Positions 1-64,000 of a DNA stretch of 64,000 bases are shown here, in pieces. Below the pieces are notes generated by a model. It was not told where the DNA came from, searched no databases, and worked only from the letters and a program-made list of their open reading frames with translations. The translations under genes were made by a program, and so were the position numbers. Position 1 is the stretch's first letter, and the number at the start of each line of letters is the position of its first letter. The stretch covers positions 1,431,939 through 1,495,938 of the forward strand of contig PDUO01000007.1 of assembly GCA_003008705.1 (NCBI GenBank), given 5' to 3'. Source of the DNA: Pezicula radicicola (Eukaryota; Ascomycota; Leotiomycetes; Helotiales; Dermateaceae).

Positions 1-476
1 TAATACCTTAATATGCTACAAGATAATAGAATTAAAGTTATTAAGTGATAGAATACTAGGTTAGTTATATATAGCTACGTATAGCTTCGGAAGCTGTACC
101 GTAAATTATACGGCTTCGTAAATTACAAATACATTCCCTCTATGTTAGAGGTTAGATCAGGCAATTATTCCAGTGAAGTTTAGTCAGGGTCTATTATAGC
201 CGAGCAAAGGAGTCTTAGTGGGGCCGAGGATCTGCAGGGTGACTTGTACTCTTCTCTAATAGAATAATGCAGTCTACATCGTTCAAGATGACGAGAACGA
301 CGTACGTATCATTTTTGAGTATTTCTTCACCATTACATTTTTCTTTTTGGGGGTTTGAAAGACGCCTGTACTACAAAAACATGCTTTGCATCTCATGAAT
401 TCCATCAGAGTATTCCTCAGGCCCTTGATATATGATACTGACTTCGTGTTTCTAGTAGGCAAAAGAATCTGCCTTA
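1..476. other. AT-rich left flank
   Basis: No gene can be supported here. The bases just before the HET relic should encode the N-terminal half of that protein, but I find no readable HET motif in any frame, so this half is lost or heavily mutated. Confidence 0.4.
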
Positions 477-1021
477 ATGATACATGTGTATAGCAATTCA
501 ACCTTGAATATTGCTGCATCCAAGGCCGCCGATAGTAGCCAAGTATTATTCGCCTCTCGAAATAGACAATGGATATGCCGAATATCTGGTGTACTTAAAC
601 CAGGACCTGTTCATTACCAGTGCATTCCTGCGACACATTATGATATGGCCATGGATTCACCTCTCGAATCTCGTGGCTTGACACTGCAGGAGCGGCTTCT
701 CGTGCCCCGATACTATATCTCACGACATATGAAGTCTTTTGGGAATGCTTTCACATAATTCATATCTTGCCAGTAGGGATTACCAATGATTTGTATTCCC
801 ACATAGCACATGGCCTATTGCTCAGACCAACAGGGAAGCAGAAGGGACAGTATGAAAGGATTGGATACTTTAGAGACGAGGTGAAGCGTTGTAACGATTC
901 ATATGACGATTTTGAGGATGCTTGTAACGACTTAACATGCCATGCCAAAGAAAGTGATTATGCCCATGCCCCGAGGGACATGAACGCCGTGGGATGTCAT
1001 ACAATCACTTTAATTCAATAA
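477..1021 (+). pseudogene. HET-domain (heterokaryon incompatibility) gene, 3' remnant with frameshift
   Basis: HET proteins trigger cell death when unlike fungal strains fuse. This is the C-terminal part of one. The first frame (477-~730) reads VYSNSTLNIAASKAADS and then SRGLTLQERLLVPR, the usual HET 'Y..A..TIAA..A.DS' and 'RGW.LQERLL.PR' blocks. The expected next block, EVFWEC, is present but in another frame (about 731-750). That second frame runs on through HGLLLRPTGKQKGQY to a normal-looking HET end (TITLIQ, stop at 1019-1021). So a one- or two-base indel lies near 720-735. The first half of the domain (YCWG and WIDALCIIQ blocks) is missing upstream. The gene is therefore truncated and frameshifted. 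An intron cannot explain the shift because the two blocks are nearly contiguous in normal proteins. Confidence 0.8.
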
Positions 1022-1743
1022 AATCTACTAAGCGTTTGATTATTTGTTTGTTTGTTTGTTTGCTTGTTTCATACACGATTACAGGTTAGGTTATTTTGAA
1101 TGCCTATACCTGAGAGTCCATGTATGATTTTCCCATACATGTAGATGGTTAAGGGATATCTTTTCTACTAGTAGGGCTAGGACCCATTTAAACAGTAGCA
1201 AGTGGACTGAAATTTCTTTGAAAAGAGGGAGAATCTCCGAAATAGGGATCCTAGATTTAGAAGAGGAGGAAGAATATGAGGAAGGGAAAATAGGATGTTT
1301 TTTTTAATAAAGATATGAGGTGGATAGTACTTATATTTGTCTTAGCACTATGCTACATTACTAAGTCACAGATGCATAGCACCCACCCCCTAGTAGGTAA
1401 ACAGATTATAGTACCTCTTAAGACTTATATTATTCCCCTATTACTCTAGTCGCTATACAGTTAAATCTTAGATCCTCCTTTTACTAAAAAGCTAATTAAT
1501 TTTATTTTATAGATCTAGAAGACTAAAATTTGTTGTAGTATCAATTTATTACCGCTTGGCTTCTATGGGTATTAAAATCCGATGCGGGTATTGTTTGATG
1601 CTAAGAATAAGACTGTCAATGTAAGTAAACAAAATAATCAGTCGCTTTGGGTAACATTCCTCATACAGTTAACATACCATCTAATATTTTCAGCACACTT
1701 TTTTTCAAGCTCAGAAATCGGAGATACGAGGGGGCAGTCAAGA
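1022..1743. other. AT-rich intergenic stretch with a (TTTG)n microsatellite
   Basis: A (TTTG)n run lies at about 1042-1066. The rest is AT-rich with no coding signal and separates the HET relic from the 3' end of the regulator gene. Confidence 0.5.
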
Positions 1744-3432
1744 TCAATAAACTACAAAAGTCTTCCCCTGCTGCGCCCACGCCCTAGCAAAATCAATCCA
1801 ACTAATCCTACAATCCTCCTCGGCCCAAAAAGCCTTCAAAAACTGCAAGACCTGCCAACGATCTAACGGTCCAGTAGCTTTAATAACATCTCGTAATTTT
1901 CTATCCACAAAGTTTTGTCTGTTGGCGTCACCACGACATTCGGTTCCGGCTATAAAGAGGGGCCATACGAGGTCTTGAACAAATGCTTTGCTGTCTCCAA
2001 GTGATAGTACATCTCTAAAGATTTGGTCTCGTGAGGAGGACATGGCTTCGTTTGGGGAAGATCCTCCGAAGAGGACTCGGTGGATGTATAATAGTCCCAT
2101 GTGGTGGTACATATCGACCACGTGATCGAATTCCTTTTCGATACTTTTTGGGGTGAAGTTCATTGCTCGGCCTAGTTTTAGTGTACTCTGGCGGGCTTGG
2201 TCTAATCTTTTGGAGACGAAGGCTTCATCTATTGTTGAGTCTACATTGCCGGCTACTCTGCGGCGTTCAACATTGGTGACGATGTGCATGACTCGGTGGA
2301 AGTCAATGAAGAAGGAATTTCCACCGTAGTTAAGTATATCTTCTTTCATATAATCCACGTGATTGTCTGTAAATGTAGTCATGAATGCACAAACATTTGT
2401 TGTGAAGAATTCTTGGACTAGGAAGTTACTTGTGGCGTCGGTTGGAATGGGTAGATGTTCTGTATCTCCCCAACGCCTGATCATGGTCCGAGCTGCCCAG
2501 AGGTGGATTCGCCATTGGGTATTCCCAGGTTGCAGAATTTCGAGATTGAGAAGCATCAGAGTTGTGGCAAGGTCGGTATTTTGCGGCTGGTGACCGACAA
2601 CTATTGAAGTCTCTTCTGTACCTTGTGTTTCGGCCTTTAACTGGTCTGCTAAGAGCTTCAATGCTTTATCTCGAAAGTCCTTGGAAAGTTGAAGAGAGTC
2701 GGCAAATAATTTGGTGTCGTGTTGAGATTTGAAGGCGAGATCGCCTGCAGACAAGGCAAGCAATGACCAGCGAAGTGATTCCGATTCCTGGATTAGCGGA
2801 GCAATTATCTTCCTCCAAGGATTGTCTTCGCTGTCAACCCAAGCTAAGCGGGGTGCCACAACATAAATGAAGTGGTCCATCAAACGTCGTATAGTTGGAT
2901 GCCGAAAGAAGTCCGAGCCTGGCAATGGATTAGGGATTATTGTAGGCGTCGTGGAAAAAGAAGCAACCTCTCCAACCTCACAGTCTATTGAACCCTCACG
3001 AGAGGGACTCTGAGGCTTGTCTAGAACAATAAATGAATGACCAAGGCTTTGCGTGCTCTGTGCTGCTGAGATCTTGGCTAATGATAATGAGGTTGATATT
3101 GAGATTGATGGTGGTATTGATGTTGCTACTGTAGACGTCGAGCCTCTTCTCGCAACCTCGGGCCCTTGACCCTTCTGCTTCCCTCTGCTTGCAACACCCT
3201 GGATCCATCTCAATGGCACGCCATAGCCGGGGCAATAAAGGTCCCTATCATGGCATTTCTGACACGTGGGAAGGGCTCTGTCACATTTTATTCTCCGCCT
3301 GTTGCAGGTACGGCAATCTGGGATCATAACAATAGTGGTCAGCCCTAGAAAAGCATGAATTGGAGAGGAAGCTGAGCTAACCTTTTGTTGGCTTGGATGT
3401 TTCTGGTGGTTGGGGTGACATGACGGATGCAT
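1744..3432 (-). CDS. Zn(II)2Cys6 fungal transcription factor
   Basis: Nuclear DNA-binding regulator of the Gal4 class. Counting from the ATG at 3432 (562 aa), cysteines fall at residues 40, 43, 50, 57, 60 and 67, spaced C-X2-C-X6-C-X6-C-X2-C-X6-C with the basic stretch NRRRIK between: a complete binuclear zinc cluster. A Ser/Thr-rich linker follows, then about 400 residues of helical sequence (for example HLWAARTMIRRWG) like the fungal-specific C-terminal regulatory region. The frame is open further up to 3492. The hydrophobic stretch at residues 24-36 before the cluster is odd and could be a retained intron, but no splice pair I tried keeps frame; a start at 3327 (MIPDCRTC) is equally possible. 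Target genes cannot be told from sequence; the nearest oxidoreductase is the SDR at 5.9 kb, 2.5 kb away and pointing the other way. Confidence 0.88.
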   Translation of the reverse strand: MHPSCHPNHQKHPSQQKVSSASSPIHAFLGLTTIVMIPDCRTCNRRRIKCDRALPTCQKCHDRDLYCPGYGVPLRWIQGVASRGKQKGQGPEVARRGSTSTVATSIPPSISISTSLSLAKISAAQSTQSLGHSFIVLDKPQSPSREGSIDCEVGEVASFSTTPTIIPNPLPGSDFFRHPTIRRLMDHFIYVVAPRLAWVDSEDNPWRKIIAPLIQESESLRWSLLALSAGDLAFKSQHDTKLFADSLQLSKDFRDKALKLLADQLKAETQGTEETSIVVGHQPQNTDLATTLMLLNLEILQPGNTQWRIHLWAARTMIRRWGDTEHLPIPTDATSNFLVQEFFTTNVCAFMTTFTDNHVDYMKEDILNYGGNSFFIDFHRVMHIVTNVERRRVAGNVDSTIDEAFVSKRLDQARQSTLKLGRAMNFTPKSIEKEFDHVVDMYHHMGLLYIHRVLFGGSSPNEAMSSSRDQIFRDVLSLGDSKAFVQDLVWPLFIAGTECRGDANRQNFVDRKLRDVIKATGPLDRWQVLQFLKAFWAEEDCRISWIDFARAWAQQGKTFVVY

Positions 3433-5921
3433 GGTCGAATGACGGTGAGTTCGGCTACAAAACAAAATGTTATCTTCTTCTGTAAGGTACACCTATGTAA
3501 GGACTAGGATGCCAGACAGGCTGAATTGTGTGTATGTGGTAGGAACAATAGTAGAAGTAACGTAGTACAACTCTGTTGTGATGATGCGCAGATGTCCTTC
3601 CGTGCTTGCTAAAAATATGAACTTGGTTCTTGCTTCGTGTTAGTAACGGGGTCGAGAGGGGCCTATGAAGAAGTATGAAGGACGCAGAGATAAAAGATAA
3701 GCAAAAGTGGACATTCCCGTCGGGAAGGAAATACAAAGTGGCGGAATCCTGTCACGTGCCTAAGCGGGGCGGAAGCGGATCACTGGAGGACTGCTTGATT
3801 ACTAACCCGGAGCCTTGGATGGGATACTTGTAACATTAATTAACCGAGTCCCACTAGCAGTAACGCAGAATTCATGAAATCAGAACTGAGATTTTCTAGT
3901 ACTGAGACTTTCTAGTAATCATACAGTAGAAAATACCCCTTTCAAGAAAGTCGAGAAGTCAGGAAAATCCGATTTCATATGTCTTCATTCGCAGGTAAAT
4001 GAAAATGGCGGTAAACACGGAACGAAGAAGTGCACTAGCAACTCGAGGAGGCATAATCTAGACGTGCCATGCATTATAGATCATGTATAATAATTCCATA
4101 TCAGCCCGCCCGACTTTCCAGAATTGATAATGCTGATTCCGAATAGAAAAACAGAGTCAAGAAAAACTTATGATTAATAGACAGATGCGCATTGGCAACG
4201 AAAGAATCTGTAGCCTAGCTACATTTTTCAATTCTCTCATCAACTTTTGACTACGAATCCATCTTATGTACTAGCATAGAATTCTGTTCCAAGTTATCCC
4301 ACAAATACAGAATACACATCACAAAACCAAAGAAAGAAAAACAGATTCCAGCAAGAGCAAAAACAACAAAAAAAAGGAATCCCCTACTCATAATAACCCA
4401 AAAATACCGCACTTCATCTCCCTCCCCGGAGATACGATATCCAAATCAAGCCTCCCAATCCCCATCCCCATCCCTATCAAACATCCACCATAACCCAAGC
4501 ACACTAACCTAACCCGACGCTAACAAACACCAAAAAGAACCCAAAATTACACACTAGATAACCCCGCAAGGAAATACCTTCCTCCCTTCGTGTCACCTAC
4601 CGTAGCCACCCTCTTCAGCACCGGGTTTCCCAATCCAGTAACCCGTACATGCCCACCATCTATTTCCTGGAGATGGAGAGAACCTCCGTCCTCCGAACCG
4701 AATTGTGGGGTCGCATTCGGGGGTCTGGATTTGGGTGGGCAACTGGGCTGGAAACAATTTGGGTTTATCGAGGTGTTCGTTCATTGCATACAAAGACAAA
4801 GTATGTTAAGGGTTAATCTACATCTTTTATTTTGAATATAGATATGAAGATATAAATGAAAGAGAAAGAATATACAACGCATACAAAAATTCCTACACTT
4901 ACATTCAACACCAGTAGCGCAACCATTCCTCCAAAAACAATCGAGACGAGCACGCAAAACTAACCCCGTGGTTAACCTCCACTCCCGGTATCTAAAGAAA
5001 CAAGGGGGGGTCCAAAAAAGAACCAGGTGAACCAGATGAACCCAACCCAACCCAACCCAAAACAACCATCGACCCCGCATTAACCACCTCACCTCACTAA
5101 CTGCTGTACAACAGAACCCAGAACCCTCCTCACACGCCTCACTAACCTCACTAACCATCTCATCTTTCTGCTTCCCCCAACGAGTAAAAGTACCCCTAAT
5201 ACGCCACACCCTATAATACACTCTATATCATACCCATAAAACACTCCATAAATACCGGTACCCATCACAAGTTCATCACAAGTTCATCACAAGTTCAACC
5301 AACAAACCAATCCCGCAATGAAAATCCGGAAATACCCTACTCGAGTAGTCTGTCGCGTACCGTACTACGCCTTATGGTCGGTACCAAAATCCTCCGCGTC
5401 TCGAGGTCCTTTCTCTTTTCTTTGCCTAGATTCTTCGCCTAGATCCTTAGCCACTTCACCCATTCGGTACACAAGGTAGTAACTACCGTCCATTACCTAG
5501 TTTGAAAGTATGTTCGTTGGTCTACCCATACATAGAAGCAAGACAAAAAATCAGAAAAGAGGAAGCCGAGCCGGTTGGTTCCTGGATGGTAACTACCACT
5601 TACCTTACCTACCCTGTCAAAGCTCTTGACTACATCATCACGGCTTCTGCCACTTTTTATTTCCCTTTTCCACTTTCCCCAGAAATATTTAGGTTTCTAG
5701 TTCTTGACAATCAGTCGACCAACTTATTGCTTGCTTGCTATACATCAATCAATCCACAGCTTACTTATAGCTATATTACAACTTCAGTATACCACTACTT
5801 CCTCCGAGTACTATACTACCAGTACAACGACTTCTGTGATATTCTATCTTACCTTTCCGTGCGCAGCTAAAGTACCTCCACCCCGCTCTCCGACCTGGAT
5901 ACACAGCAGAATCTCTTCAAA
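3433..5921. other. Long divergent intergenic region
   Basis: Lies between the start of the Zn2Cys6 gene (-) and the start of the SDR (+), so it should carry both promoters. The part from about 5300 to 5920 is pyrimidine-rich and probably is the SDR leader. Open frames of 68-146 codons at 4590-5221 and 5502-5870 have no family features and unusual composition. I see no convincing gene. Confidence 0.5.
5263..5295. repeat. 11-bp tandem repeat, three perfect copies
   Basis: The unit catcacaagtt occurs three times without change, about 630 bp upstream of the SDR start. No known function. Confidence 0.85.
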
Positions 5922-7100
5922 ATGAGTAAGGTCTCCCAGCAAACCAATCTCTCTCCTGCTATACTTCTATCCCACTCTCCAACCCCTACAAGCTCACACC
6001 CCATTGCAACAGGCCCTGCAACAACCATCAATGGGGTCCCTCCACCCCCACAAGAAGAGACCAGCAGTCTTAATACGAACACCACTACCCCACCAATATT
6101 TCAAGGAACTTCCAAACGACTTCCCGAATTCAACCTTGCAGGAAAAGTCGTCATAGTCTCTGGCGCAGGGCGGGGATTGGGCTTGGTTCAAGCGGAGGCC
6201 TTGTTGGAAGCCGGTGCTACTGGTAAGTGTGGATCCAGGTTGAGATAGAGTATTGGTTTATTGGGAGCTAATTTAAATGCAAAATAAACAGTGTATGCAT
6301 TGGATAGACTTGGTAAGATTCCTTTAATGCATATTGTATCATGGATTTCCATATTAGGAAGGTACCAGATAGCTAACAAAGCATGCAGAGGAACCATCGG
6401 TGGATTTCGCACCCATCCAAAAGCGGGCGATTGCTGAACTCGGCACAACTCTCTCATACTGCCGGGTCGATGTCCAGGACGTCCCGAAGTTGAATGAGAT
6501 TGTCGAAGAGATTGCGACGAAGCATGGACGGCTCGATGGTTTGATTGCAGCGGCTGGGATCCAGCAGGAGACCGCGGCTTTGGAGTATACAGCTGAGGAC
6601 TGTAATAAGATGATGAGCATCAACGTTACCGGCGTTTTTATGACGGCTCAGGCTGTAGCCAAACAGATGATACGGTTTGGTAACGGCGGTAGTATTGTGT
6701 TGATTGCAAGCATGAGCGGCACGATCGCTAACCGAGTTAGACACCTCACCTTCTCTTCTCTTGATGTAATTGCTGATAAGTTTAACAGGGACTCATCTGC
6801 CCGGCCTACAACGCTTCGAAAGCCGGCGTCATTCAACTGGGCCGTAACTTGGCAAGCGAATGGGGCGTGTACAATATTCGTGTCAATACCATCTCCCCAG
6901 GCTACATCGTCACAGCTATGGTCGAGGCTCTGTTTGAGAAGTTCCCAGAGCGGAGAATGGATTGGCCAACTCAGAACATGCTTGGACGATTGAGCAAGCC
7001 TGAAGAGTATAGAGGTGCTGCTGCTTTCCTTATCAGTGATGCGAGTAGCTTCATGACGGGGTCGGATCTGCGGATGGATGGCGGTCACTCGAGTTGGTAA
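5922..7100 (+). CDS. Short-chain dehydrogenase/reductase (sugar-alcohol/ketose type likely)
   Basis: NAD(P)-dependent oxidoreductase of the classical SDR family. Exons 5922-6222, 6292-6312, 6389-6735 and 6789-7100 join in frame to 326 aa; the second exon is only 21 nt. Visible motifs in order: a Pro/Ser/Thr-rich N-terminal tail of about 70 residues, the cofactor loop GAGRGLG after VVIVSG, IAAAGIQ in place of NNAG, INVTGVF, IASMSG with the catalytic serine, YNASKAG (YxxxK pair, after the third intron), and SPGYIVT/DGG at the end. Fungal SDRs with this layout include mannitol/sorbose/arabinitol reductases and related enzymes; the exact substrate is not decidable here. No mitochondrial targeting signal is obvious; cytosolic is likely. 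Confidence 0.9.
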
Positions 7101-7443
7101 GATTGCTTGTTTCGGTAACTTGAAAGTTGAGAGTTTGGGGGCGCTGTTTCCGTCTCTTTGTGATACGATAGGATAATTTTCTGGGGTGACAGAAGGCGAG
7201 AGGCCTTTCTTGAGTTGGTAGATTTGCTGCTTGTCCCTTAGCGTAGCTCTGTTGAGGTGCTGTAGTTCGAAGAATGGAATACCTTTCTTGAGTTACTCCA
7301 GCTAGCTGCTTATTTGAATACTCTCCAGATAAATAAAACTTGCAACTGATTTCAAAGCCTCCATTCAACTCCTCCACCCAAGCTATTATACACCGGCCCA
7401 TCGAAGACACGATCCGATGACTTGACCCGAACTCTACAACCCC

Positions 7444-8266
7444 TCAATACTGCGTAACACCAATAACTCCCCTCTCCCCTAACCTCGACACAACGCCGCT
7501 ACCAAGCCCGAGCTGCCTCTCAATGTCTTCATTCGCCATGCCCTTCTGATCTCTTAGCATCAGAGCCTGCCGGATTGTAACCACATCTAGAAATGTCCTC
7601 CCCTTAGCGCCTCGTCGTCCTATGTTGGAGAACTCGGTATCAGCTTCCTCTGCCAGGCGCTTGCGCGCCTCCAGGAGTGCAATGGCTGGATTGGAGGCAG
7701 TATTTGGAAATATGGATTGTGAGGGGTTAGAGGCTGAGGGTTGGAAGTTGGACTGGGTGGTTTGTGGGTCGTGGGATTCGGAGGGTGAGGGGTTGGCGCG
7801 AGAGGGAGATAGGTTTTTGGATATGAGGTGAGAGGTTGAGGGTGAGAGGTGCGGCGCTTGAGGCTGCGAGGGAGATTGAGGTTGGTGGAAGGTTGAGGAA
7901 TTGGAATATGTTGGGTTTGGTTGGACGGGGCCGAGTTGGGAGAGGCGGGCAGCTAGGTCGGGATCTTGGAAGTCGCTATTATTTATTGCTGAGGGTTGGT
8001 TGGCTTATCAGTTGGAGTTTTCTTTAATGAGGGATTTGATGCAGTGAAACATGTTGTAATTGAGAGGGGATTATACCTTCTGTTCGCGACATAGTTGCTT
8101 GAGGCTGAGGATGTACTGTTGGACCTGGACCTGGACCTGATGTTTGAGCTGCAGGTGATGGTTGTGAGGTTACATTTGTTGTAGCAATGCCAGGCGCGCG
8201 GGTTGGATATTTTCGTGATGCTACGGAGCCAGCAGCTCGGGCAGTTTTCGAAGCTGAGGTGCCCAT
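7444..8266 (-). CDS. Conserved-looking fungal protein with myristoylation-type start and helix-turn-helix-like C-terminus
   Basis: Exon 1 is 8266-8077 and exon 2 is 7988-7444 (intron 88 nt), giving 244 aa. The start MGTSAS fits an N-myristoylation signal (Gly2, Ser6). A long Pro/Ser/Gln-rich, disordered middle follows, with a short block QDPDLAARLSQLGPVQPNP. The last 75 residues are well ordered: LLEARKRLAEEADTEF, GRRGAKGRTFLDV, IRQALMLRDQKG, IERQLGL and GVVSRLG, which looks like a winged or simple helix-turn-helix. I do not recognise a named function. It is divergent from the DUF3632 gene, with starts less than 500 bp apart, so the two may share a promoter. The splice join restores frame through a conserved-looking segment, so the model is good even though the role is unknown. 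Confidence 0.8.
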
Positions 8267-8629
8267 TTTCGACAGAGGAATTGAGTGATGGCGATGAGAG
8301 GTTGATATGCTGGTGGTGTTCTGTTGATGTTGATGCTGATGAGATCATGGAGATTTTCGAAGCTTGGAGCTTTCCATTTTGGCGGGAAGGCTTGTTTGTG
8401 CTGGAGCGGAGCGGATTCCCGCTCTTCTCGCCTACCTACGACTGTCAATTAGGGGCTCGCTTCGTTTATTACTGCTTGCGACAACGACGACGACTTTCTT
8501 CTTGCGCATTACAATCCCCAGCCTGTTATATATCTTTTGGCATCTCATCTTGTCCACTCCTCTGGCCACTGAGTATTAAAGCCTTGATACATATCTTCTA
8601 TTTACTTATTCCTCAGTACGGCGGCAGCC

Positions 8630-9442
8630 TTGGACCTCAACATCGATGCCCTGAAATACCCCGATCCTGGTGATGCTGAAAAGACAAAACCCAGCAAATC
8701 CTTATCCGGAATGATGAAGTCCAAGTCCAAGCCCAAGCCGATTAACTCTGCTGTAACTGTCCCGAAGGAGTATCTCCCCGATGACTACTTGGTCTTTCTC
8801 ATTCTTCGCGACTTCCTCCAGCCCAGTAGCATGCTCTCGCTCCATGATGCCGTCAATCGCATCATCGAAATATTCCCAGATGAATATTCTAACCTGCGCC
8901 CCATTAACACCGTCTGCATTGAGCTTTCGGAACAGATTCCTTATTATCACCCCTCGCAGCTCAAACTTGCGAGACTACTATGGCTTATTGAAAGGAATGA
9001 AAAACGGATCATGAAATCAGGTTTGAAAGTTCGTGTCAATTACATCAATATCTTTGAGATACCACTGACATATACCCAGGATGCCCCAGCCGCTGTCCAC
9101 TCCTTCTATCAGCACCTCCTGGAAGACATAGTTGATAACTGTGGTGATCCTGGAGACGACGATGCCGATCCAATGCGGTACGTCAATTACCAAGCCTTCC
9201 TAGCCAATCTTATGGAGATTGGTATCTGGCTTCCTGGCCCCAACTTTGCATTATCTGCAATGCGCGGTGCTTTTGATTCTGTTAAAGAGGGTGAAAATGA
9301 GAAAGAGAATCCTGCTATCCGGGAGGCGTGGGTTCTTGGTGCAGCGCAGTGGATTTTATGGAATGGTCAGGGACTATTCAAATTGCTTCTGTGTCGACAG
9401 GAGATGCAGGGAGTAGAGCCTTTTGAATTGAGTGATTGGTAG
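8630..9442 (+). CDS. DUF3632-family protein with an in-frame TAG before its conserved C-terminus
   Basis: DUF3632 proteins are fungal, of unknown function. Features seen: VNYQAFLANLMEIGIWLPGP and GAAQWILWNGQGLF, the two typical blocks. The frame is open upstream of the first ATG (8711, MMKSKSK) to a CAG at 8614-8616 that looks like a splice acceptor, so a small first exon may be missing from this model; I could not find it. The stop is TAG at 9440-9442. The same frame then continues for 39 codons (RWKKGFNGIVDS ... KAVVIMDGLEKGMSF) to a TAA at 9560-9562, and this reads like the normal DUF3632 tail (W..WK.GF ... A...M). So the gene is either a recent nonsense allele or read through. A 39-nt GT..AG segment (9440-9478) would bypass the stop in frame but is shorter than usual introns. 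Confidence 0.75.
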   Translation: MDLNIDALKYPDPGDAEKTKPSKSLSGMMKSKSKPKPINSAVTVPKEYLPDDYLVFLILRDFLQPSSMLSLHDAVNRIIEIFPDEYSNLRPINTVCIELSEQIPYYHPSQLKLARLLWLIERNEKRIMKSGLKVRVNYINIFEIPLTYTQDAPAAVHSFYQHLLEDIVDNCGDPGDDDADPMRYVNYQAFLANLMEIGIWLPGPNFALSAMRGAFDSVKEGENEKENPAIREAWVLGAAQWILWNGQGLFKLLLCRQEMQGVEPFELSDW

Positions 9443-9562
9443 AGGTGGAAGAAAGGGTTTAACGGGATTGTGGACAGTGATGGAGTTGGGGAGGAGTGTA
9501 AGACTGTGTCTAGGAAGGCTGTTGTGATTATGGACGGACTTGAGAAGGGCATGTCGTTCTAA

Positions 9563-10595
9563 GGTTTTTTGTCTAGTAGCTTTTGTTGTGCAGGTTTATA
9601 TACAACTGCATTATGTCATTCTCCCAAGTCAATATTAATCCTGTCAAGTCGAATGTCTTCCCAATGATATCGTCTAGTTTTACGTGAAGAAATGTTCTAT
9701 TTAATTATGATGACAAAGTGGAATACAGGTGAAGTATCAAAATTTCCAGTCTTTCTACAATTCCTTGCTCCTTCAAGTTCATCTTTACTTATTAGTTATC
9801 TCATTTGATTTAGTTACTTTATATTTATTACTATTCTCTCTTTGATCGTTTAACACTCTGGTTAGATTAAATACAACACCAAAAGACAATTTGACTTAGA
9901 GCTTGTAGGCCTATGAGTTATTAATTTAGATGATATAGTTCCAACATTAGAAGATACAATATTCTGCTTACTAATTATCATCTTAAAGATTAATGACTAT
10001 AGTGTTCGGAAATAAGAACTGTAGACCTACATCGTTAAAGGATTAAAATTTTATATCAAAAGCGACAAGTAATAGTTAAATACATAATAGTATTACTCCG
10101 TACAGTACATGAAAGTGAGCGTTGGAATTAGTTTCTATGGAACGAGAGTCTGTTCCCTTCCACACCGTGGCTTTAACAGGCAGGTCTACTAAGCTGCAGA
10201 CGCTAAATGCTTCGGTTACGGTGATTAGGTCGGGAAAACGAAGAATACCGACACGAACCATCCTATCATATCGATTATCAATTTCTTTATCTCTATTCTT
10301 CTACTTTTATCCCCGGAACAGATCTGGGTATAGGCAGGGGTTCGGTTGCATCCGGGTCATCCGCGTGATGGCTTTAGCTTCTTTAAGCCATCGTATGATA
10401 AAATTTAGCCCCTGCAGCAAATGCAGTTATCTCCACGATCTTCTACGATAAATCCACTAGGGCGATGAATATCGTTTTTGGGCCCTCCGCATCAGCTATG
10501 ATCCGACGCATTGGAGCCACTATTTTGTTTCTTAGCCTCTTCTTCCTACGAAGTAGAGTAGGTATTTGCTGTCTTTCCAAGGCACTACTTTCCCG
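9563..10595. other. AT-rich intergenic region, promoter side of the MFS gene
   Basis: The first 500 bp are strongly AT-rich; the last 400 bp are more balanced and probably hold the leader and promoter of the DHA2 transporter. No gene supported. Confidence 0.45.
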
Positions 10596-12506
10596 ATGGA
10601 TTCTGTCTTGTCACCCAGCGATGCAGTTGAAGCGATCGAGGTGAGAACAATCCACTCATGTTCATTGCGATCTACAAATAGAAGATACCCGTATCTAACT
10701 GCTTCTTCAAATTAAGCCACCCGCTGCATCAAAGAATCTCGATGACGAGAAAAAGCCGCGCTCGCTTACGGGCAATATTACAGAGGAATCTGTCGCCGAG
10801 GATGCAGAGACACCACTCAATCGCATGCAGCTAGCCCTCATAACCATTGCGCTAGCTCTAGCAGTTTTTCTCATGGCCCTTGATGAAAGCATCATTGCAA
10901 CAGCGATACCAAAAATCACCGATCACTTTAACTCGTTGAAAGATGTCGCTTGGTATGGATCAGCATATTTACTTACCATGTGCTGTTTTCAGCTTCATTA
11001 TGGGAAACTATATACCTACTACAGAAATAAGGTGGTCCTCCTTGTTTCTATTGGTATTTTTGAACTTGGTTCACTTGTATGTGCGACTAGTCCATCTTCT
11101 GCTGCTTTGATCGTCGGTCGTGCCATTGCAGGCAGTGGGGCTGGTGGTATCGTCAATGGTTCCCTGATTATTATCTCTAAGACTGTTCCGACTAAAGAGG
11201 TTCCTACTTATACAGCCGCTGTGGGATCTATTTATGGTATAGCTTCTGTTGCTGGTCCACTCTTGGGGGGAGTAATTACAGACAGTTATTTAACATGGCG
11301 ATGGTATGTTTTCACTCCATCTTTTGCTTCTGTATGATGCTGACAGAATATCGTCCAGGTGTTTCTACTTGAATCTGCCCTTCGGAGCATTTGCGGCTGG
11401 GATAATCATGTTCCTATATAACCCGCCGAAAGAGCAATCAACTGAGGAACTAACAGCCGTTGATCAACTCAAGAGAATGGATCCCCTCGGACTTCTTTTC
11501 TTTATTACTGCTAATATATGTCTCATTCTTGGTCTTCAATTCAGCGGTTCTACTAGTTGGGACAATCCACGTGTCATCGCTCTCCTCGTACTTTCCGGTA
11601 TCTTCATCCTTGCTTTCGGCGCAGTTCAAATCTGGCTACAAGACCGCGCTACCCTTCCTCCCCGAATTATGATGAAACGACAAGTGATATCTGCTTCTTT
11701 CTTTTCAATGGCTCTAGATGGCTCCTATTATGCTTTAGCATACTTTGTGAGTAGTTACCTGACTAGCCATGCTCCTTCATTTGACTAATCTATAATAGCT
11801 TCCAATCTGGTTTCAATCTGTAAAGGGAACATCCGCAGCAGAGTCCGGAATTCGCTGTCTCCCCATGATTATTGGAGCAGTGATTTTCTCCATACTTTCG
11901 GGCATCTTCATTTCCAAGACTGGCAGTTTTGCACCAGTTGTATTATCAGCAAGTGTTATATCTGCGCTTGGAGCCGGTCTTCTCACGACTATGAAAGCTC
12001 AAGCTGGAGCTGGAGAATGGATAGGCTATCAAGCAATGGTGGGAATAGGTGTGGGACTCGGTATGCAACAAGGAATAGTCGTTGTACAAAGCAAGCTGGA
12101 CGCAGACGATATCCCAATTGGAATCTCGACTGTTGTCTTCTTCCAAGGGTTGGGGCCAACTCTGTTAGTTTCTATTACGCAGAATGTGTTTGATCAGCTG
12201 CTTTATAAATCACTTGTCAATATTATCCCTGATCTGACTACAAGCACAATCTTCAACTCTGGCGCCACGGAAATTATCAGACTAGTTCCATCGGGAGAAA
12301 TTACTGTTGGTTTGAGCAAGATTAGTTTGGCATTAACCCACTCTTGGTACGTTGCTGTAGCTGCTGCTTCTCTCTCAGGTCTTGGGGCACTTGGTATAGG
12401 ATTTGGAAGATTCAAACCAGAGGAAAACGCGAATGTTGGTGCTTCAAATGAGAATTCTTCTGGTGATGCTTCTGTGGACAGTCCTCCGTTGGAGAAGGGG
12501 GTTTGA
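10596..12506 (+). CDS. MFS drug:H+ antiporter, DHA2 type (14 membrane helices)
   Basis: Proton-driven exporter in the plasma membrane. Exons 10596-10640, 10717-11303, 11359-11746 and 11799-12506 give 575 aa. A cytosolic tail of about 55 residues precedes helix 1, which ends in the DHA motif LALDESIIATAIPKI. The loop after helix 2 reads LHYGKLYTYYRNK, a weak form of motif A. Then come GRAIAGSGAGGIVNGSL and GPLLGGVITDSYLTWRW with CFYLNLPFG across the intron, the motif C and the 'WRWCFYINLP' signature of the fungal TOXA/HC-toxin-pump group. Length and helix number fit 14-TMS DHA2 members. Such pumps export toxins, drugs or secondary metabolites; no biosynthetic core gene is in the window, so the substrate is open. 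Confidence 0.92.
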
Positions 12507-13349
12507 GGAACTATCTTCACAGATCTTCTGTCCTGGTCCCTCTGTATTTGTATATCTTGCGCAATTAGTCTTAAAGCCTAAAGGTTGCTGGTAAAAATAG
12601 TTTCAGTAACTTTAGATTTCGCTTCATTACAAGTTCGAGGTAACAACAGACTGTGCTACTTCATGGTAATAAATGGTTTCTATCGAGAGATTATGGATGG
12701 GGGTATCCTTGGAGAACCCCGTGGATCATCCTCAAAGACAAGATAAGAAAATTTGGTGACCCATGAAATATGATCGAGCACATCACAATGATGCTGATAG
12801 TCTTCGTCATATTTAAAGTGGTATTAGGGTCAGTGGTAAGTGGGATGGACTCACTCAGAGGCAAGCTTCTACCCGATAGGCACCGAATAATAACTTCCAA
12901 AGCAATGAACGATAGCTAACTTTCTCACATAATCTAACTTAATAGAGACCAATGGTAGCTTCAATACGACTTGTAAAAGCTTGTGACAGGGTGGAGAAAG
13001 ATTTTGGTCACGTCAAGATCTTTCGAAGCTTGAGCTATGAGCCTGAGGATATTACCGAAGCGCTTGCTTAGAACATTCTAATTTATTCACTATTATGAAG
13101 GTATGTCTCTACAAGTAATGAATATAGCCATCTCATAGCAATCCTATAAACTAATTATTGAGCCCTAGTTTTAGAAATAGAAACTAAAGGAGAGAAATGC
13201 GTGATTGCTTTTGAAATTGCATTTAGAGACTTGTTAAAACAGATAGTGTTTCTCGTATTTGAAGTTGGTTAGTTACTGTATACTCACCTAAAACTTAAAA
13301 CACGAAACCTGTCTAGTTTCTTCTAGACCTTCTTATTCCTATCCCCATC
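12507..13349. other. Intergenic, no gene seen
   Basis: Short frames only. It lies between the 3' ends of the DHA2 gene (+) and the Cys/His-rich gene (-), so it should hold both transcript ends. Confidence 0.45.
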
Positions 13350-13796
13350 CTACTTCTCCTTCCCCTTACCCTTTCCCTTCCCACTCTTTCTCCTTCCCCT
13401 CTCTCCCTTCCCACCTCTCGCATTCCTCTTTCCATTTCCACTAGCCTCAAACTCCTCAGCCCTCTCAAGACGATCACACTCCCTACAATAAGTCTGTGGA
13501 CTATAATACCTCTCGTGTTCCTTACAATGAATAATGTGTCCTTTTCTGACGCAATTAAGGATGTCATGCGCACCGCATTGTGGACAAGAGTGTTGTTTCG
13601 TCTTTAGAGGATTGGCTGTGTTGCGACCTGAGGAACCCCTTCCTTTTGAGATCCCTGATTTGCCGCCTAGTTTCGCGGGTGAAATTGGTGAGGAAGGGCT
13701 CTGCGATCTTGCTCTTCCTGGTATGATTTGGGTTTTGGGCGATGTCATTGGTGAGTCTTTTGAAGGACGCCTATTTTGTGGTTCGCGCGGTGCCAT
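13350..13796 (-). CDS. Small basic protein with a Cys/His zinc-ribbon-like core
   Basis: 148 aa from the ATG at 13796; the frame is open above it to 13928 but the ATG followed by MAPREPQ has the expected composition. The first 65 residues are Ser/Pro/Arg-rich and disordered. The centre carries HSCPQCGAH, LNC, HIIHCKEH, then TYCRECDR, that is paired CxxC motifs with intervening His/Cys able to bind one or two zinc ions. The tail is Gly/Lys/Arg-rich (KSGKGKGKGKEK), suited to nucleic-acid contact or nuclear location. No family name recognised. No intron needed. Confidence 0.65.
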   Translation of the reverse strand: MAPREPQNRRPSKDSPMTSPKTQIIPGRARSQSPSSPISPAKLGGKSGISKGRGSSGRNTANPLKTKQHSCPQCGAHDILNCVRKGHIIHCKEHERYYSPQTYCRECDRLERAEEFEASGNGKRNARGGKGERGRRKSGKGKGKGKEK

Positions 13797-15487
13797 TTTG
13801 TTGTGTTTTGCTGTTTTGGCCCGGCTGTGACTTGACTTGGGGTTGGAAAAGAGTTCTGATTGTATGGCGGTTGATAAAGTATGAGAGAGTTGAATATGGA
13901 GGAGCAGGCAGGGATTAGCTTGTAGCACAAAGCAGTATATAAGTGAATTTCAATGGAATTGTTGCAGCATGTTGAACGCTGTTTCGACTTTTTGCCTGGT
14001 CACTGCCACTGTCCTCATTGTACATTATCATTTGTAAAATATTGTAGTCACCTACTGGACTCATCTCCACTCATGACTCTAAGCTTGTACTGTTTCTTCG
14101 AGACCGACTAGCAACAGTACTCGATCGTTGTCCGAGGATGAAACCTACAAACCAAACAAAGAGTACAAAGCGAGGTAATGTAAGTTAACAAAGAATAAAA
14201 GTATTACTTAGACATTGTAGCAACAGTAATGAAACTATCTTACTCTAGAGCATATAACATTATGATGTGAACCATCCCATAATCTTTCTACAATGTCCGA
14301 CTAGGTACATACTATTCTCACATGGCGTCCTTCAGGGCTCAAGTACAGTTCGTGTTTGAAACTTACAATTACTGGGATGAGACAAAGAGTATAAAGGTTT
14401 GAACGGAATAGTTGTTAGGACCGTTTTGTTACATGGGTGTTGTATTCTCTGGGGAGCAAAGGGAGCTCCGAACTAGGCCTATTTGTAGTAGCCAGAGGAG
14501 GACGATCACATGATTATTACCATTTAATTCAACATGAAGCAATGTTTGACAAGCCAATAAAGATTGATAGAAGCTTTGTTTCAACAATTGACTTTGTCGA
14601 CGAAAGTCACTTGCTTAGTAGGGAACGAACGAACATATTCTTTCATTCAATTGTTTAAGAGCTTGGAGGTCAATATGCACAGCTAATAGTCTTGATATTA
14701 AAGATCTTTATTTTTGAAGACAAGCTGCATAGGCACTTGCGCTGTTTTAAGATCAAAATATAAATTCATAAAATCAATGTGTTCTAAATACCACATCAGT
14801 CAACCTGGCAAAAAGACATCGCTTGCAATTTTTTTTTAGGTCATTATGAGATAAAGTTATTAATAGGTAGTTTATAAGATTATAAAGATCACCTTTTTAA
14901 TACAGATAGATGTTGTGGGAATTGGTGGTTACGTTTCCTACTTAAGCTTGATAGCATAGAAAGTTATAGTCTTTGAGACCAGTTCCTCGCTTACTAGATC
15001 CAAGGGGCTTTAGATGTGATGACCACGCTCTATCCCCTCTAGTTCTAGAACTCCCACTCAGTAGGGGATTCACACGCAAAAAAATTTATCCCAAATTAGA
15101 TCAATAGCACACAATGGTCAGTTTTTTCCGTCTAACATTTGAGGGTAAACTCTGTCAACAAGCGAGCCGAGCAGAGCATAACACAACATAATGATTCTAA
15201 GTTTGTTGTCGATGTGGTGATATCGAACTCCTCTATTTACAGATCTCCTTAGGTTTCCTGGGTAAGGTGAACAGGCTATTCAAAGTCCAATTCATTTAGT
15301 TTTAAGATACCGACGTTCACTTCCTTCCACACCTGCACCAAATTGTTATTTCATCCCAATTTTGACTAATTGCGCCGTGAGCTGGGTATCGAAGTCGCGT
15401 TTTCACCTAGGGTTTCCAGATTCCATAATTTCCACATAAAATCCATCATAATACTCCCAATTCCCAATCGAAACCAAAAGTTCAAGC
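13797..15487. other. AT-rich intergenic region
   Basis: Open frames such as that at 14437-14658 lack an ATG start and family features. Nothing is supported over about 1.7 kb; base content is AT-rich, especially 14700-14930. Confidence 0.45.
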
Positions 15488-16221
15488 TCAACCAAGAGCC
15501 AATGCTCCAACATCCCGCCAAGTAGCAAACCATCCTGTCAGAAAGCACAAAATATCCGCAACAACAATGCAAGTCCACAAGATTCTCAAAGACATCATAT
15601 GCATCCTTGCAAATAACAACCCAAAAGCGATGAAATAAAAGACCGTCAATCCCAACAACACATAATCAAAATCAAGTCTCGAATACCTATAAAAAATGAA
15701 TCAATATCATTACCAACGTCTCACTTTACCTCATCCATCCCGAGCTGAGATAAATGAAAATCAACCCCCACCCCCCCTCTTTTCTTTTTCCAAAATAAAA
15801 GGAAAACTTACATCTTCCCACAAACAAGCCTCTGACCAACCATAACATCAATCCGATACAAAGCATAAGCAACACACACAAAATTAAGCACACTCCAAAT
15901 GATCCCAAAGATTAACCCGAGACCGATACCATGTGAGAAGATACTGATTAGATTTAGAGGGAGATGGAGTCCTAGAATGAGGAAACAGATGAGTTTTCGT
16001 GCGAGGTCTGGTTTGTTCGATAGGTCCCATCTTGTTACGTAGTCTCTGTAACTTGATGCTGCGGTGGATATTTTGGTTGAGGTGGAAGTGGCGGTGGGTA
16101 TAGATATGTCGGGTTCGATTTGGCCTGGTTGGGTGGATGATTCGCGGAGGGAGAGGAAGAAAAATATTTTTGGAGGTTGGGTATCTTTCTTGGAGTGAGT
16201 GAATGTTTGCCTGGTTTCCAA
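15488..16221 (-). CDS. Four-helix (MARVEL-like) integral membrane protein
   Basis: Exons 16221-15812 and 15686-15488 with a 125-nt intron give 202 aa. After a soluble N-terminus of about 75 residues (Ser/Thr-rich) come four hydrophobic segments: ICFLILGLHLPLNLISIFS, GLIFGIIWSVLNFVCVAYAL, VLLGLTVFYFIAFGLLFA and ILWTCIVVADILCFL; the last helix is followed by GWFATWRDVGALALG. This layout resembles fungal MARVEL/tetraspan-like proteins of the plasma membrane or endosomes, but I cannot name an orthologue. The intron contains a possible 15-nt microexon at 15730-15744 that is flanked by GT and AG and keeps frame (adds I-S-G-W-M with a changed junction); the simpler one-intron model is given here. 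Confidence 0.72.
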
Positions 16222-17003
16222 TGGGCTTTTTATTGGGGCGATACGAAGTACTTGAAAAAGGAGAAAACAGAAAGAAAGATGTTCAGGACAGTACTAGGGG
16301 GGAGGTTGGATATCTTATATTATCCGAGAATCAGCTCAAGGACTTTAGCTGCAGGTAATAACATATCCTTGTTCTTGTTGGTAACCTTGTACCAATGATA
16401 GGTACTCTAGTCTTCAACTTTGCGGCACGGTATGCAAAACAACAGTGCCAAGAGGTGCCTGAAATAGCCGTAAATGTTGGAGAGAATAGAAATCTGCCCT
16501 AGAATCCAAGCGGACCGTATTATTTGTGTACCGCGATAGACGGGAGGAAATAAAACCAATTAGTAATTTGCAGTATGTTCAAGCAAGTATCAAGTTTATT
16601 TAGGAAATATATTTATCTAAGAAAGAGAGTAGGAATGGGTACTGGTTCGATTCTTCTGTCACGTGTGGGATAAGCTCTGTGCCGCAGAGTCCAACGAATG
16701 TGGGCACAGCAAGGCATTTTCATGAAGCCAAGATATGATCGGCAGGAGAGGCAGATAAGTATATGAAAGGTACTATGCATATAGCACATCATCTTGTCCT
16801 TCTTGGCGGACCCGACCCTCAAAGTCCTTCGTGTTGAATCATTTTCAAATTCTTAAGTACGTACCTATGTACCAAGTCCCTCAAATGACGAATAAAAACG
16901 CCATATCCTCCGCTTTTGCCGAACCTTTCCGGTGCAATTTGTTATTGCTAACCCTTCCAACGCCAAAGGGTATCATTCACAACGCCATTTTGTCAGTTTC
17001 CTA
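16222..17003. other. Intergenic, no gene seen
   Basis: Holds the promoter side of the tetraspan gene (-) and the 3' side of the F-box-like gene (-). Short frames only. Confidence 0.45.
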
Positions 17004-17995
17004 TTATTCCCAGTCAGTTTCTTCGTCCTCGTCATCCCACAATAATTCTTCTTCATCTTCCTGATCTTCATCATCTTCGTCAAACACATCATCGTCATCA
17101 GCATCATCAGCATCATCGCTGAAAGCCCACCAGCAGGCCATTTCTGCTTTGAACGCCAATTCTTTCATTACAATTTCTTCCGCTTTCAAGTCCCAGTCAC
17201 GCTCAGCATCCCACTCGGTTCCATTGAGTTCTTTGAACTGTCGTCTTATACGGGCACGCCGGGCCATTATTTTGGCGTGCCGCGACTCTTTTTCGATCCT
17301 TTCTTGTATATTTCTCAACATAGCTGTTCCGCAATCCAAGGCCAATTGTCCGCCATCCATCTTGGTCTGAAGATCCCCCAAGGAGTCCTTGAGTTCCTCG
17401 AATAGACGGTTATTGATATCACGATACAATTTCTCCTCGCCGTAGAACGCCGAATAGACTCCGCGCCAATCGAAGGATAGCAGCATCGCGTCGCAGTCTA
17501 TTTTCAACTTAGGCACCGGAGTATCATTCAAATCACCCCTAACCTGAACATGATGTGCAGGCTCCTCGATATTCTTGTATGTTGCTGCATACCGAACTGC
17601 CCGCCGCGACCGACCTTCGTAGTCTTCGATGTAGCTTGACTCGTTAATGAAGCTAAAGTATGCGGTTTTCTTGTCGTGGGAGAGATGCGAAAAGGTGAAA
17701 ATTACAGAGACCGATCGATCCTCTGTTCTGATATTCTTGTCACTATGGGTCCCTATATTGTTTAGTCTTGAGTCGCAAACAGATATGCACGTACAAACTT
17801 ACGGAGATCAATAGTAATCCATGTTTCGCGCAGATGTATCTGTCGAAACATGAATTCTACAGCCTCTTTCCAGGCTGTGGAAACATGGCGACAACATGCC
17901 CATAAGAGGGGTAGTTCCTCGTCATCATTCAAGCACTCTAGAACCCGGACCCAGAGCTCGGTTGGCAGATTTGGAGGCTGTTGTTGAATTTCCAT
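17004..17995 (-). CDS. F-box-like protein with a strongly acidic C-terminal tail
   Basis: Exons 17995-17803 and 17752-17004 (intron 50 nt) give 313 aa. Residues 8-50 read LPTELWVRVLECLNDDEE...LLWACCRHVSTAWKEAVE, an F-box-like start: in F-box proteins this part binds Skp1 of an SCF ubiquitin ligase. The rest has no leucine-rich or WD repeats; it is mostly charged and helical (EERIEKESRHAKIMARRA-like stretch) and ends in a run of about 40 residues that is nearly all Asp and Glu. The splice joint IDLR/THSDKN keeps frame. Substrate unknown. The upstream 400 bp to the next gene (17996-18395) is divergent from nothing: the TRI12-type gene ends there on the same strand. Confidence 0.75.
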
Positions 17996-18395
17996 CTGAC
18001 AGCGCTTAGTACCAACGTCAATTTGGACTGCTGCGAAGTGAAAGGAACATTAAGAAGATGAAAAGGAGGAGAAGGAGTGGGATGACGAAGATATTATCGA
18101 TAGCATGCGAGTAAGCGACGCCTTTGTACTAGCGCGTCGGCCAAGCTCTTTCACATGCTTAGAGTTCTACGATGTGTCGGTAAATAGTAGCGACACGAGA
18201 ACTTAATTTTCCGGGAAAGTTGTTTTCGTACCACTATCCATCCAACTTGCCTTTTAAGAAAACTTCATCTTTTATATTGTGTTCCCGACAGTATGTTATT
18301 TTATCCTCAATTCTATCTTCCTCGTAAACAATATCAATGAAAATCTGTTACCATACTTCATAAACCTTCTCTTACTCCAGCAACCCGAACTCCCA

Positions 18396-20775
18396 TCACA
18401 CCATCTCCTCCGTACTAGCAACCCTCTCCTCAGTTTGAACGCCACCCTTCCCGGTATGAGTAACCGTCTTATTAACAAAACTAGTCATCAAGTGATCAAC
18501 ACCAGAAGCAAAAAAGCAAGCAACAATCGCCGAACCACCAAAACCCAGTGTACAAAGAAAAACAGTCTTAAAACTAGAAGCGTAAGCATCCTGTGTGGAA
18601 ATCGTTAAAGCTGTAAGAATCGACGGACTGATTCCGGGAACGGATTGGAGTGCGGCTGATGTTCCGTTGCTGATAGCCGTAAACAGGTCGGTTATGCTTG
18701 TGGAAGGAAGTCCAGCGTTAGTGACAGCTGGTATGATGTATTTCGGTATGTTTGTTTTGAGTTTGTTGTAGTAGACGGCTACGTATACACTTGCTAATAA
18801 GTCATAGTGTCAGCGCTGTACTAATGTAATATGACAATGCCAAATCATTTCAAATGGATTTACTTACCAGCTATTGAACCACCGACGGCACGCACTGACG
18901 CGAAAAAGCCCATGGCTACACCGATATCATCTGGTGGAACAACTAAACCACAAATCACATGCGCCATAAGCTCAATCCAACCAACGAAAGCCCCTGACAA
19001 AGTAGTGCCCTGTTTTCATATTAGTTAGTAGTAGCAGGCGAAACACGACGACATTTTAAGCTTACACTAAGAGCTAAAGACTGAGTGTCCCTGGTTGATG
19101 CTGCCATCATAGCAGTAAAAGCAGTCACTCCCAGACTAGCAGCGGTAAGTTGCCATTTGGCGTGACCTATAACCTTAAAGAAAGGCCCCATGACAATTGC
19201 TCCAGCAGCCAGACCTGCACCAGTTGTACACTACAAGAAAGAAACCCAGTTAGCTTTGGTAGAAACTTTCACACGAAATAGGAGAGGAGAATTCCTACCG
19301 ACATCCACCCTGCCTTCATAACATCTGAAGTATACAGAACACTGATCTGCTCGGGCCAGAGCACATTTAGTGCGTAGTAAGTCATCTGCGCTACAGTTCC
19401 AACGATAATTACCACGACATATGTGCGGATCTTGAGGAGATGTAAGGGGAGAAGCTGTTGTTTGATAGGAGCATATGCCTCTGAACTCGTAGTTAGCAAT
19501 GACTCAATCTGTAAACCTCTAAGAGAATACATACCATAGAAACCAAAAGCAATTAAGGCAAACAGGCCAACGAGAAGGGTAGCAAGCACATGTACACTCT
19601 GCCACTCATACGTTCCAGCAGCCCAGGCTATAAAATCGAACACATTAGCAAAGTGTCATGACTGACGAAAGGGTTCGTTAGAACTTGGGGTTCATACTAA
19701 AGCCCAGTAGAATCAAGATTAATCCCCCAGCATACAATACGATTCCACCATAATCAGCATCCTTAACAATCTGCCATTTGGAAGCACCACCATCTTGTAT
19801 ATTTTCGAAATCAGGCGGGAAGTAGCATAGGAAAAAAAGGATAACGGAGATACCTCCGACAATGACATTTAGCCAGTAGCACCATCTAGTCGCAAGTTAG
19901 CAGAAGAAATAAAACTAGGTTTTGAGGACTTACCTCCAACCAAGTGCCGTATACTCCACAAACGCTCTCGCCATGACGGGACCAAATCCAATTGTAGGGA
20001 AAACCCCAAGAGTAAGGGTAGCATGTGCCAACGCACGATACTGGTTAGGTACAATCTCATGAATGAACATTGGATACAGAGTCTGAACACCATTGGCAAA
20101 TCCAACAAGTACTGTTCCACCAATAACGGTATTAATATTGTTTGCTGTTGCACAGACAATTGAACCGAGTACTCCAAAACACTGGGCTCCAATCAAGAAG
20201 TAACGGCGGCCGACAAGATCGCTTATTCGACCTACAAAAAGGAGTGTTACACCTCCAGTAAGAGTGACGACCAGTGAGACGAGTGATATGTTGTCTGATG
20301 GGCCTGCGACTTGTGAGTTTACTGTTTTTGGAAGTTGCGCCAAGAATATAAGATTTACATACCAATATCTTCATTGATGAAGGTAAGGATGTTGACCTAC
20401 AATAAACCAATTAGCAATCAATCAATCAAGTAAAAGAAATAAAAATAAAAAGCTGAAAAAATTTCTTACGGGAAGTACATATCCCAAAAGCAGACAATTT
20501 CCCAAGAGAACAATAGCAATAACCGATCCAATAAACTTATAAGACTTCCAATATCCCGGTTCAAGCTCATCAACTTCCCCCATAACATTTGAAGTCGGAC
20601 TTGTTGGACTAGAAATCCCACTCATTTCTTGTGGGGAGAATTCACTCTTTTTCATCGGCTCTGAATCCTGCGATTGTTTGGAGTCGGAGTTGGAGTCCGG
20701 TGTACTCGTTACTGGTGAGGGTAAAAGCTCTGGCTTTCCATCCTTCTCGGCATCTTGAGCTTCATTCTTCTCCAT
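18396..20775 (-). CDS. MFS transporter of the TRI12 (trichothecene efflux pump) family
   Basis: Plasma-membrane exporter, about 14 helices. Nine exons join in frame: 20775-20470, 20396-20363, 20303-19934, 19885-19698, 19627-19535, 19480-19299, 19230-19066, 19009-18868 and 18793-18396; eight introns of 48-74 nt; 625 aa. The first 80 residues are Ser/Pro/Glu-rich cytosol. Then GYWKSYKFIGSVIAI, FINEDIGPSDNISLV, GRISDLVGRRYF (motif A), GFANGVQTLYPMFIHEIVP, LGWRWCYWLNV and EAYAPIKQQLLPLHL follow in the order seen in TRI12-type pumps, and the end carries AGLPSTSI and PGISPS. TRI12 itself exports trichothecenes, but family members serve many metabolites or siderophores and no matching biosynthetic genes are here. 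Every exon join was chosen because it restores a family motif. Confidence 0.92.
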
Positions 20776-23171
20776 TGTACAGGTATTTGGTGGCAAAGAC
20801 CCTTTGGTGAATTGAAGCACTTAGTAGGTGGCCCGTTGTTGAGTTTTTCGAAGAAAATGAGAGTGACTGATCTATCTGGGGATGTGAACCATCATGTACA
20901 AATAGAGCTTTGTATCCACCTAATATAAAAGACTTCCATCTAGAGCCTAGCGCATATGGAGTGCTTGGCCAACTAAGAGGGAGGCCGATGGCGGCACACA
21001 GGGATCCTTCCAAAAACCCCTTCGGTGACGAGTTGATGGTAAAGGTTGTTTTTTGGAAGAGACGAACATGACATCCGCAAAAATAAGAAAAACCCAATTC
21101 ATGCTTCGTTAAGAGCCCACATTCCTTCGAAGTAGATGGGTTGCATTGAAGGTTGATCCCGTATCTTTGTTGCGAACTGTTTTCGCCAGAAAAATAAGCT
21201 AGTCATAGTGCGGTTTGAAGTCCTCCCGAAGAAAAAAATACTTTTGCAAAGCTTGTAAGGTACAAGACATAATACCGATACCTCTGAGCGTTCACAACCA
21301 TTAAGTATAAAGGACGAATTAGGTAGTGTCCGATAGCTGAGTTAGGTAATTCCGGATATTGTGCCGCCCGGCGAAATACCGAATGAAAATTTAAGTTATC
21401 TGGGGCACTTGATCGTGATAAGATAACGCGGCGCAAATGATTATTCGTTCGCCCATCTAACGTCTCAGGATAAGTTTTCACTTCGGACTAATACAGTCTT
21501 CCTCGTCGTTGAGCATCGTGTTCTAAGCACCATGGCTCGGTTGAACAAAGGAAAGTTCTCGCTTAAATTGGTAAACCTCCGTAAGCGACGCGGACTTGCC
21601 ATGTGCATTCGAAGTCAAGTCAAAGATCATTAGTACCGAAAGTTAGTATCTACTTTTTGACTTTGTAGAGCCTCCTTGGGAATTGACAAACTGATGTTGA
21701 ATTATAAGTGAGATAGAAATGTGTCACGTCCAAACAGCACAATACATTAGGATACTCTAAAAGAGACTAATATTGCGCAATATCATAGTATGAAAAGTAA
21801 TATTATTGCTATAGCATGCGAAAAGAACACTTCTGTACTAGCACCCTAATACTGAGAACTGCTATTATTTGCTATACCAAGGATCGCATTGTCATTCCTT
21901 ACCTTAACATCTTTGGGCACCGGCGGACCTCTACATGTTCTATTAACCTCATAGATAAAATACTCTCTCTTATATTTTACTATTACCTCTACCTACAAAG
22001 TAAGACGTTACGCCTATACAAACATACTATATAAACTAACTCTCGCCCTCCTTCAACAACATTTAATGCGCTTCACAACACTTCCCTCATCACCAAAGCC
22101 TCCCCCTTTCCCACCAAACCGCCCGCAATCACTCTACTCTATTTACTAAGTTTAAACCCTTTATATTCTCTCAATTTTTAAAGAAAGTAATAAAGAACCT
22201 AGACTACCGGTATTGGTTGATGCGCTTTTTATTATTCAACGCGATATTGAACTCAACTTGCAGGTTAGCGTATATGAAATTTATACTAGCAAGCGTCTCT
22301 TGTCTTCGCATGGCTAGGCAACGAATATAAATACAATGACGAGGCTATGGATCTCCTTAACACGATCTCTGCTAGTTATAAATCCTCGGATCAAATCACT
22401 GCCACGGAAGAATTCCACTATAATCTGCGACGAATATTGACCTCACCAACGTCCAATTCCGTCTTTAGACCCGAGTAGTCACTGCTCTAACCTGAGCTGA
22501 GCCCTAAGTTCTGAGTACACTAATAAGTTAGCTAGACTATAATTAGGGGATCCTCTTCTACCCCCTCGCGAATCGGTTCTAGTTTCTATGCTGCTTAAAT
22601 ATAAATCTTGCAGATACCTATTAGTCTAGAACACAACCACCTCTTCGAACCTATCAAGATGTTGTGATAGTATCAGCTTTCGCTCCCCTGTCAAAGTCAT
22701 AAAGGGTCCTTGCCGAAGCCAATTTGGAACCTCTCTGGTCTAGTGGCGCGTGCCTAGTAATAAAGCCTCACAATTCAACGACATCGTATACGAATATTCG
22801 GTTTCAATTTGCTGAAATTCAACTTCCTTGCTATAAGAACTCTCGCTTCGATACACACGCAACAAGCCTGATATGGCATGCGACAAATTATCCTGTATGG
22901 CTGTTAAAAAGGATAGGTCTGTAGGGATAAACGGAAGTTTGTGTACTTATCCTAAAAATTGTTAGTTCAATAGTTCGATTAGAACTTTAAAAGTGCAGGA
23001 TAACATAGCTAGTATGTCGCTGCAGAGCAGACTATAGGAATACTCTGGACTTTTGTATTATTAGCGGGAGTAGTTTGGGTTTCAGTATAAAATTTCAGCT
23101 AGCTCTAAGTTCTACTACGCCGAATACGTGTACTTCAAGACCAACTAGTCCAAATTAACTTCTTCTAGTCA
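20776..23171. other. Repeat-like intergenic region, 2.4 kb
   Basis: 20.8-21.6 kb is the promoter side of the TRI12-type gene. From about 21.7 to 23.1 kb the sequence is AT-rich with scattered, broken coding-like pieces and ends in a transposase scrap; I read it as decayed mobile DNA, probably RIP-mutated. No intact gene. Confidence 0.45.
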
Positions 23172-23270
23172 ATGTCTGAGCCCGCACGAGTCAAAGCCTT
23201 TACAGAAAAGAACGTACAACATCCCTTTACCAAACAAGGAATCTGGCCTATTGCGCCTGACAAAATATAG
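23172..23270 (+). mobile_element. Scrap of a pogo/Fot1-type transposase C-terminus
   Basis: A 32-codon stretch reads ARVKAFTEKNVQHPFTKQG followed by IWPIAP. Pogo-type DDE transposases carry a block of this form (ENI..AFR.TGIWPL.P) near their end. The frame stops at 23268-23270 and nothing upstream is readable, so only a remnant is left. Confidence 0.45.
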
Positions 23271-23395
23271 CAAGTCGATTAAAACCATGTAAATGATGCT
23301 TCACTCGCCACTATCAAGTAGCCAGACCTGACCACAGACCTGACCACAGACCTAACCAGCAAGTCCTCTGCGGTGGACCAACCTCGAGCTACCAC

Positions 23396-24019
23396 CTATC
23401 TTCGAGGAAATGTTTCGCGACGAAAGACCTCTTGATCCTTGTGGTTATGTAAATACTGTCTCCCAGCTCTATCCAGAGGTTCCAAAGGAGCCTTCTTAAA
23501 ACCGCTTGGGTTATCAAGAGGATGATAAATAGCCCCAATAACACTGCGCTGGGTTTTATCCGTGATCGCCCGAGCAAAATTTGGATCGTTCAGAGGTCGC
23601 TCAACCAAACGGCGGCGATCGTTTGGATGGACCACACGCTCTACCTGGGCCTTCGTTGCAGACTTCCTGTTGTAGTCGAATGCCGGATTTCCTGGGAGGC
23701 GAATGGGATACTCGTAGAGTTTATCGGCGTCGCGCCTCTCCCAACTCTTGAAGTTCTCGTACTCCTCTTCATTCTGACCTTCGCTGTTTCTGTACTCGGC
23801 GGGATATCCTGATTTATATTTTCCAGTGGCGGGGGGAGGTGGGCCATGTCGAATGGTGTGTGACACCATCTGAGCAGGGATCTTGCCACGGGTTGTATAG
23901 TATTGCTGGATGAAATCAATTGCCTTGTTTTGGATGGTCTCATGGAGGTTGCGTCCTACGTACTGAATTATGATGTCTATTATCGGAATTCCGTCTCGGT
24001 CCATCGTAGGAGCCGTCAT
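23396..24019 (-). CDS. RNase T1/N1-like domain protein without signal peptide
   Basis: Single open frame, 207 aa from the ATG at 24019. After about 75 residues of soluble helical sequence come GYPAEYRNSEG, LYEYPI, ARAIT...IGAIYHPL and GFKKA. This order matches guanyl-specific RNases of the T1/N1 group: YPH.Y.N.EG, YE.PI, DRV...GVITHT and a final F. The family's catalytic Glu, Arg and second His have counterparts here (E of LYEYP, R of ARAI, H of IYHP), while the first His (YPH) is Ala (YPA). RNase T1 proteins are normally secreted; this one has no signal peptide, and is longer by the N-terminal region. It may be an active cytosolic RNase, a decayed one, or a domain of another activity. A short spliced-looking exon at 24484-24426 does not join in frame. 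Confidence 0.6.
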   Translation of the reverse strand: MTAPTMDRDGIPIIDIIIQYVGRNLHETIQNKAIDFIQQYYTTRGKIPAQMVSHTIRHGPPPPATGKYKSGYPAEYRNSEGQNEEEYENFKSWERRDADKLYEYPIRLPGNPAFDYNRKSATKAQVERVVHPNDRRRLVERPLNDPNFARAITDKTQRSVIGAIYHPLDNPSGFKKAPLEPLDRAGRQYLHNHKDQEVFRRETFPRR

Positions 24020-24937
24020 TGGGGCTGCTGTATGTGTAACTCATTATTCCAAAGTCGGAGATAAACTGCCTTTCACTCAAAATATTAGCTAATTTATAAC
24101 TACGTTGTAATCAGTGTTTCGGTTTAATGTTAATCACTTACCTAGGTCTAAGCAAAAAAGAAGCTAGAAGTATCGGGATCAATTTCCTTGACGGGGTTAA
24201 AGATCAGAGAATTGGAGCTAAATGGATATCTGAAGTTTCTTATGGCAGCAATGGGGATTCATCTGAAAGTTATACAAAACGAAAGCATTCTTGATCAAGA
24301 GGCGGATTCTGTCTGTTGGAACCCAACTGCTATCGTACTTGACGCTGGCCAAATTGGAAACATGAGTAAAATCACTCAACCCTTGATATAACAGATGTTG
24401 GTTTCATGCCTTACCATGACATTACCTATCGTTTGTTGGGCCACGATAGAGGCTGTCCATAGACCACTGATAGATGGTTGGCATTGTAGTTTGGCTGTAT
24501 GCCGTATGCGCCGTATGGCTAAGCGCCGAATGGGTAAATGGGGTGGGTGAGAAGAGAGGTATTTTCTGTTTCAAATCGGGCCGGTCGGTCCCGAACGGAA
24601 CCAGCACCTGCAGCTAAAACGTAAGCGCGCGCTACTCTAACGTAAGTATTCAATCGCTGAAGGAATGCTAGCAGGACATCTAACAATAGGGAAAAAAGCA
24701 AGAGACAAGGCATCTATAATTATTCTCTTAGATTCTTGCCCTTGCTCAAGTATCGACCGTCCCTTTGATTCTATGAATCAAGCAGAACGCAGAAGCCACC
24801 ACAGTTTCTGTTCCCCTCCTCAGATTCTCCCACCTTATCACGACTACCTCTCTCAAGAATCTGGACGTTTCTCCTCATTACTCATAACTGCGTAAAGATC
24901 AAAGTGGCTCGGAAGTACCGTTGATTCCGTTACCAAG
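24020..24937. other. Divergent intergenic region
   Basis: Lies between the start of the RNase T1-like gene (-) and the start of the second DUF3632 gene (+), so it likely holds both promoters. The piece 24426-24484 (-), ATG to a GTAATG donor, may be a non-coding or alternative first exon; no in-frame join to 24019 was found. Confidence 0.4.
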
Positions 24938-25959
24938 ATGAGTATCAAGGTGGACGGAGAAGCCCCATCCCCAATCAACGACTTGCCATGGCTTTTATGG
25001 CTCGAGGAAGAGATCAAGAGCGCCATCGAGGACGGTTATGATACTGTTCTGTACACCGCCCTGAAAGATTTTCTTCTCTCAACAAGCGACACCGCAGCTG
25101 CAGATACAGCCCAGCGCGTAGACGCATCCTACAGGGAGACCATTCTAGCTGGAAACCCACTACTGCAATTTCAGGATGACAAAGGAATGCCCGGGTTCCT
25201 TAATGCCCTCTGGGAGACCTTTTTTGAGGTCGTAAAGCGGGTTCCCTACAACGCTTCGGAACAGGACAAGCTTATACAGTTTATCCACGAGCTTCGAAAG
25301 TTGCCACCCAAGCCATGTAATATCTGGAAGGTATGTTACGCCTCTGTGATTTTATGTTTGTCACGTTAACATGACTGATAGAGTGAATGTCTCGTCTATA
25401 CTAAGGAGCCAGTATTCTTCTCGGTAATGAATGAGAATTGGAATCATAACTATGGTATGACGCCTTATTAGCCTTATCTTGCTCTGCTTTCCTGGGTTCG
25501 ATAGCTAATGGAGCTTCTGTAGTTCACGAAGAGCCAGAGGATTGCACAGGGCCAGAACTGAAGGCGTATAAAGAAGACTGCGACCAGTGGGTGAACTTCT
25601 CAGCCTTCCTCGCTCGCTGTACCGCATCTGGTCTCGACAGAGACTACGAAGATCCCATCCCATATCCCAGCCGAGACCTTAAAGTTGCTCTTGAAGAGAA
25701 CCAGAAACCTGGACTGAAGCGCGACTACAGCATTTTGGCTGCTGTACAGTACATCCTGCTGGCCGACCGTACCCTCTACGAAGATTTCATCGGGAACGCT
25801 GCAGAGGGGAGTAAAAGGAAGACCTGGGGGCTGGGGAAGTGGCCGCTCTGGACTAGGAAGTTCGCAGAAGCCGCTGCGGAATATGAAGAGAATGGGAAGA
25901 CCGAGCTGGCCGCCGCAACGAAGAAGGCCCATGAGAAGATGGCTTTCTATCATGTTTAG
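24938..25959 (+). CDS. DUF3632-family protein
   Basis: Exons 24938-25330, 25382-25454 and 25523-25959 give 300 aa. The N-terminal half is helical and acidic (PWLLWLEEEIKSAIEDG); the C-terminal half holds the DUF3632 hallmark VNFSAFLARCTASGLD, then DLKVALEE, YSILAAVQYILLADR and KWPLWTRKFAEAA. Function of the family is not known; it is found mostly in ascomycetes, often in several copies per genome. This is the second member in the window and, unlike the copy at 8.6-9.6 kb, has no premature stop. The two are only distantly alike, so they are not a recent duplication. Confidence 0.85.
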
Positions 25960-26638
25960 AGGCAATGGAATTTTCCAATTCTGCTTACCACAGGCAGAGC
26001 TGATCATCAGTCACCATGATATTCCTCCCAAAAGACTTTCTGCCAGACTTTTCCCATATCTTTGCTGTATCCCGTTTCCAGTTTTCGACCGTACCTTTGT
26101 TGATATACGTCTGAGATGGAATGTTATGCAGACTGTTCTTATTAAGGAGGAAATCGGGGATCAAGTCTTTGATAAATACTCGCGCGAAGTGAGGTTTGAT
26201 GTTGTACAGCGCTCGCCTACAGGGCTGTGCAAATGTTTTGTAGTTATAATATTCGAGGAGTTGAACTGGGTTCTGACAGGACAGACGCTACTTGTATTTA
26301 TAGAAAGGGTCCGATTTTAACTCTTTGAAGATCTGGGCTAACTACAGGAGAGAGTACGTCTGTTTGCACTACTGCAATTGGAGTGATAGCAATTAAAGCA
26401 ATATTAACTAGTATCCCCTAGGGCAACGTATGCCTTGAATTCTTACATTAGACCAAAGTACTCGGAGTTATAGTTCTACAGCTCAGAGTAGTCTGCTTTG
26501 AAGTACGCAACTTTAGTATGATATAACTTAGAGCACGTCGATTTCTAAGAGAAAGTATTACAGATTTGTCCTTTCTGTTTAATGTGCATTAAAAAGTGTA
26601 TATTCCCAATACTACATAAAGCTAATTTCAAATGCGTA
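25960..26638. other. Intergenic, no gene seen
   Basis: An open frame to 26320 on the + strand is a continuation of another frame past the DUF3632 stop and has no family features. The last 250 bp are AT-rich. Confidence 0.4.
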
Positions 26639-26879
26639 TGTCTCAAGGTCACGTGGGCAGCCTCCAGATACACCTCAGATTGGAAGGACAGACACGTGTC
26701 TGACCCACGTGACTAGCGTACGTTCCACACTAGGGTTCTAGGACTATATACCACACCTCCTCCTAAAACCTACTTCTTTCCTTAGTCTAGAATCCTCGAA
26801 TACAATCACTCATCTACGCACCTCTCTAACTTTAAAGGTTATAATATACCTCCCTGGTGCCCGTCCTAAGAACGTGACA
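26639..26879. mobile_element. Possible solo LTR (TG...CA ends)
   Basis: A 241-bp block starts TGTCTCAAGGTCACG and ends AACGTGACA. It holds three CACGTG E-boxes, two of them in inverted arms (gtcacgtggg at 26648-26657 and its complement at 26704-26713), then a TATA-like tatatacc, which is how an LTR promoter could look. No matching 5-bp target duplication flanks it, so the call is tentative; a promoter block is the alternative. Confidence 0.35.
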
Positions 26880-26931
26880 TCACACTCTTACAGCGTAAGG
26901 TGACTAACTGTGTTAGAAGCGAAGTTAGTTA

Positions 26932-27181
26932 CAAAGGTTATAGCAAAAAGTTTAGAGACTATAGGGACCTTTAGGTAATTAACTACTAATACTATAGTAA
27001 TAGGTTATAGGGGTCTAAGTAACCTAGTCCTCATTTATATTACCTAAGCCTACTATAATCTACCTACTACAACCTATAGATTAGGTAGAATAGGGGCAAG
27101 TTATAGGCTCTTATATACTATAAGTTATTATAATATTTTTATAACTACCTATAGTCTCTAAAAACTTTACTGTAACCTTTA
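26932..27181. mobile_element. 250-bp MITE, internally deleted copy of the 33.2-35.6 kb transposon, RIP-mutated
   Basis: Both ends carry the same inverted repeat (aaggtta..gcaaaaagttt..agagac) and TA dinucleotides flank them (26930-26931 and 27182-27183). Its left ~120 bp match the right end of the large element at 35.4-35.56 kb (reverse complement) and its right ~130 bp match that element's left end. The differences are nearly all C-to-T/G-to-A with the MITE being the T/A-rich one. It codes for nothing. Confidence 0.85.
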
Positions 27182-27555
27182 TACTATAGAAGAATTCTCG
27201 AATAAAAATCGTTACCTTTTCGATGTCATATACTAGCAGGGTCTTTGTAGCCTATTTTTTCAGCCCTACTGGAGCCGACTGTGGATTATACAAGAAACTG
27301 CTTTAAGTTGTGCTGGGATAGGCGAAGTGGTCACTAGAAAACAAGCTAGGAGCATGTAGAGTTCTAGGACATCCGGATTTTTTAATTAAATTATCATGTA
27401 TAGAGGGTTTTTTCATAGACCTGATTGATATTCTAATCAATTGTTAGGTCACAGGATCTTCAGTAGAGATATTGTGAAGGCTTCAACTTAGGGTTTCTGA
27501 AGAGAACCCCTCTAGTTCAATTTATAAAATCACGAATTAGTAGACAACAATGAAA
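27182..27555. other. AT-rich spacer
   Basis: Nothing supported between the MITE and the 3' end of the HET pseudogene. Confidence 0.4.
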
Positions 27556-29027
27556 TTAGATTAATGTAACTCCGAACCTCCTACTTCCGCCATTTGATGA
27601 TTTAAGACCAGAGTCAGGAGAATCGTTAGCAGTACGCTGGCAGCATTCCCTGATATCTCCCGCATTATCATCATTCATTTCGAAAATACCGCGACGGACA
27701 AAATAGCCTTTACGATTCTTGCCTTCGGCAATAATAAGTCCAGTTAAGGGGTGTCTCTGTTCAGAGTCCTCCGATAGCCTATAAGTTCCACCGCAGACAG
27801 GCACTAAGTAATAGGTTTCATCTATATCTTCGGCCTTGAACGAGTGGTCCCACAATGAAAGTATCGATTCTTTAGAAAACATAGGGAGGAACTATTGGAA
27901 TCTAACTATTCAAGCTGAGGTCAACCTTCCTTGACAGACCCAGCCTCGCTCCCAAAGCCGAGCGGTAGCGATTCCGTTGTACCAAATTTTGGGGTCACAC
28001 AGGTAGACCTCTTGCTCTTCATCTTGACTTGTAGTCCTAAACGAGGTCCGGAGGGGGGAAATTCCTGTCGGCTCCCGCTTATATATCATCCCAACAGAAC
28101 TATCTTTCAACGCTACTGCGGATAGCTTATAGTGTCCATATAAGTAGACTTCTCCCATCAAGGCAGCTTCATACTGCCAATCCTCTTCTGAATCTTGTAT
28201 GATGCACAACGAGTCAATCCATAAATGTCGACCGCCTAGGCCTCTCACAATGTAGATAGCATCTCGGAAATTTCGAGGGAGTTTCTCGCAATCAATCTGT
28301 ACAAATATCGACCGTAGATTATCTTTTAATAGTCTTTCAGGCATCGGCTTCTTCCCCCCAGCAGTGGCTAAGAGTAAAGTGGCTTGCATTTTGTGGGAGG
28401 TCTTTCCCCAGGCAAAGTCGGACTTTGTCCGTTGCAGTGTCCCCGATATCGATCAAGTGTGTCGGCGAAATGTTCCAGTCATTTCTCGACAATTGATATG
28501 TTGAGCTTTACAATTTTCAATCCACTTCCGCGCAAGTCCCAAGCTCTCTATGGACACCGTTGAGTTCCCTAACAAAATATCTTTCGGCGTAAATTCCAAT
28601 GCTAGACCTTCTCAGCCGTGAACTAGATTGAACGGATAATATACGGACTTACGGAGTTCAGGACAGCGAGTATTGAACGATGTACATCTTGAGCGTCCGA
28701 ACGATCTGATCCAACCGATATAACTGCATCCAAACTATGGTATTCAAAATGTCCAATTTGCTTTGAATACGTAATGACAATTTACCCGCGATGTTCATGT
28801 TCTCAGACGAAATTATGCACAATAGTACGATTATCTGGGCGTGTGCCACCACGGGAGATTCTGAGGAAGAGCGTGCAGAAATGACAGCCTTGAACCACTC
28901 TGGATTCGAGCCGCTGCCCCGTCTGACCGAGCACACCTCCATCCGGCACTGTGCCAAAAGAATTGAGAACCACTCGACAAGTATTGCACAAGGCCTTGGT
29001 TTCACTGACTGGCTGTGGCGACATCAT
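27556..29027 (-). pseudogene. HET-domain gene broken by frameshifts and a stop
   Basis: The N-terminal zone (29027-28803) reads LCNTCRVVLNSFG and GCHFCTLFLRIS, typical for HET proteins. After a disturbed stretch come ESLGLARKWIENC, then in another frame PTHLIDIGD, KVRLC and HFTLSHCWG (the YCWG block). A third frame follows at a run of six G (near 28358), giving KDNLRSIF, LPRNFRDAIYIVRGLGGRHLWIDSLCIIQDSEEDW, GEVYLYGHYKLSAVA and RGWVCQGRL where QERL is expected, with a stop at 27910. A last piece (27882-27556) holds the C-terminal domain in a further frame. At least two indels in coding blocks cannot be introns because the blocks are contiguous. The Glu-to-Gly change and stop fit ongoing decay. 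Confidence 0.88.
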
Positions 29028-29806
29028 TTTTCATAATACTTTCGAAAGTAGATAGCAAGATGAAGTTTGGAAGGATCTAGACAAGAAATGAGATGTGTTG
29101 AAGTATGCTAACACGGTGGCCGTTATACGACGCCATATCCCCTGAGCAGGCTCCGGCTGACTTACTCGTTAAGTAGCATGCTCAGGGGCTCAGGACACAG
29201 CTCACGTTGCGAGTTACAGCAGCAAGTGCTCAGGTCCAAAGACGGAAATGGCGAACGCTGATGTCAATATTCCGATTTCGAACCACCTGTTTCATGTGAT
29301 ATGAATCAAATTTAAACGCTCGAAAATCTTGCCCCGACAACGTAAGAGCTTTTTATTTGCAATAATAATGGTTGATAAGACTCCGACTTAAGACTTTCAA
29401 ATTTTGGACTTCTGCATGCTATAAGCTGGCTTTGTGATTATGGCTGTTGCGAAGTTCGAGTTGGAAGGTAAATTATTAACCCAGTTCAGAGAAGGACACG
29501 ACCTAGATGAGTAACGGCGGGACTTGTGTCTCACACTACTTCTACCTTTTGGTCTTGGCCACTATGCTTAGACTGTGTCTGAATCGAGATTGAGGAAATC
29601 GAATCAAGCCAATCAAGTAGAATTGGAAGCCAGTTGCCACCATCCCCCACCCTTCGAATCTTGAAATTATATATGTAGACAAAGCAACAAGTTGCGAGGG
29701 CTCCAAAAACAGTCAGACTTTCCAGGTCTCAGACGAGTGCAGAATGTCTCCCACGTCATAGCACAATCAGTTCTCAACTCTCCATCCCGCCAATCAGAAA
29801 ACCCCT
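29028..29806. other. Intergenic, no gene seen
   Basis: Contains a small local inverted motif around ctgagca (29140-29190) but no open frame with family features. Confidence 0.4.
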
Positions 29807-30831
29807 TCAAAAAGCACTTAAAGAAGTTGCGAGACGTTTGATAGCTCTGATGGCCTTGGGACTAAGCTTCTCTTTCAGCTTTTTATCTGCCGCGGTATAG
29901 ATTCTAGTAGTAGCAAGGCGCTAGGGAAGTATTGTTAGATATGGCAAGATTGAACCAAGAGTTGTAAGATAACTTACTTTATCAGATCGCCAAGCTTCCA
30001 GCGTCTTACTTAGACTGTGTCGCTCCTTCAAACCCTCTTGGTCGTCGTCCCGCACCGACAAGTACTTCTCAAACAGATTCCATTCATCAGAATCCTCCGG
30101 GCCGTCGCTTTCAATTGGAGCAAAGGTGGTTGTGAGAAGCTGATACTCGTGTTCACACATGGAAAGAGGCTTCTTTGGTACGTACTTGGAAGAGCCAGCC
30201 TTTTGAAGCAAGTCATTGAGAGCCGGATCCAAGGGTTCATTTTCAACGCCATCTCGTTGATCGATCAACCTGCCGATAGTAAACTTCCATTGAAGTACCA
30301 ATCTTTCAGCTCCAACATCTAGAAGACAGTTCTCATCCACGACGCCATATTTGCTGGAATCCCACGACTTTGTAAACTTTGGACTGAGTGGTAAGACGCG
30401 ATCCAAAAAGCCGGGCTTGGAGAAATCTACACTCTTCTCGAAGCAGTGTATGTGGTAATAATCTGTTACCGATACATAAGCATAACATCATTAGAGATTA
30501 CAGTGTAGGAGTGTAATATACCTGGAACTCGATTTCCGAGAAATTTATGTCGGCCCGGGACTAATCCAATTCGGTATTCTCCTCGCAGAATCTCCTTCTC
30601 GCAATAAAGCATGCACTTTCCACCCGTAGGCAATGGAGGAGTCTCTTCCGCCAGATCGACCCAATAGATTAGGCGCTGCTCGGGCGATGGTGGTGTTGAA
30701 GTAGATTTCTCGCTAGGAATCTCGGCCAGGCCGAAGTGGCGGCGGAGCAACTTTTCAGCCACGAGATAATCTGGATGCTTATTGTCAATGGCCTCAGAAG
30801 TTCCGTCTGGATTATGCTTAATTAAGTCCAT
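29807..30831 (-). CDS. PARP-type zinc-finger-like protein
   Basis: Exons 30831-30522, 30462-29978 and 29920-29807 give 302 aa; the ATG at 30831 is the first in frame (the frame is open upstream without ATG). The central part reads KCMLYCEKEILRGEYRIGL, PGRHKFLGNRVP and, across the first intron, DYYHIHCFEKSVDFSKPGF. This matches the order seen in PARP-like zinc fingers: a Cys pair, a 'GE.RIG' strand, then H-x2-C, a nick- or DNA-end-binding module. No PARP catalytic or BRCT domain follows; the C-terminus is helical and charged (EYQLLTTTF, EKYLSVRDDDQEG, KKLKEKLSPKAIRAIKR). Role in DNA damage sensing is inference from the finger only. Confidence 0.72.
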
Positions 30832-32209
30832 CACTGCTGATACAGACAGAATGACTTGAGCGCGAAGAACTAGTGGAGATATCAGCCGATGAGCCAACAG
30901 TGACCTAACTGTTGATTGGATGCCTTACACGTTACTTCCCCCACAAGTTTGAAGAGACCGGCGTTCGTGGAGGGATTTACAAAAGAGAAGTTGATAATGT
31001 CTTAGCGTTGTTTAGATGATGATGGAGGGTGGATTGAAGCTGCGGCCGTGTTCGACGTCAGCATGCGAACGTTGTGAAGAAGAGAGAGATGTTGATGAAG
31101 AGAGAATGAATGGAAGGAAGAGAAAAGAAGAGTGCGAAACTGCAGTTGAAGATATGTACAAGGCAGGAGCACTAGTGCAAAGCGTAGGTCGGGTACCCTT
31201 CGTGCCTTCTGTTCAAGTATAGTCGCCACCCATCACCTTCACTTTCAGCAAAAGTATCATCACTCATGCTTGACCCACCATTACCATAACTTATTTCCTC
31301 ACACACACCTCAACTTACCCAATTCTCTTTGAAATTGGTACAAAGAATGCCCATTCCCGCTCCGTTAAAAGTGTTTTCTTCTCCAGATACTGTGTCCAAC
31401 AACAACACAAAACACAAAATGAAACGTCTCTACACTACATTGTCATCCATTCTTACCTTGTTTTCCTGTTTCTCATTAATTCTCGAAATCCGGATGTAAG
31501 ATGTTATATTTGATTAGGTATAGATGTATGTTTACATACCTTGTCCGAAGAATAGGTACGCACAAATCTGATCAGAATAATCGTTACTTAGGTCCTCGTG
31601 CAAGTATCGTCCACTATCTGAATCTGAATTTTATCATCTATCATGGCCATTGCTGCTAGTGCTGGAGTTGGACGACCTTCTCATAGTTGTAGAGTTATTG
31701 CTTATTATTCGTTGTCTTGATTCTTCTATCTGCATTGACGTCCTCACGTTCCTGATTATCGGAGTCTAAAAGAAGTGCGCATGAGATGTATTTCGAGAAG
31801 GCGATTGTGTGTACTGATGTGAATTATTCATCCTCCTCTTCATCATCTTCTTCATCTTTCTACTCTCCATATTTGTCACCCTCCTCCTTTCATGGCTTTC
31901 CTCATTATTTTCACTTTTCTTCTCACCACTGCCTCCAAGCACAAAAACCCCACAACATCCACTCCCCCTCTGTTCGACGCTTTCTGAAAGGCAAAACATC
32001 TTCAAATCAACTTAATCTCCAACTTTTCACTTCCACGATTTATAAAAAGTCACTTAGTCACCTCGCTTAATTTAACTTCCCTCGCTCCAGCAAAGGCACC
32101 CTGGTACAGCACAACTACTGCAAGTCAAACAATCTGTTTTTTCTAACAATATATTGTAAATGAGTGGAGTATATAACTTTTCGTGTTTACTGAAAAAATC
32201 ACCAATCAT
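30832..32209. other. Intergenic with simple-sequence stretches
   Basis: Contains a (TCC/TCA)-rich low-complexity run near 31830-31860, which creates serine-rich spurious frames, and no convincing gene. It spans the start of the zinc-finger gene and the 3' end of the SDR. Confidence 0.45.
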
Positions 32210-35200
32210 CTAAAACACCATTCTCATCTTCAACTTATCACCCTCAACAATCTCCTTTTCCCTGCTTATAAACTCCGGCATATCCCAAGGACAAGCGATA
32301 TAGCGACCAGCAAGCCAGTCACGCTTCTCGCTTGTCAAGAAGACCATGGTATCAGCTGAGAGTTCTGGAGTATCAGTGAGAACTATTTCACACAGTTAGC
32401 AAATCTTCGCACTGTACAGAAATCCAAAACAGTAATAGTAGCCAAAGGACCCTGCAATACCAGAAGAAAAGAATAGAAATCAAACATACCATAATGCATA
32501 TCCTCCGGCATATTCAAAGCCAACTCCGTAACAACCCCACCCGGATGAACCGCAAAAGCCAAAACGCCCCTCTCCGCATACTCAAGACACAAAAACTCAG
32601 TGAACCTCAAAACCGCAAACTTAGAACTCTGATACCCACTCCCACCACTTACCAAATTCAAAGCCCCAATAGAACTCAAATTAACAACCGTCATATCCCC
32701 ACCACACCTCATCATCAAAGGTAAAAGTCCCCTAGTAACCCAATAAACCCCCCTAACATTAACCTCCCAAGTCCTCCACCACTCCCCCCCATCCCCATCC
32801 ACATCCCCCTCAACAAGCGGCAAAAACCTCTCAAGATACCCGGCATTATTAATCAAGATATCCAACCTCCCAAATTCCTTCTCCGTCTGAACAACAGCAG
32901 CATCCACACTCTCCTTATCCTCAACATCCAACTTCATAGCCAGAATTTTCGGGACCTCTTTACCAGCTAATTTCGCAGCGTCTTCGATTTCTAGAATTAG
33001 CGAATCGAGGGAACTTCGTGCACTTATTGCTATTGCTGAGGCGCCGGCTTTGGCGTAGGAGATTGCTAGGGCGCGTCCACATCCTTTAGAGGCTCCGGTT
33101 ATGAAGATGTATTTTCCGGTGCAGTTGGATTGGGTGATGGGGTTTATTGCTTCGTAGGTGTCTTTGTGGATGATTTTGGTGAAGTTTATGCCTGGATGAT
33201 GGTGGGGTTTTGTGTTAGTGGAGTTTAGATGGGTATGAAGGTATGAAGGTTATGGCAAAAAGTTTAGAGACTATAGGTGGTTATAGGGATGTTGGGACAG
33301 CTTATAGGGTATAAGAGCCTATAACTAGCCCTTGTTCTACCAGAGATATAGGGCGTAGTAGGTAGATTATCCCTTTACCGGCCAGAGCGGATTTTAGTGT
33401 GACGCTTGGGCTATATAGTCACGTATACCTAGAACACTAAAATCTAAATCAATATAAACAACCCCCTTAAGTTATTATATACTACTATTAAATACCTATT
33501 TACCCTATATTTACCCTGTAAAGTCGTGAAATTTATATAACTATAGATACTATACTAGATAGTATAGACCTAGGAATATTAAGGCTAAATCTAGCTCCTG
33601 TAATAAAAATTAGGACCGATTTTAAGCCCTTATTCTATCTACTATTTAATAAGAAAATCAACCTCCCTTTAAACATTTCTCTATATAATTCCTTTATGAT
33701 TTAGGATCTATTCTTTCCTAGAGATTAACTTTAGATTATTATTAATAATATTAATAATTATTAGCCTAAGCTGAATCTAAAGAGGCCTTAAAAGAAGAGT
33801 ACCCGGGTATAAAGACTACTTATACTCGAGGAGCTATATACCTTCCTTACGATTTAGATTTATATAGGTATTTACTATAAGAATTAATTAAAAGACTATT
33901 AGTATATAAAAGAGGGCTTTATAAATTATAAGGATATATAAAATACTATAGGAAAGAATTACTAGTTTAATATAAGTTAGAGACTTTATCTCTACTCTCT
34001 ATCTAACTTTATAAATTTAGATATTTATTCTATAATAAGTATAATCTATATAAAGCTAGTATATAGTTTAGAGTTAATTAACCTTATAAGCTTTAGATAG
34101 AATCTATTAATTTATATATATTAAAGAAGTCTAAAGAGTTATAGATACCTAAAAGAGATATTATAGTTAATAAATCTATAGAGTAATTTTAAGACTAATC
34201 TAATAATACCCTAGTTATTCTAAATAAGCTAATTTTAGAGGGATATAAAATATAAATAATTATATAAGAGGACTATATATTATATTAGATTTAGTATAAG
34301 AAAGGAAGTAAGAAAAGCTAAGGTCTATAAGGAGTTAAAGTTCCTAAGAAGCTTAAAGGTAATAAAACTTTAGTTATTATTATTGATTTAGTTCTTAAAC
34401 TATCTAAGTAAACTCTTTTCTATTATCTCTATCTCAATAACCTATTTATAAATATCTAGTTATTAGAAACCCTCCTTAATAAAGGTATTAGAACTATTAG
34501 AACTTATTAAACTAACTTAGGAATATTTAAGGAATATAGTAAAATAAAGAAGTAAGATAAAAAAAAAGATAAGATTCCTTAGGGAACCTTATTCTATATA
34601 CCCTTAGAAGATAATTGAATTATCTATATAGCTTAGAAAGATAATACTCTTTACTTATTTATAAGTATAATATACTACCTAGAGAAGAAGATTAAGAAAA
34701 AGTAGAAGAGGCCTAAGACTACCTCTTCTATAGTTAAAATAACTTAAGTTCCTTTTAGAGATTCTCCTACTAAGGATCTATATATACCTGAAAGCTTTAA
34801 TGATTATAATAGACTTATAAGGTAAGTTAATTAGATAGATTAACTAAGAGGTGAAATAATTAGATTATATTAAATTTATAAAGGAGGTTAGTATACTATA
34901 TAGTACTTTCTCTTCTTTATAATCTTAGTTAACTTATATAAGCTCTCTCTTTATTCTTAGATACTTGAATTAGAGTATTTTATAACTTAAAGAGTCTTTT
35001 AAATTAACTTTATAAATTACTTATTTTAACTTAGTAAAGAGATTTTAAATTAAGTACTTAAGAAATAAAAATATAATTAAATTAAAGTCTTAAACTTAGA
35101 CTTTAATTTATCTATTTAGAGCTATAAGTTAGAGTAATATAGAAAGTATTAAGATTATTATTTATATTAGGTAGTTAGGAGGTATTAGGAACTAAATATA

Positions 35201-35669
35201 TATACTTCTTTAAGTAAAATTTCTATTAAAAATATACTAAATAACTATAGGAAAGAGTTAGTATATAAGTACCTCTAGTATAATATCTCTCTTTATAAAG
35301 ATAGACCTTATTTTAACTATTTCTATAGAAATATACTAAGTTGACTGATAGGTATCTGAAATCGAGGTAATTCAGTTATCTGATTGGCTCGCTTACCCCT
35401 GCTACGCTAAAATCCGCTCCCGCTGGCCGGCAAAGGGATAGTGTGTTTAGGTAGGGTAAAAGAGGACTAGGTTGCTTAGGCCCCTGTAGCCTATTGCTGT
35501 AGCATTGGTCATAGACCGCCTAAAGGTCCCTGTCGTCTCTAAACTTTTTGCCTAACCTTCGTAGGTTGTTTTCTGGGGTAACTTAGGTGTAGTGCGGGGT
35601 TGGGGGGTTGGATTGGAAGCGAGTATTATACTTACCAGTTTCTGGCATTACTGGTGGGTATGCAGGCAT
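32210..35669 (-). CDS. Short-chain dehydrogenase with a transposon in intron 1
   Basis: Exons 35669-35636, 33191-32490 and 32382-32210 join in frame to 302 aa. Motifs: ITGASKGCGRA (cofactor loop), DVEDKESV, LDILINNAG, WEVNVRGVYW, VVNLSSIG with the catalytic Ser, GYQSSKFA (YxxxK), and HPGGVVTE. It is a classical SDR, NADP-type likely from the ARS after strand 2; substrate unknown. Intron 1 is 2444 nt and contains the 2318-bp element at 33244-35561; without it the intron would be about 126 nt, close to the other introns here. The 12-codon first exon has a good ATG context and a GTAAG donor, so the gene may still be expressed if the long intron is removed; if not, it is a split pseudogene. Confidence 0.83.
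33244..35561. mobile_element. 2.3-kb TIR DNA transposon, RIP-degraded, inside the SDR intron
   Basis: The ends are inverted repeats sharing ggcaaaaagtttagagac, flanked by TA on both sides (33242-33243 and 35562-35563), as for Tc1/mariner/pogo elements. About 140-180 bp inward a second inverted block of about 35 bp (atcccttt.ccggccag..agcggattttag) is shared by both ends and is the only GC-rich part. The interior (33.45-35.35 kb) is extremely AT-rich with stops in all frames, so any transposase is destroyed. Its 250-bp derivative is at 26932-27181. Confidence 0.85.
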
Positions 35670-36672
35670 TTTGACGGTGAGACTTTGGATTGCGTAAGAT
35701 AGGAACGTGAAAATAAAGAGAAAGTTGTTTGATGCAAGGCAATAAAGTGAATGGAGTCGAAAAGACGAAGGATATAGAAAGATATATAGATATAAGTCGG
35801 AGATACGACTTATCTAATTTGGGAAATACATGGAGGTAATCCGGAGTTATGGCTTGCTGTTTGTGGGGATCGACGTCACGACACTACTTATTTCCATGGC
35901 CTTTAAACTGGACCTCTTAACTCCGAATACATATCTACCACTCAGCTCCAGTTATTTCAATAATCGGCCTTCGAGATATTAGAAATCAGGCAATGGTGAA
36001 ACACAAGTGGTGGGAGGTTGAATGAGATAAACCTGAATGGGCGATAGTGCAGTCGGCCTGCGGAGCAACCTGCCTAACTGTCAGGTAGCGACAACCTCAA
36101 GATGAGCTGTTTGACACTTTGTGACCTTTGTGGTGTTTTGTAAACACGGAGAAATTTACACCTTACTTACAAAGTGAAATTTGATAGAGATAGGGAAATC
36201 CCTCGACATTGCAGCAGTCTAGACAATGTTCTCTCACACCATCTCCGAAGCGAGGATGTCTAGAAAAGAGGTGACTGCCTGGTAGGTAATTGAAAAGTGT
36301 CTCCACAGGAGATACCCAGAAAAGATGGTCAATAATGGAAGTTCCCTGTTAGCAACAATAAAGATTAGAAAGTTCTCCAAGCCTAGTCACTCACCCAGTG
36401 ATGAAGGCGTCTGAATAAAATCACTTTATATCTGCTGGCAGCAAGTACGGCAGTAATGTTTGTCTTTAATCTCGATCGTGGGTAGTTTTACCCATCAACA
36501 GACCAAAAACAACTCAATGAAAAGGACGTATCCAGGGGTATCAAATGTTGAGATTGTCTTTTGCGTCTCAAATAATTACATGGTAACATGATTCGTTGCG
36601 AGCCTTGTATATATACGAAGGTGTCATTCCACACAGTGTTCACAAACACCATATCGTCTCATTACCAGCGTT
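35670..36672. other. Intergenic, promoter side of the SDR
   Basis: No gene supported. The 3' end of the neighbouring KKRGRPKK-motif gene is at 36673. Confidence 0.45.
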
Positions 36673-37781
36673 TTACGCCTCCTTCGGCTGAGGTTCAGCC
36701 TTTGCCTTTTCAACTGAGGATTCGACTTCTGACATCCCAGGCGCAACAAGGTACTTTCTCTCCTCTCCCATTACCACTGCAACTCCGTTAGCTCAAGTCC
36801 GAATCGGCAAATGCTTACAAGCTAGTACTCACATCGTTCATATAAAACATAACTCGTCACAATCAGAATTGGCATAGCCACAATTGCCATTGTCACCTTC
36901 CTTGCTACAGGCTTGTAATTTGGGGGTAGTTGTGTTTTCTCGCTCGGAAGTGGCCTTGCCCCAGCTCTTCCTGATATATTTGAGACTATTGCAGAATTTA
37001 GGGCCGCAACGGGGATCTTTGGTTTTGGAGCTGAGTTTGGCGGGGCTTTGGAAGGTGTAGATATTGGTTTGGTGGGTTGTGATTTGGGCTTCGCAGACTC
37101 GGGGGAGGATGTGGATGGCGATTTGGAAGCTATTGTTGGTTTTGAAGATGATTTATTAGGAGTAAGAGGTGACGCGGCTGCCTTTGGAGAAGCTGAGGGT
37201 TGTGCAGTCGGCGGCGTGGTTATACTACGTGCGGTAGGTTTCGCTATCATGGAAGGTTTAAATGCTTGAGCGATCTTTGTAGGAGGTTGAGGATTCTCGA
37301 ATGCGTTTTTCGGCAGTTCCCTTACTTTGCTGAGGATCTGTGAGTTTTCTGGTGTGACTGTCGCCTTCTTCACATCTGGGACGACTAATTTTTCCGCCGC
37401 TGGAGTTTCCGACACTGCAGGCTTCACTGCAGAGGTTGGGGTTGCTTGCTTGGTTGGAGCAATTGGGCTTGCTGCTACAACAGGCTTCGATGGGGCTGTC
37501 ACCGAATTCGAAGTTCCTGACGTCAATGGTTGTGCAGTTGCTTTTGACGCCCCAGCGGACTTAGGCGCAGGCTTGGTCGCAGTCTTTTTGACCGGTACAG
37601 GCTTTGTAGCAGGCTTTGATACATCTGAAGCCTTTGTTGTGGTGGTGGTTGACTTCGCAACCTTGGTAGTCTTCGCTCGAGTTGTCGTCTTTGGCTTGAG
37701 CACATCAGCCAATTCGGCGTCCATTGGGTCAACGACCTTCTTTGGCCTTCCTCGCTTCTTGACGATCTCGGTAGCTGACAT
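36673..37781 (-). CDS. Low-complexity protein with an AT-hook-like motif and a C-terminal membrane helix
   Basis: Exons 37781-36833 and 36776-36673 (intron 56 nt) give 350 aa. Residues 8-15 read KKRGRPKK, an AT-hook-like core. About 250 residues of Lys/Pro/Ala/Ser/Thr repeats follow (TKPAPKSAGASK, KPKSQPTKPISTPSK), disordered. Near the end a single hydrophobic segment (VTMAIVAMPILIVTSYVLY) is followed by ERLVMGEERKYLV and an acidic-basic tail. The C-terminal 60 residues look like the conserved part, with the membrane helix anchoring the protein. The combination is odd: an AT-hook predicts DNA contact, the helix predicts a membrane. The basic motif may simply be a charge cluster. Confidence 0.75.
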
Positions 37782-39081
37782 TGTGGGGGATGTGCTGGCT
37801 GGAGGAGCTGATTACGATTGTGAATCTCCGAAAGGGGAAATGTTGAGGTTGTCGAAAAATTTGGCTTAGCGACGCGTCGGGATCTGGAGACGCGTTTTGC
37901 CGGATGTACGAGTGTAGTACTCGAGTAGTAGTGAACCTTCGGTCGCCTCTTCTATTTCTCGTGTTTATATAATAACAACCTATTCTCAATAACCACGCAA
38001 ATCGTAGCTTTGAAATGGAAAAGCACTAGAACGTTCAGAGCCGAAAAAGACTTGTTGTTTCTTTGAGTCTTGCATCAGGTCACATTCTGATTTTCTGGTG
38101 GTGCAATGTTGTTAAGCTACTGTGGTGGGGCAAGCCCTTTGCATGAATCTCACGAAATTGGCGCGAATCCTTGATTGACCACGATGGTTGGAGTCATCAC
38201 AGCCATGGGAGAAACAAAACATACAAAACATACAAAACAAATAACAATTAGGGCATGGAAGTTGCCTCGGCGCTAGGAAGTCTCTCGCCCTCTGCTCCAG
38301 TCATCACAGGCTTGGTATGGCAGGAGAGCCCTGCGCCAGTAGTATTGGCAATGCAGGTACATTGTTGTCGTGAGGGTGCAAGGAACCTCGTTGTGCTTAG
38401 AAACAGCATTTCAGGAGGTCCTGGCTCGCATTGGACAATTGAATCCTCCCACTTGGATGTCGAAGTCGATTATATTTGTCTCTGAGGGGTGTTCATCCGC
38501 AATAATGTATTTCCAAAGATTCTTCCTCGTCCTCAAAGCTCTGTCCAGGGGAGTTGAGCACCTGACCTGCCGAGCCGGGGGTCTGCGGACCGTAACGATG
38601 ATGGAATGCGGGGAGGAGAGATATACGACATCTTTATTCGAGGGATAATTACGAGTTGAGCCTGTCTGTGTTATAACTACCGGCTGGTAGACAATCATCT
38701 GGCTTAGTTCGTAATGTACTCCGTACATGCGCACCATTACTCGACCATGTGGACAAGGCAGAATAGCCATGATCAGACCAAAATGCTGTCAACCTTACAT
38801 GTTCGGACGCTTTTGCCGAGGGTAGCAGATCATAAGCTTTACCATGCTTCGTGCTCCAAGCCATAAAATGGGCATTGGTGGACTTGTGCCAGGTCGAAAG
38901 ATGGGACGTCCCACGTTCAGCCGAAATCCTTCCCGGGGGAGCAGTGCCCGAAAGCTTTCGCCAAAGTTGTCAAACAAAGCTACATGGTATTGATAGTTTC
39001 CAGGGGGCCGAACATAAGTATTCTACTATTTCTCTTTCAGATCATCCTCCCTTTCTATTGTTGTTGTGTCACCTTAAGCCT
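37782..39081. other. Intergenic, possible relics
   Basis: Frames of 70-120 codons on both strands at 38.25-38.98 kb overlap each other and show no family features. The last 100 bp form the leader of the GH79-like gene. Confidence 0.4.
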
Positions 39082-40799
39082 ATGATGCATAGAGCACGAT
39101 TTTATTTAATATGGCTGGCGCTGGCCGCTATCACTGAAGCTGCTACTTACGCCGTTCCCACAACTGCCCCGGCTGGATCAGCAACACTGGAACCAGCACC
39201 AGTGGGCGTCTCGTAGGTTTTCTTAACTCCTTTAATTTGTTGTTTTCAAACTAATGGCTCTTCAGATTCGAGTTTTTCGCTTTTCCATCGTATTTTACTA
39301 ATGTAACCGGGACATCGCAATGCCTGGAAAACTTCAAGACACTAACTGGGACTTGGCCGCCGATACGAATTGGAGGCACGACACAGTAAGTACACTGAGT
39401 ATGTACTCTAGACCCATTCACTAACGCTATTCAGAGACCGCGCAACTTATGATGCATCTACTTCAGCATATGTTGTCTATTCCGTTGCCTCTGCTGTTGA
39501 CGCTCCAGCAAGTCTGACATTCGGACCCTCATTCATGTCACTAGCTTCGACGTACGCAGGCTCAGTCGTCCTTGGTGAGGCTGTTCTCCCCATGACTTAA
39601 GAGGCATCTCTTTAAAATCGCCCACTAACTAGCTCGCAGGTCTTAACCGGGGTCATAACGATATTTCAAATACCATTGCAGCGGCTAAAGTTGCAAATGT
39701 TAATATGGGTAATATCCTTGCAATTGAGCTCGGCAATGAGCCAGAATGTGAGCTATTCAATTCATATTCTACCGGCAGACCAGTGACCATATTAACATTA
39801 CACAGATTGGCTGAGTGCTAGTCAGCCAATCGCAGTTGCATCTGGAACATGGACTCCCGCAAATGACGCAGCCTCTCAAAACAACTGGGACATTCTAGTC
39901 GGTGAAGCACTTGGAACAACTAATATCATCCAAGCGGGAAATTCGAATTCGGATCCTCCAACTTGGGGAGCAGCAGAATTAATTGCGACTGAAAATGCTA
40001 CTGTGAAGTCTTACGTGCATAACTACGCTCATCACAATTACCCAGGAGGAACCGTGACTTCGCTTATGAGTCACAGTGGCATAGTGAGCAATGTTGCGAA
40101 GCTAGCAACTGATGCTGTAGCTGCGATTGATATTGGCAAGCAATACGTATTAGGCGAGACGAACTCAGTATCTGGCGGAGGAGCAGCCTCAGTGAGCCCA
40201 ACATTCGGAGCCGGGTTATGGACGATGGTAAATCTCAGTCCAATTTTCTCAACTCTTAACCACCTACTTACACAAAACAGGACTACGTACTCCACGCAAC
40301 CGCCTCAAACATAAGCCGTACCTACTTCCACCACGGCACATTAGGAGCATGTTACTACTGCTGGTGGGGACGCTACGACATGGGATCACCTTACTACGGA
40401 GCCTACGCCGCAACAGCCGCCATGGCAGGCGGGTCCTACATCTCAGCCCTAGATACAGGAACCACCAACTACGCAGTCTACATAATCTACTCCTCATCCA
40501 AAACCCCATTAAAAGCACTTCTCTACAATTCCGTTTACTACGATGGTACTGGAACAAGAGGCAGTGAATCTTTCACCTTGACTGGTTTAACTGGGTCGAC
40601 GGTAAAGGCGAAGAGATTAACTGCTACTAGTGCGTTGTCGAGGGTTGATCAGGGTCAGAATCCTACGTTTGGTGGTCAGTACTTTGCGAATGTTACTTGT
40701 GGGATTGGAGGGACGGAGACGTTTGAGAGTACGAGTGTTAGTAGCGGGGCGGCTACTTTTAATGTTCTTGCTTCGGAGGCGCTGTTAGTGTATTTCTGA
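39082..40799 (+). CDS. Secreted glycoside hydrolase family 79-like enzyme (beta-glucuronidase type)
   Basis: Exons 39082-39212, 39266-39385, 39435-39574, 39640-39747, 39806-40227 and 40281-40799 give 479 aa. A signal peptide (MMHRARFYLIWLALAAITEA) is followed by EPAPVGVSFEFFAFP. The catalytic acid/base site reads IELGNEPE (Glu near residue 164) and the nucleophile site VLGETNSVSGGG (Glu near 284), both as in GH79. VHNYAHHNYPGG and YFHHGTLGACYYCWW lie between and after. The C-terminal part (residues ~340-479) is a beta-rich domain like Glyco_hydro_79C. These enzymes cut glucuronic acid from plant or fungal cell-wall glycans outside the cell. Both catalytic Glu are intact. Several Asn-x-Ser/Thr sites are present. 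Confidence 0.88.
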
Positions 40800-40957
40800 T
40801 GAGGAAGAAGAATGACCATGGAGGAGAGTAATATTCTTTGGGTATATTATTTAAACTAAAGTGTGTTCTTTTTTTAAAAAAAATTTGTGACTGTATTTTG
40901 ACTTCTTGGGGAATCAAGATCCCGGGCACGTTTTTGTGAGAATGAGTCTTAGTTAAG

Positions 40958-41532
40958 TAGTGTTGCTAACAATACAGCAATACTTCGTATATTATAATAT
41001 TATTTACTAATCTTAGTAGTATCTAAGAACAACGTTGACGATACTTTATCAGAAGCCACATACGCCAGAGAAGCTAGCTCCCCGAGCCACAAATTAAGTA
41101 AACTAGACTGGCTCTTTGACTTCTTAGTCCACTTAAATGGCTAGCTCTCCCTTCTAGGTCAAAAGTGGCTCTTCTAGTAAAATTACAAGAAGCCGGACTA
41201 TCGTTAACGTTACCTAAGAACTTCTTGGGAATTTCCTAGGGAATAGTTATTCTGGCCGAGGGTCTTACTAATATAAGTGTAGTATAAAGCAGAGTAGTAC
41301 TCTATAGGTAGGTAAGCTAAGTAAGTATTATAAAGTAGTAAGGTACCTTGCTGAGTTCTAGATAATGGGGTTTATTTAACTATAAAGTATACTAGTAGAT
41401 TTTTATAATATAAGTAAAAATAGTCTAAGTTGTAAATAGGAAAGGTTAGGTAATGATGTTGTTTATATTGTTTATTAGCAATATGACATCAATGTGGTTA
41501 ATATCGTATTGTTTATATTGCTAGCAACACTG
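40958..41532. mobile_element. 575-bp hAT-like non-autonomous element with 8-bp target duplication
   Basis: The ends are inverted repeats beginning tagtgttgct / cagtgttgct and continuing agcaata..acaatac-like for about 26 bp. The 8-bp flanks are tagttaag (40950-40957) and tacttaag (41533-41540), equal at 7 of 8 bases. hAT elements make 8-bp duplications and often start CAGTGTTG. The inside is AT-rich and non-coding. Confidence 0.75.
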
Positions 41533-41542
41533 TACTTAAGTA

Positions 41543-41671
41543 TATCCCTTAGTCCGTCAAGTGTTTCACAGTTTAGCACGCCCGCATTCTCCCCGGATTT
41601 TCACTACCAAAAATGTATGTATTTTGTCGTGCACGTCCGGGGAGTCCTCCTGTGAAACGCACTAAGGGATA
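41543..41671. mobile_element. 129-bp foldback element
   Basis: The left arm starts tatcccttagt and includes tttcacag and ctccccgga; the right arm is its imperfect reverse complement, ending actaagggata. It begins two bases after the target duplication of the hAT-like element. Likely a tiny MITE; no coding capacity. Confidence 0.65.
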
Positions 41672-42823
41672 CAGTAAAAAGTTATTAAAAACTTGCTACG
41701 TCACACATTTTTGTGCTGGTCTTGTGGGTCGTAATTTAGATAATGATGAAACAACTGAGACCCCGGAATGCAAGTTTAGCTTTTGAGGGGTTGAAGTATA
41801 GCCTTACAACCTTGATCATGAGATCGATCTACTGTACGAGTACCAAACAACGATCCTTTTCCCACATCTCACATCGTTTGTAAGAGCTACCAAGGACCAA
41901 AATCTGACGTCGATCTCTATTTAACTTTGGTAAGTACGGAGTTGTTAAGTACCGAAGAATTTAGGGATCTGCCATAACCTTAAATTTAGACTTGAGGGTT
42001 AAGTTAAAACCTAGCTCTGGTATGACGGTACGTCATTTCCACTGCTCTTAACGTGCCGCTCTACGTAAAATTTATCGAGCCAATAGGCTATTAAGCGAGG
42101 CTTTTGTGTTATTAAAATGGGTAGAGGGAAAGAGAAAAGAAAGGAAATAAGCGAGCAAAACCAAACTTGGAGTAAAATTGTTCTCTCTCCTGATTTATAT
42201 ATCCTGTGTATACTTTAGCCATTGGAAGGCTGAATTAATTAAAATAACTAGGTTTGTTTTCAAGATCAAGTCTTATTTTCATGATTGTACCAATTGTAGT
42301 CTTCCACTAGAAGTTCTCCAAAGAGTCTAACATGACGCAGTGAAAAATATGCTCCGTGTGGTTTACCACTTACGACAGAGGCTGACCTTGAGAATTGAAC
42401 TTGGAAAAGAATACGAAATACCTACTAAGTGTATACCATTCGAATCATTTTTACTCAGAGCATTTAGAAATTAAAAAAACCGGTGTCACTGGAACTTAAC
42501 GTTTGCAGTCATTGAGATCTTCATTCTATTTCTCTATTCGGACTCAAGCTCAGCATATTCGGAATCCTGACTGAAATTTGATAATCCTTCACGGAGATGA
42601 GATGACGATTATGTAGAAAGTATATTCCATTTCAACTGCATAACTAAATCCATACTACTGAAGTCATGACATAAAATTTCACTATAAAGAGAACTCGAAT
42701 TCCACCCTCGAAAACACAACACTCGCACAATCAACACCGACATCTCAACGGCATCACAGCCTCCACACATCTTTCCACACATCTTTCCACGCTTTTCAAA
42801 CTAATAACCAAATCACAATCACC
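41672..42823. other. Promoter side of the HsbA-like gene
   Basis: No gene seen. The last 60 bp hold a 12-bp direct repeat (ccacacatcttt twice, about 42762-42785) in the leader of the next gene. Confidence 0.45.
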
Positions 42824-43690
42824 ATGCGTTTCTCCACTCAAATCGCAGCAGCAGCACTCCTAGCAGCCAGCACAACCCTAAGCACTCCAGTCCTCCAAAC
42901 CCGTGCCGTGACCCCCGATGAAGTGGTAGCCAACATCAATCAAATCACCACACTCTCCCAAGACCTACAACCCATAGTCTTATCAATAACCCTCGGACTC
43001 CTTCCAAACCCATCAGTTGTTCAAGTAAGTAATGCCATTCCTTCCATCCTCTAGAATAAAACCCTATCCTACACAGTTATTTATAAAGTACTTAAAACTG
43101 AAATTCGAAAACTTTTTTGTAGCCTCTCTTGGATGGTCTTCAAGAGATTATCAATACAGCGAATGATGATATCACTGCTATGGGAACAGGTTCTGTTCTT
43201 TATACAGATGTGACTGCTGCGCAGAAGATCTGTGATGAATTTCGTTTGGTATATTATTCCTCCTCCCTTACTTCCCTTTCCCTCTCTTCCCCAAAAAAGA
43301 AAGAAAAGAAAGAAATAATAATAAACTCCAATCACTAGTTTGTTACAGTCCATCAAACCCTCCTTGGTATCGTAATTGGAAAAGCAGGGCTGCTACAAGG
43401 ATTACTCCTGGGTGCTCCTGTAGCTACGATTCTGAAGATCTTAGAAGGTGTTGTTGATGTAAGTTAAATAAATTGCTGACTTCGATCAAGTTCACTTTGA
43501 GATAGGCAATTGGGAAATTTCACTAATTTTATAATTTGTCGTATAGGCTCTTGCTTTGGGGATTATTAATTCTGTACCTTCTTGTGCAGCGGATGCCACT
43601 AAGGATAAGAATAGTCTTGATGGGACTTTGAAGCAGGCTGTTTGTGCTTATACTCCTCTTGGGAGCATTGGTTTGCCTCTTTTATGTTAG
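42824..43690 (+). CDS. Secreted HsbA-like (hydrophobic surface-binding) protein
   Basis: Exons 42824-43024, 43123-43248, 43339-43458 and 43547-43690 give 196 aa. The signal peptide is MRFSTQIAAAALLAASTTLS. The mature part is helical with regularly spaced hydrophobic residues: DEVVANINQITTLSQDLQP, GLQEIINTANDDI, ICDEFRLFVTVHQTLLGIVIGKAGLL, with Cys in CDEF, SCAAD, VCAY and the final LC. HsbA-type proteins coat hydrophobic surfaces and help recruit lytic enzymes; related small secreted proteins occur in plant-associated fungi. Family assignment rests on length, signal peptide and helix pattern, not on a diagnostic motif. Every intron is in phase 0. Confidence 0.72.
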
Positions 43691-44042
43691 GGGATGGGAG
43701 ATGTTGAGGAGGAATTTGTGAATTGATGTGGGGAGGGGGTTGCTTTGGAGGGGTTGTTTAGCTAGGTGGGTGGTTGGTTGGTTGGTTGGTGGTTATTATG
43801 GATTGGGGTGAGATGAAGAAAGGTTGAGTTATTAAGTTTTCTAAATTGAAATTAGTGTGCGCTTTTTTAATTGAGTTATATTTATTTACTTAACAATTAT
43901 AGTTTTTGTTTAATGGTCTTTATTTATATGCCTTATTATACCACTTTTGCTTAGGCCGGCTTACTTTTAACAAAGGGCCTCTAAAGGAACCCCTTCGCCT
44001 AGCTAGGGAACTGAAATCTACTACTCCTATAATAAACATTAT
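43691..44042. other. 3' flank of the HsbA-like gene
   Basis: Contains a short gttg-rich run (43760-43790). No gene. Confidence 0.4.
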
Positions 44043-44365
44043 CCCTTTTCTACCTCTGTTTACGCAAAACATAAAATCAAGGCTGGTTTAGAGTGGCGTA
44101 TTTGATTAGTTTTTCAGGAAGCTAAATACCTTAACCTTTATAAGAATTTGTGAAAACGCTTTCCTTTGGCTATGTGACCTATGATACTAGGCCAACTCGG
44201 CATACCGTTATTGGGATTGACCTACGGTTGAGAACTGATGACCGCATTTTATCCTCGGCGAAGGATACCGCCACTCATATATGAATGGACAAGCCGAATA
44301 GAGTAAAAACAATGTACAGAAATTGTGTTAAAGAACTATTTAAATCCAGAAAGGAAGTGAAACAT
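44043..44365. repeat. Repeat relic, copy A (less mutated)
   Basis: It matches 52391-52890 over its whole length, apart from a 158-bp insert in that copy. Most differences have C or G here and T or A there. A + frame over 44120-44490 is open in pieces (VIGIDLRLRTDDRIL, YRNCVKELFKSRKE) and may be the trace of an element-coded protein I do not recognise. Confidence 0.75.
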
Positions 44366-46560
44366 GTCCTCATTCAACTTCTCAGGGGCCCAATCTCCAT
44401 AAGACTTATCTGCAAACATATTAAAGGGGCCATCGGAGTAGGGCTCTCAAATGAAAACGAATTAATGAAAATCTATCTTTATTTGCCTAAATGAATTGAA
44501 AAATAGAGCCTTAAATGTAATCGAATTTAACCTCTAATTTTTAACGAATAGAATGTATTTTCATTTGTTTATTTATAATATAACATGCCCTTGCCACCAA
44601 AATATAGACGTAAACTACTTCTAAACTTCTCAATATTTAATACAATTACAGATTACTATATAATCGAATTTTATAAAAGAGATTGTATTATAAAAAGCTA
44701 AGTTAGATTAGTTATTAAATTTTTAATAAAGTTAAATACTTACCCTCCCCCTCCTCCTCGTTAGATGCTGATTTTTATCAAGTTTTAATTCTATAGTTGC
44801 TTACTATACTGTCTAGAAATTAAGTTATAAGTAAATAATTTTTTGAAGTTGAGATTGTGGTGTCGAGCACCCCGGGTCTAGCGCCCTATACTCTTGGCTA
44901 GGTAGCAGCTCGTTAAATAAGCCTGGCCTCACTTTTGCTTCCTGTCTGCTACTACCACGCCACTTTACACTGCTCAGCCTCTGCACGGTTGTATCTCCCT
45001 TGCTTCCTGCGCATCGTGCTTCTTGATCCGCGCCTCCGGTTCAAGGCGGAAATGTATTTGTGGTCCGCCCATGCAACAACCAGTACAACGAGTAGCGAGA
45101 TGGTTGCATACTCTATACTATCAATTCATACACGAACAGCATGGGAAGCTTCTTAGGCATACGAAAGAACTATCTACCATGCCTTACCATTATGGTAGTC
45201 GGATTGTTGGTGCCTAGACTTGCTGCATTTGATTCTTACAAATCTATTCTAGGATCCAAGGTTGCATTGTATTTTAGTTTGAAAGGCTTTGAAGAGGACG
45301 AAAGATTGAAAGTTGAGATAGACCCTCATCCAAAGACCAATTTTTTTATAGAAATTTCCCGGCGAAAAAAAAGCCCGACTCCCCACTCTCCACTACTTAG
45401 AATTGGAGAGGAAGGCGTTGTAACAACTTGGAAGTTTACTTAAAGAAACCAGGGGTTTCAGCTTAAGAACTGAAAGCAGAATCAGACTGTTGGGAAGTAT
45501 GAATCAGATTTTACAACCTTCGATACCAATTATTGTACTAAAGATAAAATATACTCTACGTTCTTTGACTAGAACTGGGGACATGCTCCTCTGCATTGCA
45601 AATTTGAACGGGCGTCTTCTATTGGGAAATTAGCCTGGAAAGACGATACAGCATCAAGGCGTCTAAGCCGTAGATAGATAGATTCTGACAGACTCAGATA
45701 GATTCGTGGCACGACAGAAGAACGAGTGACCCCGCACTACGACTTCGAGCCTCAAGTAATTCATAGGTTGCGGTCTCCGCTGATAACGAACGACTCTCCA
45801 TACCCCACCTTGTAGTAATGCGGTCCCGGTTGAGCAGGCTGCGTACCAATCCAACATTTACGGCACAGCATTGGCGTCTGCAAGTAATTCAAAACGGCAT
45901 GAGAAGCATGAGAGGAAGCGTATCAGAAATACCACCTGGAAAATCCATGAATCCAATGCACGCATGCGAGTTGCAGAGATAGCTCTGTAGCCAGTGAAGC
46001 AGCAACACGTCAGGTGGACTGCATTGGCAGCCGCCTCAATGATTCGAGTTTGTATGAATTGATGTATGTTTGGCAGATGGCGTGGAGGGAGAGGTCAGTT
46101 GTGGGATTTGGAGCCAAAGCGTGCGACGCATCACTGCGAATCATCTGAGGCTTTTGCTCAACGATACAAGAATATCATCTTCCTATATCCCAATTCAACT
46201 GTATTTGCCTACTTCACGGACAAGCTATTTATCTGCAATTGCCATACTATTGCCACACTCCAAGCTCAAAATTTCAGCGAATCGGATCTACTGATTTGCT
46301 CTCAGTGAGCTGGATGCTAAACCGCACATTTTCCAGAGACAAAAACCGCGAGTTTTCACATTTGGAGACGCGACTCGGGTCTTTCAGGCGGCGGCTGAGA
46401 AATCCTCTAGGGAGCAGGAGGAATAGTCTGCAAGGAAAGGTCCTTCAACCTCCGTCACAAGTAAGCAACCGTCTTATCGCCCTCTGAAAGTCGAGTTGTA
46501 CCATGGCGAGGAAGATTCAAGCTAATATGTTGTGCCACGAACCAGGCCCACTCAGCTGCA
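44366..46560. other. AT-rich then mixed intergenic region
   Basis: 44.5-44.86 kb is very AT-rich. 44.87-46.5 kb is of normal composition with overlapping short frames. A 100-codon ATG frame at 45141-45443 has a hydrophobic N-terminus but no other support. No gene called. Confidence 0.4.
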
Positions 46561-48625
46561 ATGCCCCGGAACAAGCGTCGACGAGATGAAGCCAGTAAAA
46601 AATGGGAAACAAGTGAAACGGAAGATAACAACGTGAATGTGTCAAGTGGCAACAGCAGCGGTAATCGAATTGATGCTGAGGAAGTCGACGAACACGGGCA
46701 CGGCAATGGCAATGACCGCACAAATAATAATACCGACAACAGAAGATCGCATCAAAGTAGAGGAGACACCTCATTGCAACACGAACACCAACCTAGTCTT
46801 GGCCCATGGACCCAAGCCGTCCATCAAGCTGTTAAAAGTATGGGAGCTGCTCATCAAGCAATCAAGGACCTAGAAAACAAGTTCAAATTACATGTAGACG
46901 ACCTCAGCTTGGTAGCAGAAACTAAAACGACGCTTAATCAACTAATGGAAGATTGTGCCCGAAAAGACAACGAGCTAAGGGAGCAAGAGAATACGATTTA
47001 CACTTTGAGACGCATGGACCAGAAAACAAAGGCCGAAATTGAGCGCAAAGAGGCAAATATCAAGGAGGAAAAACGAGAACTGGTTCAAGAGAAAACAAAA
47101 CTTGAGAAAAGAGTCTCCGCGGCGATAGCAGAAGAAAGGCTCAAACTACGAGAGAGACTTGAGGAGCTTACGACAAAGCAGACTAAGAGCCATGAGAAGT
47201 GTAGCAGGGAGCTAGAAGACGAGTTTGCTAGGAAACGAGATGAGAATGACAGAAGAGTGACTGTGCTAAAGGCTGAGAAGGAACAGCTTTTGGCAACGAC
47301 TCAACAACAGGAGAGGACAAACAAGAGTCAAACCAAGGAGCTAGAGACCAGTAAGGAGCAATACGATTTGTTGGAGAGAGCAAAGAATTCCATCAGAAAC
47401 GACAATCTAGCTCTAGAAAGGGAACTTAAAATAATGAAAGAGGAGTTCGCATTGAACGGTAAACCAGTTGCATACTTGTACGTACTTTAACACTATCCAC
47501 AGCCCACAGAAGATACTCCTGCTAAGAGGAATTAGCAAGCAGAGATTCGCGGATATATATGGTGAGATTGAAGGGATTTCTATGAGATATTTCCATGAAA
47601 TACCCGTAGAAGAAAAAGTGAGATCTTCCTCCCATCAGCCACGCTCAAATTTGCTTATCGCATATAAGGACTTAGAAAAAGTACACGAAGAACTGGTTGC
47701 AGCAGATCCTTGCTTCAAGTCTATTACCATTGATGATTCCGATGATTCACGCGATCTCTGTACTGCCCATGCTCAACGTATCATCTCGGATGCCATATGT
47801 CAAGACGTCTGGAAACCCATGAGCTCCGAGCTCACACTACTACATCCCGAATTCAGCAGCATCCTTAACAAGATGTCTCACGAGCTCGATAAATCTAGCT
47901 ATTGTGGACTCGCAGCAAATTCATGGACAGCTCTCACTATTCGAGCTCTTCAATCTTTACAGATTGACACTGCTCCTCCTGAAGCTCTGAAACCCAAGGG
48001 ATCCACTCTTGCTACTGGTTCTGCCAGAGCCGATAGTGTCATCTCTAAGGTTTTGTCTGTCCTCTCTCCTTTAGTCAGTTCGACCCAGATCGAGACCCTT
48101 CAAATGGACCTCCTCACGCTTATTAAGTCGACCATCGAACTCTGGGATGATGCTCAGACCGCCGGATTGAAGATCACTGCTACCCTATCACTGGATCCTG
48201 CAAAATATGAAGAGTGGCGGTCCCAACGGTTTGACCCAGCATCTTCAGCACGTAACCGCAATGGATCAAACACAGAGCCCGTGTCTAGAACTCATCCCCG
48301 GGTGTTCACTCTCTTCCCGCGGATAGTGTGCCAGAGAGTACCAGAACCAGTCACCCATGACAAAGGCCAACCTGATAACTGGTCACCAAGTTGGCATCCG
48401 ACGTGTATCTATCCTGGGAAGGGATTACCTGAGTGGTCATCATTAGTAGTGCGAGGAAAGGAGGAGCAGGCGGGGAGAAATGAGTATATTGCAAGAATAC
48501 TAGAGAATGCAAAGAAGGATTTGTACAGTACTAAGCGTGCTTCTGTACACAGCAAGAGGGAGTCAATAGAAGGTTTATCATCGGGACCACCGAGTCCCAG
48601 GGTCACCAAGGTCTCAGAGAAGTAG
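46561..48625 (+). CDS. Long coiled-coil protein of unknown function
   Basis: Exons 46561-47458 and 47529-48625 (intron 70 nt) give 664 aa. The N-terminal 75 residues are Asn/Ser/Glu/His-rich and start with the basic MPRNKRRR. Residues ~90-300 form a continuous coiled coil (KDLENKFKLHVDDLSL, ERKEANIKEEKRELVQEK, LALERELKIMKEEF). The second half is a folded helical domain with CTAHAQRIISDAICQDVWKP, GLAANSWTALTIRALQSL and SVLSPLVSSTQIETL, and a short Ser/Arg-rich tail. Similar architecture is common in expanded, lineage-specific fungal proteins; I cannot give a role. The exon join was chosen because it is the only one with a GTAAAC donor that keeps frame; it is the weakest part of the model. Confidence 0.75.
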
Positions 48626-49622
48626 TTAATTTGGTCAATTCCTAGCACTAGAGATGTTGTGAAGTGGAGTTGAATCCGTCGTCGAGGAGAATCTGGTGGA
48701 AACTCTAGAAGAGAAGAATTGTCTGTTTCGGGGTCAAAGGCGAAAGGGAAATTGCACTCACGGGGATAACGCAGACAAAATAAGTCTGCGCAGGAAGTGG
48801 AGCAAGGGAAGGCCTTTCACTATTAGTGTCTATATATGTGCTTATTTTATTAGTTGCTTGCAGAAGTTCGAATTTATTACTATTTTGTAGTTGGATGTCA
48901 AATACTAGGTATTTTTAGCTTGTGCTAGAATATAAATTCGTGCTGGGTACAATCTCACGCTAACTCTTATTCTTTATTAGAAGGCGTAATCGAGCAAGAA
49001 TAAGTTCCGTAAGAGATTATAAGGGCAGCGGTAGCCTAAAATTAGCCGTTCTATAGGTGGGGTTAGGAGCCTAGTTGACATGGAGGTGAATGTTCAAGGC
49101 AGTATTCCTAATTCGGTTAAGTGTCTTTTTTGACCACAAACTAGACCTTGATTCCGTAGAACCCTACATACTACAATACAACCCCATCTTGAACTAGATT
49201 TCGACGTATCCCCCTTGTTTTCTCTAGTACTGTAGTAGCTAAAAAACAGCGCGACGTTGTAGCCAGATCTAGCGGTCCCTACACCACGATCCTATATAAA
49301 ACTGTAGTTTTATTAACTTAAGTTGTAAACTTATATAATAATAATAATTCTTAGCTAATTATAAATAAAAAGTTGATTAATCGAAAGCCGTTTATCTAGA
49401 GATCCTAATTCCTAAATATCTAATTATTGTAAAATTGTCTATATTATTATCGATAGAAGTCTAATATCATAAAAGTCTGAAGCAATAAAACCCTAGTCTA
49501 GGACGGATTAACCTATTCCGGAGTTACGTAGAAATGTTTAATAAAAATTTAATAAAAATTTATGAATTGAATGAATTGAATTGGCCATAGATAGATGAAA
49601 ATAAATATATTCATTTGAGAGC
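48626..49622. other. AT-rich intergenic region, likely repeat debris
   Basis: 49.28-49.6 kb is strongly AT-rich with aaaatttaataaaaattt-type direct repeats (about 49540-49565). No coding signal. Confidence 0.4.
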
Positions 49623-50257
49623 CTATATCAGAGGCATCAGAGCACAATCCATAGCAGATATTTCGAGTGGTCGTTGAACGGACTGGCACATTTTTGAAAG
49701 AATCAAACAATCAACATCATCGATGGTGTTTTTGAGTGCCCCATGATGTTCGAGTAGATAGTGGCTTAGAAGACTTCCACAAATACTGTAAAAGAAGGCG
49801 GAATAGTCGACAGGTGTCGAGTCTCCGCACCATTTAGGAGCGAGGCTGTGCGGACCGAAAACCTGATCTTGAAGATCCGTGCATTTGTTCTTGCCATATG
49901 TATGAATCAGGTTGTACAGTGGAACAAGGGCTTCTTTTTCCGGACCAATAGCAATTCTTTGGCGACAGAGTCGTAGTGGAAGTGTACGGAAAAGTTGATC
50001 AACTACTGATTCTCCCCCCAACGACTTTTGGTCAAAAGGCGTTCGATCCCCGTACAAAATTTATTAAAGTCCTCCAGACCAGCAACAGCTTCGTCGAGAT
50101 GAAGGACAAGATCTTTGGCGAGTACAAATTCTTGGATAATCCAAAGCCGACTCCAATAGCTCAGAGCTGGTAAATCATGCCGAACAGAGAGGTTCTTGAA
50201 CTCTACATCGTTCGAGCTGTTGTTGAACCAAAGTTTCCTCCAAGTGACTGGTAGCAA
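49623..50257 (-). pseudogene. HET-domain gene fragment, frameshifted
   Basis: Frame 1 (50257-~50040) reads LPALSYWSRLWIIQEFVLAKDLVLHL, the 'R.YW.RLWI.QE..LA' block of one HET subgroup. Frame 2 (50057-49623) continues RIAIGPEKEALVPLYNLIHTYGKNKCTDLQDQVFGPHSLAPKW, with 'DYS..FY...' afterwards, as expected downstream. The frames overlap, so a single indel near 50040-50050 separates them. The N-terminal HET core is missing upstream. A clear pseudogene remnant. Confidence 0.82.
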
Positions 50258-51411
50258 AGATATAGTCGAGGAAGTGTCTTATCCTTCGCAGCGGGTTTGG
50301 GCCATGGGACTTATTCCCTAGCTATCAGCCTGAGCATAGATTATCCTTATCAAGTTTACCTGATGGTTACGTTCTCTGTTGTCTCTCTGGTCTAAGTAGA
50401 CTATATCGACCCTAATAAGAGCCAGCAAGTCGCACCCCCGGCAGATTCTTGGGCTCGCCGAGACTCATTCTCGCTAGTCCTCTCTAAGGCGGGATGAACA
50501 CTAAATAACGGTACGCATCACCAAATAAATTCTCGCCTTGCGAATTCCTTCCGCTGCCACCTCTCTCTGCATCCTTATCACAAATAGATCCGCCCCTGAT
50601 ATCCAAAACAATAGCGCACTGCTACTCCCTTCGCGTTACTAGGCCGCGTACTATAGCTTTACTAAAACCATAGGACCACGTAGTAGGAATTATAGGGAAT
50701 GCTTCAACGCATTTGCACTACCGCTGACAGGCTGCCTTGACTCAGTGTGTGGGGGCCTTTTTACCCCCCCTGGGGTTAACAAAATCAAGTAATTTGCTGC
50801 TGACAGGCGTCTATAATAAAGTGAAAGGACTCATGGCCTGAGAGAAAGCTCACGATCCAGGTAATATTCTCTGGTTGTCCCCACTCTTGTTCTTTCTTAT
50901 GTTTTACGGTCACACACCGTCATAATAGAAATTCTCCGCCACTTGTCGTTCCCAAAGAAGTATCTGCCGCAGGGGCTGCGTCGGCTACTTCTATGTGATG
51001 TCTGCCGAACTCGTGTACGAGGCGCTATTTTTGGAAGGGGGCCGAATTTGAATAGTTAAAGCTTTCCTTCTTGCACCTAATAGGGAGTACTGAATATATT
51101 CTTTGCAGGCTATTTATCGCTTACCTCACAAAGTCTGATATCGACAGCGATCGACAAATTTGTTTGATAAAACGTAAGCCCATGACCATGTGATATCCAT
51201 GTCTGGGAGAATGATTTGGAATATACCTTGCTTGTGAGGATGATAAATTGTATTGAAATATGTATGTCGGGTCTATGATCTCAGCCTGAATGATATGTCT
51301 TGACGTTTCGTCAGCAAAGCGCGTGGTACTGCGAGTCTCGTAACTCGTAAATCAAGAATTTCCCCACCAAGACCACCAGTTACAAATTAAAGAGCGAATC
51401 CTCGATTGGAT
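50258..51411. other. Debris between HET and pseudokinase remnants
   Basis: No readable gene. A G/C-run pair (gggggcc...ccccccc) sits near 50745-50775. The missing N-terminal HET sequence may be here in unrecognisable form. Confidence 0.4.
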
Positions 51412-52391
51412 TTAATACATCCGAGATAGTGGCTCAATGACCAGATGTTTGAATCTCAATACCACAGAAGTTACATGCTGCGAGAAGTCCGTTGCAGGCA
51501 CGTCCTCTCCAAAAGCCACCGTTGAGACATGACAGGCACGCGATCACAATGTTGGAATATTCGGTGCCGACTCTCTGCGGTAGAGATTTCTCTGCCAAAG
51601 CTATCAGAACTTCCATGATAATTGAAGGTTCTGTCAACGCGTCTATTGAATCCGACTCTTCAGGTGTAACAAGTTGGTGGTCGATAGCCATTTGTCGATA
51701 TGTCTCGCTTATAGTTTGCTCAGTAACATTGTATGCGTCGTTGAGATCGACAAGGAGGGCATCGGTATCGCTCTTGGTAGTTGTGAGCGGCTCCCAAAGG
51801 CCAATTTCGAGAAGACAGACTCCAAGGCTGTAGATGTCATGCCCGATGTTATATCTTTCTTCAGGTTGCAGTCCTTGGCGATGAGGATGGCGATATATGT
51901 CCTTGAGCCAACTCATCTCGCCTCTCAAGCTAGTTAGATCACTTGCTTTCCTTAGCATTGTCCAGTATGTTAGATGTGGTCTTGTGCCGACGAGGCTCTG
52001 CAGTGGCTGGAGAGTTGTAGAGTGTGGCCGCAGAAGGAGGAAGGTGTCCAGCCGAATATTCTTGTGGACGAATTCAGCATTGTGGACAAACAGCACAGAT
52101 TCCGACATCAGATGCGCGAGCCGCATCCGATCTTCTAAAGCATGGCCTCCGCCAGGTGCTTGCATGGAAGGTGGTGTTTTGAGCATAGTACTTCTAAGGG
52201 TTGATGGATTGCCAAGGTCTTCCGGGATTTGGAAGACAAGACAAGGGTTTTGCTCTTCATGGTAACCTAAGCATTTTAGAACTCCCCTTGCTCCTTTGTT
52301 CTTTACCAAATGACTTGCAATTATTGGTATCTCGGAGCTTGGCGCTTCAGAGCGTTCGATGATCACCCGGACTGCGATCGGGAGGCCAGCC
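51412..52391 (-). pseudogene. Pseudokinase-domain gene, 5' truncated and frameshifted
   Basis: The frame enters at the edge of the neighbouring repeat with AEIRDQAGLPIAVRVIIERS and runs to VLKCLGYHEE, RLAHLMSESVLFVHNAEFVHKNIRLDTFLLL and YNIGHDIYSLGVCLLEIGLWEPL. These are kinase N-lobe, catalytic-loop and F-helix equivalents. HRD is HKN and no DFG is seen, so it was not an active kinase. Fungal proteins of this type often join such a domain to a HeLo/prion-inhibition domain and take part in incompatibility; that N-terminal part is absent. Near the end the stop-bound frame is wrong: shifting by one base after CLSCLNG restores VAFGEDVPATDF...HLVIEPLSRM to a stop at 51412-51414. Confidence 0.8.
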
Positions 52392-52890
52392 TGATCCCGA
52401 ATCTCTGCCCTTATCTACCTCTGTTTACGCAAAACATAAAAATCAAGGCTGGTTTAGAGTGGCGTATTTGGCTAGTTTTTCAGGAAGCTAAATACCTTAA
52501 CCTTTGTTGAATTCAATAAATATATGGGAATAGTCATGTGATCGTCCTACTACTACAAGTACGGCTATTCTAGTACTCTAGCTTCTACACAGAACTCAGA
52601 ATCAACCACTATTGCCCACACAGTTGCTGCCCATTATCCCAATTATCGTGCCTATTCAACAAGCTTTATAAGAATTTATAAAAACGCTTTCTTTTAGCTA
52701 TGTTACCTATAATACTAGGCTAACTTAGTATACTGTTATTAGGATTGACCTATAGTTAGGAACTAATAACTGTATTTTATCCTTAGTAAAGGATACTACT
52801 ACTTATATATAAATAGATAAGTCGAATAAAGTAAAAAAATATATATAGAAATTAAGCTAAAGAATTACTTAGATCTAGAAAAAAAGTATA
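52392..52890. repeat. Repeat relic, copy B (RIP-mutated)
   Basis: Matches copy A at 44043-44365. In the right part (52664-52890) nearly all differences are C-to-T or G-to-A in this copy, which is the RIP signature. Its left edge coincides with the break in the pseudokinase gene. Interrupted by an insert at 52506-52663. Confidence 0.78.
52506..52663. mobile_element. 158-bp insertion within the relic
   Basis: Absent from copy A, where the flanks are continuous. Its ends are inverted (gttgaatt ... attcaac) and cttt is found on both sides, suggesting insertion of a solo LTR (TGTTGAA...TTCAACA) or a small MITE. It is not AT-mutated like the host copy. Confidence 0.55.
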
Positions 52891-53100
52891 TATCTATTCC
52901 CTATGATTTTGTCGAGGGCATTCGCTCTCATCTATGTATGGTAAATAATTTATAGAACTCGAACGGACTCCTTGATTGCAGAGACTGTTGCACTAGTGAC
53001 TTGTCCCTCCACTGATAGACTAGTTTGTCGGTCCTACCACATCAACTAGTCGTAGGAATTTAAGTAAATAATGAATATTCTTGAAGGATCTCCAATTCTA

Positions 53101-53769
53101 CTATAACCGATGTGCCGATAACAACATGAGGCCTTGTATGCCGAAAAGAAGGCGTACTGAGTGATCAATAGTGCTATCATCAAGCAGCATACCAGTATCA
53201 GGAGCAGTATTAAACCAGGCATTGCTCTTAACTCCATTGTATGAATTACACCCTACCCCACTCACTTCATACGTGCCGCTGACATAACTCAGAGCAATGA
53301 CAACTAGCGATCCTCGAAAAGCACAGATGATATCCCCCTCTTTGATTTTACCATACGTATGTCCAATCATTCCACTAGTACAAAAGAAAGGTCTGCATCC
53401 TTCCGGAGTCTGGAAAAGAAGTGCGGCAATACAATCTTCGGGGGAGAGGAACTCGGTTAAAGGTAGTAAAGTCGGCCGTTGAGCTTCCCATGTGTCACTA
53501 ATTGGGCCGCGCCTCAGACTGATCCTTTCTTCAAACTTTTTACGGCGTACAACACTCTCCTGCCATTGCAATCTTACCGACGCCCACGATTGGTGCTTAC
53601 ACTGCAGTACGTTTGATAGATTTTGTCCTTCTGGTATCCTTAACGGCTCAGGTTGATCCTGAAAGGTCAACAGCGGTACATAAACTTTAGTCTCGAGCAT
53701 CTCATCTTTTGTTACTATTGAAAAAGCTTCTGGTTCTGCCTTTCTGGGACGCTTGTGCCGGCCGTTCAC
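53101..53769 (-). pseudogene. HET protein C-terminal fragment
   Basis: A 222-codon frame whose second half reads EGCRPFFCTSGMIGHTYGKIKEGDIICAFRG...GTYEVSGV, the usual C-terminal module of large HET proteins (R.PF.T..G..G..P..++.GD.I..F.G). The HET domain itself is missing upstream (AT-rich relic DNA from 53.86 kb), and the expected ending (the 'G.+..F' helix) is lost. Treated as a remnant, although the frame is open and could be transcribed. Confidence 0.72.
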
Positions 53770-54342
53770 GACACTGATACGCCGCCCTATTTGACCAGTC
53801 AGCTCCCTAATTAGGGTGCGTTCTTATCAGCTGGTTATCCGGGCCGTTGATCAGCGAAAACTTTCCATCAGTTATCACAATTAGAATAATCAACGTATAT
53901 TGTAAATTAATTTTATCTTATAAGAAAAGATAACTTTTATCTAAGATATTACTAACTTAGTAGTAATTTAATTTTAGAGCCTATATTAGTTTAGACTAAT
54001 ACTTATATAATCTTCTTCTATGTAACCAATTCTTCTAATAAGATATATAAGCCTAAAGAGCATTCTCTATATATTAAATTAAGGGTGTTTTTTTTAGTAA
54101 GGATTATAGTGTCTTAGCTATTTAATCTATGTTTTTATAACTACTTCAAGCGTAGAATTTAATTTAAATCTACCTTTAAATAAGTATATATATATATATA
54201 TATATAGAGTAAACAGGTAGCTAAGCGACGGTATTAACTATAGGGGTAATAACCGTTTAGAAACTATGCCTACTTAGATAACAAGACGCAAACAAAACTA
54301 TCTATGTATCTAAAGTGCTACATTGATTCGAACCTAGTTTAC
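53770..54342. other. AT-rich relic DNA with a (TA)n microsatellite
   Basis: A (TA)n run lies at about 54185-54206. The remainder is extremely AT-rich, like the RIP-mutated islands elsewhere. No gene. Confidence 0.5.
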
Positions 54343-55661
54343 TTATCGTGGAGCGATCTCGCCGTTGTCGTTGATCCAGTGATTTAAGGACCATACCTTC
54401 AAGGCAATCCCCAGCATATTAATGGAATCTATAACACGCCCTGTTAGCCGAATTCAAGACCATAGTCATCGTATAAAGCCACTCACCGGAGTTACGGACG
54501 CTATGCAATGCGCCAACGCATTTCCAGCCATAGCACTGTCTAGTCCCATCCGGTAGGTCATTGTCCTTGACGTCTTCCAGCTGGCCGCCTTGATTCGTGT
54601 GCGTCAGCTATTTAGCGTAAAATGTCAGCTGAAACCACACAATGTCTTGAACTCATGATGGAGGAGAGCATGGACTTACCTCATGTAGTATGACAGCTCC
54701 AAAGGTCTGGATAATACCGTCCACGGGAGTCTGCGTGTCCTTGAGAGCCTTGACAAACTCCTCTGACATCGCCTTTTCGATCCTGGCCGCGTCGATCTTG
54801 GGCCACTGGTCTGCGGCCGCCTTGTTCATGTACCATGCGCACAAGTCCATCGCATTGGCATACCTGGTCGGCCTAGTATAGAGGTCCTTTGATATGCCCA
54901 TTCTGGAGCCACCGGCATTGATCCAAGCCTTGATATCGGTGTAGTCCGAGGTCCACGTCATGGCGATCGTCGTCCCGGAGCCCGGCACGGTCTTGGGATC
55001 GTGGCACTTCTCGAGCGATTTGTGCCAGGCTTCAAAGAAACGCCTTTCCATCGCTATGTCTCGTTTCATCGTCGAGCCTTCAATGTCCAGGAAGCGCGAC
55101 GTGTCGCAGTACAGCTCCTATAGCGTGGTGCATCAGTCCCAAATTCAGCTTTTTTCCTGTAGCGTTTGGATACTTACAACGTCGATATTGCTCCTTATCG
55201 CCTTCCATCCTTCATCCTGGGGTCGGAATTGTGACGGTTCCCTGCTGTAGGCCTTAATAGCTTCGAAGGTGGCTGATAGGAAAACAGCACAGTCAGGCCT
55301 CATAATCATTACTTGTTGAAGATGGCCTATGTACTCACATCTTGCCTGGTTGAACTTGTTGTCAAAGTCGTCCGCGCCAAAGATATATTTACACATGCTT
55401 TGGACTTTGTCATCGGACCCATGGTCTGTCATGACATTGAAGGCATTTTCTGCCAGGTCTACAGCTTCTTGCATGGCCCCTACGATACCATCTCTCGAAT
55501 TGATCTCGTTGGTGTTGTCTGGCAATATCTTAGTCATTTCGTATAGGAATGCCAGTTGTCACATTGCGACAAAAACACGTACCACAAGATTTGTCGATAG
55601 CGTACTGCGCTGCTAAACAATTACCTCCCAACGCCAGTATTAGCCAAGTGCTCAACTTCAT
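54343..55661 (-). CDS. Secreted HELTH zinc metalloprotease (M35/deuterolysin-like or HRXXH-like)
   Basis: Six exons: 55661-55583, 55518-55339, 55272-55178, 55117-54680, 54607-54487 and 54428-54343; 332 aa. A signal peptide (MKLSTWLILALGGNCLAA) is followed by QYAIDKSC. The zinc site is formed across an intron: LHE at the end of exon 4 and LTHTNQGG at the start of exon 5 give HELTH (residues 263-267), the His-Glu-x-x-His core of M35-type peptidases. Conserved-looking pieces: EAVDLAENAFNV, CKYIFG, ELYCDTSRFL, RYANAMDLCAWYMN and DVKDNDLPDGTRQCYGWKCVGAL, with an Asp after the motif that could be the third ligand. Expected to act outside the cell, possibly against host or substrate protein. No pro-peptide cleavage site is obvious. 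Confidence 0.85.
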
Positions 55662-57756
55662 AGTGAAGACTTTTAGAGAGGATCAGCGTGAGTCCGCAGA
55701 GATGTAATGGAGCAACAGAAGATCAGTCTACCAAAGTATCTTGTCTTGTGAACTCGAGCTGGTTGTTGCGATGGCGAGAGGGAAGGCTTTAAATACCAAA
55801 ACGATAGTCATGTCGCCAATGCAGCATATATATACTCGTAAGTGAGATGTGAATAGCTGCAACGCAGGCTTTAGACAAGCCCCCAATCGACATTGTGTTT
55901 CATTGGCAACTTGGTCCAATCCGGAAAACCATGCAGCCCAGCCCCCGAGCAGATTTCACTGCCCCATGATTGCTAAGGTGCTTCCCAACATCTCGAATCC
56001 TTTAGATTCCAGCTTACTCTACCGGCCTCCACCCTGAGGGATTGCGGCAACGGCATCAGAGGTTGTCGTTCTGGCCGCCTCAGACTCGGAAGCGGCTACT
56101 TATAAGTAGGTACCCAATAAGCACTCGCCTTGTTCGGAGTCATTTCTCCAAAACCACCGCAGCCAAGGCCGAGCAAAACAAGCAAACGACGACATAAGCG
56201 CGTATAATCGATAGGCAACCTCACACGGCCAGACTAAGACCAAGAAGAGAGAATAACACCAACATACACAGCACCCAAAGGCGCAGTAGTTGTTCCTTCA
56301 TGCTGGCCTGCTCTACATAACCCTAAAGTCCAACTTCGACCAGACGTTTTCGGCCTTGAGAGGTGGATTTCTGGCGATGCAGCCTAACATAACAAGAAGT
56401 AGTTAGTGTTTGGTACGGGGGCGCATAATTGTATCGCGTAGTAGTATGTGCAAATTAGCCTAGTGGCCATGATTAGGAAGGCCTCGTTGGAGGGGAATTG
56501 GGTTCATCATGCGACGAGTCGGTCGGAGGAAATCATAGTCGTCGTCGTTAGGGCCAGGATAACCGTGATAGTCTACCACCGGTAATCGTCTAGCGGCTAA
56601 ATCAGCCAATTGTGTATGACATGTCGCATATGGAATAAACGGGCCCGGGCCGGGCCCGTGCAACCCAACCCAAACCCTAAAAGAACTGCCTTGCCCTTCC
56701 TCCGTACCAAAATTAGCTGGCTCTATCACTTGGCGACGCATTCATCACTCTATCAGGAAATGATTTTGTAAAGTACTTGCCTGCTTTGTACTCTTGGCAG
56801 CTAAGCATCTTCTCTTGGCTCGAATCAATGGCGGATGAATTCATTACCCTAGCTAATTCCTTCTGTAGCTACGAGTGCTCTCCCTGTGATAGACGCCGAG
56901 AATCTTCTCGTCTTCCCAACTCCTCAGAATATTCGCTATAATGGCGTTAAAAAAAAGGCGCTTGCGAGGTCCTTTTTCTTCTTCTACAGAGCAATAGCTA
57001 AGTTTCGTCGGGTCTTAGCAGCGTGTACACTAGCTTGCAGAGCTCGACTCGAATGATGATACTGTATCCCTTCCTGACTGCTGCGGCTCGCTCCGGACAG
57101 AGAAGAGCTTTCTACATCCGAGATCTGTGAGTCATTAGTCGATGTGGCTTAACGAGAGGCCACTCCTGAAAAACTAACAATACATGGTGAATTGCCTGTT
57201 TTGGGGGGAAGTGTAAAGGTAGGGGTGGCTTATAACCCCAACATCCCGTTCTACCTCCAGATAACATCGGCGATGTAGGATGTTAGACCCCAAATGCAAG
57301 AGACGAGGCGATTCCATCTGCAATATTGGGGTTCGAGTAGCTATAGACCCTAAAAGCATATAAGAGGCACATTATGTTCGTGATGTTGGGTGCTAAGGTC
57401 GAGTTATAGGAGTAGCAAGGGTAGGATCCTGCCCGTCCTGCACCACAAAGGTACAGACCCTATCCAACACTAGGACTACGCCGCTGACCCCAACGAGGAC
57501 ATTCATAGTATACTCCAACGACAGGCGCTTAAACCACGAGTTAATAGGTCATGGAACAAGAGCTACAGAATCTGTGCCGAGTTCCAGCCGTAAAGCTGGT
57601 CATTGTTCGTAATGACTCTGGTGATTGAAATATACATATAAATATCTCTTCCGTCGTTCTTAGTGTATGGTATTCGACACCATCATCTCCATTCCCGATC
57701 TAAATCCAAACCACATTCTTATCTATAAAGATCTCCCCTTGTTTTGTCTTGTTATA
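55662..57756. other. Intergenic, 2.1 kb
   Basis: Divergent region between the metalloprotease (-) and the secreted Cys-rich protein (+). A GC palindrome cgggcccgggccgggcccg occurs near 56640. A 93-codon frame at 56460-56741 (-) has Pro/Arg-rich content but no family support. Nothing else seen. Confidence 0.45.
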
Positions 57757-60223
57757 ATGAAGGGTTGGATACACTTCGTCCTAGTCGGAGGTGCGGTTCT
57801 CGCTTTAGCAGAAGTGTTAGACCTTGGCCAACTGGACCAATACAAAGCCAGAATAGTAAGTTGTACTATAGACCTTTGCATCTACAATACGAATGCTAAC
57901 GAATTACAAGCAAAATGCTCCTAGCCTAGGGGGCACTACCGTTTGGGTATCGGGGAAAGAGGGTGACGGCTTCGACATAGAACTCTCACCCGATGCCAAG
58001 GCCAAGATTCAAGGCGTCTTTGACGGCTGCGGTGCGTCTGATAATGAGTGCTATCAGGGCGCCCGAAATGTCCTTCACTCGGCCGACCTACAGATCGACG
58101 GAGCGCTCGAGCGTCGCGGGTTCGCCCAGCTCCTTTCCAAGACATTTAAGAGCGTCGCTGACGTGTTTCTGGAAATTTCGGCCATTTTATACTCCCAATG
58201 GAAGCTGAGAGCTGAAGAGACAACGGAGCTTGGTTTGTTCGTTCCCGAGCAAGATGCCACAAAGGCCTCAGCACTCGCGGCGGCCACGGCAGTTATCATC
58301 TCGGCCCAGGGGTCTGGCATTGGCACAGTCACGCCCACTGCTGACCCTACGAAGCTTCAGGGGTACGTCTTAAATTCGGGAACGACATGACACGAGTACT
58401 GACTTGCATTTTCTCTGCAGGACCCAAACCCCATCAGTCACACAGGTTACACAGCCAAGTGATGGCTTCTCCACAGGAGATCTTGCGGCGATCTTGGATG
58501 TCGACCTTGCCCAAAGGATCGACGAACTCATGCATATGATGGTGAACTGCGATGACGGCGTTAAGTTTGATGCTAATACCAGTGGTAGGAGAAGGAAGCG
58601 CGCCGATGGCACATATGGGCAGGCTATCTGCGGTGCCGAGGCGGTCGCATCCATGGCCGGGCCAGGTGGGCCGTTCAACGATCTTCTACTCATCAACCCA
58701 GCCGCGATGCCTTTCGGCTTTGCTGATGGCGCCGGAGAAGCTGCCCGCGCGGCTGGCGTCGTTGGCGATTTTGTATTGGCCTACGCGCCGATGTTAACGA
58801 TCGGAGACGAACTCGCCAATCAGCTTGCCACATACCTCCTGGCCCTGGCCATTGATACCATCATCGAGAAGGTTCCCCTCCAGGGGCAGAACCGCATTGC
58901 GTCGTCCCTGGTCACGACGTCTCCCACGGCCACCCAGACGACACCCACCACTTCGCAGACGGGCTGCCCCGATCCTACTCAGACTCCAGTGAGTAGTACA
59001 TCGATTCGATATCGTGAATCGCTCCCTCCATTCTGCCCCGTCCACTGACCGTGCGCCTTCATCAGCTTCTCTGTGGGTATCCATACGCAGATGCTCAGGA
59101 TTGCGATGCGAAACTTCCCGACCAAATAGACGGCAACCCTGTCTGCGCATCAGTGAGTCTCCTTTACTTACTTCCTGCTGCCCTTCGGAACTCGGCTGAC
59201 ATGTGCCCCTTTCTCGGCATCTTGACAGGGCGATTATAAAGATTGTGTGTGCAACGCCCCCCCTGGCGCGTACATGGGCATCCTCAAAGAGGACCAAGTG
59301 ACGTTCATCATGGACGTCTGGGACGCGATGCACAATGCTCTTGCCAGCCCTCCTGATGCAGGACCGTCGGCTGAATGTCAACCCGACCAGTTCAGCGACA
59401 TCCCGTCCAACGTCTTTGGAAGCGACAAGAACAACGTCTACGCTCACTTCTGTGACGGCTGGGCCGCGGACCAGGCGCAGAAGATGACGGTGGACGCGGC
59501 GGGTAACAACAGGGTGGTGGAACCGCAGCTGGGACGGCGCACCCCCCCGCCCAACCCGAACACCTGGTCGCACTACAACTTCGACTTGAGTTTCGCGCCT
59601 ACGGACCAGAGCCAGAAGTGTGCCCTTGACTGTCAGGATGCGTATTCCCAGATGACAACCGCGTGTTCCAACACTGGAAGTGAGCAGCCATTCCCCGTTT
59701 GTATCTAAATCCTTTCTAACCGTTTCCCTTTACAGCCGTGGGCATCCTGATGGCCAAGACGGGCAAGTTGGACGTGGGCTGCGGTGTCTTCGACTACAAC
59801 ATCGTGGGGCCGACAACCCCGCTCGCGCTGCAGGATCGCCAATGCTACGGGAGCAACGACTTCAGCAAACCCGGCGACATCCAGGGGAGCTGGCAATCGC
59901 AGTACACGGGCTGGACGTGCGCGGGGACGGCTCTTAAGACCATCAAGCGCGGCGACCCATCGACTAACATCCACTGGGAGACCATGACCAACGGCGTGCC
60001 CTACCAGTACAACATCTATTGGAAGGATGGTTACGTGCTCGACTTCGACCCGGGCTACGACGAGATCTACCCCGCCAACCCGCTCGCCGTCAAGGACCCG
60101 GGCTCTACGGCCTGCCAGGACTTGCTCGTCGACAACTACAAGAAGTGCGACAATGGCGGTATTGGTGGGAGCATCCAGGCTGGGTGTCTGGTGTATGAGT
60201 TCAAGGCACAGAAGAGCTCTTAG
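57757..60223 (+). CDS. Large secreted, Cys-rich protein of unknown function
   Basis: Exons 57757-57855, 57911-58362, 58421-58988, 59066-59152, 59229-59679 and 59736-60223 give 714 aa. A signal peptide (MKGWIHFVLVGGAVLALAE) leads. RRRKR at about residues 240-244 is a dibasic Kex2-type site; after it come GTYGQAICGAEAVASMAG and a long helical part. A Thr/Ser-rich linker (TTSPTATQTTPTTSQTG) divides the protein, and the second half is Cys-rich: LCGYPYADAQDC, DYKDCVCNAPPG, KCALDCQDAYSQMTTAC, CGVFDYN, CYGSNDFSKPG, DGYVLDFDPGYD. Parts resemble sequences found C-terminal of killer-toxin-type fungal chitinases, but no catalytic domain is seen. Unlike its surroundings the gene is GC-rich, mostly from C/G third positions in exons 3-6, so it has either escaped RIP or come from elsewhere. 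Confidence 0.82.
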
Positions 60224-61086
60224 AGACAAGGAGGGTCTTGTTTCCCACGAAGCTATTGTATCTAGGTATCCGCTGCACTTTGTAGTTGACACAGTCTGCC
60301 ATATCCCTTTGTGCATCAAATAGTGCCCAACTTAAAATTGGTAGAGTATGTGCACAGCGCGAATCAGTGAAGGGAGAGCTTAAATAACCTTATGTTAACG
60401 CGTTTACGCGTCAAATGTAACTATTCTAAGTATTTTAGGCCAATACTTACGCGTACCTAAGGACCTAGAGTTAGCCCCTAGTGATGATCTCCCGAATGCT
60501 TAATTCAAAACCTTGAGTGGGCGGGCCACTTGACGCACACAAAGGGATATAGGAGTTTTGAAGTTTTCGAGTAATATCGCTCCCTGGCCCTGTCAGGTGA
60601 AGATTAAGCCCTTATTAGAATAGGTAGTATAGTGCTAATTTAGAGTAAAAAATAACGTTGATTTTTTATAATCTTGTTCTATAATAGGAGTGAGTTTAGG
60701 GGCCGCTTGTCATGGGCCAAGCTATGTGATACCATACTCGTATCCTAGCCACCGCCTTAGCCGCCACCAACTCGCTTCGGACCTAACCGCCCGACTACCC
60801 AACACTCTGTATTTAGACCTCCCTTCTTCTTTCCTTAGTGGAGAACTCCATTCGACTCGACCATAAAACTTGTATGGTTTCCGTGATCGTGACTCCGCCT
60901 CCCACAGTTCCTGTCTGTTGGTGACGATGCAAGTCAGCCTTGGCATGCTATGAATAGAAATACCTAGGGTACAGTACCTACTTAACCTGCATTACCCTTT
61001 ATTATTTCACCTTTCACCATTTCACCTTGCAACAACCCTTTCCACGCAGAATTGGAATACGATTGCTGTATTTCGCGCCAAACACC
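60224..61086. other. Intergenic, no gene seen
   Basis: 60.58-60.70 kb is AT-rich. A 74-codon frame on the - strand (60722-60946) has no support. It contains the promoter side of the next gene. Confidence 0.4.
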
Positions 61087-62323
61087 ATGGAAACTCAAGA
61101 GCAAAGTCAATTGCTCTCCGTTCCTCACGAAATCCTCCAGGCCATTTACGCCTGCCTCATCCCCAACGCAATCCATGTCTTCCTCCGACAGGGCAAAATC
61201 GCCATCTCGACGTGTATTGTGCCCGATACAGCAGAATATTTGATGGGGATGGAGCGGAAGACTACTGGAGACTGTTCGCACGACACTATTTGGGCACGTC
61301 GACTACGGTCCTCGTGGGGGCCGCACTGGAAATGCGAGGAAGTTGCGCAGAGGATGGCGGGATATCACAGCCACCAAGCTGGCTGCGACTTTGATGGCGG
61401 TGAAACGACAGTGGCGCTACTTTTCGTGTGCAAGAGGATGTAGGTTGTTAATTGTCACCAGGACGCTATAGCACAGGTTGTTAAGTTATCGCTGACAAAC
61501 TGCTTATACCAGGCACACGCATATCTTAAACTGGATGGCCAGTACTGCCACCTTCCATGTAACGGATCTTGAGACTCTTGACCATTTGGCTCAGAGCCGC
61601 CTCAATTTCGGATCGTCCCTATCCCCGTACGGACTTCTACACGCTGTGGGTCCATTGCTCAGAAAGCTGACTATCACCTTACGACTTCCTCTGTCATTCT
61701 TCGAGGCGGTGAGCAGTGATGCCCCGACATTGAGTCCTTCCGGAAACACCCAGATGCCGGACGTCTCTATGGCAACAATGCATACCACCAACGTTCGTGG
61801 GCGCGACCAGTCAAGCGCGTGGATGCGAGTGTGGCCTGCCCTTGCCGTGCAATTGAAACAGTTACAGAGTCTTCATCTCTGGCTGGACCACGACGGCCAT
61901 TCTTCGTGGTCGTTCGTGGACGAGCGCGCCGCCCTGTCCTCTTTTACTGCGTCCATGTCTCGAGACAAGATTGCTAGTCTGGAGGACGTCTCTGTCGACC
62001 TTCCTAATTTGCATCCTCGCCATGAGAAGCCCGAGCGCCATTTCACAAAAGGCAGTCTCCAACCGCCGGCTTGCGTCACACTGAAAAGGAGATTGCGCCA
62101 GAGGTATTACAGCGAGGAAAATATTCCAGGCCATACAAGGGTGAGTTACGAGGCAGACTTTCCGATTATGCTCGAATTGCTTGAACTTGAGCACTCTGGC
62201 TTCCAAAACTCAACGCGTGAGGAATTGGAAGATTGGGAGCGAGGGCTCTGGGAAAGGGGCGAGGATGTAAACGATTTGCTTATGTCCTGCGGCGCTGCGT
62301 GTTATTATTATGGTCCACTATGA
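61087..62323 (+). CDS. F-box-like protein
   Basis: Exons 61087-61439 and 61513-62323 (intron 73 nt) give 387 aa. The N-terminus reads LLSVPHEILQAIYACLIPNAIHVFL, the 'LP.EI...IY..LLP..IH' start common to fungal F-box-like and DUF7730-type proteins. Exon 1 ends TTVALLFVCKRM and exon 2 begins HTHILNWMASTATFHVTDLETL, with a short leucine-rich run (LLRKLTITLRLP, LKQLQSLHLWLD) in the middle. C-terminus: ELEHSGFQNSTREELEDWERGLW. Likely a protein-interaction adaptor; target unknown. The exon join keeps frame across a conserved-looking segment. Confidence 0.78.
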
Positions 62324-62680
62324 AACCGTCCAGATATAGGTCAACAGCAACAAATAATGATTTCCAATTCGAGTTTTTAGACGCAAAGCGCACAGGCCAT
62401 TGTTGCGTCTTCGACTTTATTGTCTCCTTTACACAGTATTAGCCTTCTTTAACTTATATCGCCCAAGGACGTCTTTACAGAGAGGCAAGACGTGTTCCAC
62501 TTATAGTAACTAAACTCCTCTCCCTTTTATTCCCTTATCTAGTATTACAGTCCAGAGTCGACCTTTCCCTACAAGGCCTTGTAGATAATACCAACTCGAG
62601 AGAAAAAATAACTTATACATTTTTTCGTACAACACAAAATTATACAGCAATTATCTCCATGATAATGTTAGGAAAAGCAC
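62324..62680. other. Convergent 3' intergenic spacer
   Basis: Separates the ends of the F-box-like gene (+) and the NmrA-like gene (-). AT-rich, no frame of note. Confidence 0.5.
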
Positions 62681-63642
62681 CTAAATCCACTGCTTGACCA
62701 AATTCTCCATCTCTCCATCCGTCATTTCCTTCAACCCCAACTTGTCATTCCAAGCGATATCTCTGAAATCTCCACCGTACTCATCTCCAAAGCAGAAGGG
62801 AACATAAAAGTTCATCATCTTTGACATATCTCCCTTCTCCATAGCTCCATACGTCTCCTTAACCAATTCCGAGATGCTGACATTATCAACTTTGAACTCC
62901 GAAGCATTGACACCAGAAGCCTTCGCAACAAGGCCGGTCATCTTCGTCTCAGACATAGCTGCCGAGTAGACATAGATGGACTTATTGCGCGTTGAAGCGG
63001 CGTGCTCCGGCGCAAGGACCTTCGCAACTCCCTCAGCAATTCTCTCCAAAGTACTGGTACAAACGATCTTCTCTCCACCATCATGATACTTAGCAGTCTT
63101 ATTCTTCGGATTCGGACCCATCCAACCACTGGACCAAACGAAGCCGAGCATAAATGGACCATTATTAACACTCGACCATTCAATCTTCCCACTCTCAGCC
63201 AGCTCCTCAACAAACTTTCGAATCTCCACTTTATCCTTAACAATGGGTAGTTTTTGTGACGTCTTGTTTTCAAGGTTGGTACTGAATTCACTTGGGACAA
63301 TACGTTTTACTCCTGCATCGATGGCGGCATTCATCCAGATTTTGTCGCTTGAGAGACGTGGGTTTGATATGGCGCTCACGATGACGTCTTGGCCTTTGAA
63401 GGCTGCTGTTAGATCTTTTTGGGAGCTGAGATCTACTTTGAGAGATTTGATGGGTGAGGGGACTTTGTTGGTGGAGTCTGCTCTTTGGATTGCTGTTACG
63501 TTAAAACCGGCGCTGGTTAGGGCTGTGAGGACTTTGGAACCTAGGTTCCCGGTTGCCTGTGGGGATTAGTGATGTGTTTCAGGTGGAAGAGGGGAAAACG
63601 TACACCAAGGAGGCCAATGTTGCGAAATGGTGTTGATGACAT
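62681..63642 (-). CDS. NmrA-like / isoflavone-reductase-type NAD(P)-binding oxidoreductase
   Basis: Exons 63642-63604 and 63556-62681 (intron 47 nt) give 304 aa. The start MSSTPFRNIGLLG joins ATGNLGSKVL across the intron, making the Rossmann G-x-x-G-x-x-G loop. Then FNVTAIQRADS, DVIVSAISNPRLSSDK, WMNAAIDAGVKRIVPSEFS, KDKVEIRKFVEEL and WSSVNNGPFMLGFVW follow, as in NmrA/isoflavone reductase-like (PCBER-type) proteins. In that family a Lys in 'K..v+..iE' acts in catalysis; the K of KDKVEIRKF is a candidate. Cytosolic, substrate unknown; fungal members reduce phenolics or act as redox sensors like NmrA. No partner gene of a pathway is adjacent. Confidence 0.88.
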
Positions 63643-64000
63643 TTTGAAGATTTGAATTTTATTATCGTTCTGAGCGGAAAACTGTACTGTTTGTTCTTAA
63701 TGTTGATGTTGTTGAGTGGTTGAATGATTGAGGTAGTGACGAAACTGTTCTTATACTCGATACCCCCTTTGGGCCCAAGCATCTTCGGGCGAAAAGGGAC
63801 GAGATTCGGACGAACGGGTTAACTTTAAATAATTATAAAGTCAACTCGAGGTCTAGGGACAACAATTTTCATCGATCTGGCACCATTAGATCTGGTTGAA
63901 TAGGATATTGCTTGATAATCCGATATATCAATGACTTTTTTGTGTATACCTAAGTCAACTATGTCGCAAATGGAACGAAGTGCTGAAGCTCGCTAAAGCG
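63643..64000. other. Right-hand flank of the window
   Basis: Promoter side of the NmrA-like gene; nothing else supported. Confidence 0.45.

What the first reader, a model, noticed from the sequence alone, without database searches (positions are those of the whole stretch)
33244..35561. A 2.3-kb transposon sits inside the first intron of an apparently intact SDR gene
Seen: SDR exon 1 (12 codons plus 1 nt, 35669-35636) and exon 2 (from 33191) fit in frame, with good splice sites, and are separated by 2444 nt, of which 2318 nt are a TIR element flanked by TA. Without it the intron is about 126 nt. Known: fungal introns are usually under 150 nt, so an intron of this size is rare and may be spliced poorly. 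Inference: the gene either tolerates the load, uses a new promoter in the element, or is silently dying.
Basis: partly seen in the sequence, partly recalled or inferred. Interest (0 to 1): 0.75.

Follow-up and report, generated by a model that had tools for sequence, protein, structure and literature searches.

The report
Mutated transposon nested in gene intron
Inside the first intron of an intact-looking fungal enzyme gene sits a small older mobile element that was itself hit, very recently, by a larger transposon which the fungus then riddled with mutations, so the gene's intactness does not yet show that it still works.

Summary
The insertion is two nested elements: a 249-nt MITE-like element (126 + 123 nt arms) split by a 2069-nt element (33370-35438) of the DDE_Tnp_1_7 (piggyBac-type) transposase family. 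Against a copy elsewhere in the genome the inner element differs at 370 of 2073 positions, all C>T/G>A: repeat-induced point mutation (RIP) on a very recent insertion. The MITE arms are not RIP'd. The nearest paralogue has the same 34-nt exon 1 and a 56-nt intron at the same position and phase; six other paralogues read through without that intron. The inner insertion is so young that a dead gene would still look intact, so the open frame is no evidence of tolerance. A promoter inside the element cannot give the normal protein: the first in-frame ATG of exon 2 is codon 97. Most likely (inferred, no RNA seen) the allele is expressed poorly and has had no time to decay. Ordinary parts, an unusually clear natural test case.

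The parts
35636..35669 (-). SDR exon 1, 34 nt = 11 codons (MPAYPPVMPET) plus 1 nt of codon 12 (Gly); donor GTAAGT follows
   Evidence: N-terminus compared with 120 listed homologues; same exon 1 length in paralogue C79
33192..35635 (-). SDR intron 1, 2444 nt; CTAAC at intron nt 2418, acceptor CCAG
32490..33191 (-). SDR exon 2, cofactor-binding and catalytic part (adh_short PF00106, E 1e-38 on the open frame 32386-33249)
32383..32489 (-). SDR intron 2, 107 nt
32210..32382 (-). SDR exon 3 to the stop codon; spliced product 302 aa
33244..33369 (.). Outer MITE-like element, left arm (126 nt)
35439..35561 (.). Outer MITE-like element, right arm (123 nt)
33370..35438 (+). Inner 2069-nt element, DDE_Tnp_1_7 transposase family, transposase sense + (antisense to SDR) judged from its relatives, RIP-mutated; ends TCCCTTT...AAAGGGA
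33242..33243 (.). TA flanking the outer element, left
35562..35563 (.). TA flanking the outer element, right
26935..27179 (.). A second copy of the outer MITE family in the window, without the inner element and itself RIP-like

Best explanation
Two nested insertions in a short intron that the gene shares with its nearest paralogue. Shown: a 249-nt MITE-like TIR element lies in intron 1 of an SDR gene; a 2069-nt element of the DDE_Tnp_1_7 family entered the MITE at a TATA; that copy differs from its C55 sister only by C>T/G>A changes, while the MITE arms around it do not carry RIP. Inferred: RIP mutated the inner copy in place in one or more sexual cycles. All splice signals of intron 1 (GTAAGT, CTAAC, CCAG) lie outside both elements, so a full-length mRNA is still possible, but only by removing 2444 nt instead of about 124 (empty) or 375 (MITE only). 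I expect (inferred, about 0.6 taken by itself) that most transcripts fail, by retention of the intron or premature 3' ends in the AT-rich insert, giving a hypomorphic or null allele that looks intact because it is very young. If the intron is retained, translation stops after 28 residues.
For: Nesting: query split and independent copies. Ages: inner copy v C55 = 2073 aligned, 370 differences, 370 of 370 C>T/G>A, 0 other, 0 gaps; the SDR MITE copy has 8 private non-RIP changes (6 transversions, 2 T>C/A>G) at sites where at least 75% of six siblings agree. RIP signature: CpA 197 of 220 changed, CpG 96 of 134, CpC 46 of 231, CpT 31 of 298; first and last changed sites 33377 and 35403. RIP confined to the inner element: in the MITE arms 1 of 8 CpA and 0 of 7 CpG sites changed; 200-nt windows wholly outside 33244-35561 (32000-33199 and 35600-37099) have composite RIP index -0.98 to +0.27. 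Short intron elsewhere: paralogue C79 56 nt; intron 2 of this gene 107 nt. Retained intron 1 gives a 28-residue product. C5-methylase (PF00145) matches over the cut-off at four loci. At the 95% bound the 909-nt CDS would have gathered about 0.7-1.3 substitutions since the inner insertion, too few to expect a visible lesion.
Against: No RNA data, so the functional outcome is untested. The inner element holds no consensus donor GTRNGT on the SDR sense strand (0; C55 copy 3, C89 copy 5; 35 of 200 shuffles of the RIP'd sequence also give 0) and AATAAA is not enriched (2 v 4.8 in shuffles), so the sequence itself gives no positive sign of mis-splicing or premature polyadenylation. The three 200-nt windows that hold MITE arms (33200-33399, 35400-35599, 35500-35699) do have a high RIP index, 0.92 to 3.08; I read this as the TA-rich make-up of the MITE family, because site by site the arms are not RIP'd. 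The intron is not general: of eight paralogues read, only the nearest has it. The gene may have lived with the MITE for much longer and stayed intact. C55, otherwise identical, is not RIP-saturated, although RIP is expected to hit both members of a pair (recalled).
Confidence: 0.72

Rival explanations
1. The gene tolerates the load: the 2444-nt intron is spliced efficiently from the original sites and the SDR is expressed normally.
For: All splice signals intact and outside the elements; no competing consensus donor in the inner element; ORF intact; at positions where at least 85% of the 120 listed homologues agree it departs only at V40I, L172M and K178M and has extra residues at 144-147 and 174.
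Against: Intron about 20 times its length without the insertion; 9 branch-plus-acceptor matches lie in the inner element on the sense strand (10.1 in shuffles); the ORF has had no time to decay, so its state is uninformative.
Confidence: 0.3
2. The inner element was already RIP-mutated elsewhere and was then moved into the MITE by a transposase acting in trans.
For: The outermost ends are nearly free of RIP (8 changes in the first 100 nt, 4 in the last 100), so the termini stayed recognisable; the MITE arms next to it carry no RIP.
Against: Thinning of RIP at repeat edges is expected anyway (recalled); the one RIP-rich relative compared base by base, L030, is no twin (650 differences, 317 transversions). 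The other RIP-rich relatives (L027, L028, L029, L035, L039 by composition) were not compared site by site, so a twin is not excluded.
Confidence: 0.12
3. The gene uses a new promoter in the element and makes a shortened protein.
For: Transposons can carry promoters (general knowledge).
Against: First in-frame ATG in exon 2 is codon 97, after the cofactor-binding motif; none in frame back from the acceptor to the next stop; the transposase sense is opposite to the SDR.
Confidence: 0.03
4. The whole 2318 nt is one transposon with long imperfect TIRs, as first read.
For: Subterminal inverted repeats continue inward.
Against: The two parts have separate copy families with separate ends, and 10 of the 12 other MITE copies aligned run continuously across the junction (TTAYAG); L020 has a gap there and L021 differs.
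Confidence: 0.01

Closest known systems
RIP-mutated DNA transposons of filamentous ascomycetes
   Same: Only C>T/G>A changes against an un-mutated copy, CpA first; RIP is described as acting on repeats over 400 bp (passages of PMC7074731)
   Different: Here the mutated copy lies inside an intron of an apparently intact gene; CpG is hit nearly as often as CpA, whereas that review names (A/T)pCp(A/T); and an otherwise identical sister that is not RIP-saturated (C55) survives in the same genome
Ti-tr1 of the truffle Tuber indicum (passages of PMC3864998)
   Same: DDE_Tnp_1_7 transposase, TIRs, and TA at the ends instead of the piggyBac TTAA
   Different: 52-bp TIRs reported there; here an empty-site comparison suggests a TATA target with no net duplication, or equally a 2-bp AT duplication
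Fot1 in an intron of niaD, Fusarium oxysporum (recalled, nothing seen; one search did not return the original)
   Same: A roughly 2-kb TA-flanked element in a fungal intron that, as I recall it, damages transcripts and inactivates the gene
   Different: As I recall it, no RIP and no nesting there; different transposase family
Intronic heterochromatin and IBM2/EDM2 in Arabidopsis (abstract and opening of PMC5364540)
   Same: Repeat DNA in an atypically long intron threatens 3' end processing of the host mRNA
   Different: In that plant system heterochromatin on the insert plus IBM2/EDM2 prevents ectopic 3' ends; no fungal counterpart was looked for here

Membership tests
RIP | Differences from an un-mutated copy are C>T/G>A, with CpA preferred | tested here: met
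   370 of 370 against C55; CpA 197 of 220, CpG 96 of 134, CpC 46 of 231, CpT 31 of 298 sites changed. Against C89, 369 of 429
RIP | Limited to the repeated DNA | tested here: met
   MITE arms 1 of 8 CpA and 0 of 7 CpG changed; windows wholly outside the insertion index -0.98 to +0.27 (the gene flanks were judged by index only)
RIP | Depends on a RID-type methyltransferase and a sexual cycle | tested here: inconclusive
   PF00145 at four loci, not assigned to RID or DIM-2; sexual cycle not testable
piggyBac superfamily | DDE_Tnp_1_7 transposase | tested here: met
   PF13843, E 2.1e-24 to 9.7e-16 in four frames of relatives L041, L037 and L025, not in the RIP'd copy itself; weak PDB matches, piggyBat 5.4e-05 and 6x67 2.3e-04
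piggyBac superfamily | TTAA target-site duplication | tested here: not met
   13 of the 20 loci were read at both ends, the window's own copy included: 13 of 13 show TA[TCCC...GGGA]TA and 0 of 13 TTAA
Tc1/mariner-type MITE (outer element) | Short, TIR, no coding capacity, TA duplication | tested here: met
   249 nt with TIR; TA on both sides here and in siblings win27k, C63 and C97, on one side only in C61 and C112_L014; coding capacity not searched in siblings
Tc1/mariner-type MITE (outer element) | Mobilised by a named autonomous partner with the same TIR | not tested
   14 matches to the TIR core at up to 1 mismatch were listed; no partner transposase was looked for
classical SDR | adh_short domain with TGxxxGxG, NNAG and YxxxK motifs | tested here: met
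   PF00106, 1e-38; TGASKGCG, NNAG and YQSSK read in the translation; motif definitions recalled

The most novel reading that the evidence does not exclude
The fungus transcribes and correctly splices across a 2.4-kb intron filled with saturated RIP DNA, which would mean that fungal cells can mask heterochromatin inside a gene, as plants do with IBM2/EDM2.
Probability: 0.12. Interest if true: 0.65.

Novelty: new member of a known kind. Interest (0 to 1): 0.4.

Why it matters
It is a clean natural experiment: a short intron shared with the nearest paralogue, a two-step insertion whose second step is very recent, RIP confined between intact splice signals, and an otherwise identical sister copy elsewhere in the genome. 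It allows a direct test of whether RIP DNA inside an intron blocks elongation or splicing in a fungus. It also shows that an intact reading frame is no proof of function when an insertion is this young.

Tried and rejected
Single-transposon reading: rejected. New-promoter reading: rejected for the normal protein. Idea that RIP removed cryptic donors: dropped, since 35 of 200 shuffles of the RIP'd sequence also have none. Idea that RIP enriched polyadenylation signals: not supported (AATAAA 2 v 4.8 in shuffles). The first comparison of the inner element with C55, C89 and C4 had the copies in the wrong orientation (45-51% identity) and was replaced. Second nested case (L063): one junction found, the far end not; the first 1439 of its 7501 nt read N. 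Intron conservation: besides the nearest paralogue C79, seven further paralogous loci were read; six (L046, L047, L048, L050, L051, L052) have an in-frame ATG in a continuous frame before the matched part, so no intron is needed there; L053 was not resolved. The intron is therefore shared with 1 of 8, and my earlier thought that it is conserved was given up. The insertion-site pattern was searched with an expression that already asks for TTAYAG, so I rest the count on the alignment. The transversion counts (9 to 20 per sibling) include misaligned ends in C85, C112_L013 and C87; one search used six cleaner siblings of the twelve aligned. Literature: ten searches of the open-licence library listed no paper that I could recognise, from title and abstract, as reporting a RIP'd nested element in an intron of an intact fungal gene; only five papers were opened (outline or passages), so this is no claim that none is in print. 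PMC6416283 (passages) says that the location of elements within genes could not be studied. PMC4832277 (passages) reports a Fot1-like insertion in pacX, not an intron case that I could confirm. No species name was obtained: the best SDR homologue is 63% identical (Coleophoma cylindrospora).

Full report
What was checked. The insertion spans 33244-35561 (2318 nt) with TA on each side, and an 18-nt terminal core occurs exactly at both ends. Exon 1 is 35669-35636: 34 nt, 11 codons plus 1 nt. The donor is GTAAGT, the acceptor lies at 33192/33191, and intron 1 is 2444 nt, of which 124 nt remain without the insertion and one TA. Intron 2 is 107 nt and the spliced protein has 302 aa.

The gene model is sound. 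In the 120 best listed homologues (6967 found among 8000 scored) the N-terminus aligns with exon 1: Gly12 in 105, Pro5 in 77, Tyr4 in 45; 97 of 120 have 8-20 residues before the column of residue 13. The nearest paralogue in the same genome, C79:255949 (50% identity), has a 34-nt exon 1 and then an intron of 56 nt at the same position and phase, giving MATYPPVVPPNG. Six of seven further paralogous loci read need no intron there and one was not resolved. The intron is thus shared with one of eight.

The insertion is two elements. A genome search with its first 197 nt gave two sets of matches, one to positions 1-127 and one to 125-197. The outer family is a short TIR element; one search listed 16 matches, some of them halves of one copy, and another copy lies in the window at 26935-27179. 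The inner family has end-to-end copies at C55, C89 and C4 besides the window's own (45 matches listed, many partial). At the insertion point 10 of the 12 other MITE copies aligned read TTAYAG, one has a gap and one differs, while the SDR copy reads TTA[inner]TAG. So the inner element seems to have entered a TATA with no net duplication, or equally with a 2-bp AT duplication.

Age and RIP. Against the C55 copy the inner element shows 370 differences in 2073 positions, all C>T/G>A, with no reverse transition, no transversion and no gap; against C89 it shows 429 differences, of which 369 are C>T/G>A, 32 reverse transitions and 28 transversions. By context 197 of 220 CpA, 96 of 134 CpG, 46 of 231 CpC and 31 of 298 CpT sites have changed. 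Changes begin at 33377 and end at 35403, with 8 in the first 100 nt and 4 in the last 100. The MITE arms are not RIP'd: at sites where at least 75% of six siblings agree, 1 of 8 CpA and 0 of 7 CpG have changed; the sibling at 26935-27179 by contrast shows 11 of 12 and 11 of 12. The 200-nt windows wholly outside the insertion have a composite index of -0.98 to +0.27; three windows holding MITE arms reach 0.92 to 3.08, which I put down to the TA-rich make-up of the MITE family. Zero ordinary differences bounds the non-RIP divergence from C55 at 0.00145 (95%), about 0.7-1.3 substitutions in the 909-nt CDS. The SDR MITE copy has 8 private non-RIP changes in 249 nt, so it is older than the inner element as a lineage; that does not date its insertion here.

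What it does. Intron retention, or use of a possible acceptor after intron nt 63, would each give a 28-residue product. The first in-frame ATG in exon 2 is codon 97, so an internal promoter cannot replace exon 1. The inner element has no GTRNGT donor on the SDR sense strand (1.9 in shuffles), 9 branch-plus-acceptor matches (10.1) and 2 AATAAA (4.8). A correctly spliced mRNA is thus possible. [quoted passage not shown] From that and from the length I infer a weak or null allele; RNA is needed.

Kinship. Relatives of the inner element carry PF13843, but 0 of 13 copies read at both ends have the TTAA of piggyBac. The truffle element Ti-tr1 shows the same combination, with TA (passages of PMC3864998). 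I therefore call it a DDE_Tnp_1_7 element and do not file it in piggyBac. The outer element is MITE-like.

Changes on checking. The claim of a conserved intron was reduced to one shared with the nearest paralogue, the exon-1 codon count was corrected, and one search was added to test whether RIP spares the MITE arms.

Verdict. An ordinary kind of event, unusually well resolved: nested insertion, RIP, and a young allele whose intact reading frame says little about function.

Noticed in passing
window 26935-27179: This 245-nt MITE copy is RIP-saturated by comparison with six siblings (11 of 12 CpA, 11 of 12 CpG sites changed), although it is shorter than the 400 bp usually quoted for RIP; perhaps spread from, or pairing within, a longer repeat.
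   Followed up: partly
G000:C109:1186823-1188079 (in L063): Another copy of the outer MITE abuts a RIP-rich relative of the inner family at a different point of the MITE, so the MITE may be a repeated target (one junction only).
   Followed up: partly
L025 2110-3419, L037 1116-2941, L038 1218-2728: In less mutated relatives of the inner element the transposase lies in two frames that meet at one nucleotide, perhaps an intron or a frameshift.
   Followed up: no
window 27910-28452 (-): Open frame with a HET (heterokaryon incompatibility) domain, PF06985.
   Followed up: no
G000:C131, C36, C135, C120: C5-cytosine methylase (PF00145) matches at four loci; not assigned to RID or DIM-2.
   Followed up: partly
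G000:C55:1034668-1036740: Sister of the inner element, identical to it outside C>T/G>A sites and not RIP-saturated, although RIP would be expected to hit both members of a pair; it may have arrived later by crossing.
   Followed up: partly
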